Shown here: piece after piece, positions 1 to 50,814 of the stretch
How positions within the stretch are numbered: the first letter of the stretch is position 1
Layout: each line of letters begins with the position of its first letter
From: Sphingomonadaceae bacterium
GTDB lineage: Bacteria > Pseudomonadota > Alphaproteobacteria > Sphingomonadales > Sphingomonadaceae
Reading direction: 5' to 3'
NCBI GenBank assembly: GCA_019239915.1
Contig: JAFAZF010000008.1
Location: forward strand, 1-50,814
DNA: 50,814 nucleotides
Notes under the pieces: model-generated
Database searches by the model: none
The model's input: the letters and a program-made list of their open reading frames with translations, nothing else
What the model was told of the DNA's origin: nothing
Made by a program: the position numbers and the translations under genes

Positions 1-2
1 CT

Positions 3-1148
3 GCGTACCGGGCCGGCCACGCCGGGCATCTGAGCTTCGACCAGCTCAAGGTCATGTCGGCCATCGAGACTTGCCGCACCGCCATCATGGGCGGGCACGT
101 CGAGGCCTGCACCGACTGCGGGCACCGGCGGGTCGCCTACAACAGCTGCCGCAACCGGCACTGCCCAAGGTGCCAGGGCGCGGCGGCACTCGCATGGCTC
201 GCCGAGCGCGAGGCCGACCTGCTGCCGGTCGGCTACTTCCACGTCGTCTTCACGCTGCCGGCCGAGGTCGCCGACATCGCCTTTCAGAACAAGGCGGCGG
301 TCTATGGCTTGCTGTTCCAGGCGGCGTCGGAGACGATGACGACCATCGCTGCGGACCCGAAGCATCTGGGTGCCCGCATCGGCATCACCGCCGTGCTCCA
401 CACCTGGGGCTCGGCGATGACCCACCACCCGCACATCCACATGATCGTGCCGGGCGGGGGCCTGTCGCCGGACGGGAGCCGCTGGATCTCGTCGCGCCCG
501 GCATTCCTGCTGCCGGTGCGGGTGCTGGGCAAGCTCTTCCGCCGCCTGTTCCTCACCCGGCTCATGGCGCTGCACGAGGCCGGGCGGCTCGCGTTCTACG
601 GCAGCATCGCGCATCTCGCTGACCGGCGCGCGTTCCTGCGTCACTTGGCTCCCGTCCGGAAGAAGCGCTGGGTGGTCTACGCCAAGCCGCCGTTCGCCGG
701 GCCGGAGGCGATGCTGGCCTATCTGTCGCGCTACACCCACCGCGTCGCCATCTCCAGCAGCCGGCTCCTCCACTTCGACGAGACCGGCGTCACCTTCCGC
801 TACAAGGACTATCGCCGCGCCGATGCCGACCGCCAGCAGGTCATGACGCTCGGGGCTGACGAGTTCATCCGCCGCTTCCTGCTTCACGTCCTGCCCAAGG
901 GCTTCCACCGCATCCGCCACTACGGGCTGCTCGCCGGCGCCACTCGCAAGGCTCGTCTCGACCACGTCCGCTGGCTGCTCGGTGTGGCACCAGCAACCAC
1001 CGACGATGCCACCGTGGCACCGGCGGATACGTGCCCGCCATGCCCATGCTGCGGCGGCCACATGATCGTCATCGAGACCTTCGAGCGCCAGCGTCAGCCC
1101 CGCGCGCCGCCAATGCCTGCGCTCCCGCCCGGGACGCACGCGCCGTGA
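3..1148 (+). CDS. IS91-family rolling-circle (Y2/HUH) transposase, 5'-truncated by window edge
   Basis: This is the transposase of an IS91-like element, which nicks and re-joins single-stranded DNA during rolling-circle transposition. The frame is open to the left edge, where residues such as AGHLSFDQLKVMSAIE are typical of the family upstream of the first ATG at 54, so the true start is outside the window. Counting from that ATG, a cysteine zinc-finger region lies at about residues 19-40 (CTDCG, then NRHCPRC). The HUH metal site HIH is at 127-129 and the catalytic tyrosine pair YLSRY at 223-227. The C-terminus is proline-rich, as in related copies. All catalytic elements are intact, so the protein may be active if the missing part is normal. 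Confidence 0.9.
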   Translation, partial: AYRAGHAGHLSFDQLKVMSAIETCRTAIMGGHVEACTDCGHRRVAYNSCRNRHCPRCQGAAALAWLAEREADLLPVGYFHVVFTLPAEVADIAFQNKAAVYGLLFQAASETMTTIAADPKHLGARIGITAVLHTWGSAMTHHPHIHMIVPGGGLSPDGSRWISSRPAFLLPVRVLGKLFRRLFLTRLMALHEAGRLAFYGSIAHLADRRAFLRHLAPVRKKRWVVYAKPPFAGPEAMLAYLSRYTHRVAISSSRLLHFDETGVTFRYKDYRRADADRQQVMTLGADEFIRRFLLHVLPKGFHRIRHYGLLAGATRKARLDHVRWLLGVAPATTDDATVAPADTCPPCPCCGGHMIVIETFERQRQPRAPPMPALPPGTHAP

Positions 1149-1387
1149 CCCGGCACGGCTCGATAGCGACAGCCTCCGCAGCGCCTGTGCTCGCGGAGCC
1201 GGCGTCGCCCGCGCCGCTCGTCACCAGCGACGCCGCCGGCGTTGGCAGAGGCCGGTCATCAACGCCGGCAGCCCTGCCATCGCCGCGCAGATCTCGACGG
1301 TCCTCATCGAAGGCCGCCCTCGAACCTTCTGCGTCGACAACCCCCAACGCAGCCTCAAAACCGAAAAACCCATAGGTCAGCGCTCGT

Positions 1388-1405
1388 GGCCCGCGGGTTC
1401 GGGCC
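1388..1405 (+). repeat. Candidate oriIS hairpin at the IS91 right end
   Basis: A perfect 6-bp stem GGCCCG/CGGGCC with a 6-nt loop CGGGTT sits two bases before a CAAG tetranucleotide. Rolling-circle IS91 origins carry such a hairpin close to the right terminus. No T-run follows, so a terminator is less likely. Confidence 0.45.
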
Positions 1406-1503
1406 TCCAAGACTTTCGTACGCCTGCCGGCATCCGAAACTCTTCAGGTTTGGCGACCGGCTGCTTTTATGCCGTGCAACTCGATAGCGGGCGTCAGGAG
1501 ATG

Positions 1504-1731
1504 TCAGATGTCATGCCGCCAGTAAGCCTTCGCTGCGAAGGTGATTTGGAGCAGGCAGACAACCGCGAACATAGCGCCCGCCATGCGGACGACGTGATCA
1601 TCGGGGTTATCGGACATGAGACTGTAGGCGATTACCAGCCACGCCGGAATGGCGACAATGATCGTCAGCGCCTTTACCCAGTAGGGCTGAACTGCCCAGT
1701 GCGACCGGTTGAGTTCGCGAAGGGGGTCCAT
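1504..1731 (-). CDS. Small two-helix membrane protein, function unknown
   Basis: A 75-aa protein with two predicted membrane helices, at about residues 19-39 (VKALTIIVAIPAWLVIAYSL) and 50-68 (MAGAMFAVVCLLQITFAAK), joined by a short acidic loop (SDNPDDH). The N-terminus MDPLRELNRSHW is amphipathic and probably cytoplasmic. A GAGGGAG ribosome-binding site lies only two bases before the ATG. I do not recognise the family. The clear hydrophobic pattern and plausible start support a real gene. It lies between the IS91 end and the radical SAM gene, separated from the latter by 160 bp. Confidence 0.6.
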   Translation of the reverse strand: MDPLRELNRSHWAVQPYWVKALTIIVAIPAWLVIAYSLMSDNPDDHVVRMAGAMFAVVCLLQITFAAKAYWRHDI

Positions 1732-1891
1732 TTCTCCCTCATATCACCGCGTCGGAACGGCCGCTATCGGGATCGGCAGATGTTGCTGGAGATGCCTGCA
1801 ACGGGGCGAAAGCCGCCGCGCCGATGCCGATGCGGTGCGCGCGCGTCGCTTCGATTCCGTTTCGTCGCGCGAAAATGTGGCGCAGCCGTCT

Positions 1892-3514
1892 TCACGCCAC
1901 TTCGAGCAGAGGCTCCGGAGCAAACGGTTGCGGTTCCTGCCATTCGCCGCGATCCATCGCGGCGAGGCGGTTGTCGACCATCTCGACCAGGTAGCGCGAG
2001 AAGGCGTAGAGGTGGGCGAACACCGCGATGGTGCGGAGCGCCGCGTCGATCGCCTTCGGATTGTGCTTCAGCACGTCGCGCAGCGTGCCCCAGAAATGGC
2101 GCGCGAGCTCGGGATGGCGCACGGTCATCATCCAAGCGAGCCGCAGCACGGTGCGCGCGTCCCTGAAGATGTTGCCGCGGAGGATCGCCTCGAGCCGGTA
2201 CATCGGCGGCCGCAGCATGCGGCTCATCGCGCGGACGCGGCCGAAATAGGCCTCCGGCGCATAGGCCGTAGCGACCACCTCGCGAAAATCGAGCAGCACC
2301 TCGCGGCGCGGCCGCAGCGTGACGAAATTGAGCCCGGCCGATCCCATATCGCCGGATTGCGTCATCGACTGGCGATAATGGTCGAACAGGCGGCCTTCCT
2401 TGCGCAGCCGGCGGGAAAGCTGCGTGTTCGGTAGCGCGGTGAGCAGCCCGATCGTGGCGATCGGGATAGAGGTATCGCGAATGCAGCCGGCCATCGAGCC
2501 CGCCATTCCGCCGGTTTCGGTATCGAAGCCGACGATGAAGCCCGCCGAGACATAGATGCCGGCGCCGTAGATGCGGTGGACGCTCTCGGCGATGCTGCGG
2601 CGGGTGTTCTGCTTCTTGGCGGTATGGACGAGCGTCGCCTCGTCCGGCGTCTCGATGCCGACGAACACCGAGCTGAAGTTGGCGCGCCGCATCATGCCGA
2701 GAAGCTCGTCGTCGTCCGAGAGGTTGAGCGAGGCTTCGGTGGTGAGGAAGAAGGGGTAGCCATGCGCCTTCTGCCAGGCGGCGAGTTCCGGCAGGAAGAC
2801 CTTCACCGCCTTCTTGTTGCCGATCAGATTGTCGTCGACGAAATCGAGCTGGCCGCGATAGCCGAGCGCGAAGAGGCGATCGAGCTCGGCAAGCATCTGC
2901 GGAGCAGTCTTGGTGCGCGGCGCGCGGCCGTACAGCTCGATGATGTCGCAGAACTCGCAGGTGAACGGACAGCCGCGCGAGAACTGGACGTTGATCCAGA
3001 GATAGTCGCGGAAGTTCAGGAGCTCGAAGCGGGGAATCGGGGTGGTGGTGACGTCCGCCGTGAACTTCTCGGCGGTGATGCGCCCACGACGCTCGCCGGC
3101 TTCCCAGAGCGCGACGAATTCGCCGATCACGCCCTCCGCCTCGCCGACGACGATGAAGTCCGCCTCGTCGTAGAGCTCGGGCGTGGATGTCGGCGCGGGG
3201 CCGCCGAGGCAGACCGGTATCCCGAGCCGCCGGCAACGCTCCATGATCGCGCGGATGTCCGGCTCCTGCGGCAGCATCCCACCAGTCATGACGAGGTCGA
3301 CCTCCGCGAGGTCGGCGTCGCCCAGCGGCACCACATTGTGATCGAGCAGGCGGACGTCCCAATGCCGCGGGAGCAGCGCCGCCAGCGTGATCAGCCCGAG
3401 CGGTGGCGCCAAAGCCTTTGCACCCTGCAGCTTGCAGGTCGCCTTGAAGCTCCAGAACGAATTGTCGTTGAACCGCGGCGAGATCAGCAGAACCCGCGTC
3501 TTCGGAAGGCGCAT
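1892..3514 (-). CDS. B12-binding-domain radical SAM protein (DUF4070 type, HpnP-like)
   Basis: A 540-aa enzyme with an N-terminal cobalamin-binding Rossmann domain (about residues 1-150) and a radical SAM TIM barrel carrying RGCPFTCEFCDI. The CxxxCxxC cluster ligands are C182, C186 and C189. The C-terminal part matches the DUF4070 region shared with hopanoid C-2 methylase HpnP and related enzymes. Such proteins usually transfer methyl groups to unreactive carbon, but the substrate here is unknown. I chose ATG 3514 because AGGGAG (complement of 3522-3527) lies 7 nt upstream; an in-frame ATG at 3565 would add 17 residues of basic, low-complexity sequence. No hopanoid genes are in the window, so hpnP is not assigned. 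Confidence 0.82.
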   Translation of the reverse strand: MRLPKTRVLLISPRFNDNSFWSFKATCKLQGAKALAPPLGLITLAALLPRHWDVRLLDHNVVPLGDADLAEVDLVMTGGMLPQEPDIRAIMERCRRLGIPVCLGGPAPTSTPELYDEADFIVVGEAEGVIGEFVALWEAGERRGRITAEKFTADVTTTPIPRFELLNFRDYLWINVQFSRGCPFTCEFCDIIELYGRAPRTKTAPQMLAELDRLFALGYRGQLDFVDDNLIGNKKAVKVFLPELAAWQKAHGYPFFLTTEASLNLSDDDELLGMMRRANFSSVFVGIETPDEATLVHTAKKQNTRRSIAESVHRIYGAGIYVSAGFIVGFDTETGGMAGSMAGCIRDTSIPIATIGLLTALPNTQLSRRLRKEGRLFDHYRQSMTQSGDMGSAGLNFVTLRPRREVLLDFREVVATAYAPEAYFGRVRAMSRMLRPPMYRLEAILRGNIFRDARTVLRLAWMMTVRHPELARHFWGTLRDVLKHNPKAIDAALRTIAVFAHLYAFSRYLVEMVDNRLAAMDRGEWQEPQPFAPEPLLEVA

Positions 3515-3642
3515 GCCTTTGCTCCCTGACGTCGACCCGCTGCGATTTTCTCGCTTTCGCGGCATTATGGGCGTTGCCGATCGGCTTGTCGATCAGCTTG
3601 CGGGATGCGGAGCGCTCAGGCCGGCAGCGAACTCAGCGCAGC

Positions 3643-3673
3643 AAAAAGCCGGCCCGGATCGCTCCGGGCCGGC
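3643..3673 (-). terminator. Rho-independent terminator of the hsp20 gene
   Basis: An 11-bp perfect stem (GCCGGCCCGGA at 3648-3658, TCCGGGCCGGC at 3663-3673) has a TCGC loop. On the minus strand it is followed by five T residues (AAAAA at 3643-3647). It starts 44 nt after the hsp20 stop codon and is the best-formed terminator in the window. Confidence 0.85.
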
Positions 3674-3717
3674 CTTGTGCGCGGCGGGGCGAGGCCCCGC
3701 CGTCACCATGCGATCGT

Positions 3718-4194
3718 TCAGGCCGCGATGCGGTCCTGCGACACCGGCGCTTCGATCACGTTGCCGCGATCCTCGGTCGCGCCGATCTCGATCTTGCGCG
3801 GCTTCTTGTGCTCGGGCACTTCGCGCTTCAGATCGATGTTGAGCAGCCCCGCCTCATAGGAGGCGCCGACCACCTTGATCGTATCGGCGAGCTGGAAGCG
3901 GCGCTCGAAGGCGCGCTTGGCGATGCCGCGATGGATGAATTCACGGGTGTCCTCGCCCGGCTCGCCGGCCTTGCCGACGACGATGAGGACGTTCTCCTGC
4001 ACGGTCAGATCGAGCTCGCTCTCCTTGAACCCGGCGACCGCCATCGAGATGCGATAGGCATCGTGGCCGACCTTCTCGATATTGTAGGGCGGATAGCTCT
4101 CGCCTTCGCCACGGGCGGCGAAATCGACGAGGCGGTTCAGGTTCTCGAAGCCGATCGAGGAACGGAGGAGGGGGGAAAAATCAAAGCTACGCAT
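3718..4194 (-). CDS. Small heat-shock protein, Hsp20/IbpA family
   Basis: A 158-aa alpha-crystallin-domain chaperone that holds unfolding proteins in the cytoplasm. The domain spans about residues 35-135, with YPPYNIEK at its start, IVVGKAG in the middle, and the conserved late motif GLLNIDLKREVPE. The N-terminus MRSFDFSPLLRSSIGFENL resembles that of IbpA. The gene stands alone, ends at a strong terminator, and has an A-GGGA ribosome-binding site 8 nt before the ATG that can be enclosed in a leader hairpin. A CTTGAAA heptamer (minus strand, 4321-4315) resembles a heat-shock sigma -35 element, but I see no convincing -10. Confidence 0.93.
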   Translation of the reverse strand: MRSFDFSPLLRSSIGFENLNRLVDFAARGEGESYPPYNIEKVGHDAYRISMAVAGFKESELDLTVQENVLIVVGKAGEPGEDTREFIHRGIAKRAFERRFQLADTIKVVGASYEAGLLNIDLKREVPEHKKPRKIEIGATEDRGNVIEAPVSQDRIAA

Positions 4195-4195
4195 G

Positions 4196-4223
4196 GTCTC
4201 AATCCCTATTGGCGATGTGAAAC
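4196..4223 (-). promoter_or_regulatory. Leader hairpin enclosing the hsp20 ribosome-binding site (possible RNA thermometer)
   Basis: On the minus strand GTTTCA (complement of 4218-4223) pairs with TGAGAC (4201-4196), and ATC (4216-4214) with GAT (4204-4202). There is one bulged base and a 9-nt loop. The AGGGA ribosome-binding site (complement of 4203-4207) lies within the inner stem and loop, and the hairpin ends one base before the ATG. Weak stems of this kind melt on heating in known RNA thermometers of small heat-shock genes. The ROSE consensus itself is not evident. Confidence 0.4.
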
Positions 4224-4406
4224 AATGCCCGCGGTGCGACCGCCGGACAGCGCGATCGCCGCCCCATCAGGCGACGGCGTTCGTGCGCCAGGGAGGTGGT
4301 GCGGAACTGTACGATTTCAAGACCATCCACAGGGTTGATGGTTAACCGGGACGGTTCACCTTCTTTTACAATTCCGGCGGTCACGGCGCTATGGCATCCC
4401 CGCCGG

Positions 4407-4895
4407 ATGGCGCGCGAGCAGGGGCGAGGGCAGGGTAGAGGCGCGGGCGGCGAGGCGCGGATCACCGCGCGGCTCGTCAACGCGCTCTACACGGAAGCGA
4501 TGCTGCTCGCCGATGACGCCCGCGCCTATTTCGACGAGCATGGCCGCGCCGAGCGCGAGGCGCTGCCGCCGATGCTGCGCGTGGGGTTCTCCTGCGAATC
4601 GCTCAAGGTGACGACGCGGCTGATGCACGTCATCGCCTGGTTGCTCACCCGCCGCGCGGTCGAGGCGGGCGAGCTCTCGGCCGAACAACTCGCCGATCCC
4701 GAGCGGCGGCTTGGCGAGGCGGCGCCGAGCGACGCGATCATGGTCGACGGATTGCCCGAGCATGCCCGGCAGCTGATCGCCGCGACGAGCGATCTCCACG
4801 CCCGCGTCCGCCGCCTCGACGACGAGATCGACCGCATCGGGCCGCCGCCGAGCCCAGCTCGGGACCTGATGCGGATGCTCGAACGGGCTTTCTAG
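4407..4895 (+). CDS. rcdA: RcdA-like protein (DUF1465), CtrA-degradation adaptor family
   Basis: A 162-aa, mostly helical protein of the DUF1465 family. In Caulobacter the family member RcdA is an adaptor that helps deliver the cell-cycle regulator CtrA to ClpXP. Recognisable parts are the N-terminal helix with [20 protein letters not shown], the central [19 protein letters not shown] and the C-terminal [10 protein letters not shown]. The ATG at 4407 gives the usual family length; upstream in-frame starts add low-complexity residues, and no strong ribosome-binding site separates the choices. It ends in a 4-bp tail-to-tail overlap with phhB. The exact role in this organism is inferred from family membership. 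Confidence 0.75.
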
Positions 4896-5191
4896 GCGGA
4901 GGCCGCCAGCAGCGCGTCGATCGCCTGGGCCATCGCGACATCGCGCTTCGAAAGGCCGCCGGCGTCGTGGGTCGTCAGCCTGATCTCGACGCGGTTGTAG
5001 ACGTTCGACCATTCGGGATGATGGTCGGCCTTCTCGGCGATCAGCGCGACCCGCGTCATGAACCCGAACGCTTCGTTGAAGTCGGTGAAGCGCAGCGTGC
5101 GGCTGATCGCGGCGCCGCTCTCCTCGAGCGTCCAGTCGGGATGATCCTCGGCGAGCGCACGGCGTTCGGCTTCCGTCAGTTTGGCGATCAT
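4892..5191 (-). CDS. phhB: Pterin-4a-carbinolamine dehydratase
   Basis: A 99-aa enzyme that dehydrates 4a-hydroxytetrahydrobiopterin, recycling the pterin cofactor of aromatic amino acid hydroxylases; the family also has a minor folate-related role. The signature [18 protein letters not shown] followed by [13 protein letters not shown] carries the active-site His-His pair and the later His and Asp. Length is normal for the family. The gene is convergent with the RcdA-like gene, overlapping by 4 bp, and no phenylalanine hydroxylase is in the window. Confidence 0.93.
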
Positions 5192-5223
5192 GCCCCGAAG
5201 CTAGCGCGCGCCGTGGTCGCCGA

Positions 5224-7560
5224 TCAACCCGCCGCGCGCTGTTCCCAGCGCGTGCCGACGAGCTCGGTCGCGCGTTCGAAGGGCAGCGGCCGGCCGAACA
5301 GATAGCCTTGGATCTGGTGGCAGCCGAGCTCGGCCATGCGACGATAATCCTCGTGGCTTTCGACGCCCTCGGCGGTGATCGTCATCTGGAAGCAGTTGGC
5401 GAGCGTGACGATCGCCTGGATGATCGAGACCGTCTCGGGACGCGTCGCGGCGCCGCGGACGAAGCTGCCGTCGATCTTGAGCTTGTTGAAGATCGTGCGG
5501 TTGAGATAGCCGAGCGACGAATAGCCGGTGCCGAAATCGTCGAGCGCGATCCGGACGCCGAGCGCGCGAAGGCGCTTGAGCACGTCGAGCGTGGCCGTCG
5601 AGTCGTTGAGGAACACCGACTCGGTGACCTCGAGCTCGAGCCGGTTGGCGGCGAGCCGCGATTTCGCAAGCGCATCGCCGATCATGCCGGGCAGTCCGGG
5701 CGCGAGCAGCTGCAGTGGCGAGAGGTTGACCGCGACCGTGATCGGTTCGGGCCAGCTCGCGGCATCGCGGCAGGCGGTGCGCACGACCCACTCGCCGATG
5801 TCGCCGATCAATCCGGCTTCCTCGGCGACCGGCACGAATACGGTCGGCGAGACGAAGCCGCGCCCGGGATGCTGCCAGCGCAGCAGCGCCTCGAAGCCGG
5901 TGACCTCCTGCGTCTGCGCGTCGACGAGCGGCTGGTAGAGCAGGCGGAACTGATTGCCCTTGAGCGCATCGGCAAGATCGGTCTCGAGGCGGACGCGATC
6001 CTCCGCCTCCTGCGCCAGGCGGGGATCGAAGGTGCGGCAGGTGCCGCGCCCCTGCGCCTTGGCATCGTAGAGCGCGAGATCGGCCTTCTTGAGCAGATCG
6101 TCGACGCTGTTGCCGTCGATCGGGCCGAAGGCGCAGCCGATCGAAAGCCCGATCCGCACCGAGACGGCGTCGAGCGCATAGGGTTCGGTCACGCGTGCGA
6201 TCAGCCGATCGGCAAGCTCGAACACGCGCTTGCGGCTCTGCGCGTCGCCGAGCACGATCGCGAACTCGTCGCCGCCGAGGCGGCCGACGATGCCCTGATC
6301 GCCGACGGTCTCGACGAGGCGCTGCGCGACTGTCTGCAGCACCGCGTCCCCCTGCGGATGGCCGAACGTGTCGTTGACCGGCTTGAAGCCGTCGAGATCG
6401 AGGAAGAGGATCGCGCACGGCACGTTGTTCGCTTGCGCCTGCTCCAGCGCCTGGCCGAGCAACTCGCGGATATGGAGTCGGTTGGGCAGGCCGGTAAGCA
6501 CGTCGAGCCGGGCGAGGTTGCGCAGTCGGCGTTCGGAGCTGCGCGTCTCGGTGATGTCGGTGGCGGTGCCGCGAAAGCCGCGGAACTGGCCGGAGCGATC
6601 GTGGATGGCGTTGCCGGCGATCGCCAGCCAGCGCCGCGCGCCGGCGCTCGACAGCTCGATGTCGACGCTGTCGAATCCGGCCTGCGCGAGCATCGCTTCG
6701 CCGAGCGCGGTGCTGCCGCCGAACAGCGCCGGCAGCGGCTGCCCGATCAGATTGCTCGTCGGCTTGTTGAGCAGCATCGCGATCTGCGGGCTGACGTAGT
6801 GGAGGCGGTTGGCCTCGTCGGTCTGCCACAGCCAACTCGTGCCGTGCTCCTCATATTCGTGCATCAGGCTCGAGAGCATCTGGCTCTGGCGGAGTTCCTC
6901 GCTAGCGCGGCGGATCTGCTTGTCGGCGAGCCCGGCGAAGCGGCGCACCACCGCCAGCACGAAGGCCGCGTCGAACACGAGCAGCGTGCCCTCGGCGATT
7001 GCGAACTTCGACGCGCCGCTCATCCACAGCGCAGCGGCGAGGCCGACGCTCAGCGTCAGCGCCCAGGCGCTGGCGGCGAGCGGCGCAACCGCGATCGCGA
7101 GGGCGCCGCACAGCATCGCGCTGATCGCGCCGGCAAGCAGCACGCGGATCTCGGGGATCTGGTCGGCGAAGACGGCGGCGGGGATCGAGACCCAGATCGC
7201 CGCCGCTATCGCGACGCCGATGCTGGATTCGACGATCACGATTGCCGAGGCGGGGCGCGCGATATGCTCGAAAGCGGTCGCCTGGAGGCGACGCATCGCC
7301 AGCCAGTTGAACGCGACCACCAGGATCGTCCACGATGCCAGGATCGGCATCGCGACGCGCCCCGAGAGCACGAGCGTGATGACAAATGCCGAGAGCGTGC
7401 TCGCGGCCGCGAGCAGCGGCGCGAACTCGGCGAGCGCTTCGATCTGAAGGTTGCGCATCTGGTGCACGTGCGACACCGCCGGCGCGGCGCTCTGGGCGGC
7501 GTCGGCCGTGTCGCTGAGCAGGGCGCGCTTGCGCGCGCTCAGAGCCGGTGAATAGAACAT
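5224..7560 (-). CDS. Membrane-bound PAS-GGDEF-EAL cyclic-di-GMP turnover protein
   Basis: A 778-aa signalling protein. Residues about 40-215 hold several hydrophobic segments that form a membrane sensor region. A PAS domain follows at about 220-345, then GGDEF (about 346-512) with intact RLGGDEF at 429-433, and EAL (about 515-765) with GFEALLRW (EAL at 557-559) and DDFGTGYSSLGYL. Both catalytic signatures are present, so it could both make and degrade cyclic di-GMP. The RxxD inhibitory site that normally lies five residues before GGDEF is absent (GDQG instead), so product inhibition of the cyclase is unlikely. The ligand and dominant activity are unknown. It is transcribed alone, divergent from the epimerase gene. 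Confidence 0.93.
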   Translation of the reverse strand: MFYSPALSARKRALLSDTADAAQSAAPAVSHVHQMRNLQIEALAEFAPLLAAASTLSAFVITLVLSGRVAMPILASWTILVVAFNWLAMRRLQATAFEHIARPASAIVIVESSIGVAIAAAIWVSIPAAVFADQIPEIRVLLAGAISAMLCGALAIAVAPLAASAWALTLSVGLAAALWMSGASKFAIAEGTLLVFDAAFVLAVVRRFAGLADKQIRRASEELRQSQMLSSLMHEYEEHGTSWLWQTDEANRLHYVSPQIAMLLNKPTSNLIGQPLPALFGGSTALGEAMLAQAGFDSVDIELSSAGARRWLAIAGNAIHDRSGQFRGFRGTATDITETRSSERRLRNLARLDVLTGLPNRLHIRELLGQALEQAQANNVPCAILFLDLDGFKPVNDTFGHPQGDAVLQTVAQRLVETVGDQGIVGRLGGDEFAIVLGDAQSRKRVFELADRLIARVTEPYALDAVSVRIGLSIGCAFGPIDGNSVDDLLKKADLALYDAKAQGRGTCRTFDPRLAQEAEDRVRLETDLADALKGNQFRLLYQPLVDAQTQEVTGFEALLRWQHPGRGFVSPTVFVPVAEEAGLIGDIGEWVVRTACRDAASWPEPITVAVNLSPLQLLAPGLPGMIGDALAKSRLAANRLELEVTESVFLNDSTATLDVLKRLRALGVRIALDDFGTGYSSLGYLNRTIFNKLKIDGSFVRGAATRPETVSIIQAIVTLANCFQMTITAEGVESHEDYRRMAELGCHQIQGYLFGRPLPFERATELVGTRWEQRAAG

Positions 7561-7665
7561 CGTCCTCTGCTTTGCCCCGGTACGCGGCTATCTCTAGGCG
7601 ATCAGGTTTGCCGAGCGGTTAAGATTGAACCGGCCGGTGGGGCGGAAAGAGGTGAAATCGTTGCA

Positions 7666-8553
7666 ATGCAGGATGATATCGTCTCGATCGCTGCCGGCGG
7701 CCTCTCTGCCGAGATCGCCTGCCTGGGCGCGGAGCTGCAGCGGCTCACGCATGCCGGTCATGGCGAGCTGCTGTGGGATGGCGATGCTGCATTCTGGACC
7801 GGGCGCGCGCCGGTGCTGTTCCCGATCGTCGGCGCGCTGAAGAACGATCGTTATCGCTACGGCGGCCGCGAGTACGCGCTGCCGAAACACGGCTTCGCGC
7901 GCCGCAAGCGCTGGACGCCGGTCCGCACAGACGCTGCGTGCGCGACCTTTCGCCTGGAAGACGATCAGGAAACCCGCCTTGCCTATCCCTTCGCGTTCCG
8001 GCTCGAGCTCGAATTCGCACTCGACGAAGCCGGGCTCGCGCTGATCGCGACGCTCGCAAACCGGGGCGACGTGCCGATGCCGGCCAGCTTCGGTTTCCAC
8101 CCGGCACTGCGCTGGCCGCTGCCCTACGGCGCCGATCGGGCGGCGCATATCGTCCGCTTCGATGCGGCTGAGCCAGCGCCCATCCGGCGCATCGACGCCG
8201 CCGGGCTGCTCCGCCCCGATCCGCTGCCGACGCCCGTCGAGGGTCGCGACCTGCGGCTCCGCGACGATCTGTTCGTCGACGACGCGCTCATATTCGATCG
8301 ATTGCAGAGCCGCGGGCTGCTCTACGGCGCGCCGGGCCACGCCGGGCTGCGCGTCGAATTCACCGACATGCCGGAGCTCGGCATCTGGACGAAGCCGGGC
8401 GCCGGCTATGTCTGCATCGAACCATGGCACGGTCATGCCGATCCCGAGGGCTTCGCCGGCGACATCTTCGAGAAGCCGGGAATTGTCCGCGTCGCGCCGG
8501 GTGAGCAGCGCCGGTTTGCGATGCGGATCGCGCTGGCGACGGCGATCGACTGA
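7666..8553 (+). CDS. Aldose 1-epimerase family protein (GalM/LacX-like)
   Basis: A 295-aa protein of the galactose-mutarotase superfamily, which interconverts alpha and beta anomers of sugars or sugar phosphates. Family features include LLWDGDAAFWTGRAPVLFPIVG near residues 35-56, the KHGFAR motif carrying an active-site His, FGFHPALRWPL with the second His, and a C-terminal IEPWHGHAD. It resembles the shorter LacX/YeaD-like branch more than true GalM, so the substrate is uncertain. The next gene starts 38 nt downstream on the same strand. Confidence 0.88.
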   Translation: MQDDIVSIAAGGLSAEIACLGAELQRLTHAGHGELLWDGDAAFWTGRAPVLFPIVGALKNDRYRYGGREYALPKHGFARRKRWTPVRTDAACATFRLEDDQETRLAYPFAFRLELEFALDEAGLALIATLANRGDVPMPASFGFHPALRWPLPYGADRAAHIVRFDAAEPAPIRRIDAAGLLRPDPLPTPVEGRDLRLRDDLFVDDALIFDRLQSRGLLYGAPGHAGLRVEFTDMPELGIWTKPGAGYVCIEPWHGHADPEGFAGDIFEKPGIVRVAPGEQRRFAMRIALATAID

Positions 8554-8591
8554 GATTGCGCGGCGCCGCGCGAAGGCGCAGAGCGCTGTCC

Positions 8592-9224
8592 ATGCGTTCG
8601 TTGGCCGTGTCGCTGCTGCTCGTCGCCCCTGCCGCGCTTGCGCCCGCCGAGCCGCCGGTGCTGCTGCCGCCCGGGTATATGACGGCCGATGCGGCGCTTG
8701 CTCTCATGCACCAGCTCAGCGCGCAGCTGCTCGCGAGCCCGAGCGCGACGCTGACGCTCGAGCGCTGGTGTGCCGATCACAGGCTGGCGGAGGTGCCGAA
8801 GGTCGTCGCGATGGTCGAACGCGGCGCAATCCGTGCGCCGACGCCCGACCAGATCGCCCGGCTCCAACTGGGTCCGGATGATCGGATTGGCTATCGCCAC
8901 GTCCGCCTGATGTGCGGCGCGCGGACATTGTCGGAGGCGGAGAACTGGTATGTCGCATCGCGGCTGACCCCGGCGATGAACGACGCGCTGGCGGCCAGCG
9001 ACGTGCCCTATGGCAAGCTGATCCTGCCGCTCAAGCCGAAGCGACGTTCGCTCGGCGTGGAGATGCTGTGGTCGCCGCCTGCTGGCGCGCGCGATCGGCC
9101 GCTGGCGCTGCCGCAGGCGCTGTTCCGCCACCGTGCGCTGGTGCTGGACGGGCAGGGACGTCCGCTGGCGGAAGTCGCGGAGACCTATACCAGCCAGAAT
9201 CTGGCGAGCTTGTCGGCACGTTAA
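8592..9224 (+). CDS. Exported UbiC-like (chorismate lyase fold) protein
   Basis: A 210-aa protein beginning with a signal peptide (MRSLAVSLLLVAPAALA, cleavage near residue 17). The rest aligns by eye with chorismate pyruvate-lyase UbiC: YRHVRLMCG corresponds to the REVLL strand with its conserved Arg, LAASDVPYGKLI to the LGxxPLGxxL segment, and FRHRALVLDGQGRPLAEVAETY to the C-terminal strand pair with the catalytic Glu. UbiC itself is cytoplasmic and makes 4-hydroxybenzoate for ubiquinone. Export argues for a different ligand or role. An in-frame ATG at 8556 would bury the signal peptide, so 8592 is preferred. The fold assignment is tentative. Confidence 0.55.
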   Translation: MRSLAVSLLLVAPAALAPAEPPVLLPPGYMTADAALALMHQLSAQLLASPSATLTLERWCADHRLAEVPKVVAMVERGAIRAPTPDQIARLQLGPDDRIGYRHVRLMCGARTLSEAENWYVASRLTPAMNDALAASDVPYGKLILPLKPKRRSLGVEMLWSPPAGARDRPLALPQALFRHRALVLDGQGRPLAEVAETYTSQNLASLSAR

Positions 9225-9316
9225 TCGGGCCGTTGCCGATAGCGCCGGCGAGCACGCGGCGTTCAATTCTCCGGCGTTCCGGCCTGCGCCGGAGCACGGC
9301 AGGTCTTCGACGCGGC

Positions 9317-9844
9317 TCAGCGCTCCTTGAGTCGCGGCATCAGCTCGACGAAGTTGCAGGGGGTGTGGCGACTGTCGAGCTGGTCCTTGAGGATGCCGTC
9401 CCAGCCGTCCTTCACCGCGCCGGTCGAGCCGGGCAGCGCGAACAGATAGGTGCCGCGCGCGACGCCGGCGCAGGCGCGCGACTGGATCGTCGAGGTGCCG
9501 ATCGTCCGGTAGCTCAGCCAGCGGAACAGCTCGCCGAAGCCCGCGATCTCCTTCTCCCAGACGCGCGCGAACGCCTCCGGGGTAACGTCGCGGCCGGTGA
9601 CGCCGGTGCCGCCGGTCGAGATCACGCAATCGACTCGGCTGTCGGCGATCCAGCCCTCGAGCTTCGCGACGATCGCGTCGGCGTCGTCGCGCACGATATC
9701 GCGATCGGCTAGGATATGGCCGGCGCCGGTCAGCCGCGCGACGAGCGTGTCGCCGGAACGGTCGTCCGCGCGGTTGCGGCTGTCCGAGACGGTGAGGACG
9801 GCGATGCGGACCGGCCGGAACGCCCGGCTCTCGTCAATGGCCAC
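9317..9844 (-). CDS. moaB: Molybdenum cofactor biosynthesis protein MoaB
   Basis: A 175-aa MoaB/MogA-family protein that adenylylates molybdopterin before molybdenum insertion. It carries the family motif [16 protein letters not shown] at about residues 76-91 and the later [22 protein letters not shown]. The start is GTG at 9844, inside the last codons of the upstream transglycosylase gene (11-bp overlap), so the two are translationally coupled. Other cofactor genes in the window (moaD, moaE) lie 7 kb away on the other strand. The 92 nt after its stop show no clear terminator. Confidence 0.9.
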
Positions 9845-11618
9845 CGCCGCCGAGTCCGCTCATCGCGGTCGTGCCCTGGATGCCGGGAAAGCGCGGCCAC
9901 AGCCCCTGCGCGATTGCCTTGAGGCTGGAGGCGGATTCGCCGGTCTGGCGGTCGTACATCCAATAATTCCGGAGCACCGCTGCGACATAGCCGCGTGTCT
10001 CCTTGAACGGGATGCTCTCGATGTAGAGCAGCGGATCGGCGGCCGCCGCGCCCGCCGTGTTCCACTTCACGACGTTCTTGGGTCCGGCGTTATAGGCGGC
10101 GATCACCTTGGGGAGCAGGCCGCCGGTCTCGACCGCGGCGGCGAGCTGCTGGAGATAGGATTGCGCGTAATCGAGGTTGACGCGCGGATCGACCAGCGCG
10201 CTCTTCTGCACTGGTGCGCCGCCGCGCTTCTTCTCGATGAGGTTTGCGGTCGACGGAAGCACCTGCAGCACGCCCCAGGCGCCGGCGGGGCTCACCGCAT
10301 CGGTGCGGAACTGCGATTCCTGCAGCGCATGCGCGTAGACGAGCGCCTTGTCGACGCGCCAGCCGCCTTGCGGCGTCCAGCTCGGGACCGGATAGCGGGC
10401 TGCCATGTCGGGCTGGGTGCCGGCAGGCGCGTTCTTGGCGAGCCAGATCTGCGTGGCGGGCAGATCGAGGCGCGCCGCGAGGTGGAGCAGCGCGCCATGA
10501 TCGCTGTCGGGGCCGATCTTGGCTTGGTGACGGACGACCTCGTCGGCGAGGCTGTACTCGCCGATCTCGGCGAGCGCCGCGGCGACGCGGATGTTCGGGT
10601 AGCTGGAGATGCGGCTCCACTCGTCGGTGCCGAGCGTCGGCATCGTCGCCTTGCTGCTCACCGGCAGGCTGAGCGTGCGCGCGGCGAGCAGACCGTAGAA
10701 GGTCTCGGGGATGCGCGCGGCGGTGCGCAGCCGCGCCTGGACGAGTTGCGGTCGGCCGCACGCCATGTCGGCGCGCGCCGCCCAGAACAGGCCGGCCGCG
10801 CGCATTTCGCTGTCGAGGGCACGGCCAGCCACCGAACCGAACGCGTCGCCGGCAGCCTTGCAATCGCCGCGGCGCCAGGCCGCGAGCCCGGCGACCCAAT
10901 CGGCCTGCGCCGCCCACTGGCCGGCACCGCCGCGCGCGAGCTGCGCCATGCGGGCGGCGTCGGCGTCGTCGCCGTTGAGATAGTAGGACCAGGAGATGCG
11001 CTGCTGCCACTCGGTGCGCGCTTCCGGGGCGAGCTGGGCCTGTGCCGAGGTCAACGCGGCTTCCGCGGCGGTCGGCTGATCGGCCTTGAGCAGCGGGACG
11101 ATCTGGTTCGAGAGCGCAACGCCGGCGGCATCGCTCGCGCTGACCGCCGAAACCCGCGACGGGGCGCCCTTGTAGGAGACGAGATCGCGTTCCTGAGGAA
11201 TATCAGGCAGCGTGTCGGCACCGCGCTTCTTGGCGAGCAGCTCGAGTTGCGCTGCTTCGGGAAGCTCGGGTGCCCTGGCGATCAGGTCCATGAGCGACGT
11301 GAGTTCGACGCGCGGGCTGCTTTTGGCGAGATAGAGTTCGGCGCGCGCGATCGGCGTCAGCAGGCCGTCACCGGCACCGGCGATGCCGGCCTGCGCGTCG
11401 CTCCAGCGTTGCGCGTGGATCGCGGCGAAGATCGAGCGATAGGCGGATGCTTGGGCGGGTGCGAGCTGATCGGGTATGCCGTCGCGGTCGCCGCTTGGGA
11501 GGGGGGCAGCGACGGTCGCCGCGGTCGGCGAACTGGTGTCCATCGCACGCACGGCGGTCGCGCAGGCGAGCAGGGTGGTTCCGAGAAACAGGCGGGCGAG
11601 ACGGCGGGTCGGCGTCAC
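9834..11618 (-). CDS. Soluble lytic murein transglycosylase (Slt-type)
   Basis: A 594-aa exported enzyme that cleaves peptidoglycan with formation of 1,6-anhydromuramic acid. A signal peptide ([21 protein letters not shown]) is followed by a long helical superhelix region (about residues 60-420) and a C-terminal SLT domain. The latter has [20 protein letters not shown] with the catalytic Glu, [10 protein letters not shown], and [15 protein letters not shown] chose the GTG at 11618 because it forms a GTGA overlap with the stop of the upstream UDG-like gene; an ATG at 11657 lies deeper in that gene. It sits in a three-gene group with overlapping ends: UDG-like, this gene, moaB. Confidence 0.92.
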
Positions 11619-12340
11619 GGGCGCAGGGCTCCCATCAGCAGCCGCAGATCCATCCACGCATCGGCCTTGCGGACCGGGTTGCGGAGCAGGAACCGCGGGT
11701 GAAATGTTGCGATCGCCGCTACAGTGACGCCATCGAGGTTAAGGTCGCGTAAACCACCACGCGCTGCGGGGACACGTGCGCCGAGCAACGGAAAAGCGGC
11801 CTCGTCACCCATCACGAGGAGCGCGCGTGGCGCCGCGAGACGGATGTGGTGGCGCATGATTGCAGCCAGTCGCTGGCCGACCGATGCAGCGATGCGCCCG
11901 CCGGGCGCGCGCGCTGGCACGAACGGCGCGATGTATGCGGAGGTGCGGCCGAAGCCGATCGCGGCGAGCATGTTGTCGAACAGCAGCCCCGCCTCCCCGC
12001 CAAGCAACGCGTCCGCCTCTGCATCGCCTTGCTCTGGCATGTCCAGCACGATCATCAATCCGCCCGCGGGATCGCCGATCGGCGCGAGCCGCTGCGTCCG
12101 CGGCGGATCGCCCGGAAGCGCGTCGCTGGTCGCGAGCCAGCCGTGCAGTTCAGGCAGCGTCGCGGGAAGCGCGGGAGGCGCGACCGGTGCCGGCGGCGGT
12201 GCGTCGTGGGCCGGCGCGGGCGCGGGCGGGGCGAGCCAGTCGCGCGGCGCCTCGTCGACGAGCGTGTCGACGCCCGCTCCCATCCACCAGTCGAGCGCGC
12301 TCGCGAGCGCCTGCCGGTTGCCTGCGTCCCCCGCGATCAC
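11615..12340 (-). CDS. Uracil-DNA glycosylase superfamily protein, diverged and cysteine-free
   Basis: A 241-aa protein. The C-terminal two-thirds resemble family 4 uracil-DNA glycosylases: GLLFDNMLAAIGFGRTSAYIAPFVPAR, the helix with RLAAPRALLVMGDEAA, and ATFHPRFLLRNP, equivalent to the HPS-LLR motif. The N-terminal 70 residues are Ala/Pro-rich linker. Family 4 enzymes bind an iron-sulfur cluster through four cysteines, but this sequence has no cysteine at all. The GEAPGxxED catalytic loop is reduced to LDMPEQGDAEAD. It may be inactive as a glycosylase or use other residues. The start is GTG 12340, and the gene is divergent from the ETF-QO gene across a 20-bp palindrome. Confidence 0.7.
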   Translation of the reverse strand: MIAGDAGNRQALASALDWWMGAGVDTLVDEAPRDWLAPPAPAPAHDAPPPAPVAPPALPATLPELHGWLATSDALPGDPPRTQRLAPIGDPAGGLMIVLDMPEQGDAEADALLGGEAGLLFDNMLAAIGFGRTSAYIAPFVPARAPGGRIAASVGQRLAAIMRHHIRLAAPRALLVMGDEAAFPLLGARVPAARGGLRDLNLDGVTVAAIATFHPRFLLRNPVRKADAWMDLRLLMGALRP

Positions 12341-12359
12341 GGCGCCTGCATAGCCGCGG

Positions 12360-12379
12360 GATTGACGCGCGCGTCAATC
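12360..12379. promoter_or_regulatory. Perfect 20-bp palindrome in a divergent promoter region
   Basis: GATTGACGCG at 12360-12369 is followed directly by its reverse complement CGCGTCAATC at 12370-12379. It lies 19 bp from the UDG-like start and 90 bp from the ETF-QO start, where a dimeric repressor or activator would act on either gene. The TTGACG half-site resembles dyads I recall for regulators of fatty-acid or branched-chain amino acid breakdown, which would suit ETF-QO, but this link is inference. Confidence 0.6.
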
Positions 12380-12469
12380 TGCGTGACGGGCGAGGCTGGC
12401 AAGCTGTTCAAATGGCGCGGCGACCCGAATCCGCCCGTGCCTTGAGGAATGAAGGGAAAGGTGCCGGCG

Positions 12470-14122
<1,653 letters not shown>

Positions 14123-14132
14123 CGCCGCTTAT

Positions 14133-14156
14133 CCTCCCCTGCATCGGCGGGGGAGG
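14133..14156 (+). repeat. GC-rich hairpin after the ETF-QO gene
   Basis: CCTCCCC (14133-14139) pairs with GGGGAGG (14150-14156) across a loop of about 10 nt, starting 10 nt after the stop codon. It could help terminate transcription, but no T-run follows. Its sequence recalls the dispersed CCTCCCC hairpins common in sphingomonads. The rest of the 229-bp gap to the next gene shows no other structure. Confidence 0.4.
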
Positions 14157-14351
14157 CCCGTGCAGCGTGGGGGGGAGAGCTTGCGGCGTCTCGGATGCCT
14201 CTCCACCACTCTACGTGCGGTTCCTTGGGGAGTTTGTCAGCGCCATCTGCCCCTGACCGTTGCGGGGCGACGGTTAATGTCTCAACGCGATACGCTGCCC
14301 CGTTAACCCCTTTGTCGCGTGCCCAAAAGGTTAGCGAAGCGTTAAGCTCGC

Positions 14352-14546
14352 ATGATGACCGAGGCCGCTCTGACCACGCCCGCCGCGCGTCCCTTGCCGA
14401 CGCCCATGCCGCTCTTCGAGCTCGACCCGCAGCCGCTGCCGCCGACGCAGCGACGCGCGCTATGGGAAGGCTGGCAGGGCGACATCCGCTTCTTCCTGCT
14501 CGCCTATCTGGCGGGCTTCGTCTTCTTCCTCGCGCTGCTGAGCTGA
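14352..14546 (+). CDS. Small single-helix membrane protein, function unknown
   Basis: A 64-aa protein with a proline-rich, probably cytoplasmic N-terminus (PLPTPMPLFELDPQPLPPTQR), a WEGWQGD segment, and one C-terminal membrane helix (IRFFLLAYLAGFVFFLALLS) ending at the stop codon. The layout suggests a tail-anchored protein. Two successive ATG codons (14352, 14355) could serve as the start. I do not recognise the family. The gene stands alone between ETF-QO and the convergent MFS transporter, and the ordered amphipathic pattern supports its being real. Confidence 0.5.
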   Translation: MMTEAALTTPAARPLPTPMPLFELDPQPLPPTQRRALWEGWQGDIRFFLLAYLAGFVFFLALLS

Positions 14547-14653
14547 GCCAAGCGCAGCGGTGCTTCGGCGCGGTCCGGAGCGCTGGCGGTCAACGCTGTA
14601 CCCGCTATCCAACGCTTCGGCCTTGGGAGGACGACGCCGCGTATAGCGATTGC

Positions 14654-15949
14654 TCAGGCGTAGCCGCCGCGGTGCGGCGCGTCGCAGGCGCGATGCAGGC
14701 GCCAGGCGATCGCGGCACCGCCGATGCTCGCGACCGCGACGACCAGCAACGTGTCGGGCACGCTCGCTCCAAGATGGACGAGCAGCACGAGGATCAACGC
14801 GCCGAGCACCATCCCGCCCGAATTGACGATGTTGTTCGCCGCGACCGTCCGTGCGGTCTCTTCCTGGCCGACCGTGGTCGTGAGGAATGCGTAGAGCGGC
14901 ACCACGAACATCCCGCCAGCGACTGCCGTGCCGAACAGATCGAAGAGCACCATCTTGGCGCGTGGTAGGGCAAGGAAGCCCCTTAGATCGAGCAGCGGCC
15001 CGGTAGGATCGGGCCACATTCTGAGCGTGACATAGAGGTGGCAGACGAACAGCCCCATCGCGATCGCTGCTGCCGGGGCGAAGCGCGCCGAGACCGCGCC
15101 CTTCAGCAGGCGGTTGATCGCGAGCGAGCCGGTTGCGACGCCGATCGAGAAGATCGCGAGCACCAGCGTCGCGATATGCTGATCGCCGCCGAGCACGTTC
15201 TTGACCAGGGGTGCGAACTGCGAGGCGAGGATAGCGCCCTGCATCCAGAAGAAGCTGATCGCGATGATCGCGAGGAAGAGGCGCGGGATGTGCATCGTCG
15301 CGCTGATCAGATGCCAGGAGGATCGCAGCGGGTGATAGTCGACGCCGGCATGCGCCTCGTCGGTGAGCGGCGGCGCGTCGGGCACGGCATGGCTCACCAG
15401 CCGGCCGATCATCGCGATGGCAAGCACCAGCGCGGCCGCGCCGGTCGGTTGGAGGAAGCCGCCGATCATCGTGCCGCACAGGATAGCGGCGTAAGTGCCC
15501 GCCTCGACGAGGCCGGTGCCGCCGAGCACCTCGTCGCGCTGAAGATGCTGTGGCAGCAGCGCATATTTGACCGGCCCGAAAAAGGTCGAATGCACGCCCA
15601 TCGCGAAGAGCGCGAGCAGCAGCAGCGGGATCGAATGGAGCAGCAGCCCGCCCGCGCCGGCAACCATGATCGCGATCTCGCAGGTCTTCACGATGCGGAC
15701 GATCGCGGCCTTGTCATGGCTGTCGGCGAGCTGACCCGCGAGCGCCGAGAACAGGAAGAATGGCAGGATGAACAAGCCGTTGGCGACGGCATTGAAGATC
15801 GCTTCGCGGCTTTCGCTGGAGACGATCCCGTAGGTGACGAGCATCACCATCGCGGTCTTGTAGAGATTGTCGTTGAAGGCGCCGAGGAACTGGGTGGCGA
15901 AGAGAGGCAGGAAACGGCGGGTCGTCAGCAGGTTGAGCGAAATGCGCAT
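14654..15949 (-). CDS. MFS transporter, LplT-like (lysophospholipid transporter family)
   Basis: A 431-aa major facilitator with about 12 membrane helices. The N-terminal PLFATQFLGAFNDNLYKTAMVMLVTYG and the later HSTFFGPVKYALLPQ are typical of LplT and the transporter half of LplT-acyltransferase fusions. LplT flips lysophospholipids inward for re-acylation. No acyltransferase domain is fused or adjacent here, although the divergent neighbour pgsA also serves phospholipid synthesis. I chose ATG 15949 because upstream residues are arginine-rich and do not resemble the family. The substrate is inferred from family similarity. Confidence 0.8.
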   Translation of the reverse strand: MRISLNLLTTRRFLPLFATQFLGAFNDNLYKTAMVMLVTYGIVSSESREAIFNAVANGLFILPFFLFSALAGQLADSHDKAAIVRIVKTCEIAIMVAGAGGLLLHSIPLLLLALFAMGVHSTFFGPVKYALLPQHLQRDEVLGGTGLVEAGTYAAILCGTMIGGFLQPTGAAALVLAIAMIGRLVSHAVPDAPPLTDEAHAGVDYHPLRSSWHLISATMHIPRLFLAIIAISFFWMQGAILASQFAPLVKNVLGGDQHIATLVLAIFSIGVATGSLAINRLLKGAVSARFAPAAAIAMGLFVCHLYVTLRMWPDPTGPLLDLRGFLALPRAKMVLFDLFGTAVAGGMFVVPLYAFLTTTVGQEETARTVAANNIVNSGGMVLGALILVLLVHLGASVPDTLLVVAVASIGGAAIAWRLHRACDAPHRGGYA

Positions 15950-16113
15950 GCGCCCCGGGCTTCGTAGTTGCTCTTGGCCGGCGCCATAGCGCAGCGTTGC
16001 GCCGACGCCAACGCCATGAACGCGCGGCAATCGCGCGGTCAGCTTCGATATCCGCCGCATCTCGCCGCACCCGCACTGTTCAACCGCGCGTTCGATCCGC
16101 TAGACCGATCGCG

Positions 16114-16683
16114 ATGCTCACCCTACCGAACCTGTTGACGCTTTCGCGCATTCTCGCGGTGCCAATCCTCGTCGCGCTGCTGTGGCAGCCGGGATGGCTC
16201 GGCTATCTGCTGGCGTTCCTGCTCTACGCCCTCGCCGGCATCACCGACTATTTCGACGGCTACCTCGCTCGCGCGCAGGGCACCGTCTCGAAGCTCGGCA
16301 TCTTCCTCGATCCGATCGCCGACAAGATCATGGTGGCGGCGGTGATCGTCATGCTGGTCTCGACCGAGCAGGTGGTGGGCCCGCATCCGGTCGTCTCGGG
16401 CTGGCATGTGATTGCGGCGCTGATCATCCTGCTGCGGGAGATCGCGGTGTCCGGCCTGCGCGAGTTCCTGGCGCAGCTCTCGGTTTCGGTGCCGGTCAGC
16501 CGGCTTGCCAAGTGGAAGACCGCCTTCCAGATGATCGCGCTCGGCCTCCTCATCCTCGCCGGCGCCATGCCCGGAACGCAGGCGATCCATTGGGCCGGGC
16601 TCGCCTGCCTCTGGGCGGCGGCGGTGCTCACGCTGATCACCGGCTGGGACTATCTGCGTGTCGGCCTGAGGCACATGGATTGA
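16114..16683 (+). CDS. pgsA: CDP-diacylglycerol-glycerol-3-phosphate 3-phosphatidyltransferase
   Basis: A 189-aa inner-membrane enzyme making phosphatidylglycerol phosphate from CDP-diacylglycerol and glycerol 3-phosphate. The CDP-alcohol phosphotransferase signature is complete: DYFDGYLAR, then G, then FLDPIADK, containing all the catalytic Asp residues. Several membrane helices follow, and MLTLPNLLTLSRIL is the standard N-terminus, which fixes the start at 16114. moaD follows immediately (2-5 nt), so pgsA, moaD and moaE are probably co-transcribed. Confidence 0.95.
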   Translation: MLTLPNLLTLSRILAVPILVALLWQPGWLGYLLAFLLYALAGITDYFDGYLARAQGTVSKLGIFLDPIADKIMVAAVIVMLVSTEQVVGPHPVVSGWHVIAALIILLREIAVSGLREFLAQLSVSVPVSRLAKWKTAFQMIALGLLILAGAMPGTQAIHWAGLACLWAAAVLTLITGWDYLRVGLRHMD

Positions 16684-16685
16684 GC

Positions 16686-16940
16686 GTGCTGCGCCTCCTC
16701 TATTTCGCGCGGGTACGTGAAGCGATCGGACGCGACGGCGAGGAGATCGAGCGTCCGGCGATGGCGGAGACCATCGCCGATCTTGTCGATCTGCTCGCGG
16801 CGCGGGGCGGCGGCTATGCCGAAGCGCTGGCAGACCGCTCGCGGCTGCGTGCGGCGCTCGACCAGCGCTTCGTGCCACTCGATGCGCCGCTGGCGGACGC
16901 CCGCGAGCTGGCCCTGTTCCCGCCGGTGACGGGCGGATGA
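16686..16940 (+). CDS. moaD: Molybdopterin synthase sulfur carrier subunit
   Basis: An 84-aa ubiquitin-like protein whose C-terminal Gly-Gly (PPVTGG) is thiocarboxylated and donates sulfur to precursor Z with MoaE. The N-terminus LRLLYFARVREAIG and the LFPPVTGG tail are diagnostic. The start is probably GTG 16686 just after the pgsA stop; a TTG at 16680 overlapping it is the alternative. It ends in an ATGA overlap with moaE. Confidence 0.93.
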   Translation: MLRLLYFARVREAIGRDGEEIERPAMAETIADLVDLLAARGGGYAEALADRSRLRAALDQRFVPLDAPLADARELALFPPVTGG

Positions 16941-17377
16941 TCCGCGCCGCGATCACCAGTGCGGCGCCGGACATTGCCGCGGAGCTCGCGCGGCTGGAGG
17001 CGCTGGGTGGCGGCGGGATCGCGAGCTTCACGGGCATCGTGCGGGGCGAGGATGGGCTTGCCGCACTGGAGCTCGAAGCTTGGCCTGCAATGGCGGAGCG
17101 GGCGCTTGGCGAGATCGCCGGGGAGGCGGCAGCGCGCTGGCCGTTGCTCGGCGTCACGCTGCTTCACCGTCATGGGGTGCTGGAGGTCGGCGAACGGATC
17201 GTGTTCGTCGGCACCGCCGCTGCGCATCGCGCACCCGCGCTCGAAGCCTGCGCTTTCCTGATCGATTGGGCCAAGACCAAGGCGCCGTTCTGGAAGCGCG
17301 AGCATCGCGACGACGGCAGCCGGCGCTGGATCGAGGCGCGTCACGCCGACGATGCCGCCGCGGCGCGCTGGGGCTGA
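16937..17377 (+). CDS. moaE: Molybdopterin synthase catalytic subunit
   Basis: A 146-aa catalytic subunit that converts precursor Z to molybdopterin with MoaD. Recognised by SFTGIVRGEDG, LLHRHGVLEVGE, TAAAHRAPALEACAFLIDWAKTKAPFWKRE (with the conserved active-site Lys residues) and RWIEARHADD near the end. It overlaps moaD by 4 bp (ATGA). moaA and moaC are not in the window. Confidence 0.95.
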   Translation: MIRAAITSAAPDIAAELARLEALGGGGIASFTGIVRGEDGLAALELEAWPAMAERALGEIAGEAAARWPLLGVTLLHRHGVLEVGERIVFVGTAAAHRAPALEACAFLIDWAKTKAPFWKREHRDDGSRRWIEARHADDAAAARWG

Positions 17378-17430
17378 GCGCCGCCATCCGCTATAGCGAA
17401 CGCGCGGAAGGATCGGCTGGAGGTGGCGTC

Positions 17431-18300
17431 ATGGCGAACACGCGCATAACCGCCACCCATTCCCACGACGACGGCGTCAACGCCTGGCGCATGACGCGCA
17501 TCGCTCCGTCGTCGACGCTTATCGGCCAGATCGACGCCTATTGCGACTATTGGGAGAGCACCGGCGGCTTCACCGTGCGCCGCGAGCTTCCGCATGCCGA
17601 GGGCGTGCTGATCGTCAATCTCGGACCGCCGATCATGATCACCGCCGGTAACGGAGCGCGGCTGACGCTCGCGGCCGGCGAGGCGTTCGTCGCGGGTGCG
17701 CATCTGCTGCCGGCGCTGTCGCATTCCGACGGCACGCAGGCCGGCATGCACGTCTTCTTGCCGCTAGCAACGTTGCGGCGGCTGCTCGGCGTGCCGATGG
17801 ATGGATTGCTCAACCGCGTCGCCAGGCTCGATGATCTGCTCGGGCCCGGGGCGCGCCGTCTCGGTCAGCGATTGAGCGAAGCGCGTGACGTGGCGGGCCG
17901 TGCCGCATTTCTGGACGATGCGCTCGCGCAACGGCTTGCGGCGATGCCCGCGCTCGATCGCCAGCAACGCCATGCACTGGAGGCGCTGCGCCATCGACCG
18001 GGCGACGATATTGCCGCGATCGCCCGAGACATCGGCTGGAGCCGCAAGCATTTCGCCGCGCGAGTGCGCGATGCCGTGGGCGTCGGACCGCGCTGCTTTA
18101 GGCGGCTGTTGCGCTTCCAGCGGCTGATCGCGCGGATCGGCGGGGAGGGCGGCGCGTCCGATTGGGCCGACCTTGCGCTCGATGCCGGCTATTGCGACCA
18201 GTCCCACATGATCCGAGAGTTTCGCGAGTTCAGCGGGCTGACGCCGCAGCTCTACCGCGCGCGCAGCCTGCCCGATGGCGGCGGACTCATCGAAGCCTGA
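17431..18300 (+). CDS. AraC-family transcriptional regulator
   Basis: A 289-aa regulator. The N-terminal part (residues about 20-130) looks like a small ligand-binding domain. The C-terminal AraC DNA-binding domain has its first helix-turn-helix around IAAIARDIGWSRKHFAARVRD and its second around WADLALDAGYCDQSHMIREF, followed by the family motif REFSGLTPQLYR. A GGAGG ribosome-binding site lies about 8 nt before ATG 17431. A VOC-family gene follows 64 nt downstream on the same strand and is its likely partner or target. The ligand is unknown. Confidence 0.9.
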   Translation: MANTRITATHSHDDGVNAWRMTRIAPSSTLIGQIDAYCDYWESTGGFTVRRELPHAEGVLIVNLGPPIMITAGNGARLTLAAGEAFVAGAHLLPALSHSDGTQAGMHVFLPLATLRRLLGVPMDGLLNRVARLDDLLGPGARRLGQRLSEARDVAGRAAFLDDALAQRLAAMPALDRQQRHALEALRHRPGDDIAAIARDIGWSRKHFAARVRDAVGVGPRCFRRLLRFQRLIARIGGEGGASDWADLALDAGYCDQSHMIREFREFSGLTPQLYRARSLPDGGGLIEA

Positions 18301-18364
18301 GGTTCGTTTCGTCCAATCCGCGTGCGGTGCGCTGCGCTATGGCCGGTGACGAAGGAGACGAGCC

Positions 18365-18784
18365 ATGGCCCGCAACATCATACCCGGCTTCCGCTACGCC
18401 GACGCGCCCGCCGCGATCGACTTCCTGTGCGAAGCCTTCGGTTTCACGCGCCACGCGGTCTATGCCGACGATGGCGATCCGAGCCTCATCCACCACGCCC
18501 AGCTGACGCTCGACGGCGGTATGATCATGCTCGGCAGTCATCGCGACGGCGAGGTGCAGCGGCGGTACGGCTGGAAGACTCCCGCCGAAGCCGGTGGCAA
18601 CACGGCGTCCATCTACGTCTATGTCGCCGATCCCGATGCCCATTGCGAACACGCACGCACCGCCGGTGCCGAGATCGTCGACGCGCCGCGCGACAATGAC
18701 GGCTATCCCGGCCGCGGCTACAGCGCGCGGGACGGCGAAGGCCATGTCTGGAGCTTCGGGAGCTACGATCCCTGGGCGGATTGA
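18365..18784 (+). CDS. VOC-family (glyoxalase/bleomycin-resistance fold) protein
   Basis: A 139-aa protein with the paired beta-alpha-beta-beta-beta modules of the vicinal oxygen chelate fold: IIPGFRYADAPAAIDFLCEAFGF opens the first, YVYVADPDAHCEHARTAGAEIV the second, and DGEGHVWSFGSYDPW closes it. It resembles the PhnB/YdcE-like branch, often annotated as glyoxalase; the metal and substrate are unknown. It follows the AraC regulator and ends in a 22-bp tail-to-tail overlap with oxyR. Confidence 0.88.
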   Translation: MARNIIPGFRYADAPAAIDFLCEAFGFTRHAVYADDGDPSLIHHAQLTLDGGMIMLGSHRDGEVQRRYGWKTPAEAGGNTASIYVYVADPDAHCEHARTAGAEIVDAPRDNDGYPGRGYSARDGEGHVWSFGSYDPWAD

Positions 18785-19704
18785 CGCCTGGGCTCGCCGT
18801 GCGCCGGCTGTTCCGAACGCAGCGCATCGGCGAGCAGCCTGAACTCCTTGTCGCGCGGGCTGCCTTTCCGCCAGGCGAGCGCGATGCGACGGGACGGGTG
18901 CTCCGCATCGAGCGGCCGCGCGACGATGCGGGTGCCGTCGAGGATGCCGGCATCGATCGCCATTTCGGGCAGGAGGGTCGTGCCGAGACCGTTATCGACC
19001 ATCTGCACGAGCGTGTGGAGCGAGGTGCCGAGCATCGCCGCTTCGGCGCGCAGCTCCGGCCTGTTGCAGGCGGCAAGCGCGTGGTCCTTGAGGCAATGAC
19101 CGTCCTCGAGCAGCAGCAATTGGGTCTCGTCGATGAGCGATGGCGGCACGCGTGCAGGCGGATGCGGCGGCTGGTTTTCGGGGAAGGCGACGTAGAGCCG
19201 GTCGTCGAACAGTTCGGCAGAATCCACCTCGCCGCAATTATACGGCAGCGCGAGCAGGATGCAGTCGAGCTGTCCGCGATGCAGCGAATCGCAGGCGGCG
19301 GGAGTGATTTCCTCGCGCAGGAACAGCTTGAGCTCCGGCCACTCCCGGCGCAGGCGCGGCAGCAGCTTAGGCAGCAGGAACGGCGCGATCGTCGGGATCA
19401 CGCCCATGCGAAGCTCGCCCGAGAGCGGCTTGCCTGCCGCACGTGCGAGATCGGTCAGGTCCTCGGCCTCGCGCAATACCCGTCGGCCCTTCTCAGCGAT
19501 CTTTATCCCTAGCGGCGTGAAACGGACGACGCGCCGCGTGCGTTCGACCAGCGTGACGCCGAGCAGCGATTCCAATTCGCGCAGCCCCGCCGAGAGCGTT
19601 GACTGCGTTACGAAACATGCCTCCGCCGCATGGCCGAAATGGCCATGTTCCAGCAGCGCGACGAGATACTGAAGCTGCTTCAGCGTGGGGAGGTAGACGC
19701 TCAT
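18763..19704 (-). CDS. oxyR: Hydrogen peroxide-sensing LysR-type regulator OxyR
   Basis: A 313-aa LysR-type regulator with an N-terminal winged helix (residues 5-65, FGHAAEACFVTQSTLSAGLRELE) and a substrate-binding-like domain. It keeps the redox pair of OxyR, C204 and C213, in DGHCLKDHALAAC, with the same 9-residue spacing as C199/C208 of the E. coli protein. On oxidation these form a disulfide that switches the protein to an activator. It is divergent from ahpC-ahpD, its classical target, across a 113-bp gap with inverted repeats. Confidence 0.95.
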   Translation of the reverse strand: MSVYLPTLKQLQYLVALLEHGHFGHAAEACFVTQSTLSAGLRELESLLGVTLVERTRRVVRFTPLGIKIAEKGRRVLREAEDLTDLARAAGKPLSGELRMGVIPTIAPFLLPKLLPRLRREWPELKLFLREEITPAACDSLHRGQLDCILLALPYNCGEVDSAELFDDRLYVAFPENQPPHPPARVPPSLIDETQLLLLEDGHCLKDHALAACNRPELRAEAAMLGTSLHTLVQMVDNGLGTTLLPEMAIDAGILDGTRIVARPLDAEHPSRRIALAWRKGSPRDKEFRLLADALRSEQPAHGEPRRQSAQGS

Positions 19705-19722
19705 TTATGTTATCGTTTCCGT

Positions 19723-19777
19723 CGATCAATGAGGGCAGAATAATCAACTTGATCGCTGCTGGCGAGTCACCCATATC
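19723..19777 (+). promoter_or_regulatory. oxyR-ahpC intergenic regulatory region
   Basis: CGATCAA at 19723-19729 and TTGATCG at 19749-19755 form a 7-bp inverted repeat with 19 nt between, and ATCAA-C-TTGAT (19743-19753) is a second small dyad within it. TTGATC (19749-19754) could also be a -35 element, with CATATC (19772-19777) as -10 after 17 nt. OxyR would be expected to bind here, but no full ATAG-type consensus is visible, so the assignment is positional. Confidence 0.35.
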
Positions 19778-19817
19778 GCGGCGCACCATTTCTGATTGCA
19801 ACTGAGGAGGCTCATCC

Positions 19818-20360
19818 ATGCTTACTGTTGGCGATACGATCCCCGCCCTCACGCTTCCGGTCCAGCAGGGCACCGATGCGTTGCCGGCCGGTGAGACGAT
19901 CGACCTCGGCACCACCAATGGCAAGTGGAAGGTGCTGTTCTATTGGCCGAAGGACTTCACCTTCGTCTGCCCGACCGAGATCGTCGGCTATGGCGAGCTG
20001 CAGCAGGATTTCGAGGATCGCGATGCCGTGCTGATCGGCGCCTCGACGGATACGGCGCACGTCCATTTCGCCTGGCGCAAGTCGGACGAGCGGCTCGCCG
20101 CCGCCGATTTCCCTTGGATCGCGGACAACGGCAAGAAGCTCGCGGACGCGCTCGGCATCGTGCACCCGGAGGAGAGCGTGGCGTTCCGCGCGACCTTCAT
20201 CATCGATCCGGACAACGTGATCCAGCACGTCACGGTGAACGGCCTCAATGTCGGCCGCAATCCGGCGGAGGCGCTGCGCGTGCTCGATGCGCTGCAGACC
20301 GACGAGCTCTGCCCGTGCAACTGGCAGGCCGGCGAGGAGCCCCTCCGCCCGGCGGCCTGA
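19818..20360 (+). CDS. ahpC: Alkyl hydroperoxide reductase, peroxiredoxin subunit
   Basis: A 180-aa two-cysteine peroxiredoxin that reduces hydrogen peroxide and organic peroxides. The peroxidatic Cys is C51 in FTFVCPTEI. The C-terminal ELCPCNW carries C165 and C167, the arrangement of the mycobacterial-type AhpC that is re-reduced by AhpD rather than AhpF. A GAGGAGG ribosome-binding site precedes ATG 19818. ahpD follows 145 bp downstream, which fits this partnership, and oxyR is divergent upstream. Confidence 0.96.
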   Translation: MLTVGDTIPALTLPVQQGTDALPAGETIDLGTTNGKWKVLFYWPKDFTFVCPTEIVGYGELQQDFEDRDAVLIGASTDTAHVHFAWRKSDERLAAADFPWIADNGKKLADALGIVHPEESVAFRATFIIDPDNVIQHVTVNGLNVGRNPAEALRVLDALQTDELCPCNWQAGEEPLRPAA

Positions 20361-20370
20361 GCCGTTAATT

Positions 20371-20494
20371 CCCTCTCCCGCCGTCGCGGGAGAGGGATGG
20401 CCGGCACGGCGGAGGGTAAGGGCTCCCTTGTCCTTCCGCCGCTAAGAAAAAGAAGAACCCTCACCCCGACCCTTTCCCGCAAGCGCGGGAGAGG
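20371..20494. repeat. Inverted pair of CCCTCTCCCGC hairpin repeats between ahpC and ahpD
   Basis: The first hairpin has a perfect 11-bp stem (CCCTCTCCCGC at 20371-20381, GCGGGAGAGGG at 20386-20396). The second, in opposite orientation, pairs CCTTTCCCGC (20471-20480) with GCGGGAGAGG (20485-20494), 10 bp with one G-U. Flanking GAGGGT/ACCCTC sequences are also inverted. Together they look like a REP-type pair inside an operon. The right arm supplies the ribosome-binding site of ahpD. Confidence 0.75.
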
Positions 20495-20505
20495 AGGAGT
20501 TGCCA

Positions 20506-21024
20506 ATGTCGCTCAAGACCTTCGCCGAAGCGCTGCCCGATTATGCCAATGATCTGCGGCTCAATGTCGGCTCGCTGCTGAGCGACGCCACTTTGGGCGA
20601 TCAGCGCAAATACGGGCTGTTCCTCGCCTGCGCGCACGGCACCGGCTACAAGCCGATCGTTGCCGCGGCCGAAGCCGAGATCGAGGGCAAGCTTTCGCCC
20701 GAGGCCGCCAACGCGGCGCGCGCGGCGGCGGCAATCATGGCGATGAACAACGTCTATTATCGTTTTGTCCACCTCGCCTCGAACAAGGAATATGGCCAGC
20801 TGCCGGCCAGGCTGCGCATGAACGTGATCGGCTCGCCCGGCATCGACAAAGCCGATTTCGAGCTGTTCAGCCTTGCCGTCTCCGCGCAGAACGGTTGCGG
20901 CATGTGCATCGACAGCCACGAGAAGGTGCTGAAGCAGCACGGCGTCTCGTCGGAGACGATCCAGTCCGCCGCGCGTATCGCGGCGGTGATGAAGGCGGTG
21001 GCGACCGTTCACGCGACGCTATGA
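20506..21024 (+). CDS. ahpD: Alkyl hydroperoxidase AhpD
   Basis: A 172-aa all-helical carboxymuconolactone-decarboxylase-fold disulfide reductase that regenerates AhpC. The active site QNGCGMCIDSHE has C131, C134 and H138, with E119 upstream. These match the Glu-Cys-Cys-His relay of mycobacterial AhpD almost position for position. ATG 20506 follows a GGAGG ribosome-binding site (20493-20497) located in a repeat hairpin. It is the second gene of the ahpC-ahpD unit. Confidence 0.95.
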   Translation: MSLKTFAEALPDYANDLRLNVGSLLSDATLGDQRKYGLFLACAHGTGYKPIVAAAEAEIEGKLSPEAANAARAAAAIMAMNNVYYRFVHLASNKEYGQLPARLRMNVIGSPGIDKADFELFSLAVSAQNGCGMCIDSHEKVLKQHGVSSETIQSAARIAAVMKAVATVHATL

Positions 21025-21082
21025 GCCGCTAGGCGGCGCTGACGCCGAACGGCTTTGCCGCGCGTTCACTCCTGATGACTAT

Positions 21083-21092
21083 ACCGATCGGT
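21083..21092. promoter_or_regulatory. ACCGATCGGT palindrome upstream of the serine acetyltransferase gene
   Basis: A perfect 10-bp dyad within ATACCGATCGGTCTGG, 64 nt before the start codon. Its form resembles TetR-family operators such as the NemR type. No TetR gene is in the window, and the regulator is unknown. Confidence 0.3.
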
Positions 21093-21156
21093 CTGGAAAA
21101 AGCCGCGCGCCGCCATTAGATGCGGCGTTCGGCCCGGAGCCGCAGGGAGTGAGTGC

Positions 21157-21873
21157 ATGGCGAGAAGCCTCGTCTACTATCTGGATTCGGTGAAGGCGCG
21201 CGATCCCGCGCCGCGTTCGCGCGCCGAAATCCTGCTCTATCCCGGTGTCTGGGCGCTCGGCCTGCATCGCGTCGCGCATTGGCTGTTCACCGGCCAGCTC
21301 TTCTTTCTGGCGCGCGTGGTCAACCATCTCTCGCGCTTCCTGACTGCGATCGATATTCATCCCGGCGCGAAGATCGGCCGCAACTTCTTCATCGATCACG
21401 GCTTCACCGTGATCGGGGAGACCGCGGTGATCGGCGACGACGTGACGATCTACCAGAACGTGACGCTCGGCGGGACCAACCCCGCCAACGGGATCGCAGG
21501 CAAGCGCCACCCGACGATCGAGGACGGCGCGATCATCGGATCCGGCGCGCAGGTTCTTGGGCCGATCACGGTAGGTGCGCGGGCGCGTGTCGGCGCCAAC
21601 GCGGTTGTGACGCGCGACGTTCCCGAGGGCGCGACGATGATCGGCATCCCGGCGCGCTCGACGCTGGTCGACGTGACCGACTATCAGAAGCCGTTCCTGC
21701 CCTACGGTACGCCCTGCCGCGATCTGTTCGATCCGTCGACGCAGAAGCTCGAGATCATGCGCTGCGAGCTTGAGCAGATGCGCGCCCGGCTTGCCGACCT
21801 GATCGCGGAGCGCGAGGCGCATGGCGCGCGCGACGATGCCGCCGCCGAAGCAAAGGATCGCGACTGCGCCTGA
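21157..21873 (+). CDS. cysE: Serine O-acetyltransferase (EpsC/CysE type)
   Basis: A 238-aa enzyme that acetylates L-serine with acetyl-CoA, the first step of cysteine synthesis. The left-handed beta-helix hexapeptide region runs from about [18 protein letters not shown] to [23 protein letters not shown] and includes [22 protein letters not shown] with the catalytic His/Asp region. The shorter N-terminus fits the EpsC branch. A C-terminal coiled-coil-like tail (residues about 198-225, [22 protein letters not shown]) is an addition of unknown role. AGGGAG precedes ATG 21157. The stop overlaps the next start (TGATG). Confidence 0.93.
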
Positions 21874-22214
21874 TGAGCGTCGTGACACCTTTCCCGCACG
21901 GTCCGCGCCCGGCGCAGATCGGCTTCGACCGGCCCGAACTCACCCGCATCCTCGATCTCTACGGCCGGATGGTCGCGGCCGGGCTGTGGAAGGATTATGC
22001 GATCGATCTCGGCCGCGATGCCGCGAGCTTTTCCTGCTTCCGTCGCGCTGCCGAGCGGCCCGAGTTCACGATTGAGAAGCGCCCCGCGCTGCGCCACCGC
22101 CAGGGCATGTGGGCGTTGATCGGCGAGGCAGGTCAGGTGCTGAAGCGCGGCACTGACCTGGGGCCGGTGCTCGCACCGGTCGAGCGCAAGCTCATGAAGC
22201 TGGTCGAGGAGTAG
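21873..22214 (+). CDS. DUF2794 family protein
   Basis: A 113-aa conserved alphaproteobacterial protein of unknown function. Features include FDRPELTRILDLYGRMVAAGLWKDYAIDLGRDAASFSCFRRA and ERPEFTIEKRPALRHRQGMWALIGEAGQVLKRG, a compact alpha/beta pattern without membrane segments. It is coupled to the serine acetyltransferase gene by a one-base TGATG overlap, and it overlaps the convergent membrane-protein gene by 23 bp. No catalytic motif is evident. Confidence 0.82.
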   Translation: MSVVTPFPHGPRPAQIGFDRPELTRILDLYGRMVAAGLWKDYAIDLGRDAASFSCFRRAAERPEFTIEKRPALRHRQGMWALIGEAGQVLKRGTDLGPVLAPVERKLMKLVEE

Positions 22215-23265
22215 GGGCAGGGCGGTTGAGCGGCGGCAGGTGATCGCGCAGCGTGGGCGGCAGCAGCACCAGTATACGCGCACGCGCCGCATGCCAGAAG
22301 GCCGAGAGCAGCAGCAGCGCCGATCCGATCAGCAGGCCGGTGACGGCCGGCGAGAGCGCGTCGCTCTGGTTGAACAGCCGCCACACCGCGACGAGCACAT
22401 AGGTCAGCGCCGATACCATCAGCGCACGCCGGTCGATCGCCAGCGCGACGGCGGCGAGCGCAACGTAGAGCAGCAGGATGATCGCGGCGCTGACCACCGC
22501 GGTGTCGCCACCATGCGCGAAGAGCGAGAAGGCCGGGTGGACGATGAGCGGCGCCGCGAGCAGGTGCAGCCAGAAGGCGACGTCGGTCCGCCGCGTCGTG
22601 CGGCCGGGATCGGACATGTCCCACCACATCGCCAGGCTGAACACGGCGAGACCGGCGGCGAAGGTGACCAGCCGGATCACTGCGGCGCCGGGCGTCACGA
22701 TCGAGAGGAGGAGCGAGAGCACAACGCCGACCGCAGCCGCGGTACCAGCCGCAACCGTGATCGGCACATGGAAGCGGCGCCAGTGAAGCCAGGCGCTGCC
22801 GGCTGCGATCAGGGCAGCGAGCGCGATCTTCAACGCGGTGGCCGTGGAGTTCGCACCCGCCTGCTCGAACCAGCCCAGATGTCCGTGACCGTCGCTCGTG
22901 CCGAGTAGTGCCGCCGCGACACAACCGAATACGCCGCCGACGAAAGCGACGAGCAGCAGGATCGAGGGCAGCGCCATCCGCCGCTGGCGGGTGAAATATT
23001 CGGCGAGGCCCCAGGCGACAGCGGCGACTGCCGCGCCGCAGAACGCACCACCTGCGGTGCCGGCGATCCATGCCGTCGCGCCGAGCACGAGCAGCGCCGC
23101 AATCGAGACGAAGATGTCGTTGAAGCCGGTCAGCAACCGGAAATGCTCTTCGTCGACCACGGGAGACTGGCGCGATGCGGCGACGAAATCGCGCAGCGCC
23201 GCCGCGTCCTCGGAGCGGATCACGCCGGCGTCGACGGCGGCGTCGAGGTCGCTTTCGCTGTACAT
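22192..23265 (-). CDS. Multi-pass membrane protein (DUF2157/DUF4401-like)
   Basis: A 357-aa protein with a short soluble N-terminus (MYSESDLDAAVDAGVIRSEDAAALRDFVAA, a DUF2157-like opening) followed by about ten hydrophobic segments, among them IFVSIAALLVLGATAWIAG, ILLLVAFVGGVFGCVAAALL and ALVAVALAIDRRALMVSALTYVLVA-like stretches. The basic proline-rich tail (LNRPAPTPRPAS) is cytoplasmic if the helix count is even. Function is unknown. The gene is isolated by a REP pair upstream and a 23-bp tail-to-tail overlap downstream. Confidence 0.75.
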   Translation of the reverse strand: MYSESDLDAAVDAGVIRSEDAAALRDFVAASRQSPVVDEEHFRLLTGFNDIFVSIAALLVLGATAWIAGTAGGAFCGAAVAAVAWGLAEYFTRQRRMALPSILLLVAFVGGVFGCVAAALLGTSDGHGHLGWFEQAGANSTATALKIALAALIAAGSAWLHWRRFHVPITVAAGTAAAVGVVLSLLLSIVTPGAAVIRLVTFAAGLAVFSLAMWWDMSDPGRTTRRTDVAFWLHLLAAPLIVHPAFSLFAHGGDTAVVSAAIILLLYVALAAVALAIDRRALMVSALTYVLVAVWRLFNQSDALSPAVTGLLIGSALLLLSAFWHAARARILVLLPPTLRDHLPPLNRPAPTPRPAS

Positions 23266-23321
23266 GAGGCGCGGACTAACATAGGCGTGTTAGGTGAGCA
23301 ATACAGCTATAACCAACCTGC

Positions 23322-23400
23322 CCGTTCGTGTCGAGCGAAGTCGAGACACGCTCACGCGGCGATCAGGGCACGTCCCTCGACCTCGCTCGGGACGAACGGA
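23322..23400. repeat. REP-type inverted pair, CCGTTCGTcctGAGC family, copies A and B
   Basis: Copy A (23322-23350) has stem CGTGTC/GACACG (23327-23332, 23345-23350). Copy B (23371-23400, opposite orientation) has stem CGTCCC/GGGACG (23371-23376, 23389-23394). Both carry the flank CCGTTC and the loop GAGCGA-GTCGA. Stem positions 4 and 5 differ between copies by matched changes on both sides, so pairing is preserved. The pair lies between the phoB stop and the start of the DUF2157-like gene. Confidence 0.85.
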
Positions 23401-23421
23401 GCTTTGGAGTACAGGAACCGC

Positions 23422-24120
23422 TCAGGCCGCCTCGTCGAGGTCCAGCGCGTAGCCGGCCGAGCGGACGGTGCGGATGATGTCGGGAAGGCCCGAGACGTTG
23501 ATCGCCTTGCGCAGCCGGCGGATGTGGACGTCGACGGTGCGCGGCTCGATGTCGGCATCGCGGCCCCAGACGCTGTCGAGCAGGCGCTCGCGCGAGAAAA
23601 CGCGGCCGGGATGCTCGAGGAAATGGCGCAGCAGCCGGAACTCGGTCGGACCGAGCGCGAGGCTCTTGCCGTTGCGGCGGACTTTGTGGGCGACGACATC
23701 CATCTCGATATCGGCATATTCGAGGCGCTCGCCGACCAGCGCCGGGCGCACGCGGCGCAGCACTGCAGTCACGCGTGCGACGAGCTCGCGCGGGCTGAAC
23801 GGCTTTGTGACATAGTCGTCCGCGCCGGTCTCGAGGCCGCGGACGCGGTCCTCTTCCTCGCCGCGCGCGGTGAGCATGATGATCGGCAGGTTGGCGGTTC
23901 CTGGCGAGCGGCGCAGGCGGCGGCACACCTCGATGCCGGATGTGCCCTCGATCATCCAATCGAGCAGCACGACGTCGGGCGGGTTCTCGCGCGCGATCAG
24001 CAGCGCCTCGTCGCCGTCGGCTGTCTGCTCGACCTCGAGATCCTGGCGAGTGAGGTGCCAGGCGACGAGTTCCGCGAGCGCGGCATCGTCCTCGACGAGG
24101 AGAACACGTCCCTTCGTCAT
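23422..24120 (-). CDS. phoB: Phosphate regulon response regulator PhoB
   Basis: A 232-aa OmpR/PhoB-family activator. Its receiver domain (residues 1-120) has the acidic pair D11/D12, phosphoacceptor D54 in VVLLDWMIEG, T84 and K106. The winged-helix DNA-binding domain follows with EFRLLRHFLEHPGRVFSRERLLDSVWG and VDVHIRRLRKAI. Phosphorylated by PhoR when phosphate is scarce, it would bind PHO boxes. It starts 7 nt after the phoU stop and is last in phoR-phoU-phoB. Confidence 0.95.
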   Translation of the reverse strand: MTKGRVLLVEDDAALAELVAWHLTRQDLEVEQTADGDEALLIARENPPDVVLLDWMIEGTSGIEVCRRLRRSPGTANLPIIMLTARGEEEDRVRGLETGADDYVTKPFSPRELVARVTAVLRRVRPALVGERLEYADIEMDVVAHKVRRNGKSLALGPTEFRLLRHFLEHPGRVFSRERLLDSVWGRDADIEPRTVDVHIRRLRKAINVSGLPDIIRTVRSAGYALDLDEAA

Positions 24121-24127
24121 CGGCGCA

Positions 24128-24835
24128 TCATCGCTGCGTGGCGGCCAGCGCGTCGGCGCCGCGCGGGCGTTCGCCGAGCTGCTCGCCGGTCGCGGCGAAA
24201 TAGACCATCTCGGCGACGTTGGTGGCGTGATCGCCGATCCGCTCGAGATTCTTGGCGACGAACAGCAGGTGGGTCGCCGAGGTGATTGTGGTCGGGTTTT
24301 CCATCATGTGCGTGAGCAGCGCGCGGAACATGCTGTCGTAGAAATCATCCACCGTGCGATCGGTCTCGCAGACCTGCTGCGCCGTGACCGGATCGCGCGC
24401 GGCGAAGGCGTCGAGCGCGTCATGCACCATATTCGAGACGACGCTTGCCATCGGCGGCAGGATCGAGAGCGGCTCGACGTTCGCGGCTTCGGCGATCAGC
24501 GGGACGCGCTTGGCGATGTTCTTGGCATAGTCGCCCATGCGCTCGATCAGGCCGCCGATCTTCAGCGCGGCGAGCACCTCGCGGAGATCGTCCGCGAGCG
24601 GTGCGCGGAGCGCGATCAGGCGCACCACATGCCGTTCGATCTCGGCGTTGATCTCGTCGATCCGGCGGTCCTCCTGGACGATGCCGGCGGCGCCTTCGAG
24701 ATCGCGGCGAACGAGCGCCTCGATCGATCCGCTGATCGCGTTCTCCGCGCGGCCGCCCATTTCGGCGACGAGCCCGCGCAGCTGGGTCAGGTCCTCGTCG
24801 AAGGCCTTGACCGTGTGTCCGTAGCTGTTGGCCAT
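24128..24835 (-). CDS. phoU: Phosphate signalling complex protein PhoU
   Basis: A 235-aa protein made of two PhoU three-helix repeats (about residues 10-105 and 115-210), with metal-binding-type motifs such as NAEIERHVVRLIALRAPLADDLRE and LLFVAKNLERIGDHATNVAE. It links the Pst transporter to PhoR and dampens signalling when phosphate is plentiful. ATG 24835 is preferred over 24850 because GAGGA lies 8 nt upstream. It sits directly between phoR and phoB, and the transporter genes that usually accompany it are missing. Confidence 0.95.
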   Translation of the reverse strand: MANSYGHTVKAFDEDLTQLRGLVAEMGGRAENAISGSIEALVRRDLEGAAGIVQEDRRIDEINAEIERHVVRLIALRAPLADDLREVLAALKIGGLIERMGDYAKNIAKRVPLIAEAANVEPLSILPPMASVVSNMVHDALDAFAARDPVTAQQVCETDRTVDDFYDSMFRALLTHMMENPTTITSATHLLFVAKNLERIGDHATNVAEMVYFAATGEQLGERPRGADALAATQR

Positions 24836-24925
24836 GTCCTGTTTCCTCACGCAACCAGGCCGGCAACGCCAGTGCCGGTCGCGGGCCCCGGCTGCTCCAT
24901 GGCGGCGTTATGCTGCACTTTTATG

Positions 24926-26158
24926 TCAGGCGCTCAAGCGTTCGCCAAGCACCTCGACGGTTGCTTGCGGGAGCAGCACGGTGACGGTCGTGCCCTTGCC
25001 GATCGCGCTCGCGATGTCGAGCCGGCCGCGGTGGCGCTCGACGATGTGCTTGACGATCGCGAGGCCGAGGCCGGTGCCGCCGCCGGCGCGGCTGCGGCCG
25101 GGATCGACGCGATAGAAGCGCTCGGTGAGCCTCGGCAGATGCTCCGGTGGCACGCCGTCGCCCTCGTCCGCCACCGCCAGCGACAGCATGCCCGGCGACG
25201 GCGCCTTGATCGCGATCCGCACCGGACCGCCCGGCTTGCCATATTTGAGCGCGTTGCCGACGAGATTGTGCAGCAGCTGCGAAAGCTGCGCGCGGTCGCC
25301 GGCGGCGTCGGGCAGGCCTGGTGCGACGTCGAGCATGATCTTGGGCGGCTCGGCGGCGCCGGCGCGGCAGGCGTCGGCAACCTCGGCGGCGAGCGGTGCC
25401 AGCGCCACGCGATCCTGCGGCGCGCGATATTTGTCCGCCTCGATGCGCGACAGCGAAAGCAGGTCGTCGATCAGCCGCTGCATGCGCCGCGCTTCCTTGA
25501 GCATCACGCTGAGGAAGCGTGCGCGCACGGTCTCGTCGCCCGGGCCATTGGCGTCCTCGAGCGTCTCGATCAGGCCGAGGATCGCGGCGAGCGGGGTGCG
25601 CAGCTCGTGGCTCGCGTTCGCGACGAAATCGACCCGCATGCGCTCGGTGGCGTAGACTCCGGTGCGGTCGGCGAGGCGCACGAGCCGCTGCGTCGGTCCA
25701 AGCGGGTGAACGCGCAGTTCCCAGCGGCGGTCACGCTCGCCGATGCCGACGAGTTCGATCGGCCGATCGCCGGGCGCGGCGCCAGTGATGCGGTCGGCGG
25801 CGGCGGGATGGCGCAAGGCGACGCGGGCGTCCTCTTCGACGATGTGTTCGCCGAGCACGGCACGCGCGGCCGCGTTCGCTTGCGCAACGCGCCGGCCTTC
25901 GACGACCAGCAGCGGTTCGTCGATCGCCTGGAGGATCGCCGCGAGCTCGGCGGCCGACGTCGCCTGTGCCGCCAGGGCAAGCTCGGCGGCAGGCGCTGCA
26001 TCGTCTTCGACCGCGGTGCGCCGTAGGGCACGCATCGCGATCAGTCCCGCTGCGAGCGCGATCGCGACGGTAAGCGCGCGCGGCAGCTCGGCTGCCAGCG
26101 CGACGCCCGTCAGGACGATCGCCAAGCCGATTAACAGGATGCGCGAGGTGCGTGCCAT
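24926..26158 (-). CDS. phoR: Phosphate regulon sensor histidine kinase PhoR
   Basis: A 410-aa kinase with two N-terminal membrane helices (about residues 5-23 and 27-44), a PAS-like domain (about 70-165), a HisKA domain with FVANASHELRTPL (phosphoacceptor H184) and an HATPase_c domain with NLVGNALKYG (N box), ADEGDGVPPEH (G1) and GGTGLGLAIVKHIVERH (G2). It phosphorylates PhoB. The leader between its stop and phoU is 90 nt. Upstream it is divergent from the Tat-signal protein gene, 98 bp away. Confidence 0.93.
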   Translation of the reverse strand: MARTSRILLIGLAIVLTGVALAAELPRALTVAIALAAGLIAMRALRRTAVEDDAAPAAELALAAQATSAAELAAILQAIDEPLLVVEGRRVAQANAAARAVLGEHIVEEDARVALRHPAAADRITGAAPGDRPIELVGIGERDRRWELRVHPLGPTQRLVRLADRTGVYATERMRVDFVANASHELRTPLAAILGLIETLEDANGPGDETVRARFLSVMLKEARRMQRLIDDLLSLSRIEADKYRAPQDRVALAPLAAEVADACRAGAAEPPKIMLDVAPGLPDAAGDRAQLSQLLHNLVGNALKYGKPGGPVRIAIKAPSPGMLSLAVADEGDGVPPEHLPRLTERFYRVDPGRSRAGGGTGLGLAIVKHIVERHRGRLDIASAIGKGTTVTVLLPQATVEVLGERLSA

Positions 26159-26256
26159 ATTGACGCTTTAACCGTGCTCATGTTGCGGAGCCATGGCAGC
26201 CGCTTAAGTTCGCGCGACTTTACCGCTATGTAAGCTTGCAAAGGCAGAGCGGCACC

Positions 26257-26670
26257 ATGGGCGACGAACCGGAACAGCAGGACGAAAAGAGCGGCATGGC
26301 GACCGCGACGCGGCGCGGGGTGCTCATGTTGGGCGCGATCGGCGCCTCGGCGGTGATCACCATCCGCCCGGCGTTGGCCGAGACGGCGGGCTCGGTGCTC
26401 AACTGCAAGATCCCGGTGCCGGATTCGGCCCACGCCAGCCAGTATATCGCGCCTGACGGCAGTATCGTCGCCGCCGGCACGCAGGGCGCCTACCCGCCTG
26501 CGCCGCGACCGCTGACCGGGCAGGAGGTACGCACCGCGATGCAGGGCGGCCCGAGCCCGTCCGGTCTCTCGCCCGATCAGTCGCGCGCATACATCAACTA
26601 TATCCGCCGGCTGCAGCAGGGGCAGAGCGGGTTCACCTGCTACGCCTCGCTCCAGAGCCCGCGCGGCTGA
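26257..26670 (+). CDS. Small Tat-exported protein, function unknown
   Basis: A 137-aa protein with a twin-arginine signal, TRRGVLMLGAIGASAVITIRPALA (R19-R20, cleavage near A41). The mature part is only about 96 residues, rich in Pro, Gly and Ser, with two cysteines (C50 in VLNCKIPVPD and C128 in GFTCYASLQ) that could form a disulfide. No enzyme motif is visible. It precedes the PqqD/HprK-like/nucleotidyltransferase cassette on the same strand but is separated from it by 151 bp holding a REP pair. A link to that cassette is a hypothesis. ATG 26257 is chosen; 26296 is an alternative. Confidence 0.65.
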   Translation: MGDEPEQQDEKSGMATATRRGVLMLGAIGASAVITIRPALAETAGSVLNCKIPVPDSAHASQYIAPDGSIVAAGTQGAYPPAPRPLTGQEVRTAMQGGPSPSGLSPDQSRAYINYIRRLQQGQSGFTCYASLQSPRG

Positions 26671-26692
26671 CACGGGCGAGCAGGCCGCCTCA

Positions 26693-26783
26693 CTCCGTTC
26701 GTGCTGAGCTTGTTCGAAGCACTGTTCTTCTTTTCCTCACGAAGAAAAGAACAGCCCTTCGAACAGGCTCAAGGCGAACGGGA
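26693..26783. repeat. REP-type inverted pair, CCGTTCGTcctGAGC family, copies E and F
   Basis: Copy E (26693-26722) has stem GTGCT/AGCAC (26701-26705, 26718-26722). Copy F (26754-26783, opposite orientation) has stem CCTT/AAGG (26756-26759, 26771-26774). Both keep the CCGTTCG flank and the TGTTCGAA loop. Between them CTGTTCTT (26722-26729) pairs with AAGAACAG (26747-26754), so the whole site can fold into nested hairpins. It separates the Tat-signal gene from the PqqD-like gene. Confidence 0.8.
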
Positions 26784-26821
26784 GAGAGGCATCTTAACCG
26801 GCGATGCGCTAGCGGGCTGAC

Positions 26822-27112
26822 ATGCCGTCGATCGCCGCCACCCCCACCTATCGCGCTGACCCGCCGGGCTCGCTGCGCATGGTCGCGCTCGAAGACGGCT
26901 TGGTGCTGCTCTTCCATAGGCCGTCGGCGACCACGCACGTCGTCGCGTCGCCGGTGCCCGAGCTGCTCGCCGCGCTCGACGAGGGACCGGCGGACGCCAC
27001 GACGCTGCTCGGCCGTCTCGCAGCGCGGCACGATCTCGACGATCCGGACGCGGCCGCGCTCGCGGAGCGGCTGGAGGAGCTGGCGGCGGCGGGCTTGGTT
27101 GCCCGCTTATGA
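26822..27112 (+). CDS. PqqD-like protein of the HprK-related kinase cassette
   Basis: A 96-aa PqqD-family protein. LVLLFHRPSATTHVVASPVPELLAALDEGPA is the strand-turn-helix core where PqqD-type domains bind peptides, followed by a helical C-terminus (LAERLEELAAAGLVARL). In other systems such domains present a precursor peptide to a modifying enzyme. It overlaps the kinase-like gene by 4 bp (ATGA), which shows translational coupling. I recall this branch as part of the uncharacterised 'HPr-rel-A' gene set. No radical SAM or other peptide-modifying enzyme is adjacent. Confidence 0.78.
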   Translation: MPSIAATPTYRADPPGSLRMVALEDGLVLLFHRPSATTHVVASPVPELLAALDEGPADATTLLGRLAARHDLDDPDAAALAERLEELAAAGLVARL

Positions 27113-27969
27113 GGCATAATCTCGCACTGCAGGTGGGTGATGTGGGCTTCCGCGTCGGTTCGGCGTGGCGTGCGCCAATCGCTGCGCTGCGCGCGCTTTA
27201 CGCCGGCTATCCGGAGCCCGCGATCGCGGAGTTCACGGTCCGGCTCGAACCCGAGCGACCGTTGCGCCGCTGGGTGCGCCCTTCAATCGCGATCGCCGGC
27301 GACTATACGCTACCGGAAGCCGCGCCGCTCGCGCTGGCGCACGGGTTGCTCGCCGCCGAAATGGGGATGAACCTGCAGATGGCGCTCGGTCACCGCCGCC
27401 ATCTGCTGCTCCACGCCGCCGCGCTGGAGCGCGACGGCAAGGCGTTGCTGCTCAGCGGCGTCTCGGGGGCGGGCAAGTCGACGCTGGCGGCGCTGCTCGG
27501 CGAGCGCGGCTGGCGGTTCATGGGCGACGAGTTCGCGCTCATCGACCTTACCGACGGGCGCGCGCATGCCTTTCCGCGCGCGGTGAGCCTCAAGAACGAA
27601 TCGGTCGCGGTGATGGCACGCGAAGCGAAGCCGGATCGCTTCGGTCCGGAGCTGCGTAACACGCCCAAGGGCACGATCCGACATTTGCGTCCGCGCGGCG
27701 ATGCGATCGCGCGGATGCGCGAGCCGGCCCCGCCGGCGCTGCTGCTCTTCCCCCGTTTCGGGGAAACGGAGGCGGTGCGGCTGCTCGGGAGCGCGGAGGT
27801 GTTCGTGCGGCTGACGCAGGCCTCGACCAACTATGTCGCGCTCGGCGAGCCCGGCTTCGCGGCGCTAAGCCGGCTGGTGCGCGGCGTGCCGGCCCGGGCG
27901 ATCGACTATTCCGATACGAAGAGCGCGATCGCGCTGGTCGAACGGTTGTGGCGCGAGCTTGCGGCATGA
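27109..27969 (+). CDS. HprK-related kinase (HPr-rel-A type)
   Basis: A 286-aa protein related to the catalytic domain of HPr kinase/phosphorylase. The Walker A loop is GVSGAGKST (residues 117-125), preceded by LLHAAALERDGKALLLS. The following RGWRFMGDEFALID carries D140-E141 where HPr kinase has its DD metal site. The N-terminal 90 residues are not the usual HprK N-domain. True HprK phosphorylates Ser46 of HPr; no HPr or PTS gene is in the window and the substrate is unknown. It is coupled by 4-bp ATGA overlaps at both ends to the PqqD-like and nucleotidyltransferase genes. Confidence 0.82.
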   Translation: MRHNLALQVGDVGFRVGSAWRAPIAALRALYAGYPEPAIAEFTVRLEPERPLRRWVRPSIAIAGDYTLPEAAPLALAHGLLAAEMGMNLQMALGHRRHLLLHAAALERDGKALLLSGVSGAGKSTLAALLGERGWRFMGDEFALIDLTDGRAHAFPRAVSLKNESVAVMAREAKPDRFGPELRNTPKGTIRHLRPRGDAIARMREPAPPALLLFPRFGETEAVRLLGSAEVFVRLTQASTNYVALGEPGFAALSRLVRGVPARAIDYSDTKSAIALVERLWRELAA

Positions 27970-29006
27970 GCGCGCGGTTGCTCGTCACGGCGCTGGTCGA
28001 TCCCGGATCGACGATAGCCCTGTCCTCCGCGCAATGGACCGCGCTGATCGCGATCGCCCGCGCGGAACAGTTGATTGGCAGCCTCGCGTATCGCTTGGAC
28101 GGACTGGCACTCCCCGAACCCGTCGAGAATATCATGGCAGCGGCGCGCGCCTCGGCCGAGCAGCAACGCTTGCGCGCCTTGTGGGAGGCGGAGATGGCGC
28201 GTCGCGCGCTGGCGCCGCTTGCCGTCCCGGTGGTGCTGCTTAAAGGAACCGCCTTCGTCGCGGCAGGGTTGGATGCCGGCGTCGGCCGCTCGATCGGCGA
28301 TCTCGACATCCTCGTGCCGCGTGCGCGCATCGACGAGGCCGAAGCGGCGTTGCTCGGCGCGGGCTGGGAGCGGATCAAGGCCGATGCCTATGATGACGCC
28401 TATTATCGCCGCTGGATGCATGAGCTGCCGCCGCTGATCCATGTCGAGCGCGATCGCATGATCGACGTCCACCATACGATCCTGCCGCCGACCGCGCGGC
28501 CGAAACCGGATGCGGCGCGAATGATCGCCGAGCGGATCGAGCTCGGTAACGGGCTTGCGATCCTTTCACCGGCCGACATCGTCATCCACGCCGCCGCGCA
28601 CCTGTTTGCGGACGGCGATCTTGCGGGCGGCCTGCGCAACCTCTGGGATATCGATCGGCTGTGCCGGGAGTTCGGCGAGCGCGACGAAGGTTCCTACCTG
28701 CGGCTGGTAGAGGAAGCCTATGCCGCGAAGCTCGGTCCGCACGTTCTGCGCGCGTTGAGGCTGACGCATCATCTCTACGCAACGCCGGTTCCCGCCTATC
28801 ATCAAGCCTTCCGTCTCGCGGTCGAGCTGACGCCGTCGGACCGCCTCTTCCTCCACCGCCTGCTGGCGCGAGACGCGTGGGGGCGGCCGATACGCTCGGT
28901 TACCCGCTTCGGCTTCTACGTCCGCTCGCACGCGCTGCGGATGCCGCCGCATCTGCTCGCCCGGCACCTGGCGATCAAATGGTGGAAGAGCCGGAGGTCA
29001 GCCTAG
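27966..29006 (+). CDS. Nucleotidyltransferase family protein of the HprK-related cassette
   Basis: A 346-aa protein of the large NTP_transf_5-like family. The core is VVLLKGTAF (residues 89-97) and VGRSIGDLDILVPRARIDEAE, in which D112 and D114 form the nucleotidyltransferase metal pair. The conserved later stretch HELPPLIHVERDRMIDVHHTI supplies the third acidic and His residues, and SPADIVIHAAAHLFADGDL follows. It could transfer a nucleotide or use a sugar nucleotide; the substrate is unknown. It is last in the cassette, overlaps the kinase gene by ATGA, and is followed by a large inverted repeat. Confidence 0.8.
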   Translation: MSARLLVTALVDPGSTIALSSAQWTALIAIARAEQLIGSLAYRLDGLALPEPVENIMAAARASAEQQRLRALWEAEMARRALAPLAVPVVLLKGTAFVAAGLDAGVGRSIGDLDILVPRARIDEAEAALLGAGWERIKADAYDDAYYRRWMHELPPLIHVERDRMIDVHHTILPPTARPKPDAARMIAERIELGNGLAILSPADIVIHAAAHLFADGDLAGGLRNLWDIDRLCREFGERDEGSYLRLVEEAYAAKLGPHVLRALRLTHHLYATPVPAYHQAFRLAVELTPSDRLFLHRLLARDAWGRPIRSVTRFGFYVRSHALRMPPHLLARHLAIKWWKSRRSA

Positions 29007-29011
29007 GCGTT

Positions 29012-29087
29012 GTGCTCCTGCGAAAGCAGGAGCCGATCTCGTAGGCTGTCCTCCGCCTCAGGCTGGCTCCTGCTTTCGCAGGAGCAC
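29012..29087. repeat. Perfect 23-bp inverted repeat whose arms are themselves hairpins
   Basis: The arms 29012-29034 and 29065-29087 are exact reverse complements separated by 30 nt. Each arm folds on its own: GCTCCTGC/GCAGGAGC with a GAAA loop in the first and TTTC in the second. It lies between the convergent nucleotidyltransferase and gph genes, 5 and 8 nt from their stop codons, and may act as a two-way terminator, though without a T-run. This GCTCCTGC-GAAA-GCAGGAGC unit is a common sphingomonad dispersed repeat, as far as I recall. Confidence 0.85.
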
Positions 29088-29095
29088 GGCAGTTC

Positions 29096-29761
29096 TCAGC
29101 CGCCGATCCGCCGGAGCGCGGGGATGAGTTCGTCGAAATGATCGATCAGCGCGGTCGCGCCGAGCTGCGCGGGCGGCCGGTCCGAAAAGCCGAAGCTGAC
29201 CGCGACGCAGGGCAGGCCGGCGTTGCGCGCGGTATCGGTGTCCGTGATCGAATCGCCGACGAACGCGGCAGGCCCGCCGCCGGCGCGGGTGATCGCCTCG
29301 TCGAGCGGCAGCGGATCGGGCTTGCGCACCGGACACGTATCCCCGCCGACGATCGCGGCGAAGCGCTCCGTCCAGCCGAGTGTATCGAGGAACTGCCGCG
29401 CGAGGCCCTCGAGCTTGTTGGTGCAGACTGCGAGCTTGACCCCTTCCGCCGCGAGCCCATCGAGCGCGGCCTCCAGGCCCGGGTAGACCGTCGACCCGAC
29501 GCAGATGTGCGCCTCATAATAGTCCAGGAAGATCGGAAAGCCCTCTTCGACCAGCGCCGGCGTCATCTCGCCCGTCGCGGCCAACCCCTTCTGGAGCAGC
29601 GCGCGCGCGCCGTGGCCGACCATGTGGCGTACGCTCTCGGCGGGCACCGGCGGTCGCCCGAGAGCACCGAGCGCATGGTTGAGCGCGGCGGTGAGATCGG
29701 GCGCGGTATCGGCGATCGTGCCGTCGAGATCGAACGCGATCGTGCGGAAGGGAAAGGTCAT
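29096..29761 (-). CDS. gph: Phosphoglycolate phosphatase (HAD family)
   Basis: A 221-aa haloacid dehalogenase-type phosphatase that removes 2-phosphoglycolate, a by-product of DNA repair and oxygenase reactions. It carries motif I FDLDGTIADTAPD (nucleophile D11), motif II VCTNK, the conserved RKPDPLPL with the Lys, and motif IV FVGDSITDTDTARNAG. A helical cap lies between motifs I and II. It is divergent from glmU, 58 bp away. Confidence 0.9.
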   Translation of the reverse strand: MTFPFRTIAFDLDGTIADTAPDLTAALNHALGALGRPPVPAESVRHMVGHGARALLQKGLAATGEMTPALVEEGFPIFLDYYEAHICVGSTVYPGLEAALDGLAAEGVKLAVCTNKLEGLARQFLDTLGWTERFAAIVGGDTCPVRKPDPLPLDEAITRAGGGPAAFVGDSITDTDTARNAGLPCVAVSFGFSDRPPAQLGATALIDHFDELIPALRRIGG

Positions 29762-29819
29762 CGTCCGCGCATGGCGGCGGCATGTGGCCTTGGCAAGCGG
29801 CCGGAGCTAAGGGCCGCGT

Positions 29820-31193
29820 ATGGCCAACGACACCGATCCGCTCGCCGCCCCGCTCGCCGCAGTCATCCTCGCCGCCGGCAAGGGCACGCGGATGAAGTCC
29901 GATCTCCACAAGGTGCTGCACCCGATCGCCGGCCGGCCGATGCTGCTGCACCTGCTCGCGAGCGTCGGCGCGTTGGGCGCGAAGCGGCAGGTCGTCGTCG
30001 TCGGTAGTGGCCGCGAGCAGGTCGAGAAGGCGGTTGCCGGCAGCGGCACCACCGTCGCCGTCCAGGAGCCGCAGCTCGGCACCGCGCATGCCGTCCGCCA
30101 GGCCGAAGCGGCATTGGCCGGGTTCGAGGGTGATGTGCTCATCCTCTATGGCGACGTGCCGCTGGTGACGGCAACGACGATGCGCCGCATGCTCGATCGG
30201 CTGCACGATGACGATGCCCCGGCCTGCGTCGTGCTCGGCTTCCGGCCCGCCGATCCGCTCGCCTATGGCCGGATCGTTGCCGACGAGAATGGCCGCATCG
30301 CGAAGATGGTCGAGTATAAGGACGCAACCACGGCCGAGCGTGCCGTCGATCTGTGCAACTCCGGGCTGATGGCGACGCGCGCCGCCGACCTCTGGCCGCT
30401 GCTCGCGCGGGTCGGCAACGACAATGCAGCCGGCGAATATTATCTGCCCGACGTCGTCATGCTCGCCGCCGAGGACGGCCGCGCGTCGGCCGTGATCGAG
30501 GCCGAGCCATGGGAGGTGGCGGGCGTCAACAGCCGCGCCGAGCTCGCGGCGGTCGAGCTCGAATGGCAGCGCCGCGCGCGGGCCGCGGCGATGGCGGATG
30601 GCGTCAGCCTGATCGCGCCGGAGACGGTCTGGCTGAGTCACGACACAAGGCTCGGCCGCGACGTGATCATAGAGCCCAATGTTGTGTTCGGACCCGGCGT
30701 CACGATCGCCGACGGCGTCACGATCCGCGCGTTCAGCCATGTCGAGGGCGCCCGTGTCGCGAACGGTGCGATCGTCGGCCCCTATGCGCGGCTGCGGCCG
30801 GGCGCCGAGGTCGGCGAGGGCGCACATGTCGGCAATTTTGTCGAGATGAAGAAGGCGAAGCTGGGCAGGGGCGCCAAGGCCAATCACCTCGCCTATCTCG
30901 GCGACGCCGAGATCGGCCCCGGCGCGAACATCGGCGCCGGCACGATCACGTGCAATTACGATGGCTTCGGCAAATATCTTACCAAGATCGGCGAGGGTGC
31001 CTTCATCGGATCGAACAGCGCGCTTGTGGCACCCGTGACGATCGGAGACGGCGCGATCGTCGCCGCGGGATCTGTGATCACCGAGGACGTCGGCGCCGAT
31101 GCGCTTGCGCTCGGCCGCGGCCGGCAAGAGGCACGGGCCGGCTGGGCAGGGAAGTTCCGTGACAAGATGCGGGCTAAGAAATGTGGCGCATGA
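29820..31193 (+). CDS. glmU: Bifunctional UDP-N-acetylglucosamine pyrophosphorylase / glucosamine-1-phosphate acetyltransferase
   Basis: A 457-aa enzyme making UDP-GlcNAc for peptidoglycan and lipid A. The N-terminal uridylyltransferase begins with AVILAAGKGTRMKSDLHKVLHPIAGRP and has LYGDVPLV and the metal-binding GVNSRAEL. The C-terminal beta-helix acetyltransferase (from about residue 250) includes HVGNFVEMKKAKLGRGAKANHLAYLGD and NIGAGTITCNYDGF with the catalytic His. Its stop codon lies inside the operator of the following toxin-antitoxin pair, 25 bp before the antitoxin start. Confidence 0.97.
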   Translation: MANDTDPLAAPLAAVILAAGKGTRMKSDLHKVLHPIAGRPMLLHLLASVGALGAKRQVVVVGSGREQVEKAVAGSGTTVAVQEPQLGTAHAVRQAEAALAGFEGDVLILYGDVPLVTATTMRRMLDRLHDDDAPACVVLGFRPADPLAYGRIVADENGRIAKMVEYKDATTAERAVDLCNSGLMATRAADLWPLLARVGNDNAAGEYYLPDVVMLAAEDGRASAVIEAEPWEVAGVNSRAELAAVELEWQRRARAAAMADGVSLIAPETVWLSHDTRLGRDVIIEPNVVFGPGVTIADGVTIRAFSHVEGARVANGAIVGPYARLRPGAEVGEGAHVGNFVEMKKAKLGRGAKANHLAYLGDAEIGPGANIGAGTITCNYDGFGKYLTKIGEGAFIGSNSALVAPVTIGDGAIVAAGSVITEDVGADALALGRGRQEARAGWAGKFRDKMRAKKCGA

Positions 31194-31224
31194 TATCGTG
31201 ATATGATATCGTGATATCATGCGC
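31186..31224. promoter_or_regulatory. Palindromic operator of the RHH/PIN toxin-antitoxin pair
   Basis: GCGCATGATATC (31186-31197) and GATATCATGCGC (31213-31224) are exact reverse complements, 15 nt apart. Inside are two direct copies of TGATATCGTGATA (31191-31203, 31204-31216) with a 13-bp period. The left arm contains the glmU stop (TGA 31191-31193) and the right arm the antitoxin ATG (31219). TATGAT (31202-31207) could be a -10 element, which would give a nearly leaderless transcript. RHH antitoxins usually bind such repeats and repress their own operon. Confidence 0.7.
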
Positions 31225-31563
31225 ACCCTCATCGATATTCCCGAGGACGACATCAAGTGGCTCGACCGCGAGGCGTCCGAGCAGGGCCGGTCACGCGCCG
31301 CGCTGGTGCGCGAGGCAGTTGCGGCTTACCGCGCGCGGACGGCGCCAGCGGGCGATACGCGCTGGCTCGATGACGCCTTCGGTATTTGGAAGGACCGCAC
31401 CGACATCGGCGACGCGGTGGAGTGGCAGCGGCGCGAGCGGGCGAGTTGGACGCGGCCGTGGGACGACGACTATGAGGAGGTCCGCGCCGAATTCCCCGAT
31501 CTCTTCGATGCAGAGGATGATCGCCAGCGACAGATCTATCTTCGGCAGCGCGACGCCAAGTGA
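31219..31563 (+). CDS. Ribbon-helix-helix antitoxin (VapB-like)
   Basis: A 114-aa protein with an N-terminal ribbon-helix-helix DNA-binding domain: strand MRTLIDIPEDD, then KWLDREASEQGRSRAALVREAVAAYRA. The acidic, tryptophan-rich C-terminus (residues about 45-114) probably wraps the toxin. There is no Shine-Dalgarno sequence; the ATG lies in the operator palindrome, so translation may be leaderless. It overlaps the PIN toxin gene by 4 bp. Length is greater than for most VapB proteins. Confidence 0.82.
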   Translation: MRTLIDIPEDDIKWLDREASEQGRSRAALVREAVAAYRARTAPAGDTRWLDDAFGIWKDRTDIGDAVEWQRRERASWTRPWDDDYEEVRAEFPDLFDAEDDRQRQIYLRQRDAK

Positions 31564-31928
31564 GCGATCACTCCTTCGACAGCAATATCCTCATTGACGC
31601 GCTTAACGGGGTGTCGGACGCGCGCAGCGAGATCGCGCGCGTCGATCGCCGCTGGATCAGCCGCCTCACCTGGATTGAGGTCTTGTCCAAGGAAGGGGGT
31701 GGGACGGTGGCGACGATCGAGCGTTTTCTCGGCGGCTTCATGATTGACGAAGTTTCAGTTGAGATCGCGTCGCGGGCGGCGCAGCTGCGACGGCAGCGAT
31801 CGGGGCTGAAGCTGGCGGACGCGGTGATCCTTGCTTCCGCCCAGACCGCCGGCCGTATTCTCGTCACGCGCAACACCAAGGACTTCCCGGCGGCGATGCC
31901 TGGCGTCCGCATTCCCTACACCCTCTAA
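31560..31928 (+). CDS. PIN-domain ribonuclease toxin (VapC-like)
   Basis: A 122-aa PIN-domain protein. Acidic metal-binding residues are in place: D7 (SFDSNILIDAL), E40 (LTWIEVLS), D87 (KLADAVILASA) and D108 near the end (VTRNTKDF). VapC toxins cleave tRNA or rRNA and are blocked by the bound antitoxin. It overlaps the antitoxin gene by ATGA and ends 14 nt before glmS, so the pair is inserted between glmU and glmS. Confidence 0.87.
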   Translation: MSDHSFDSNILIDALNGVSDARSEIARVDRRWISRLTWIEVLSKEGGGTVATIERFLGGFMIDEVSVEIASRAAQLRRQRSGLKLADAVILASAQTAGRILVTRNTKDFPAAMPGVRIPYTL

Positions 31929-31942
31929 AGCGAGTCTGCTTC

Positions 31943-33769
31943 ATGTGCGGAATCATCGGCATCGTCGGCAAGGAAGAGGTCTGCGGGCGGCTGCTCGATG
32001 GCCTTCGGCGACTCGAATATCGCGGCTATGACAGCGCCGGCATCGCGACGGTGCACGACGGCGCGATCGATCGTCGCCGCGCGCCGGGCAAGCTCGACAA
32101 TCTCGCCAAGGTCCTCGCCGACGATCCGCTGCCGGGCGAGATCGGCATCGCGCATACCCGCTGGGCGACGCACGGCGCACCGACCGAGGACAATGCGCAC
32201 CCGCACGCCACGAAGGAAGTCGCGCTCGTCCACAACGGCATCATCGAGAACTTCAAGGCGCTCCGCGACGAATTGATCGGGCGCGGCCGCAATTTCTCGT
32301 CGCAGACCGACAGCGAGGTTGTCGCGCATTTGATCTCGGAGCAGGTCGAGCAGGGTGCCGACCCGGTCGAAGCGGTGCGGACCAGCCTCAAGCGACTGCA
32401 CGGTGCCTTCGCGCTCGCCATCCTGTTTCGTTCGGACCCCGACCTGCTGATCGGCGCGCGGCTCGGGTCGCCGCTGGTGGTGGGATATGGCGAGGACGGC
32501 GAGACTTATCTCGGCTCGGACGCGCTGGCGCTCGCGCCGCTCACCCAGAAGATCGCCTATCTCGAGGAGGGCGACTGGGTCGTCGTCACGCGCGAGGGCA
32601 CACAGATCTACGATCGCGACGATCAGCCGGTCGAGCGGCCAATCACCATCTCCGGCGCGACCGGCGCGATGATCTCCAAGGGCAATCACCGCCACTTCAT
32701 GCTCAAGGAAATCTACGAGCAGCCGATCGTCGTCGCGCAGACGCTGCGCTCCTACGTTCGCCGTCTGGACGGCGAGGTGTCCTTGCCGGTCGCGGACTTC
32801 GACCTGTCGGCGGTGCGGCGCGTGACGATCGTCGCCTGCGGCACCTCCTATTATGCCGGCATGGTCGCGAAATACTGGTTCGAGCAGTTCGCGCGCGTAC
32901 CTGTCGATATCGATGTCGCGAGCGAGTTCCGCTACCGCGCGCCGATCATGGACGAGGGCGGGCTGATGATCGTCATCAGCCAATCGGGCGAGACCGCCGA
33001 TACGCTCGCCGCGCTTCGCCATGCGCGCGAGAGCGGCCAGACGATCGCGGCGGTGGTCAACGTGCCGACTTCGACGATGGCGCGCGAGGCCGACCTGCTG
33101 CTCGCCACCCATGCCGGGCCGGAGATCGGCGTCGCCTCGACCAAGGCCTTCACCTGCCAGCTGGCCGTGCTCGCCGCCTTCGCCGCCAATCTTGCCCGCG
33201 CTAAGGGCCGGCTCGATCGCGACGAAGAGCGCACGCTCGTCCGTCACCTCTCCGAGGCGCCCGCGGCGCTCAACGGCGCGCTCGCCTATGACGAGGCGAT
33301 CGAGGAGATGGCGGGCGCGATCGTCAACGCCCGCGATGTGCTCTATCTGGGAAGGGGGCCGGACTATCCGCTGGCGCTGGAAGGCGCGCTGAAGCTCAAG
33401 GAAATCAGCTACATCCACGCCGAGGGCTATGCCGCGGGCGAGATGAAGCATGGCCCGATCGCGCTGATCGACGAGAACGTCCCCGTGATCGTGCTCGCGC
33501 CCTCAGGGCCGCTGTTCGAGAAGACCGTGTCGAACATGCAGGAAGTTCAGGCGCGCGGCGGAAAGGTCGTGCTGATCTCGGACTATGACGGCATCGCACA
33601 GGCCGGCGAGGGCTGCCTCGCGACGATCACGATGCCGAAGGTTCACCCGCTCATCGCGCCGCTCGTCTATGCGATCCCTGTGCAGTTGCTCGCCTATCAT
33701 GTCGCGGTGGCGAAAGGCACGGACGTCGACCAACCGCGCAATCTCGCGAAATCGGTGACGGTGGAATAG
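31943..33769 (+). CDS. glmS: Glutamine-fructose-6-phosphate aminotransferase (isomerizing)
   Basis: A 608-aa enzyme making glucosamine 6-phosphate from fructose 6-phosphate and glutamine, the first step to UDP-GlcNAc. C2 (MCGIIGIVG) is the glutaminase nucleophile, and RLEYRGYDSAGIA and HTRWATHG belong to the same domain. Two SIS isomerase domains follow, with ACGTSYYAG, ISQSGETADT, YAAGEMKHGPIALI and the C-terminal DVDQPRNLAKSVTVE. Only 14 nt separate it from the toxin gene, with a weak ribosome-binding site (AAGCGAG). No glmS ribozyme is expected in this group and none was seen. Confidence 0.97.
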   Translation: MCGIIGIVGKEEVCGRLLDGLRRLEYRGYDSAGIATVHDGAIDRRRAPGKLDNLAKVLADDPLPGEIGIAHTRWATHGAPTEDNAHPHATKEVALVHNGIIENFKALRDELIGRGRNFSSQTDSEVVAHLISEQVEQGADPVEAVRTSLKRLHGAFALAILFRSDPDLLIGARLGSPLVVGYGEDGETYLGSDALALAPLTQKIAYLEEGDWVVVTREGTQIYDRDDQPVERPITISGATGAMISKGNHRHFMLKEIYEQPIVVAQTLRSYVRRLDGEVSLPVADFDLSAVRRVTIVACGTSYYAGMVAKYWFEQFARVPVDIDVASEFRYRAPIMDEGGLMIVISQSGETADTLAALRHARESGQTIAAVVNVPTSTMAREADLLLATHAGPEIGVASTKAFTCQLAVLAAFAANLARAKGRLDRDEERTLVRHLSEAPAALNGALAYDEAIEEMAGAIVNARDVLYLGRGPDYPLALEGALKLKEISYIHAEGYAAGEMKHGPIALIDENVPVIVLAPSGPLFEKTVSNMQEVQARGGKVVLISDYDGIAQAGEGCLATITMPKVHPLIAPLVYAIPVQLLAYHVAVAKGTDVDQPRNLAKSVTVE

Positions 33770-33782
33770 CGGGCTTCGCCCC

Positions 33783-33871
33783 CTTCGGCTCGTCCTGGGC
33801 GAAGTCGAAGCATGTGCGGCGGAAGGTGGCGCTTATGGCACGTCCTTCGACTGCGCTCAGGACGAACGGAG
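33783..33871. repeat. REP-type inverted pair, CCGTTCGTcctGAGC family, copies C and D
   Basis: Copy D (33841-33871) has a perfect stem CGTCCT/AGGACG (33841-33846, 33859-33864) and the CGAACGGAG flank. Copy C (33783-33811, opposite orientation) keeps CGTCCTGGGCGAAGTCGAAG, but its distal arm has decayed (GCATG), so it no longer pairs. The pair lies between the glmS stop and the convergent 57-aa gene. Confidence 0.8.
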
Positions 33872-33899
33872 TAAGGGATGCGAGGTCGCGGAGAGGCGA

Positions 33900-34073
33900 T
33901 CAGCTCTCGGCTTCGGGACCCGCCTTGTCCGGCCGTCCTTGCGAGTTCTTCTCGGCTTCGTCCTTCTCTTTCGCGCCGCCCTGGCTCGCGTCCTTGTGCG
34001 GCGCGCCGGCGCGGGCATCCCGGTTGACGCCGTGTAGATCCGAATGGGGCCCCGAGGGCGGCGGCTTGGCCAT
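33900..34073 (-). CDS. Small hydrophilic low-complexity protein, function unknown
   Basis: A 57-aa protein, MAKPPPSGPHSDLHGVNRDA to GPEAES, with no hydrophobic segment and almost only Gly, Ala, Pro, Asp, Glu, Lys, Asn and His. This composition suggests a disordered, stress-type protein. An AAGGAGA ribosome-binding site lies 6 nt before ATG 34073. The gene starts 53 nt after the stop of the GH130 gene on the same strand, so the two may be co-transcribed. I do not recognise a family. Confidence 0.55.
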   Translation of the reverse strand: MAKPPPSGPHSDLHGVNRDARAGAPHKDASQGGAKEKDEAEKNSQGRPDKAGPEAES

Positions 34074-34126
34074 GGCGCGTCTCCTTGCGTGCCGCAAAGA
34101 ACCGACGGACGCGCGACGGGTTTCGC

Positions 34127-35488
34127 TCAATCCATCATCGATAGGATCGTGTCGATGTCGGTCGCGCTGAACGAGGCATAATTGTCGGCGACGCCATAGG
34201 GGAGCAGCAGCTTGCGCCCCATGACGAGGCTTCCGCAGCTGTAGACCACGTTGGGGACGTAGCCGTCGCGATGGTCGGGCGCAGAGCGCAGCAGCGGACG
34301 TCGCGTGCGGCCGAGGAGCTTCGAGGGATCCTTCTTGTCGAGCAAGCAGGCGCTGATCGAATAATTGCGGACCATGCCGACGCCGTGGATCATCACCAGC
34401 CAGCCCTCGTCGATCTCGATGGGTGAGCCGCAATTGCCGATCTGCACAAACTCCCATGGATAGTGCGGCATCACGATCCGCTCGGCCTCGTCCCAGCAGT
34501 AGAGCTGATCGGAGCGCATCAGGAAGATGCTCTCGTTATCGAGCCGGCCGAGCATCGTGTAGCGCCCGTCGACGCGACGAGGGAACAGCGCCATGCCCTT
34601 GTTCTGCGCGAACTCGCCCTCGAGCGCCTGCATCCGGAACGTGCGGAAATCCTCGGTGCTGAGGATTTCCTGGCGAATCGCGCTGCCGCTGAACGCGGTG
34701 TAGGTGCCGACATAGTGGGTGGCGCCGTCATCCTCCTGGAACTGGACCAGGCGGAGGTCCTCGATGCCCTGGCGCTGGCTGGGCGCCATCGGGAAGAGCA
34801 CCGCTTCGGAAATATCCTCGATATCCTCGAAGGTCAGGCACAGCGACGCCTCGTCGCCGCCCTTCTCCTTGAGGGGCTCGATCGTCGGCGGCTCGGCATA
34901 GGTGCTGGGCGCGTCGACGACGATATCGCCGTCGCCGTTCCATATGCCAGTACGGAAGGTGACCGAGGAGACATGCCCTTCGCCGATTCCGCGCAACGAG
35001 AGCAAGAAGCGGACCGAGCCTTCGGGCACGTTGGACTGGTCCCAATGCCGGACGATGCTGGGGTTGAACAGCGCCGCGGCCTCGAAGGAATATTCCTCGT
35101 TGAAGAAGGCACCGATCAGCAGCTTGCGACGGTCGTCGACCCGCGCGTCGGCCGGAACCGCGCCTTTCTGGACGAGATCGTCGAAGCTGCGCAGCAGGAT
35201 TTTCTCCATGTTCCGGTGGCGTGCGCCGATCAGTTCGGTCATGCGGTAGATGCCGCGCTCGACGAGGTTATCGTCGTGCAACCCGAGCAGGCGCTCTACG
35301 ATCACGTGCAGCCTCGGTTCGTACTCGCCGGAATAAGGTTCGGGATATTCCGGCAGGAACGGGCGGAGCACCGTACGTTTCGCATCGGGCGACAACACGA
35401 GATCGGAATGCGTCCAGATATCGGTGTCACCCAGTTTCTGGTCGGCTGCGGCCAAGCTGTCCGGTTTCTGATAGTCGGCGTCCGCCAT
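34127..35488 (-). CDS. Glycoside hydrolase family 130 protein (mannoside phosphorylase-like)
   Basis: A 453-aa protein of the GH130 five-bladed beta-propeller family, whose members phosphorolyse or hydrolyse beta-mannosides. Typical parts are NEEYSFEAAALFNPSIVRHWDQS, GEGHVSSVTFRTG, EDLRLVQF, QNKGMALFPRRVDGRYTMLGR and the C-terminal VYSCGSLVMGRKLLLPYGVADNYASFS. No signal peptide is present, so it acts in the cytoplasm on imported or endogenous oligosaccharide. ATG 35488 is chosen because AGGGAG lies 8 nt upstream; the 35509 start has none. It is divergent from rpiA. Whether it is a phosphorylase or hydrolase cannot be told by eye. Confidence 0.85.
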   Translation of the reverse strand: MADADYQKPDSLAAADQKLGDTDIWTHSDLVLSPDAKRTVLRPFLPEYPEPYSGEYEPRLHVIVERLLGLHDDNLVERGIYRMTELIGARHRNMEKILLRSFDDLVQKGAVPADARVDDRRKLLIGAFFNEEYSFEAAALFNPSIVRHWDQSNVPEGSVRFLLSLRGIGEGHVSSVTFRTGIWNGDGDIVVDAPSTYAEPPTIEPLKEKGGDEASLCLTFEDIEDISEAVLFPMAPSQRQGIEDLRLVQFQEDDGATHYVGTYTAFSGSAIRQEILSTEDFRTFRMQALEGEFAQNKGMALFPRRVDGRYTMLGRLDNESIFLMRSDQLYCWDEAERIVMPHYPWEFVQIGNCGSPIEIDEGWLVMIHGVGMVRNYSISACLLDKKDPSKLLGRTRRPLLRSAPDHRDGYVPNVVYSCGSLVMGRKLLLPYGVADNYASFSATDIDTILSMMD

Positions 35489-35606
35489 CTGGCTGCTCCC
35501 TTGCCCCACGCAGTCGGCTGTAACGTGCGTTAACGCCGCAGCGCGGCAAAGGCGCCACCGGCAATCGCCACTTTCTTCGGCGTCTCTGCCTCCCTAGGGA
35601 GACGCC

Positions 35607-36311
35607 ATGACGGTTTCGCGAGATCCGGCCGAGGGCGAGAAGCGTGCCGCCGCGGAGGCAGCGGTCGTCGAGGTGCGAGACGGCATGCTCGTCGGCATCG
35701 GCACGGGCACGACCGCCGCCTACGCGATCTCGGCGCTCGGCGCGCGGGTGCGCGGCGGGCTTTCGATCACGGCGATCGCGACATCCGAGGCGAGCGCGCA
35801 GGCAGCCGCTGCCGAAGGCATCAGGCTGCTCGACCCGGCCGATGTGGCGACGGTGGATCTCGCGATCGACGGGGTGGACGAGATCGATCCCTTGTTCCGC
35901 GCGATCAAGGGCGCCGGTGGCGCGATGCTGCGCGAAAAGATCGTCGCGAACGCAGCCGGTCGGATGATCGCGATCGCCGATGCTTCGAAGGCGGTCGCTC
36001 GGCTCGGCGCGAAGCCGGTGCCGCTCGAGGTGCTGCCGCTCGCACGCGCCTTTGTCGCGGCAGCGGTGCGCCCGCTCGGCGCCGATCCCGTGGTGCGGCG
36101 CAACGCTGATGGCGCGCCGGTGCGCACGGATCAAGGCAATATCATCCTCGATTGCCGCTTCGTGACGCTTGACGACTCCGTTGCGCTGGCGGCACGGCTT
36201 TCCGCGATTCCCGGACTGCTCGGGCATGGTCTCTTCCTGTCGGAGATCGACGCTCTCTATCTCGGCACCCCTGACGGGGTGGTCAGACGGGAACGGCAGG
36301 CTGATGTATGA
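35607..36311 (+). CDS. rpiA: Ribose-5-phosphate isomerase A
   Basis: A 234-aa RpiA that interconverts ribose 5-phosphate and ribulose 5-phosphate. Motifs are VGIGTGTTAAYAI (phosphate-binding loop), IDGVDEIDPLFRAIKGAGGAMLREKI with the catalytic Asp and Glu, and the C-terminal GLFLSEIDALYLGTPDGV. AGGGAG precedes ATG 35607. It opens the plus-strand sugar-phosphate block; tkt follows after 73 nt. Confidence 0.95.
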   Translation: MTVSRDPAEGEKRAAAEAAVVEVRDGMLVGIGTGTTAAYAISALGARVRGGLSITAIATSEASAQAAAAEGIRLLDPADVATVDLAIDGVDEIDPLFRAIKGAGGAMLREKIVANAAGRMIAIADASKAVARLGAKPVPLEVLPLARAFVAAAVRPLGADPVVRRNADGAPVRTDQGNIILDCRFVTLDDSVALAARLSAIPGLLGHGLFLSEIDALYLGTPDGVVRRERQADV

Positions 36312-36384
36312 AAGCTTCGCAACGGCGCATCCTTCGCGGCGCTGCATCGTTGCCGCACTGATCCAGAAAGGACCGTGATCCGCC

Positions 36385-38487
36385 ATGACGGCCGTGCTCT
36401 CTCCCGACCGCAACCACGTCCGCGAGGACGGCTCGCCGGCCCGGCTCGCGATCGACACGATCCGCACTTTGGCGATGGATGCGGTGCAGAACGCCAATTC
36501 CGGTCATCCCGGCACGCCGATGGCGCTGGCGCCGCTCGCGCACACGCTCTGGACGCAATATCTCCGCTACGATCCCGACGCGCCGGACTGGCCGAACCGC
36601 GATCGCTTCGTGCTCTCCTGCGGGCACGCCTCGATGCTGCTCTACGCGGTGCTGCATCTCGCCGAGGTCAAGGAGATCGACGCTGACGGCAACAAGACCG
36701 GCAAGCCTGCGATCAGTCTCGACGACATCAAGAACTTCCGGCAGCTGAGCTCGAAGACGCCGGGGCATCCCGAATATCGCCACACGACCGGCGTCGAGAC
36801 GACCACCGGCCCGCTCGGCCAGGGCTGCGGAAATTCGGTCGGCATGGCGATCGCGTCGCGCTGGCTGGGGGCGACCTTCAACCGCGACGGCTTCACGCTG
36901 TTCGACAACGACGTCTATGTCTTCTGCTCGGACGGCGACCTGATGGAGGGCGTCGCCAGCGAGGCGGCGTCGCTCGCCGGCCATCTCAAGCTTTCCAACC
37001 TCTGCTGGGTCTACGACGCGAACGAGATCACGATCGAGGGGGGTACCAGCCTCGCCTTCGACGAGGATGTCGGCAAACGCTTTGAAGCCTATGGCTGGAA
37101 GGTGATCCATGTCGACGATGCCGAGGATATCGCATCGTTCGCCGAGGCGCTGGACAGGTTCAAGGCGACCGACGACCGGCCGACCATGATCATCGTTCGC
37201 TCGGTGATCGGTATCGGCTTTCCGACCCGCGCCGGCACGCACAAGGCGCACAGCGACGCGCCGGGCGAGGACGAGATCCGCGGCGCCAAGGAAAGCTATG
37301 GCTGGCCCGAGGATGCGCAGTTCCGCGTGCCCGAGGAGGCGAAGCAGGAATTCTCAGGCGCGGTATCCGGCCGCGGCAAGCCGTTGCGCGAGGAATGGGA
37401 GAAGACGTTCGCGCGCTATCGCGAGACCTTTCCCGACCTCGCCAAGGCGCTCGACGCCATGCGCCAGGGCAAGCTGCCGGCAGGCTGGGACGCGGACCTG
37501 CCGACGTTCGACACCGACCCCAAGGGCATCGCCAGCCGCGAGGCGAGCGGCAAGGTGCTGAACGCGATCGCGCCCAAGGCGCCGTGGCTGGTCGGCGGAT
37601 CGGCCGATCTCGCGCCTTCGAACAAGACCGACATCAAGGATGCGCCTTCGCTCGAAGCGAGCACGCCCGGCGGTCGCAACATGCATTTCGGCGTGCGCGA
37701 ACATGCGATGGGCTCAATCGCCAACGGCATGGCGCTCACTTATCTGCGCTCCTACACGGGCACCTTCCTCGTCTTCCTCGACTATATGCGGCCACCGGTG
37801 CGGCTCGCGGCGCTGATGGAACTGCCGGTCATCTTCGTGTTTACGCACGACTCGATCGGCGTCGGTGAGGACGGGCCTACCCATCAGCCGATCGAGCAGC
37901 TCGCCATCTTGCGCGCGACACCGGGGCTCGACACCATCCGCCCGGGCGACGCCAATGAAACGACGGTCGCCTGGAAGGTCGCGCTCACGCATACGCACGA
38001 GCCGACCGCGCTCATCCTCTCCCGTCAGGCCATCCCGACGCTCGATCGCACCAAATATGCGCCCGCTTCGGGGCTCGAGAAGGGCGGTTACGTGCTCGGC
38101 GATTGCGAGGGCGAGCCGGAAGTGATCCTGATCGGCACCGGCTCTGAGCTGCCGATGGTCGTGCAGGCGCACGAGCAGCTGACGAGCGAGGGTGTGCGCA
38201 GCCGCGTCGTCTCGCTGCCCAGCTGGTATCTCTACGAGAAGCAGGACGAGGCCTATCGCGACAGCGTGCTGCCGCCGAACGTCCGTGCCCGCGTCGCGGT
38301 CGAGGCGGCGGGGTCGCTCGGCTGGGATCGCTATGTCGGCCCGGTCGGCGGAACGATCACGATGTCCACTTTCGGCGCCTCGGCGCCGGCGGCCAAGCTC
38401 GCCGCACAGTTCGGCTTCGGTGTCGAGCATGTCGTCAAGCTGGCGCGCGAGGTGATGGAAAAGGCGAAGAAGGAGAAGGCGCGGTGA
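36385..38487 (+). CDS. tkt: Transketolase
   Basis: A 700-aa thiamine-diphosphate enzyme of the non-oxidative pentose phosphate pathway. The N-terminal part has SGHPGTPMALAPLAHTLW, GHASMLLYAVLHL, TGPLGQGCGNSVGMA and the thiamine motif CSDGDLMEGVASEAA. The central Pyr domain has FVFTHDSIGVGEDGPTHQPIEQL, the transketolase signature. Length is slightly above the usual 660-670 because of insertions in the middle region. It overlaps the tal-pgi gene by 4 bp (GTGA). Confidence 0.96.
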   Translation: MTAVLSPDRNHVREDGSPARLAIDTIRTLAMDAVQNANSGHPGTPMALAPLAHTLWTQYLRYDPDAPDWPNRDRFVLSCGHASMLLYAVLHLAEVKEIDADGNKTGKPAISLDDIKNFRQLSSKTPGHPEYRHTTGVETTTGPLGQGCGNSVGMAIASRWLGATFNRDGFTLFDNDVYVFCSDGDLMEGVASEAASLAGHLKLSNLCWVYDANEITIEGGTSLAFDEDVGKRFEAYGWKVIHVDDAEDIASFAEALDRFKATDDRPTMIIVRSVIGIGFPTRAGTHKAHSDAPGEDEIRGAKESYGWPEDAQFRVPEEAKQEFSGAVSGRGKPLREEWEKTFARYRETFPDLAKALDAMRQGKLPAGWDADLPTFDTDPKGIASREASGKVLNAIAPKAPWLVGGSADLAPSNKTDIKDAPSLEASTPGGRNMHFGVREHAMGSIANGMALTYLRSYTGTFLVFLDYMRPPVRLAALMELPVIFVFTHDSIGVGEDGPTHQPIEQLAILRATPGLDTIRPGDANETTVAWKVALTHTHEPTALILSRQAIPTLDRTKYAPASGLEKGGYVLGDCEGEPEVILIGTGSELPMVVQAHEQLTSEGVRSRVVSLPSWYLYEKQDEAYRDSVLPPNVRARVAVEAAGSLGWDRYVGPVGGTITMSTFGASAPAAKLAAQFGFGVEHVVKLAREVMEKAKKEKAR

Positions 38488-41312
38488 GCACCGTCCTCGA
38501 CCAGCCAACGACCAAGGCCAGCCTGCTCAAGCAGCTCCACGAGAGCGGGCAGGCGGTCTGGCTCGACTTCGTCGACCGCAGCTTCCTCAAGGAAGGCGGC
38601 CTCAAGAAGCTGGTCGAGGCAGACGGCGCCACCGGCGTCACCTCCAATCCATCGATCTTCGAGAAGGCGATGGGCCACGGCGATGCCTATGATGCCGGCT
38701 TCAAGGAGGTGCTCGGCAAGGGCGACGTGAGCGTCCAGTCGCTCTACGAGAGCCAGGCGATCGCCGACATCAAGGCCGCCGCGCACGATCTGCGGCCGGT
38801 CTACGATCGGCTCGACGGCAAGGACGGCTATGTGAGCCTCGAGGTCTCGCCCTATCTCGCCAACGGCACCAAGGACACGATCGAGGAAGCCCGCCGGCTG
38901 TGGCAGGAGGTCGGCGAACCCAATCTGATGGTCAAGGTGCCCGGCACCAAGGCCGGCACGCCAGCGATCCGCCAGCTGATCGAGGACGGCCTCAACATCA
39001 ACGTCACCTTGCTGTTCTCGCAAGGCGCCTATCAGGCGGTCGCGCACGCCTATCTCGAAGGGCTGGAGGCGCGGCTTGCCAAGGGCGAGCCGATCGATCG
39101 CATCGCTAGCGTGGCGAGCTTCTTCGTCAGCCGCATCGACTCGCAGATCGACAAGAAGATCGACGAGCGCGTGAAGGCGGGCGACAAGGATACCGACCGG
39201 CTGAAGGCGCTGCGCGGCAAGGTCGCGATCGCCAACGCCAAGCTCGCCTATGCCTGGTATCAGGAGCTGATCGCCTCCGAGCGCTGGCGCAAGCTCGCCG
39301 CCAAGGGCGCGATGCCGCAGCGGCTGCTCTGGGCGTCGACCGGCACCAAGGATCCGAGCTATCCCGATACGCTCTATGTCGACACGTTGATCGGCCCGGA
39401 CACGGTCAACACCATGCCGCCGAAGACGATGGACGCGTTTCGCGATCATGGCGTCGTTGCCGAGACGCTGACCGATGGCCTCGACGAGGCGCGCGAGGTG
39501 CTGGCTGAGGCCGATCGCCTCGGCCTCAATCTTGCCGGCATCACCGAGGCGCTGGTCGTCGATGGCGTCAAGCAGTTTGCCGACGCCGCCGATGCGTTGC
39601 TTGGCGCAGTCGCGGCAAAGCGGACCGAATTTCTCGGTAATCGGGTCAACGGGTTGGCAGCCACGCTTCCGGAAGCGTTGCAGAAGGCGGTCGACTATCG
39701 ACTGAAGCAGGCGGCGGGCGATGCATGGCCGCGCCGCTTGTGGCACGGCGACCCGTCGCTCTGGACCGGCAAGGATGAAGGCAAATGGCTCGGCTGGCTC
39801 GCTGCCGGCAAGGGCGAGCAGGTCGACGAGCAGGCGCTGGCGGCGCTGCGGGAGGAAGCGACGAAGTTCAAGGACGCGGTGCTGCTCGGCATGGGCGGTT
39901 CGAGCCTCGGACCGGAAGTGCTCGGGCTGATCCTCGGCAGTGTGTCGGGCAGCCCGAAGCTGCACGTCCTCGACACCACCGATCCGGGCCAGATCGCCAC
40001 GGTCGAGGCGCAGATCGATCCGAAGAACACGCTGTTCATCGTCTCGTCCAAATCGGGCTCGACGATGGAGCCGGAGCTTCTCCGCACCTATTTCTTCGAG
40101 AAGAGCGGGCGCCAGGGCAGCCACTTCGTCGCCGTCACCGATCCCGGCTCGAATCTCGAGGAGACCGCCGAGGCGGACGGCTTCGCGCACATCTTTCACG
40201 GCGATCCGGCGATCGGTGGACGCTATTCGGTGCTGTCGGTGTTCGGCATGGTGCCGGACGCGGCGATCGGACGCGACACCGGCGCATTCTTCAAGGCGAT
40301 CGCACCGATGGTGGCGTCGTGCGGACCTGACGTCCCGCCTGGCCCCAATCCCGGCGTGAAGCTCGGCGCGATCATCGGCGAGGCGGCGGTAGCGGGGCGC
40401 GACAAGCTCACCATTCTCGCTTCGGGCAAGCTCGCGCCGCTCGGCGCTTGGCTCGAGCAGTTGCTCGCGGAATCGACCGGAAAGCAGGGCAAGGGCATCG
40501 TGCCCGTCGATCTCGAGCCGCTTGGCTCGGTCGAAAATTATGGCGCGGACCGGCTGTTCGTCCATTTCGCGCTGGAAGGCGAGACCGATGCCGCGATCGA
40601 CGCCAAGCTCAAGACATTCGAGAAGGAAGGTCAGCCGGTCGTCCGGATCACGTTGGCGTCGCCCGAGCTGATCGGTCAGGAATTCTTCCGCTGGGAAATC
40701 GCAACGGCGATCGCCGGCGCGGTGATCGGCATCGACCCCTTCGATCAGCCCGACGTCGAGGATGCCAAGGTCGCGACGCGCAAGCTGGTCGACGCCTATG
40801 AGCAATCGGGCAAGCTAGAGCCGGAAACGGCGATCGCCGAAACCGACGATTTCGCCTTCTTCACCGCCAAGGGCGAGAGCCTTTCGGGTGATGCCGCGAG
40901 CCTGCTCAAGGCGCATTTCGCCTCCCTGAAGGCGGGCGAATATGCCGGCATCCTCGCCTATATCGAGCGCAACGAGGCGGATGCGGAGGCGATCACCGCG
41001 ATGCGGAAGGCGGTGCGCGACGCCAAGGTGGTCGCGACCGTCGCCGGGTTCGGCCCCCGCTTCCTGCATTCGACCGGACAGGCGTACAAGGGCGGCCCGA
41101 ACAGCGGCGTGTTTCTCACGATCACGCGCGATCCCGAGCACGACCTCCCGATTCCCGATCACAAGGCGAGCTTCGGCACCGTCCAGATAGCCCAGGCGCG
41201 CGGTGACGCCGACGTGCTCGCCGAACGCGGCCGGCGCGTGCTGCGCGTGCATCTCAAGAAGGGCGGCGGCGGAATCGAGGCGCTCAAGAACGCGGTGATC
41301 GCCGCCCTCTGA
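38484..41312 (+). CDS. Bifunctional transaldolase / glucose-6-phosphate isomerase
   Basis: A 942-aa fusion. Residues about 1-375 are transaldolase, with DFVDRSF, GVTSNPSIFEKAM and the Schiff-base Lys K151 in NLMVKVPGTKAG. Residues about 400-942 are phosphoglucose isomerase, with LLGMGGSSLGPEVL, IVSSKSGSTMEPE and ENYGADRLFVHF. The fusion joins the non-oxidative pentose pathway to the glucose 6-phosphate pool that zwf draws on. The start is GTG 38484, overlapping the tkt stop, with AAGGAGAAGG upstream. Similar fusions are known in some alphaproteobacteria. Confidence 0.95.
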   Translation: MSTVLDQPTTKASLLKQLHESGQAVWLDFVDRSFLKEGGLKKLVEADGATGVTSNPSIFEKAMGHGDAYDAGFKEVLGKGDVSVQSLYESQAIADIKAAAHDLRPVYDRLDGKDGYVSLEVSPYLANGTKDTIEEARRLWQEVGEPNLMVKVPGTKAGTPAIRQLIEDGLNINVTLLFSQGAYQAVAHAYLEGLEARLAKGEPIDRIASVASFFVSRIDSQIDKKIDERVKAGDKDTDRLKALRGKVAIANAKLAYAWYQELIASERWRKLAAKGAMPQRLLWASTGTKDPSYPDTLYVDTLIGPDTVNTMPPKTMDAFRDHGVVAETLTDGLDEAREVLAEADRLGLNLAGITEALVVDGVKQFADAADALLGAVAAKRTEFLGNRVNGLAATLPEALQKAVDYRLKQAAGDAWPRRLWHGDPSLWTGKDEGKWLGWLAAGKGEQVDEQALAALREEATKFKDAVLLGMGGSSLGPEVLGLILGSVSGSPKLHVLDTTDPGQIATVEAQIDPKNTLFIVSSKSGSTMEPELLRTYFFEKSGRQGSHFVAVTDPGSNLEETAEADGFAHIFHGDPAIGGRYSVLSVFGMVPDAAIGRDTGAFFKAIAPMVASCGPDVPPGPNPGVKLGAIIGEAAVAGRDKLTILASGKLAPLGAWLEQLLAESTGKQGKGIVPVDLEPLGSVENYGADRLFVHFALEGETDAAIDAKLKTFEKEGQPVVRITLASPELIGQEFFRWEIATAIAGAVIGIDPFDQPDVEDAKVATRKLVDAYEQSGKLEPETAIAETDDFAFFTAKGESLSGDAASLLKAHFASLKAGEYAGILAYIERNEADAEAITAMRKAVRDAKVVATVAGFGPRFLHSTGQAYKGGPNSGVFLTITRDPEHDLPIPDHKASFGTVQIAQARGDADVLAERGRRVLRVHLKKGGGGIEALKNAVIAAL

Positions 41313-41340
41313 TCAGTTCACCTAGCCAAGGAGCGAGCGG

Positions 41341-42327
41341 ATGCGTCTTGCGATGATCGGTCTCGGCCGCATGGGTGCGAATATCGCGCGGCGGCTGATG
41401 CGCGGCGGTCATGAGGTTGTCGGCTTCGATCGCGACCAGAAGTTGGTCGAAGGCCTAGCGGGCGAGGGCGCCACCGGCGCGACCTCGCTCGAGGATGTCG
41501 CGGCGAAGCTTCAGAGCCCGCGCATCTTCTGGGTGATGCTGCCCGCCGGCGATCCCACGGAGAGCACGATCGAGGAGCTGCTCGGCCTCGCGGAGACCGG
41601 GGACGTCATCATCGACGGCGGCAACACCTTTTATAAAGACGATATTCGCCGCGCCAAGAAGTGCGCCGAGAAGCAGGTCGGCTATGTCGATGTCGGCACA
41701 TCCGGTGGCGTGTGGGGGCTTGAGCGCGGCTATTGCATGATGATCGGCGGCGACAAGGCGGTCGTCGACCGGCTCGATCCGATCTTCGAAACGCTCGCGC
41801 CCGGCCTCGGCACGATCACGCGGACGAAGGAGCGCGAGGGCCAGAAGGACGAGGATCCGCGCGCCGAGAAGGGATATATTCACGCCGGTCCGCCGGGCGC
41901 GGGCCATTTCGTCAAGATGGTCCATAACGGCATCGAATATGGCCTGATGCAGGCCTATGCCGAGGGCTTCGACGTGCTCAAGGGCAAGGCTTCCGAGAAG
42001 TTTCCCGAGGATGAGCGCTTCGACATCAACCTCACCGACGTCGCCGAGGTGTGGCGGCGGGGCAGCGTCATCTCCTCATGGTTGCTCGATCTCACCGCGG
42101 CGGCGCTTGCCAAGGATCCCAAGCTCGATCGCTTCGAGGGCAAGGTCGCGGACTCGGGTGAGGGTCATTGGACGGTCGAGGCGGCAATGGAGGAGGCGGT
42201 GCCCGCCTATGTGCTCTCTGCGGCGCTGTTCGCACGCTATCGCAGCCGCGTCGACACCACGTTCGGCGACAAGATGCTCTCCGCCATGCGCTTCGGCTTC
42301 GGCGGCCATGTCGAAATGCCGCAATGA
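41341..42327 (+). CDS. gnd: 6-phosphogluconate dehydrogenase, decarboxylating (short type)
   Basis: A 328-aa enzyme oxidising 6-phosphogluconate to ribulose 5-phosphate with release of carbon dioxide. Motifs are [20 protein letters not shown] (Rossmann loop), [33 protein letters not shown] and [21 protein letters not shown] with the catalytic Lys and Glu. The short length fits the NAD-preferring class, which is a family-level inference. AAGGAG precedes ATG 41341. It overlaps zwf by ATGA. Confidence 0.94.
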
Positions 42328-43751
42328 AGAAGGCTGCGGTCGCGCCGGCGGCGACGTTCGTCATCTTCGGAGCCATGGGCGATCTTGCTCGTCGACTGCT
42401 GATGCCGGCGATCGTCAATCTGCAGGCGGCCGGTCTGCTCGATGCCAAGACGGACTTCATCGGCGTCAGCCACGGCGAGGGCAGCGACGATGCGCTCCGC
42501 GATGCGCTTGGCAAATTCGTCGATGGGGCGGATTGGCGGAAGATCGCCAAGCGCATCCGCTACATGCAAGGCGAGTTCGAGGACGACGCGCTCTACAAGG
42601 AGCTCGCCGGCAAGATCGGCGGCAACGTTGTCTTCTATCTCGCGGTTGCACCGAATTTCTTCGGGCCGATCGTGGAGAGCATCGGCAAGGCGGGCCTGTT
42701 CGACGAGAAGGACGGCTTCCGGCGCGTCGTGATCGAGAAACCGTTCGGCACCGATCTCAAATCCGCGCAGGAGCTCAACAAGCGGATCCTGGCCTGCGCC
42801 GGCGAGGATCAAGTCTACCGGATCGATCATTTCCTCGGCAAGGAGACGGTCCAGAACATCCTCGTCACGCGCTTCGGCAACGCACTGACCGAGGCGGTGT
42901 GGAACAATCGCTACGTCGACCATGTCCAGATCACCGCCGCCGAAACGGTATCCGTCGGCACGCGCGGCAGCTTCTACGATGCGACCGGCGCGCTGCGCGA
43001 CATGGTCCCCAACCACCTCTTCCAGCTGCTCTCGCTTGTCGGGATGGAACCGCCGGCGAGCTTCGATGCCGAGGCGGTGCGCAGCGAGAAGGCCAAGGTC
43101 GTTGCCGCCGTTCGCCCGGTCGAACCGGATGAAGCGGTGCGCGGGCGCTACGTCGCGGGCAAGGCAGGCGACGAGAAGGTGCCCGACTATCTCAAGACGC
43201 AAGACGTCTCGCCCAAGAGCCGCACCGAGACCTATGTCGCGATGAAGGTGGCGGTCGAGACATGGCGCTGGCACGGCGTGCCCTTCTATCTGCGCACCGG
43301 CAAGGCGCTCGCCGCACGGGACACCGAGATCGTGATCCGCTTTCGCGACGCGCCGCTGATGCTGTTCCACGGTACGCCGACCGACGCGCTGCCGCCGAAC
43401 CAGCTCGTGCTTCAGCTGCAGCCCAACGAGGGCATTGCGCTAGCGCTAGCCGTCAAGCAGCCGGGTCCGCTGGTCGAGGCGGTGCCGGCCGAGCTGCATT
43501 TCGATTACTCCGAGCGCTTCAAGCTCGGCCACCGCACGGGCTACGAGACATTGCTCTACGACGTGCTGATCGGCGACCAGACGCTGTTCCAGCGCGCCGA
43601 CCAGATCGAGGGCGGCTGGCGCGCGGTTCAGCCGCTGCTCGACGCCTGGAAGAAGGGCCAGCCCGAGGCGTACAAGGCTGGCAGCGACGGGCCCGAGGCG
43701 GCCGACGCGCTGATCGCGCGCGACGGGCGAACCTGGCATCCGATCGGATGA
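42324..43751 (+). CDS. zwf: Glucose-6-phosphate 1-dehydrogenase
   Basis: A 475-aa enzyme oxidising glucose 6-phosphate to 6-phosphogluconolactone, the entry to the oxidative pentose phosphate and Entner-Doudoroff routes. The cofactor loop is [15 protein letters not shown] (residues 15-29; more usual is GASGDLxxRK). The substrate site is [13 protein letters not shown] (166-178), and IEKPFGTD lies before it. The start at 42324 overlaps the gnd stop. A lactonase gene (pgl) is not in the block. Confidence 0.95.
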
Positions 43752-44566
43752 CGTCGCTCCGCTTGCTGGTCTCGGATATCGACGGCACGTTCGTCCGCAG
43801 CGACAAGAGCGTGTCCGATGTCGTCTCCGATGCCGCGCGGCGGCTCGAGGCTGCCGGCGTGCCGATCGCGCTGATCAGCTCGCGGCCACCCAGCGGCATG
43901 CAGTGGATCGTCGAGAAGCTGGCGCTGACGGCGGCGTTCGGCGCCTTCAACGGCGGCACGATCGTGAACCCTGACGGCACGCATGTTGCCGTCGCCCGGC
44001 TTGCGCCCGCGGTGGCGGAGCGCGCGCTGACACTGGTCGACAAGCCGGGCGTCATCAAATGGCTGTTTCACGACGGCCGCTGGCACGCCGAGCGCGAGGA
44101 CCCGGAGCATTCCCGGCGCGAGCGCAAGGCGGCAAACCAAGAGCCGATCATCGGCGGCGATTTCTCGAAGCTGCTCGACGCGGTCGACAAGATCGTCGCG
44201 GTCTCGGACGATCACGCCATGCTCGCTGGCCTTGAGGGCGAGGTCGCCGAGGCGCTCGGCGATCGCGCGACGGTGATCCGCAGCCAGCCTTATTATCTCG
44301 ACATCACGGCCCGCGCGGCCAACAAGGGTGACGGCATCGCCGCGCTTGCCAAGGCGGCTGGCGTCGCTCTCGACGACGTCGTCGCGATCGGCGATCAGCG
44401 CAACGACATGGCCATGTTCGCACGCGCTGGTCTCTCGATCGCGATGGCGCAAGGCCCGGACGAAGTGCGCGCCGCTGCGACGAAGGTGACCGCGTCCAAC
44501 GATGAGGACGGCGTCGCGAAGGCGATCGACGAAATTCTGTTGCCGATGCTGGGGGGCAAACCATGA
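43748..44566 (+). CDS. HAD-superfamily (Cof-type, IIB) phosphatase
   Basis: A 272-aa haloacid dehalogenase hydrolase with the large C2B cap. Motif I is LLVSDIDGTFVRSDKSV, motif II ALISSRPPSGM, the conserved Lys lies in ANKGDGIAALAKAAGV, and motif IV is VVAIGDQRNDMAMFARAGLSIAMAQ. Relatives dephosphorylate sugar phosphates or flavin and pyridoxal phosphates. Position in this operon suggests a sugar-phosphate substrate, which is inference. It overlaps both neighbours by 4 bp (ATGA). Confidence 0.9.
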   Translation: MTSLRLLVSDIDGTFVRSDKSVSDVVSDAARRLEAAGVPIALISSRPPSGMQWIVEKLALTAAFGAFNGGTIVNPDGTHVAVARLAPAVAERALTLVDKPGVIKWLFHDGRWHAEREDPEHSRRERKAANQEPIIGGDFSKLLDAVDKIVAVSDDHAMLAGLEGEVAEALGDRATVIRSQPYYLDITARAANKGDGIAALAKAAGVALDDVVAIGDQRNDMAMFARAGLSIAMAQGPDEVRAAATKVTASNDEDGVAKAIDEILLPMLGGKP

Positions 44567-45312
44567 AAAAGCTGATCGCGTTCGATCTCGACGGCACGCT
44601 TGCCGAAAGCAAGCAGGCGATCGGCAACGAGATGGCGTTCCTGCTCAAAAGCCTGCTCGACGTCGCGATGGTCTCGGTGATCTCGGGCGGCGACTGGCCG
44701 CAGTTCGAGAAGCAGGTCGTGGAGCAGCTGCCGCATGGGTCGCGGCTCGATCGGCTCTACATCATGCCGACCACGGGATCGAAGCTCTACCAATTTCAGG
44801 CCGGGAGCTGGAGGCAGATCTATGCCGAGAACTTCTCCCCGGAGGAGCATCAGCGCATCCTCGATTCGCTGACCAAGGCGGTGAAGGCCTGCGGCTTCGA
44901 TCACGAGCAGACCTGGGGCGAGCAGATCGAGGATCGCGGCAGCCAGATCACCTTCTCCGCGCTCGGCCAGGAGGCGCCGCTCGACGCCAAGAAGGCGTGG
45001 GACCCCGATATCTCGAAGCGCAAGCAGCTACAGAAGGAGCTCGAGAACGATCTCTCCGATCTTTCGGTCAAGGTCGGCGGCTCGACCTCGATCGACATCA
45101 CGCGCAAGGGCGTCGACAAGGCCTATGCGGTGAAGCGGCTGTGCGAATATGCGACTGTGAAGCCCGAGGAAATATTGTTCATGGGCGACGCCATCTATCC
45201 CGGCGGGAATGACGATCCGGTCCGCGCCGCGGGGATCGATAGCGTGCCGGTGCGCGACGTGCAGGAGACTTGCAGCGTCGTCCGCGGCGTGATCGACTGC
45301 CTCAAGCCGTGA
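44563..45312 (+). CDS. HAD-IIB protein, eukaryotic phosphomannomutase-like
   Basis: A 249-aa HAD protein beginning IAFDLDGTLAESKQAIGNEM, with VISGGDWPQF as motif II, IMPTTGSKLYQF in the cap region, GGSTSIDITRKGVDKAYAVKRL with the conserved Lys, and ILFMGDAIYPGGNDDPVRAAGID as motif IV. The pattern resembles the alpha-phosphomannomutase (PMM) branch more than Cof phosphatases, and such proteins may be mutases or phosphatases. It is the second HAD gene in a row, overlapping the first by ATGA. The 162-nt gap to glpK has no clear terminator. Confidence 0.85.
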   Translation: MKKLIAFDLDGTLAESKQAIGNEMAFLLKSLLDVAMVSVISGGDWPQFEKQVVEQLPHGSRLDRLYIMPTTGSKLYQFQAGSWRQIYAENFSPEEHQRILDSLTKAVKACGFDHEQTWGEQIEDRGSQITFSALGQEAPLDAKKAWDPDISKRKQLQKELENDLSDLSVKVGGSTSIDITRKGVDKAYAVKRLCEYATVKPEEILFMGDAIYPGGNDDPVRAAGIDSVPVRDVQETCSVVRGVIDCLKP

Positions 45313-45474
45313 GCCGTCGTGCGCTCCCGATCATGACCTGAGCCGAAGCCGGCTATCCTCGCTGCCGTTCCGCGCGTAGCGAGCAATCCGGCGTCGGATT
45401 CCGTTCGGATTGGCAAAGTGCACGGCATGTTCCGTGGCAGCGTCCGCGGCGATAAGCCGGGCAACGGGGGAGGC

Positions 45475-46941
45475 ATGGCGGAAAGGATCCTTCTCGCGAT
45501 CGATCAGGGGACGACCTCGACGCGATGCATGGCCTTTGGAGATGACGGCCGTCCGCGCCATGTCGAGGGCCGCGAACTGGCGCAGCATTATCCGCAGCCC
45601 GGCTGGGTTGAGCATGATCCCGAGGACATCTGGCGCGACACGGTGGCGGTGCTCGAGCAGGTGGCCGAAGCCGCGGGCGGCGCGCCCGCCGCGATCGGCC
45701 TCGCCAACCAGCGCGAGACGGTCGTGCTCTGGGATCGCGCGACCGGCACGCCGCTCTACAAGGCGATCGTCTGGCAGGATCGCCGCACCGCGCCGCTCTG
45801 CGCGCGGCTGAAGGCGGACCGCTGCGAGGCGATGGTTCGCGCGCGCACGGGATTGCTGCTCGATCCCTATTTCTCCGGCACCAAGCTGGCATGGCTGCTC
45901 GATCATGTCGCGGACGCTCGCGAACGCGCTGCCCGCGGCGGCCTCGCCTTCGGCACGATCGACAGCTTCCTGCTGTGGCGGCTGACCGGCGGCCGCGTTC
46001 ACGCCACGGATGCGACCAACGCCTCCCGCACGCTGCTCTTCAACATCCACAGCGGCGATTGGGACGACGATCTGCTGACGCTGCTGAACATACCACGCGC
46101 GCTGCTGCCCGAGATACGCGACACGAGCGGGATTTTCGGCGAGACGCGGCTTGGCGGCCGGCCGGTGCCGATCGGCGGCATGGCTGGCGACCAGCAGGCG
46201 GCGCTCGTCGGCCAGGCCTGTTTCCGTCCGGGCGAGGCGAAATCGACCTATGGGACCGGCTGCTTCCTGCTGCTCAACACCGGCGACGAGCCTGTCGCTT
46301 CGAGCAACGGCATGCTGACGACCGTCGCTTACCGTCTTGGCGGCAAGACGACCTATGCGCTCGAGGGCGCGATCTTCGTCGCGGGCGCCGCGGTCAAGTG
46401 GCTGCGCGACGGCTTGGGGATCATCAAGCACGCGGCCGAGACCGAATCCCTTGCCGCAGATCTCGCCGATAATGGCGGCGTCTACATGGTACCCGCCTTC
46501 GTCGGCCTGGGTGCGCCGCACTGGCAGCCGGACGCCCGTGCCGCGATCAGCGGCCTGACCTTCGACGCGGGTCGCGCGCACATCGCGCGCGCCGCGCTCG
46601 AGTCCGTCGCCTACCAGACCGCCGACCTGCTCGACGCGATGAGGGAAGACGGCGCGGGCGCGGCGCAGCGCATCCGGATCGACGGCGGCATGGCGGCAAA
46701 CGGTTGGTTCTGCCAGTTCCTCGCCGACATTGCCGGCGCGCGGATCGAGCGACCCGCCAGTATCGAGAGTACGGCTGCCGGCGCCGCCTTTCTCGCCGGC
46801 ATGGCAGCCGGAGTGTGGGACGGGCCGGACGCGCTCTCGACGGTGTGGCAAGCTGACGGCGCCTTTGCGCCGGATATGCCGCCGAACCTCCGCACGTCGT
46901 TGCGGCAAGGCTGGGACGCAGCGCTCGCCCGTAGCCGCTGA
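45475..46941 (+). CDS. glpK: Glycerol kinase
   Basis: A 488-aa FGGY-family kinase that phosphorylates glycerol to glycerol 3-phosphate. N-terminal LLAIDQGTTSTRCMAF is the ATP-binding phosphate-1 loop; YKAIVWQDRRTA and GTIDSFLLWRLTGG are typical; the C-terminal GLGAPHWQPDARAAISGLT and RIDGGMAANGWFCQFLADI are FGGY signatures. ATG 45475 follows a GGGGGAGG ribosome-binding site. glpF and glpD are not adjacent. It may share regulation with the preceding sugar-phosphate genes or have its own promoter. Confidence 0.94.
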   Translation: MAERILLAIDQGTTSTRCMAFGDDGRPRHVEGRELAQHYPQPGWVEHDPEDIWRDTVAVLEQVAEAAGGAPAAIGLANQRETVVLWDRATGTPLYKAIVWQDRRTAPLCARLKADRCEAMVRARTGLLLDPYFSGTKLAWLLDHVADARERAARGGLAFGTIDSFLLWRLTGGRVHATDATNASRTLLFNIHSGDWDDDLLTLLNIPRALLPEIRDTSGIFGETRLGGRPVPIGGMAGDQQAALVGQACFRPGEAKSTYGTGCFLLLNTGDEPVASSNGMLTTVAYRLGGKTTYALEGAIFVAGAAVKWLRDGLGIIKHAAETESLAADLADNGGVYMVPAFVGLGAPHWQPDARAAISGLTFDAGRAHIARAALESVAYQTADLLDAMREDGAGAAQRIRIDGGMAANGWFCQFLADIAGARIERPASIESTAAGAAFLAGMAAGVWDGPDALSTVWQADGAFAPDMPPNLRTSLRQGWDAALARSR

Positions 46942-47039
46942 TCCGGCCGAGCGGGCATGCGCAGCGTCGCGCCCGCAACCGCCCGAGACCCAAAACCGTA
47001 ACATGCGTTGAGTATCGCAACTGATGTCGGCACTCGACC

Positions 47040-47055
47040 GAACGCTGGAGCGTTC
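47040..47055. repeat. Short perfect inverted repeat between glpK and the XRE gene
   Basis: GAACGCT (47040-47046) and AGCGTTC (47049-47055) are exact reverse complements with two bases between. It could be an operator for the downstream regulator or a weak terminator of glpK; no T-run follows. Confidence 0.35.
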
Positions 47056-47107
47056 AGCCTCGCGCAAGCTTCGGTCGGCCAGATGTCATGGAAGAAAATC
47101 TTGTATC

Positions 47108-47130
47108 GGCCAGCAAGGCTCTTGCTTGCC
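47108..47130 (+). promoter_or_regulatory. Hairpin in the leader of the XRE gene
   Basis: GGCCAGCAAG (47108-47117) pairs with CTTGCTTGCC (47121-47130), 9 of 10 positions, with a three-base loop. It ends 32 nt before the preferred ATG at 47163. It may be an autoregulatory operator or a leader structure. Confidence 0.35.
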
Positions 47131-47162
47131 AGATCGTGCGCGGACGGCGAACGGAGGCGGCG

Positions 47163-47504
47163 ATGAACGGCGATGCGCTTCATATAGTCGGTGCTGACGG
47201 CACGCCGCTCGTCGTGATGACGCTCAGTCGTTTCCTGGCGCTCACCGCGGGCGAGGAGAACGCGGGGGTTGCAGAGCCGATCCGCATTCCCGCCGAGGTC
47301 ACGCATTCGATCGGGGAGCGCGGCATGAGCCCGCTCGAGGCGTGGCGGCGCTATCGCGGCCTGTCGCAGAGCGCGTTGGCCGAGCAATCCGGCGTGCATC
47401 GCGTCACCATCGTGCGCATGGAAGCCGCGGGCGCCGGCGCCGGGCGTCGCGAGAGCCGGGTGAAGCTCGCCGCCGCGCTGTCCGTGCCGGTCGCCTATCT
47501 TTAA
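47163..47504 (+). CDS. XRE-type helix-turn-helix regulator (orphan antitoxin-like)
   Basis: A 113-aa protein. The N-terminal part, HIVGADGTPLVVMTLSRFLAL, resembles the beta-rich dimerisation part of antitoxins. The C-terminal XRE helix-turn-helix is MSPLEAWRRYRGLSQSALAEQSGVHRVTIVRMEAAGAG followed by KLAAALSVPVAYL. No toxin gene lies next to it. GGAGG sits 5 nt before ATG 47163; the ATG at 47088 would add 25 residues over a hairpin and has no ribosome-binding site. Confidence 0.75.
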   Translation: MNGDALHIVGADGTPLVVMTLSRFLALTAGEENAGVAEPIRIPAEVTHSIGERGMSPLEAWRRYRGLSQSALAEQSGVHRVTIVRMEAAGAGAGRRESRVKLAAALSVPVAYL

Positions 47505-47582
47505 GGCGCTTGCCCTGGAAGTCCGTCGCGCTCGGCGTCGGCTTTGAGCGCAAGACGCGGGAAGCACCGGCGCCGCACCACC

Positions 47583-47614
47583 CTATTTCCTCCACGTCTA
47601 AACCGAGGAAATAG
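47583..47614 (+). promoter_or_regulatory. Hairpin containing the ogt ribosome-binding site
   Basis: CTATTTCCTC (47583-47592) is the exact reverse complement of GAGGAAATAG (47605-47614), with a 12-nt loop. The right arm holds the ribosome-binding site GAGGAA, 7 nt before the ogt ATG at 47618. If formed in RNA, the 10-bp stem would block translation initiation. As DNA it could be an operator. Confidence 0.6.
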
Positions 47615-47617
47615 CGC

Positions 47618-48106
47618 ATGACCTATCACTTCAAGATCATATCGTCGCCCGTCGGCGCCCTCACGCTGGTCGCTAGCGAGCAGGGCCTCGCCGCAATCCT
47701 GTGGGAGGGCGACGATCCCGATCGCGTCAAGCTACAACCGCGCGCCGAGGCGGCGGAGCATCCCGTGCTCATCGCAGCCGAACAGCAGCTGTCCGACTAT
47801 TTCGCGGGCCGTCGCCGCAGCTTCGATCTGCCGCTCGATTTCCGCGGCACCGAGTTCCAGCGACGCGTGTGGGCGGAGTTGCTGGAAATACCGTTCGGCG
47901 AGACGCGCAGTTATGGCGCGATCGCGCGCGCGATCGGCCGCCCGGGTGCTTCGCGCGCGGTCGGCGCGGCAAACGGACGCAACCCGATCTCGATCGTCGC
48001 GCCGTGCCATCGTGTGGTCGGCAGCACCGGCGCGCTTACAGGCTTCGCGGGCGGGTTGAAGACGAAGGCCTATCTGCTCGGCCTCGAGGGCAGCGTGATC
48101 GCCTAG
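47618..48106 (+). CDS. ogt: Methylated-DNA-protein cysteine methyltransferase
   Basis: A 162-aa suicide repair protein that takes the alkyl group from O6-alkylguanine. The active site is IVAPCHRVVG with acceptor Cys in PCHRV, preceded by the helix-turn-helix region EIPFGETRSYGAIARAIGRPGASRAVGAANGRNP, which includes the Arg finger and Asn hinge. The N-terminal domain (residues 1-75) is of the Ogt type. Its ribosome-binding site lies in a perfect hairpin. No ada gene is in the window. The 225 bp downstream show no supported gene. Confidence 0.95.
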   Translation: MTYHFKIISSPVGALTLVASEQGLAAILWEGDDPDRVKLQPRAEAAEHPVLIAAEQQLSDYFAGRRRSFDLPLDFRGTEFQRRVWAELLEIPFGETRSYGAIARAIGRPGASRAVGAANGRNPISIVAPCHRVVGSTGALTGFAGGLKTKAYLLGLEGSVIA

Positions 48107-48331
48107 CGCTGGACGGGACTTGTCCGGATACGCGCGCATTTGACGGTACGCCCCTCCACCCTCCAACATGGTCCGACGAACGGCCGAGAAAGACCCCGTG
48201 AGCGAGTTGGTGGCGCATGTGCAAGGGCGTGATGAGCGCTCCGTAGGCTCACTACTGTGGGCTGACTCCGTTGATGCAAGCTCTTCGGCAGAACATCGGG
48301 CCGTGCAACACGATATGTTGGGCTCTCGCTA

Positions 48332-49396
48332 TCATCCTGCTGCTCTGTCAATGACGCTGAGCAGCTTCAGGAACTCTATCTCTTCTTCGTCGTGCGGGAC
48401 GCCATCCGCGTCGAAGACATCGTGAAACCACACGTCCTTTGCCGCGAGGTTCGGGTTCTCCCATTTGTCCCAGGGGAGGTGCGTCTGCGTCTTGCCGCGT
48501 ACCAATCCCCAGCAGAAGGTGCCGACTTCATGCTCCTTCGCGGCAGGGAGGATTGCCTGAAAGGTGCTGCCCGCCGGCCGCGCCATATACTCCGTGCACA
48601 TCAAAGGGCGGCCGAACGTCTTCAGCCACTTGATCCGTTGGACAAAATCTTCCGCAACGCCGTAATTGTGGAACGAGATCACGTCCGAATTGCCGGTCTG
48701 CGCGCGCTGGATCGGGCTCAGCAGGTCGGGCGCGGACCAGTCACCGAGCCAGATGCCGCTGGTGAGCGGCTGGATCGGATCGACCGCGCGCGCCCAGGCG
48801 AACGCCGCTACGAGCAGTGGTACGACCAGATCGGCTTTTGCCTTCAACGCGGCGGGGTCGCACAATGCTACTTCAGGTCCGTTGTCCGGCTCGTTCCAGA
48901 TGTCCCACGTGAGCACGCGAGGATCACGACCGAAGCGCGCCACGACACCCTTTACATAGGCTTCCAGGCGATCATGCTCGGCCCGGTTCTTGAGCACGGG
49001 AACACCGGGCGACTGGACCCAGCCTGAATTGTGGACACCCCGACGCGGCTGCGGTTGAGGGCCAAGCTTGGGCTCGGGATGCCAGCAGGAATCGAACAGG
49101 ACGAGCATAACGCCGATGCCGTGGCGATCGGCGACGGCAAGGAAGCGATCGATACGATCGAGAAAGCCGGCGCTATCCTCGAGCCAGAGCAGATCGTGCA
49201 GATACACGCGTGCCGCATTCATGCCGACCGAGGCGGCAAGCGCCAGCTCGCGATCGATGGTGGCGAGATCGAAAGTGGTCGCTTGCCACATCTCGAGTTG
49301 GTTGATCGCGGTAGAGGGTGTGAAGTTGCAACCGACGAGCCATGGCTGGCTCGCAAACCACGCGCGCGCCCGCTCGGGCGTCCACCGCTCGATCAT
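48332..49396 (-). CDS. GH5-like (cellulase-family) glycoside hydrolase, no signal peptide
   Basis: A 354-aa (beta/alpha)8-barrel glycosidase of clan GH-A. The acid/base Glu is E169 in LTWDIWNEPDNGP and the nucleophile is probably E269 in LMCTEYMARP. NFTPSTAINQLEMWQATTFD near the N-terminus and FCWGLVRGKTQTHLPW near the end are typical of relatives annotated as cellulase or 1,4-beta-xylanase. There is no signal peptide, so action on imported oligosaccharide or on a lipid-linked intermediate is more likely than on polymer outside the cell. It is transcribed towards ogt and lies downstream of the glf gene, separated by 170 nt. Confidence 0.85.
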   Translation of the reverse strand: MIERWTPERARAWFASQPWLVGCNFTPSTAINQLEMWQATTFDLATIDRELALAASVGMNAARVYLHDLLWLEDSAGFLDRIDRFLAVADRHGIGVMLVLFDSCWHPEPKLGPQPQPRRGVHNSGWVQSPGVPVLKNRAEHDRLEAYVKGVVARFGRDPRVLTWDIWNEPDNGPEVALCDPAALKAKADLVVPLLVAAFAWARAVDPIQPLTSGIWLGDWSAPDLLSPIQRAQTGNSDVISFHNYGVAEDFVQRIKWLKTFGRPLMCTEYMARPAGSTFQAILPAAKEHEVGTFCWGLVRGKTQTHLPWDKWENPNLAAKDVWFHDVFDADGVPHDEEEIEFLKLLSVIDRAAG

Positions 49397-49566
49397 CCCG
49401 CCTACTCCGCCGAAGCCTTACTCTGCTCAGCTGCGGAACCCCCGCTCCGCGCTTACGCTGATACAGATCAAGGGCTCGGCGGACAAGACGACTGGTTTCT
49501 TTACTGTGAGTAACTGTGCCAACGAGACGGTCGGCTCGTCGCGTCTCCTCGCGATAGATCGATGGT

Positions 49567-50814
<1,248 letters not shown>

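Follow-up and report, generated by a model that had tools for sequence, protein, structure and literature searches.

A candidate four-gene protein-tailoring cassette in Sphingomonadaceae pairing PqqD, an HprK-like kinase and a PF14907 transferase with an exported protein

A PqqD-like partner and an HprK-like kinase with an H-K-D core are used together in the tailoring of lasso peptides (PadeK/ThcoK/SyanK and PsmK/PsmN), in which the kinase phosphorylates a C-terminal serine and PsmN adds a hexose to the phosphoserine (PMC9266682, PMC8498205). A lasso cluster carries a B2 transglutaminase-like protease and an asparagine-synthetase-like cyclase alongside, and Sphingomonadaceae too have clusters of lasso type that encode a related kinase together with a PF14907-type transferase. 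Precursors bearing an export signal are described for bufferins and other MNIO-modified RiPPs, which are modified by iron oxidases, mostly on cysteine, and are routed by Sec signals; the source offers the speculation that the export signal is hidden by a partner protein until modification (PMC12452194). The HPr-rel-A system is represented by the curated models TIGR04352 and TIGR04353, whose descriptions, as consulted, state no function or target, and literature searches by name found no paper on the HprK_rel_A kinase.

The window analyzed here is the whole 50,814-nt stretch of DNA. A trio of pqqD, hprK and nucleotidyltransferase genes at 26822-29006 is preceded in it by a gene for a small exported-type protein, and the features of the locus are as follows.

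24926..26158, minus strand: phoR-type sensor kinase (HisKA and HATPase_c domains), divergent neighbor, genomic context
26257..26670, plus strand: tat-like gene, 137 aa, exported partner and probable substrate; coordinates hold
26404-26406, plus strand: codon of C50 of the Tat-like protein
26638-26640 and 26647-26649, plus strand: Cys and Ser codons of the C-terminal T127-C128-Y-A-S131 of the Tat-like protein
26695..26781, no strand: REP-like inverted repeat pair between the tat gene and pqqD; dispersed repeat, outside the system
26822..27112, plus strand: PqqD_rel_X (TIGR04353), 96 aa, putative precursor-recognition protein (58.2 bits, cut-off 35)
27109..27969, plus strand: HprK_rel_A kinase (TIGR04352), 286 aa (220.8 bits, cut-off 200)
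27412-27414, 27457-27483 and 27526-27531, plus strand: H102, Walker A and D140-E141 of the kinase
27966..29006, plus strand: nucleotidyltransferase-fold protein (PF14907, NTP_transf_5), 346 aa (165.9 bits, cut-off 31.2)
28299-28307 and 28464-28466, plus strand: D112 with D114, and D167, of the transferase, which are invariant or nearly so, as are K93-G94 and R108

All gene coordinates of the preliminary description were reproduced, as were the ATGA overlaps that it had placed at 27109 (pqqD/hprK) and 27966 (hprK/nucleotidyltransferase). The name phoR-type for the gene at 24926..26158 is inferred from its domains and its pst/phoU context. The REP pair is real, with arms at 26695-26735 and 26741-26781 that are 80% complementary, and the repeat has 43 additional matches in the genome, among which a few represent both strands of a single copy. 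Since the gap between the tat gene and pqqD in relatives is mostly short (no more than 29 nt at 33 of the 42 named loci in which all four genes were called), the pair seen here appears to have been inserted locally.

Kinase and PqqD score over the curated cut-offs of TIGR04352 and TIGR04353 and are thereby members of the HPr-rel-A system, a family name that the preliminary description had given correctly, and the transferase scores over the PF14907 gathering cut-off. The Walker A motif of the kinase (GVSGAGKST) is intact and is followed by MGDE. The earlier reading of GDE in place of the DD of HPr kinase is right as to the residues, but this is no oddity, as D140 and E141, like H102 and K123, are invariant among 75 aligned HprK_rel_A proteins. 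The catalytic-type core is thus H-K-D-E (H102, K123, D140, E141), whereas that of the lasso kinases is given as H-K-D-D (PMC9266682), and N163, T185, K187, P215 and N241, conserved in HprK_rel_A, are not common to the lasso kinases compared. The transferase keeps its DxD pair (D112xD114), as had been claimed, and a third aspartate, D167, is conserved in 99% of 77 sequences; D112, D114 and D167 are invariant in all 34 sequences of alignment A5.

Like HPr kinase/phosphorylase (HprK), the window kinase has a P-loop region in which His, Lys and Asp align to 1jb1, but the match to this PDB structure is non-significant (E 0.13) and the HPr kinase models score low (TIGR00679, 18.3 vs 240 bits; PF07475, 18.2 vs 33.3). 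A role as the HPr kinase of the genome was considered and rejected, the HPr gene lying on another contig and the model scores falling far below cut-off. That HPr and radical SAM enzymes are absent holds locally but not more widely, as a B12-binding radical SAM protein is encoded at 1892-3514 and an HPr gene elsewhere in the genome. The preliminary conclusion that none of the usual roles fits was too strong, because PqqD-like proteins work with HprK-like kinases and nucleotidyltransferases in lasso-peptide clusters. The locus does not have the usual composition of a lasso cluster: a Pfam scan of eight flanking proteins (22.2-31.9 kb) found neither the B2 protease (PF13471) nor the cyclase (PF00733), which were found in comparator loci L317 and L320, respectively. 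A putative recognition element, modifying enzymes and a precursor-like gene are encoded together, as in RiPP loci, with roles assigned by homology only.

The Tat-like protein has 137 aa and exactly two cysteines (C50 and C128), as described beforehand. Its signal reads TRRGVLML...PALA, with the RR at 26311-26316, and is likely cleaved after PALA (ending at 26379), as judged from sequence. The twin-arginine motif was identified by eye and by regular expression, and no Pfam or NCBIfam model matched the protein at E 0.1, the curated Tat-signal model included, so export by Tat rather than Sec rests on the RR motif. In one public sphingomonad record inspected, the partner is labeled "hypothetical protein". 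Across an alignment of 40 exported proteins, S46, C50, C128 and S131 are invariant. The tail motif [ST]C[FWYLIM]xS[LFI], derived from the same sequences on which it was counted, occurs in 45/46 sphingomonad-type and 25/26 proteins of a second group (taken for Betaproteobacteria) against a background of 5/1489, and a C-terminal [ST]CxxS tail is conserved in 70 of 72 when both are pooled. A third group, taken for Gammaproteobacteria with the help of a named Vibrio plasmid, gave no tail motif in 10 exported proteins, nor subsequently in 24 distinct ones, and alignment of its proteins with those of the other two families is confined to the signal region; either the acceptor differs there or the motif has another meaning.

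The Tat-like protein belongs to the cassette as a genuine fourth component. Among 149 Sphingomonadaceae genomes, HprK_rel_A and PqqD_rel_X over cut-off and the Tat-like protein occur in an identical set of 45, although P values for this co-occurrence ignore phylogeny, and the transferase lies with hprK in 44 of the 45 loci, the remaining one being cut at a contig end. The three trio genes are thus co-conserved, and a Tat protein without the cassette was found in none of the 149 genomes; both outcomes that the preliminary description had named as refuting it therefore failed to appear. The usually short tat-pqqD gap allows the partnership proposed beforehand to be stated more strongly. A more sensitive Tat-like profile added one weak match (G017, E 8e-5) at which gene calling gives no gene of this type, and a weak match of profile A1 in G074 (E 2e-4) was rejected, as it corresponds to no called gene of the exported-protein kind. 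Genera g22, g36, g50 and g68 each include one genome with kinase, PqqD and Tat-like protein and one with none. After tblastn recovery of the exported protein, which the gene caller had missed in 27 of 80 named sphingomonad loci, it was present in 78, the other two being cut at contig ends. By a home-made scorer, 74/84 loci have an RR-signal ORF in the 1.8 kb upstream of hprK, vs 38/271 control genes; a looser scorer, used without control genes, found an RR-signal protein at all 16 loci of another order, 12 of them new.

Joint loss is trivial for genes in a single operon. Most sphingomonad loci occupy one chromosomal place, so that adjacency among them is not independent evidence. The latter point would fit an upstream protein that is a mere synteny neighbor of a trio acting elsewhere. 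That explanation is judged highly improbable, since the kinase and the exported protein are both retained in seven genomes with split operons (G040, G042, G122, G216, G228, G170 and G271) and since different RR-signal proteins occupy the slot in other groups and places. In four of the seven (G040, G216, G170 and G271) the exported protein adjoins PqqD at a distance from the kinase, and G328 has a second exported protein-PqqD pair, PqqD in these having been judged by eye in all but G040; in G042, G122 and G228 the exported protein does not adjoin PqqD. Evidence for co-divergence of the four proteins is mixed: the distance correlation of Tat with HprK gave a partial r of 0.62 over 37 sphingomonad genomes and 0.11 over 16 second-group genomes, and that of Tat with PqqD gave 0.01 and 0.16, respectively.

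Genomic context differs among the groups. In the second and third groups, other small RR-signal proteins fill the slot and XrtA/PEP-CTERM exopolysaccharide genes surround the cassette (one representative per neighbor cluster scanned: TIGR03088 glycosyltransferase, TIGR03108 amidotransferase, TIGR03006 deacetylase, TIGR03019 and PrsK/PrsR/PrsT), and sphingomonad loci commonly have glmU and glmS, which are amino-sugar genes, as neighbors. Both contexts would suit a trio that makes an activated sugar or nucleotide-sugar for a surface polysaccharide, with the exported protein as a polymer-associated or sensor component. This is considered unlikely, as it leaves the peptide-binding fold of PqqD unexplained, as no annotated polysaccharide genes accompany the set in one sphingomonad record (glmU/glmS aside) or on the Vibrio alfacsensis plasmid, and as four of the seven split genomes keep PqqD next to the exported protein. 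Exosortase was tried as a required, specific partner in sphingomonads and rejected: it occurs in 124/149 genomes, at least 79 of them without the cassette, and two cassette genomes (G012 and G117) are without it.

A phoR-type neighbor, often with pst-type genes, was found by gene picking in 30 of 45 sphingomonad loci and, together with HprK homology, would agree with ordinary regulatory phosphorylation, in which HprK_rel_A toggles the exported or another protein, perhaps with phosphate status. This is a still less likely account than sugar activation: the phoR context is absent from the second and third groups and from some sphingomonads, an exported target would by reasoning be beyond cytoplasmic dephosphorylation, and no common site emerged across 77 upstream stretches, though short words are shared. 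One such word, GTGAAAGG, occurs in 15 of the 77 (on average 0.2 and never more than 1 in shuffles), and 5 contain a loose inverted repeat (on average 0.1 in shuffles), the loci in both cases being related.

The preferred reading, held with somewhat better than even confidence, is that the cassette phosphorylates and then decorates a C-terminal serine of its own exported protein and so forms a four-gene protein-tailoring system. The choice of substrate, site, step order and added group is inferred by analogy with the lasso precedent. The small protein (26257) would be made in the cytoplasm with its twin-arginine-like export signal and be bound by PqqD (26822), probably at or near the N-terminal signal, for presentation to both enzymes. 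Phosphorylation by the HprK-like kinase (27109) would fall on a serine of the conserved tail at the C-terminus, with S131 of T-C-Y-A-S the likeliest, and the transferase-fold enzyme (27966) would extend the phosphate with a hexose, by analogy with PsmN, or otherwise with a nucleotide. The decorated protein would then be exported, probably via Tat, and C50 and C128 may form a disulfide outside. The parallel with lasso tailoring is partial: the candidate substrate is a protein for export that bears a signal of cleavable type, whereas the lasso substrate is a short peptide, and the candidate acceptor serine is near the C-terminus but is not the terminal residue, as the lasso acceptor is. MNIO-modified RiPPs share the export signal on the precursor but differ in enzyme, in target residue and in using a Sec rather than a twin-arginine signal (PMC12452194). 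The exopolysaccharide neighborhood of related loci does no more than hint at a surface or matrix role.

Related cassettes extend beyond the sphingomonads. HprK_rel_A over cut-off was found in 61 of 398 genomes sampled in the phylum, including all 39 that match the second-group profile A2, and relatives of the transferase occupy at least 590 loci in one genome collection. A divergent HprK-like kinase and a transferase gene stand beside a Gly-rich RR-signal protein in four of five such loci examined, and a PqqD-like N-terminus is only suggested for the divergent kinases L323-L325 (hhalign 34%, E 4e-4, three sequences). It is proposed tentatively, at somewhat less than even confidence, that these belong to a widespread, unrecognized tailoring class in which HprK-like kinases guided by PqqD act with PF14907 transferases to place a phospho- or phosphoglyco-group on proteins exported by Tat, from at least three unrelated substrate families (those with Cys-x-x-Ser tails, SPGxW proteins, and Gly-rich proteins beside divergent kinases), lasso tailoring being the peptide branch.

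The system would, as predicted from sequence, be a protein-tailoring cassette; its exported partner matches no Pfam or NCBIfam family, the families of the trio being already in curated models. It raises the question of how a precursor stays unexported until modified. A dedicated partner with an invariant serine in a short tail gives an orphan family a direct, testable candidate target and, if the proposal is true, tailoring by HprK-like kinases and PF14907 transferases would extend from lasso peptides to exported proteins.

The cassette in the window comprises the trio (pqqD, the hprK kinase gene and a nucleotidyltransferase gene) and a small protein with a twin-arginine-like (RR) signal, the exported protein and probable substrate:

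26257-26670, forward strand: exported protein, 137 aa, RR signal (read from the window sequence)
26695-26781: REP-like inverted repeat between the exported-protein gene and pqqD
26822-27112, forward strand: pqqD, TIGR04353, over cut-off, overlapping hprK
27109-27969, forward strand: hprK, TIGR04352, over cut-off, overlapping pqqD and the nucleotidyltransferase gene
27966-29006, forward strand: nucleotidyltransferase, PF14907, over cut-off, overlapping hprK

The exported protein matched none of the curated Pfam and NCBIfam models, nor any curated Tat model; Tat export is likely from its sequence because of the RR motif. Divergent genes for a phoR-type sensor kinase, a PhoU protein and a phoB-type regulator lie 5' of the cassette, and a HAD hydrolase gene and a glmU-type gene lie 3' (neighbour names beyond domains are our assignment; glmU and glmS are so annotated in one relative). 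At 24128-26158 phoU adjoins the phoR-type gene directly, pst-type genes intervening in many relatives; a PstB match over cut-off was found on another contig, C12. A ribbon-helix-helix and PIN-domain gene pair resembling a toxin-antitoxin system (31219-31928) lies between glmU and glmS, as in about ten relatives. A B12-binding radical SAM protein with DUF4070 is encoded at 1892-3514, 23 kb from the cassette.

Among 149 genomes of the window's bacterial family, HprK_rel_A was over cut-off in 45 (any match at E 0.001 in 142), PqqD_rel_X was over cut-off in 45 (some match in 54), and a single-sequence search matched the exported protein in 45; the three sets of 45 genomes were identical (Fisher P = 3e-39, kinship among genomes being ignored). 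Six of the 45 exported-protein matches were weak (E 9e-8 to 1e-3), the weakest of these genomes reaching 7e-11 with A1, a profile of the sphingomonad-type proteins. A1 added one genome, G017 (E 8e-5), where no gene of this type was called. In each of four genera (g22, g36, g50 and g68), one genome carried the set and one lacked it, the parts changing together. The order exported protein, pqqD, hprK, transferase was kept in nearly all of 44 sphingomonad neighbourhoods and in the window; the exported protein was absent from its usual place in three loci (L039, L068, L069) and one (L061) stops before the transferase. The preliminary description had treated the three genes as a unit with the Tat-like protein as a possible partner; the trio is co-conserved, and the partner co-occurs with it, G017 being an extra profile match. 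Co-occurrence on its own is not proof of partnership, because genes of a single operon can disappear in one event.

In seven genomes the exported protein was encoded away from the kinase, and both were kept in all seven. It lay beside a PqqD in four (over cut-off in G040; assigned by eye in G216, G170 and G271) and adjoined a phoR-type gene in G042 and G122, PqqD remaining with the kinase; in G228 it stood alone (PqqD not located). Genome G328 carried a second pair of exported protein and PqqD-like protein (L305:1530-2230), besides the RR protein adjoining its kinase; with one kinase match over cut-off in that genome, a single kinase there possibly serves two substrates.

Eighty named loci, the top hits among at least 590 and hence close relatives, were mostly from Sphingomonas, with Sphingobium, Hephaestia, Parasphingopyxis, Sphingosinicella and Stakelama. 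The exported protein was found by tblastn in 78, the remaining two ending at a contig edge upstream. Where all four genes were called, the gap between the exported-protein gene and pqqD was 29 nt or less in 33 of 42 loci, so that the repeat, which has 43 other matches in the genome, is the best explanation for the 151-nt gap in the window. A perfect 23-nt inverted repeat directly 3' of the cassette (29012-29087) means that the three-gene block has inverted repeats on either side.

The kinase was over cut-off in 61 of 398 genomes of the phylum, and neighbourhoods were fetched for 53 of the 61. In two further groups, taken for Betaproteobacteria (second) and Gammaproteobacteria (third), a small RR-signal protein unlike the sphingomonad protein in sequence was encoded directly 5' of the PqqD gene. 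For 74 of 84 loci (eight loci without a called hprK omitted), the 1.8 kb preceding hprK contained an RR-signal ORF, versus 38 of 271 control genes; judged gene by gene, the signal was scored in 60 of 1385 other called genes. A looser finder, with those eight included, gave 82 of 92. Among its ten misses, three loci (L055, L072, L177) possess the exported protein at a contig end or outside the scorer, L158 has it on the opposite strand, and five genomes (G040, G042, G122, G216, G228) encode it elsewhere; none was found at L188, where the kinase was below cut-off. A2, a profile of the second-group proteins, matched 39 of the 398 genomes, all 39 with HprK_rel_A over cut-off. By our tally of searches and locus readings, an exported partner is present in 60 of the 61 genomes with the kinase; the exception (G332) is 57% complete, and its kinase gene sits at the edge of a contig. 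When the order of a third-group genome was sampled, the kinase occurred in 16 of 148 genomes, with an RR-signal ORF upstream in 16 of 16 (looser scorer; four already in the phylum sample). Third-group proteins in the PqqD slot were PqqD-like (hhalign 98.2%). A Vibrio alfacsensis plasmid carries all four genes in a row:

Slot 1: 'hypothetical protein' with RR signal
Slot 2: 84-aa unannotated ORF in the PqqD slot
Slot 3: HprK-related kinase A
Slot 4: nucleotidyltransferase family protein

Seven residues (R20, L23, S46, C50, G125, C128, S131) were invariant in 40 aligned sphingomonad-type proteins, and the RR pair, K43, P53, T57, three Cys and C161-W162-x-S164 in 24 second-group proteins; between the two profiles the signal region alone aligned (96.6%). 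The tail motif [ST]C[FWYLIM]xS[LFI] occurred in 45/46 sphingomonad-type and 25/26 second-group proteins against 5/1489 in the background, a descriptive contrast and not a test, the motif being derived from the counted sequences. Widened to accept V at its end, it was present in 77 of the 78 exported proteins of the named loci; in the exception (L259) the match ends early in a stretch of unknown residues. It was absent from the third group (0/10, and 0/24 distinct in 28 rows with four repeats), where an SPG[FWYN] motif, searched as [ST]PG[FWYN], occurred in 16/24 distinct proteins (18/28 rows; background 10/500). Exported proteins of these other groups matched no family over cut-off (eight against Pfam, seven of those against NCBIfam).

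Residues H102, K123, D140 and E141 of HprK_rel_A were kept in 75/75 aligned sequences and align to HPr kinase 1jb1, but at E 0.13. TIGR00679 matched the window kinase at E 0.001, far under cut-off, and HprK proper was rejected on model scores. In the transferase, K93-G94, R108, D112 and D114 were kept in 77 aligned sequences and D167 in 99%. Judged from sequence, both enzymes look catalytically intact.

Passages of the reviews PMC9266682 and PMC8498205 describe lasso-peptide kinases, related to HPr kinase, that bear a His-Lys-Asp-Asp set and phosphorylate the precursor's C-terminal Ser, and an annotated nucleotidyltransferase, PsmN, that adds one or two hexoses to phospho-Ser in vivo; a passage of a rumen survey (PMC7533575) reports lasso clusters with HPr kinase, PqqD and nucleotidyltransferase genes. 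A lasso system was rejected for the window, B2 and cyclase being absent among eight flanking proteins and the kinase set being H-K-D-E, in contrast to that of lasso kinases. The below-cut-off kinase and PqqD matches in the family led to lasso-type clusters, in none of which was every part model-confirmed: in L317 such a kinase and a PqqD-like protein that scores under the cut-off of each model occur with a protease (PF13471) and a transferase (PF14907); PF14907 is also present in L316 and an asparagine synthase in L320, and small ORFs with a terminal Ser were called in all three. Openly licensed full texts yielded no paper on HprK-related kinase, HPr-rel-A or TIGR04352 and none joining PqqD with exosortase; RiPP recognition element with HPr kinase returned, by title, lasso peptides only, and RiPP with twin-arginine and precursor peptide returned other topics only, by titles and openings of abstracts.

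In a further sphingomonad arrangement, reached through those same below-cut-off matches, a divergent HprK-like kinase (369-401 aa beside the Gly-rich proteins), its N-terminus possibly PqqD-like, and a transferase gene (PF14907 confirmed in L324 and L325, by eye in the others) accompany a Gly-rich RR-signal protein in four of five loci examined; the fifth (L327) has only a 63-aa RR-containing protein. The four share PPAMT.L.STSL...AIA, followed in three by PPGNPP.NDGPG:

L323, about 7080-7490: Gly-rich RR-signal protein
L324, 4757-5203: Gly-rich RR-signal protein
L325, 7089-7409: Gly-rich RR-signal protein
L326, 5484-5759: Gly-rich RR-signal protein

Because the trio recurs with peptides or exported proteins, it is read, by analogy, as a tailoring set. 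In sphingomonads the cassette is mostly flanked by phosphate-regulon-type genes on one side and glmU/glmS on the other; in the second and third groups it is found among XrtA/PEP-CTERM exopolysaccharide genes (one example scanned per neighbour cluster). That the exported protein may have a surface or matrix role is a guess.
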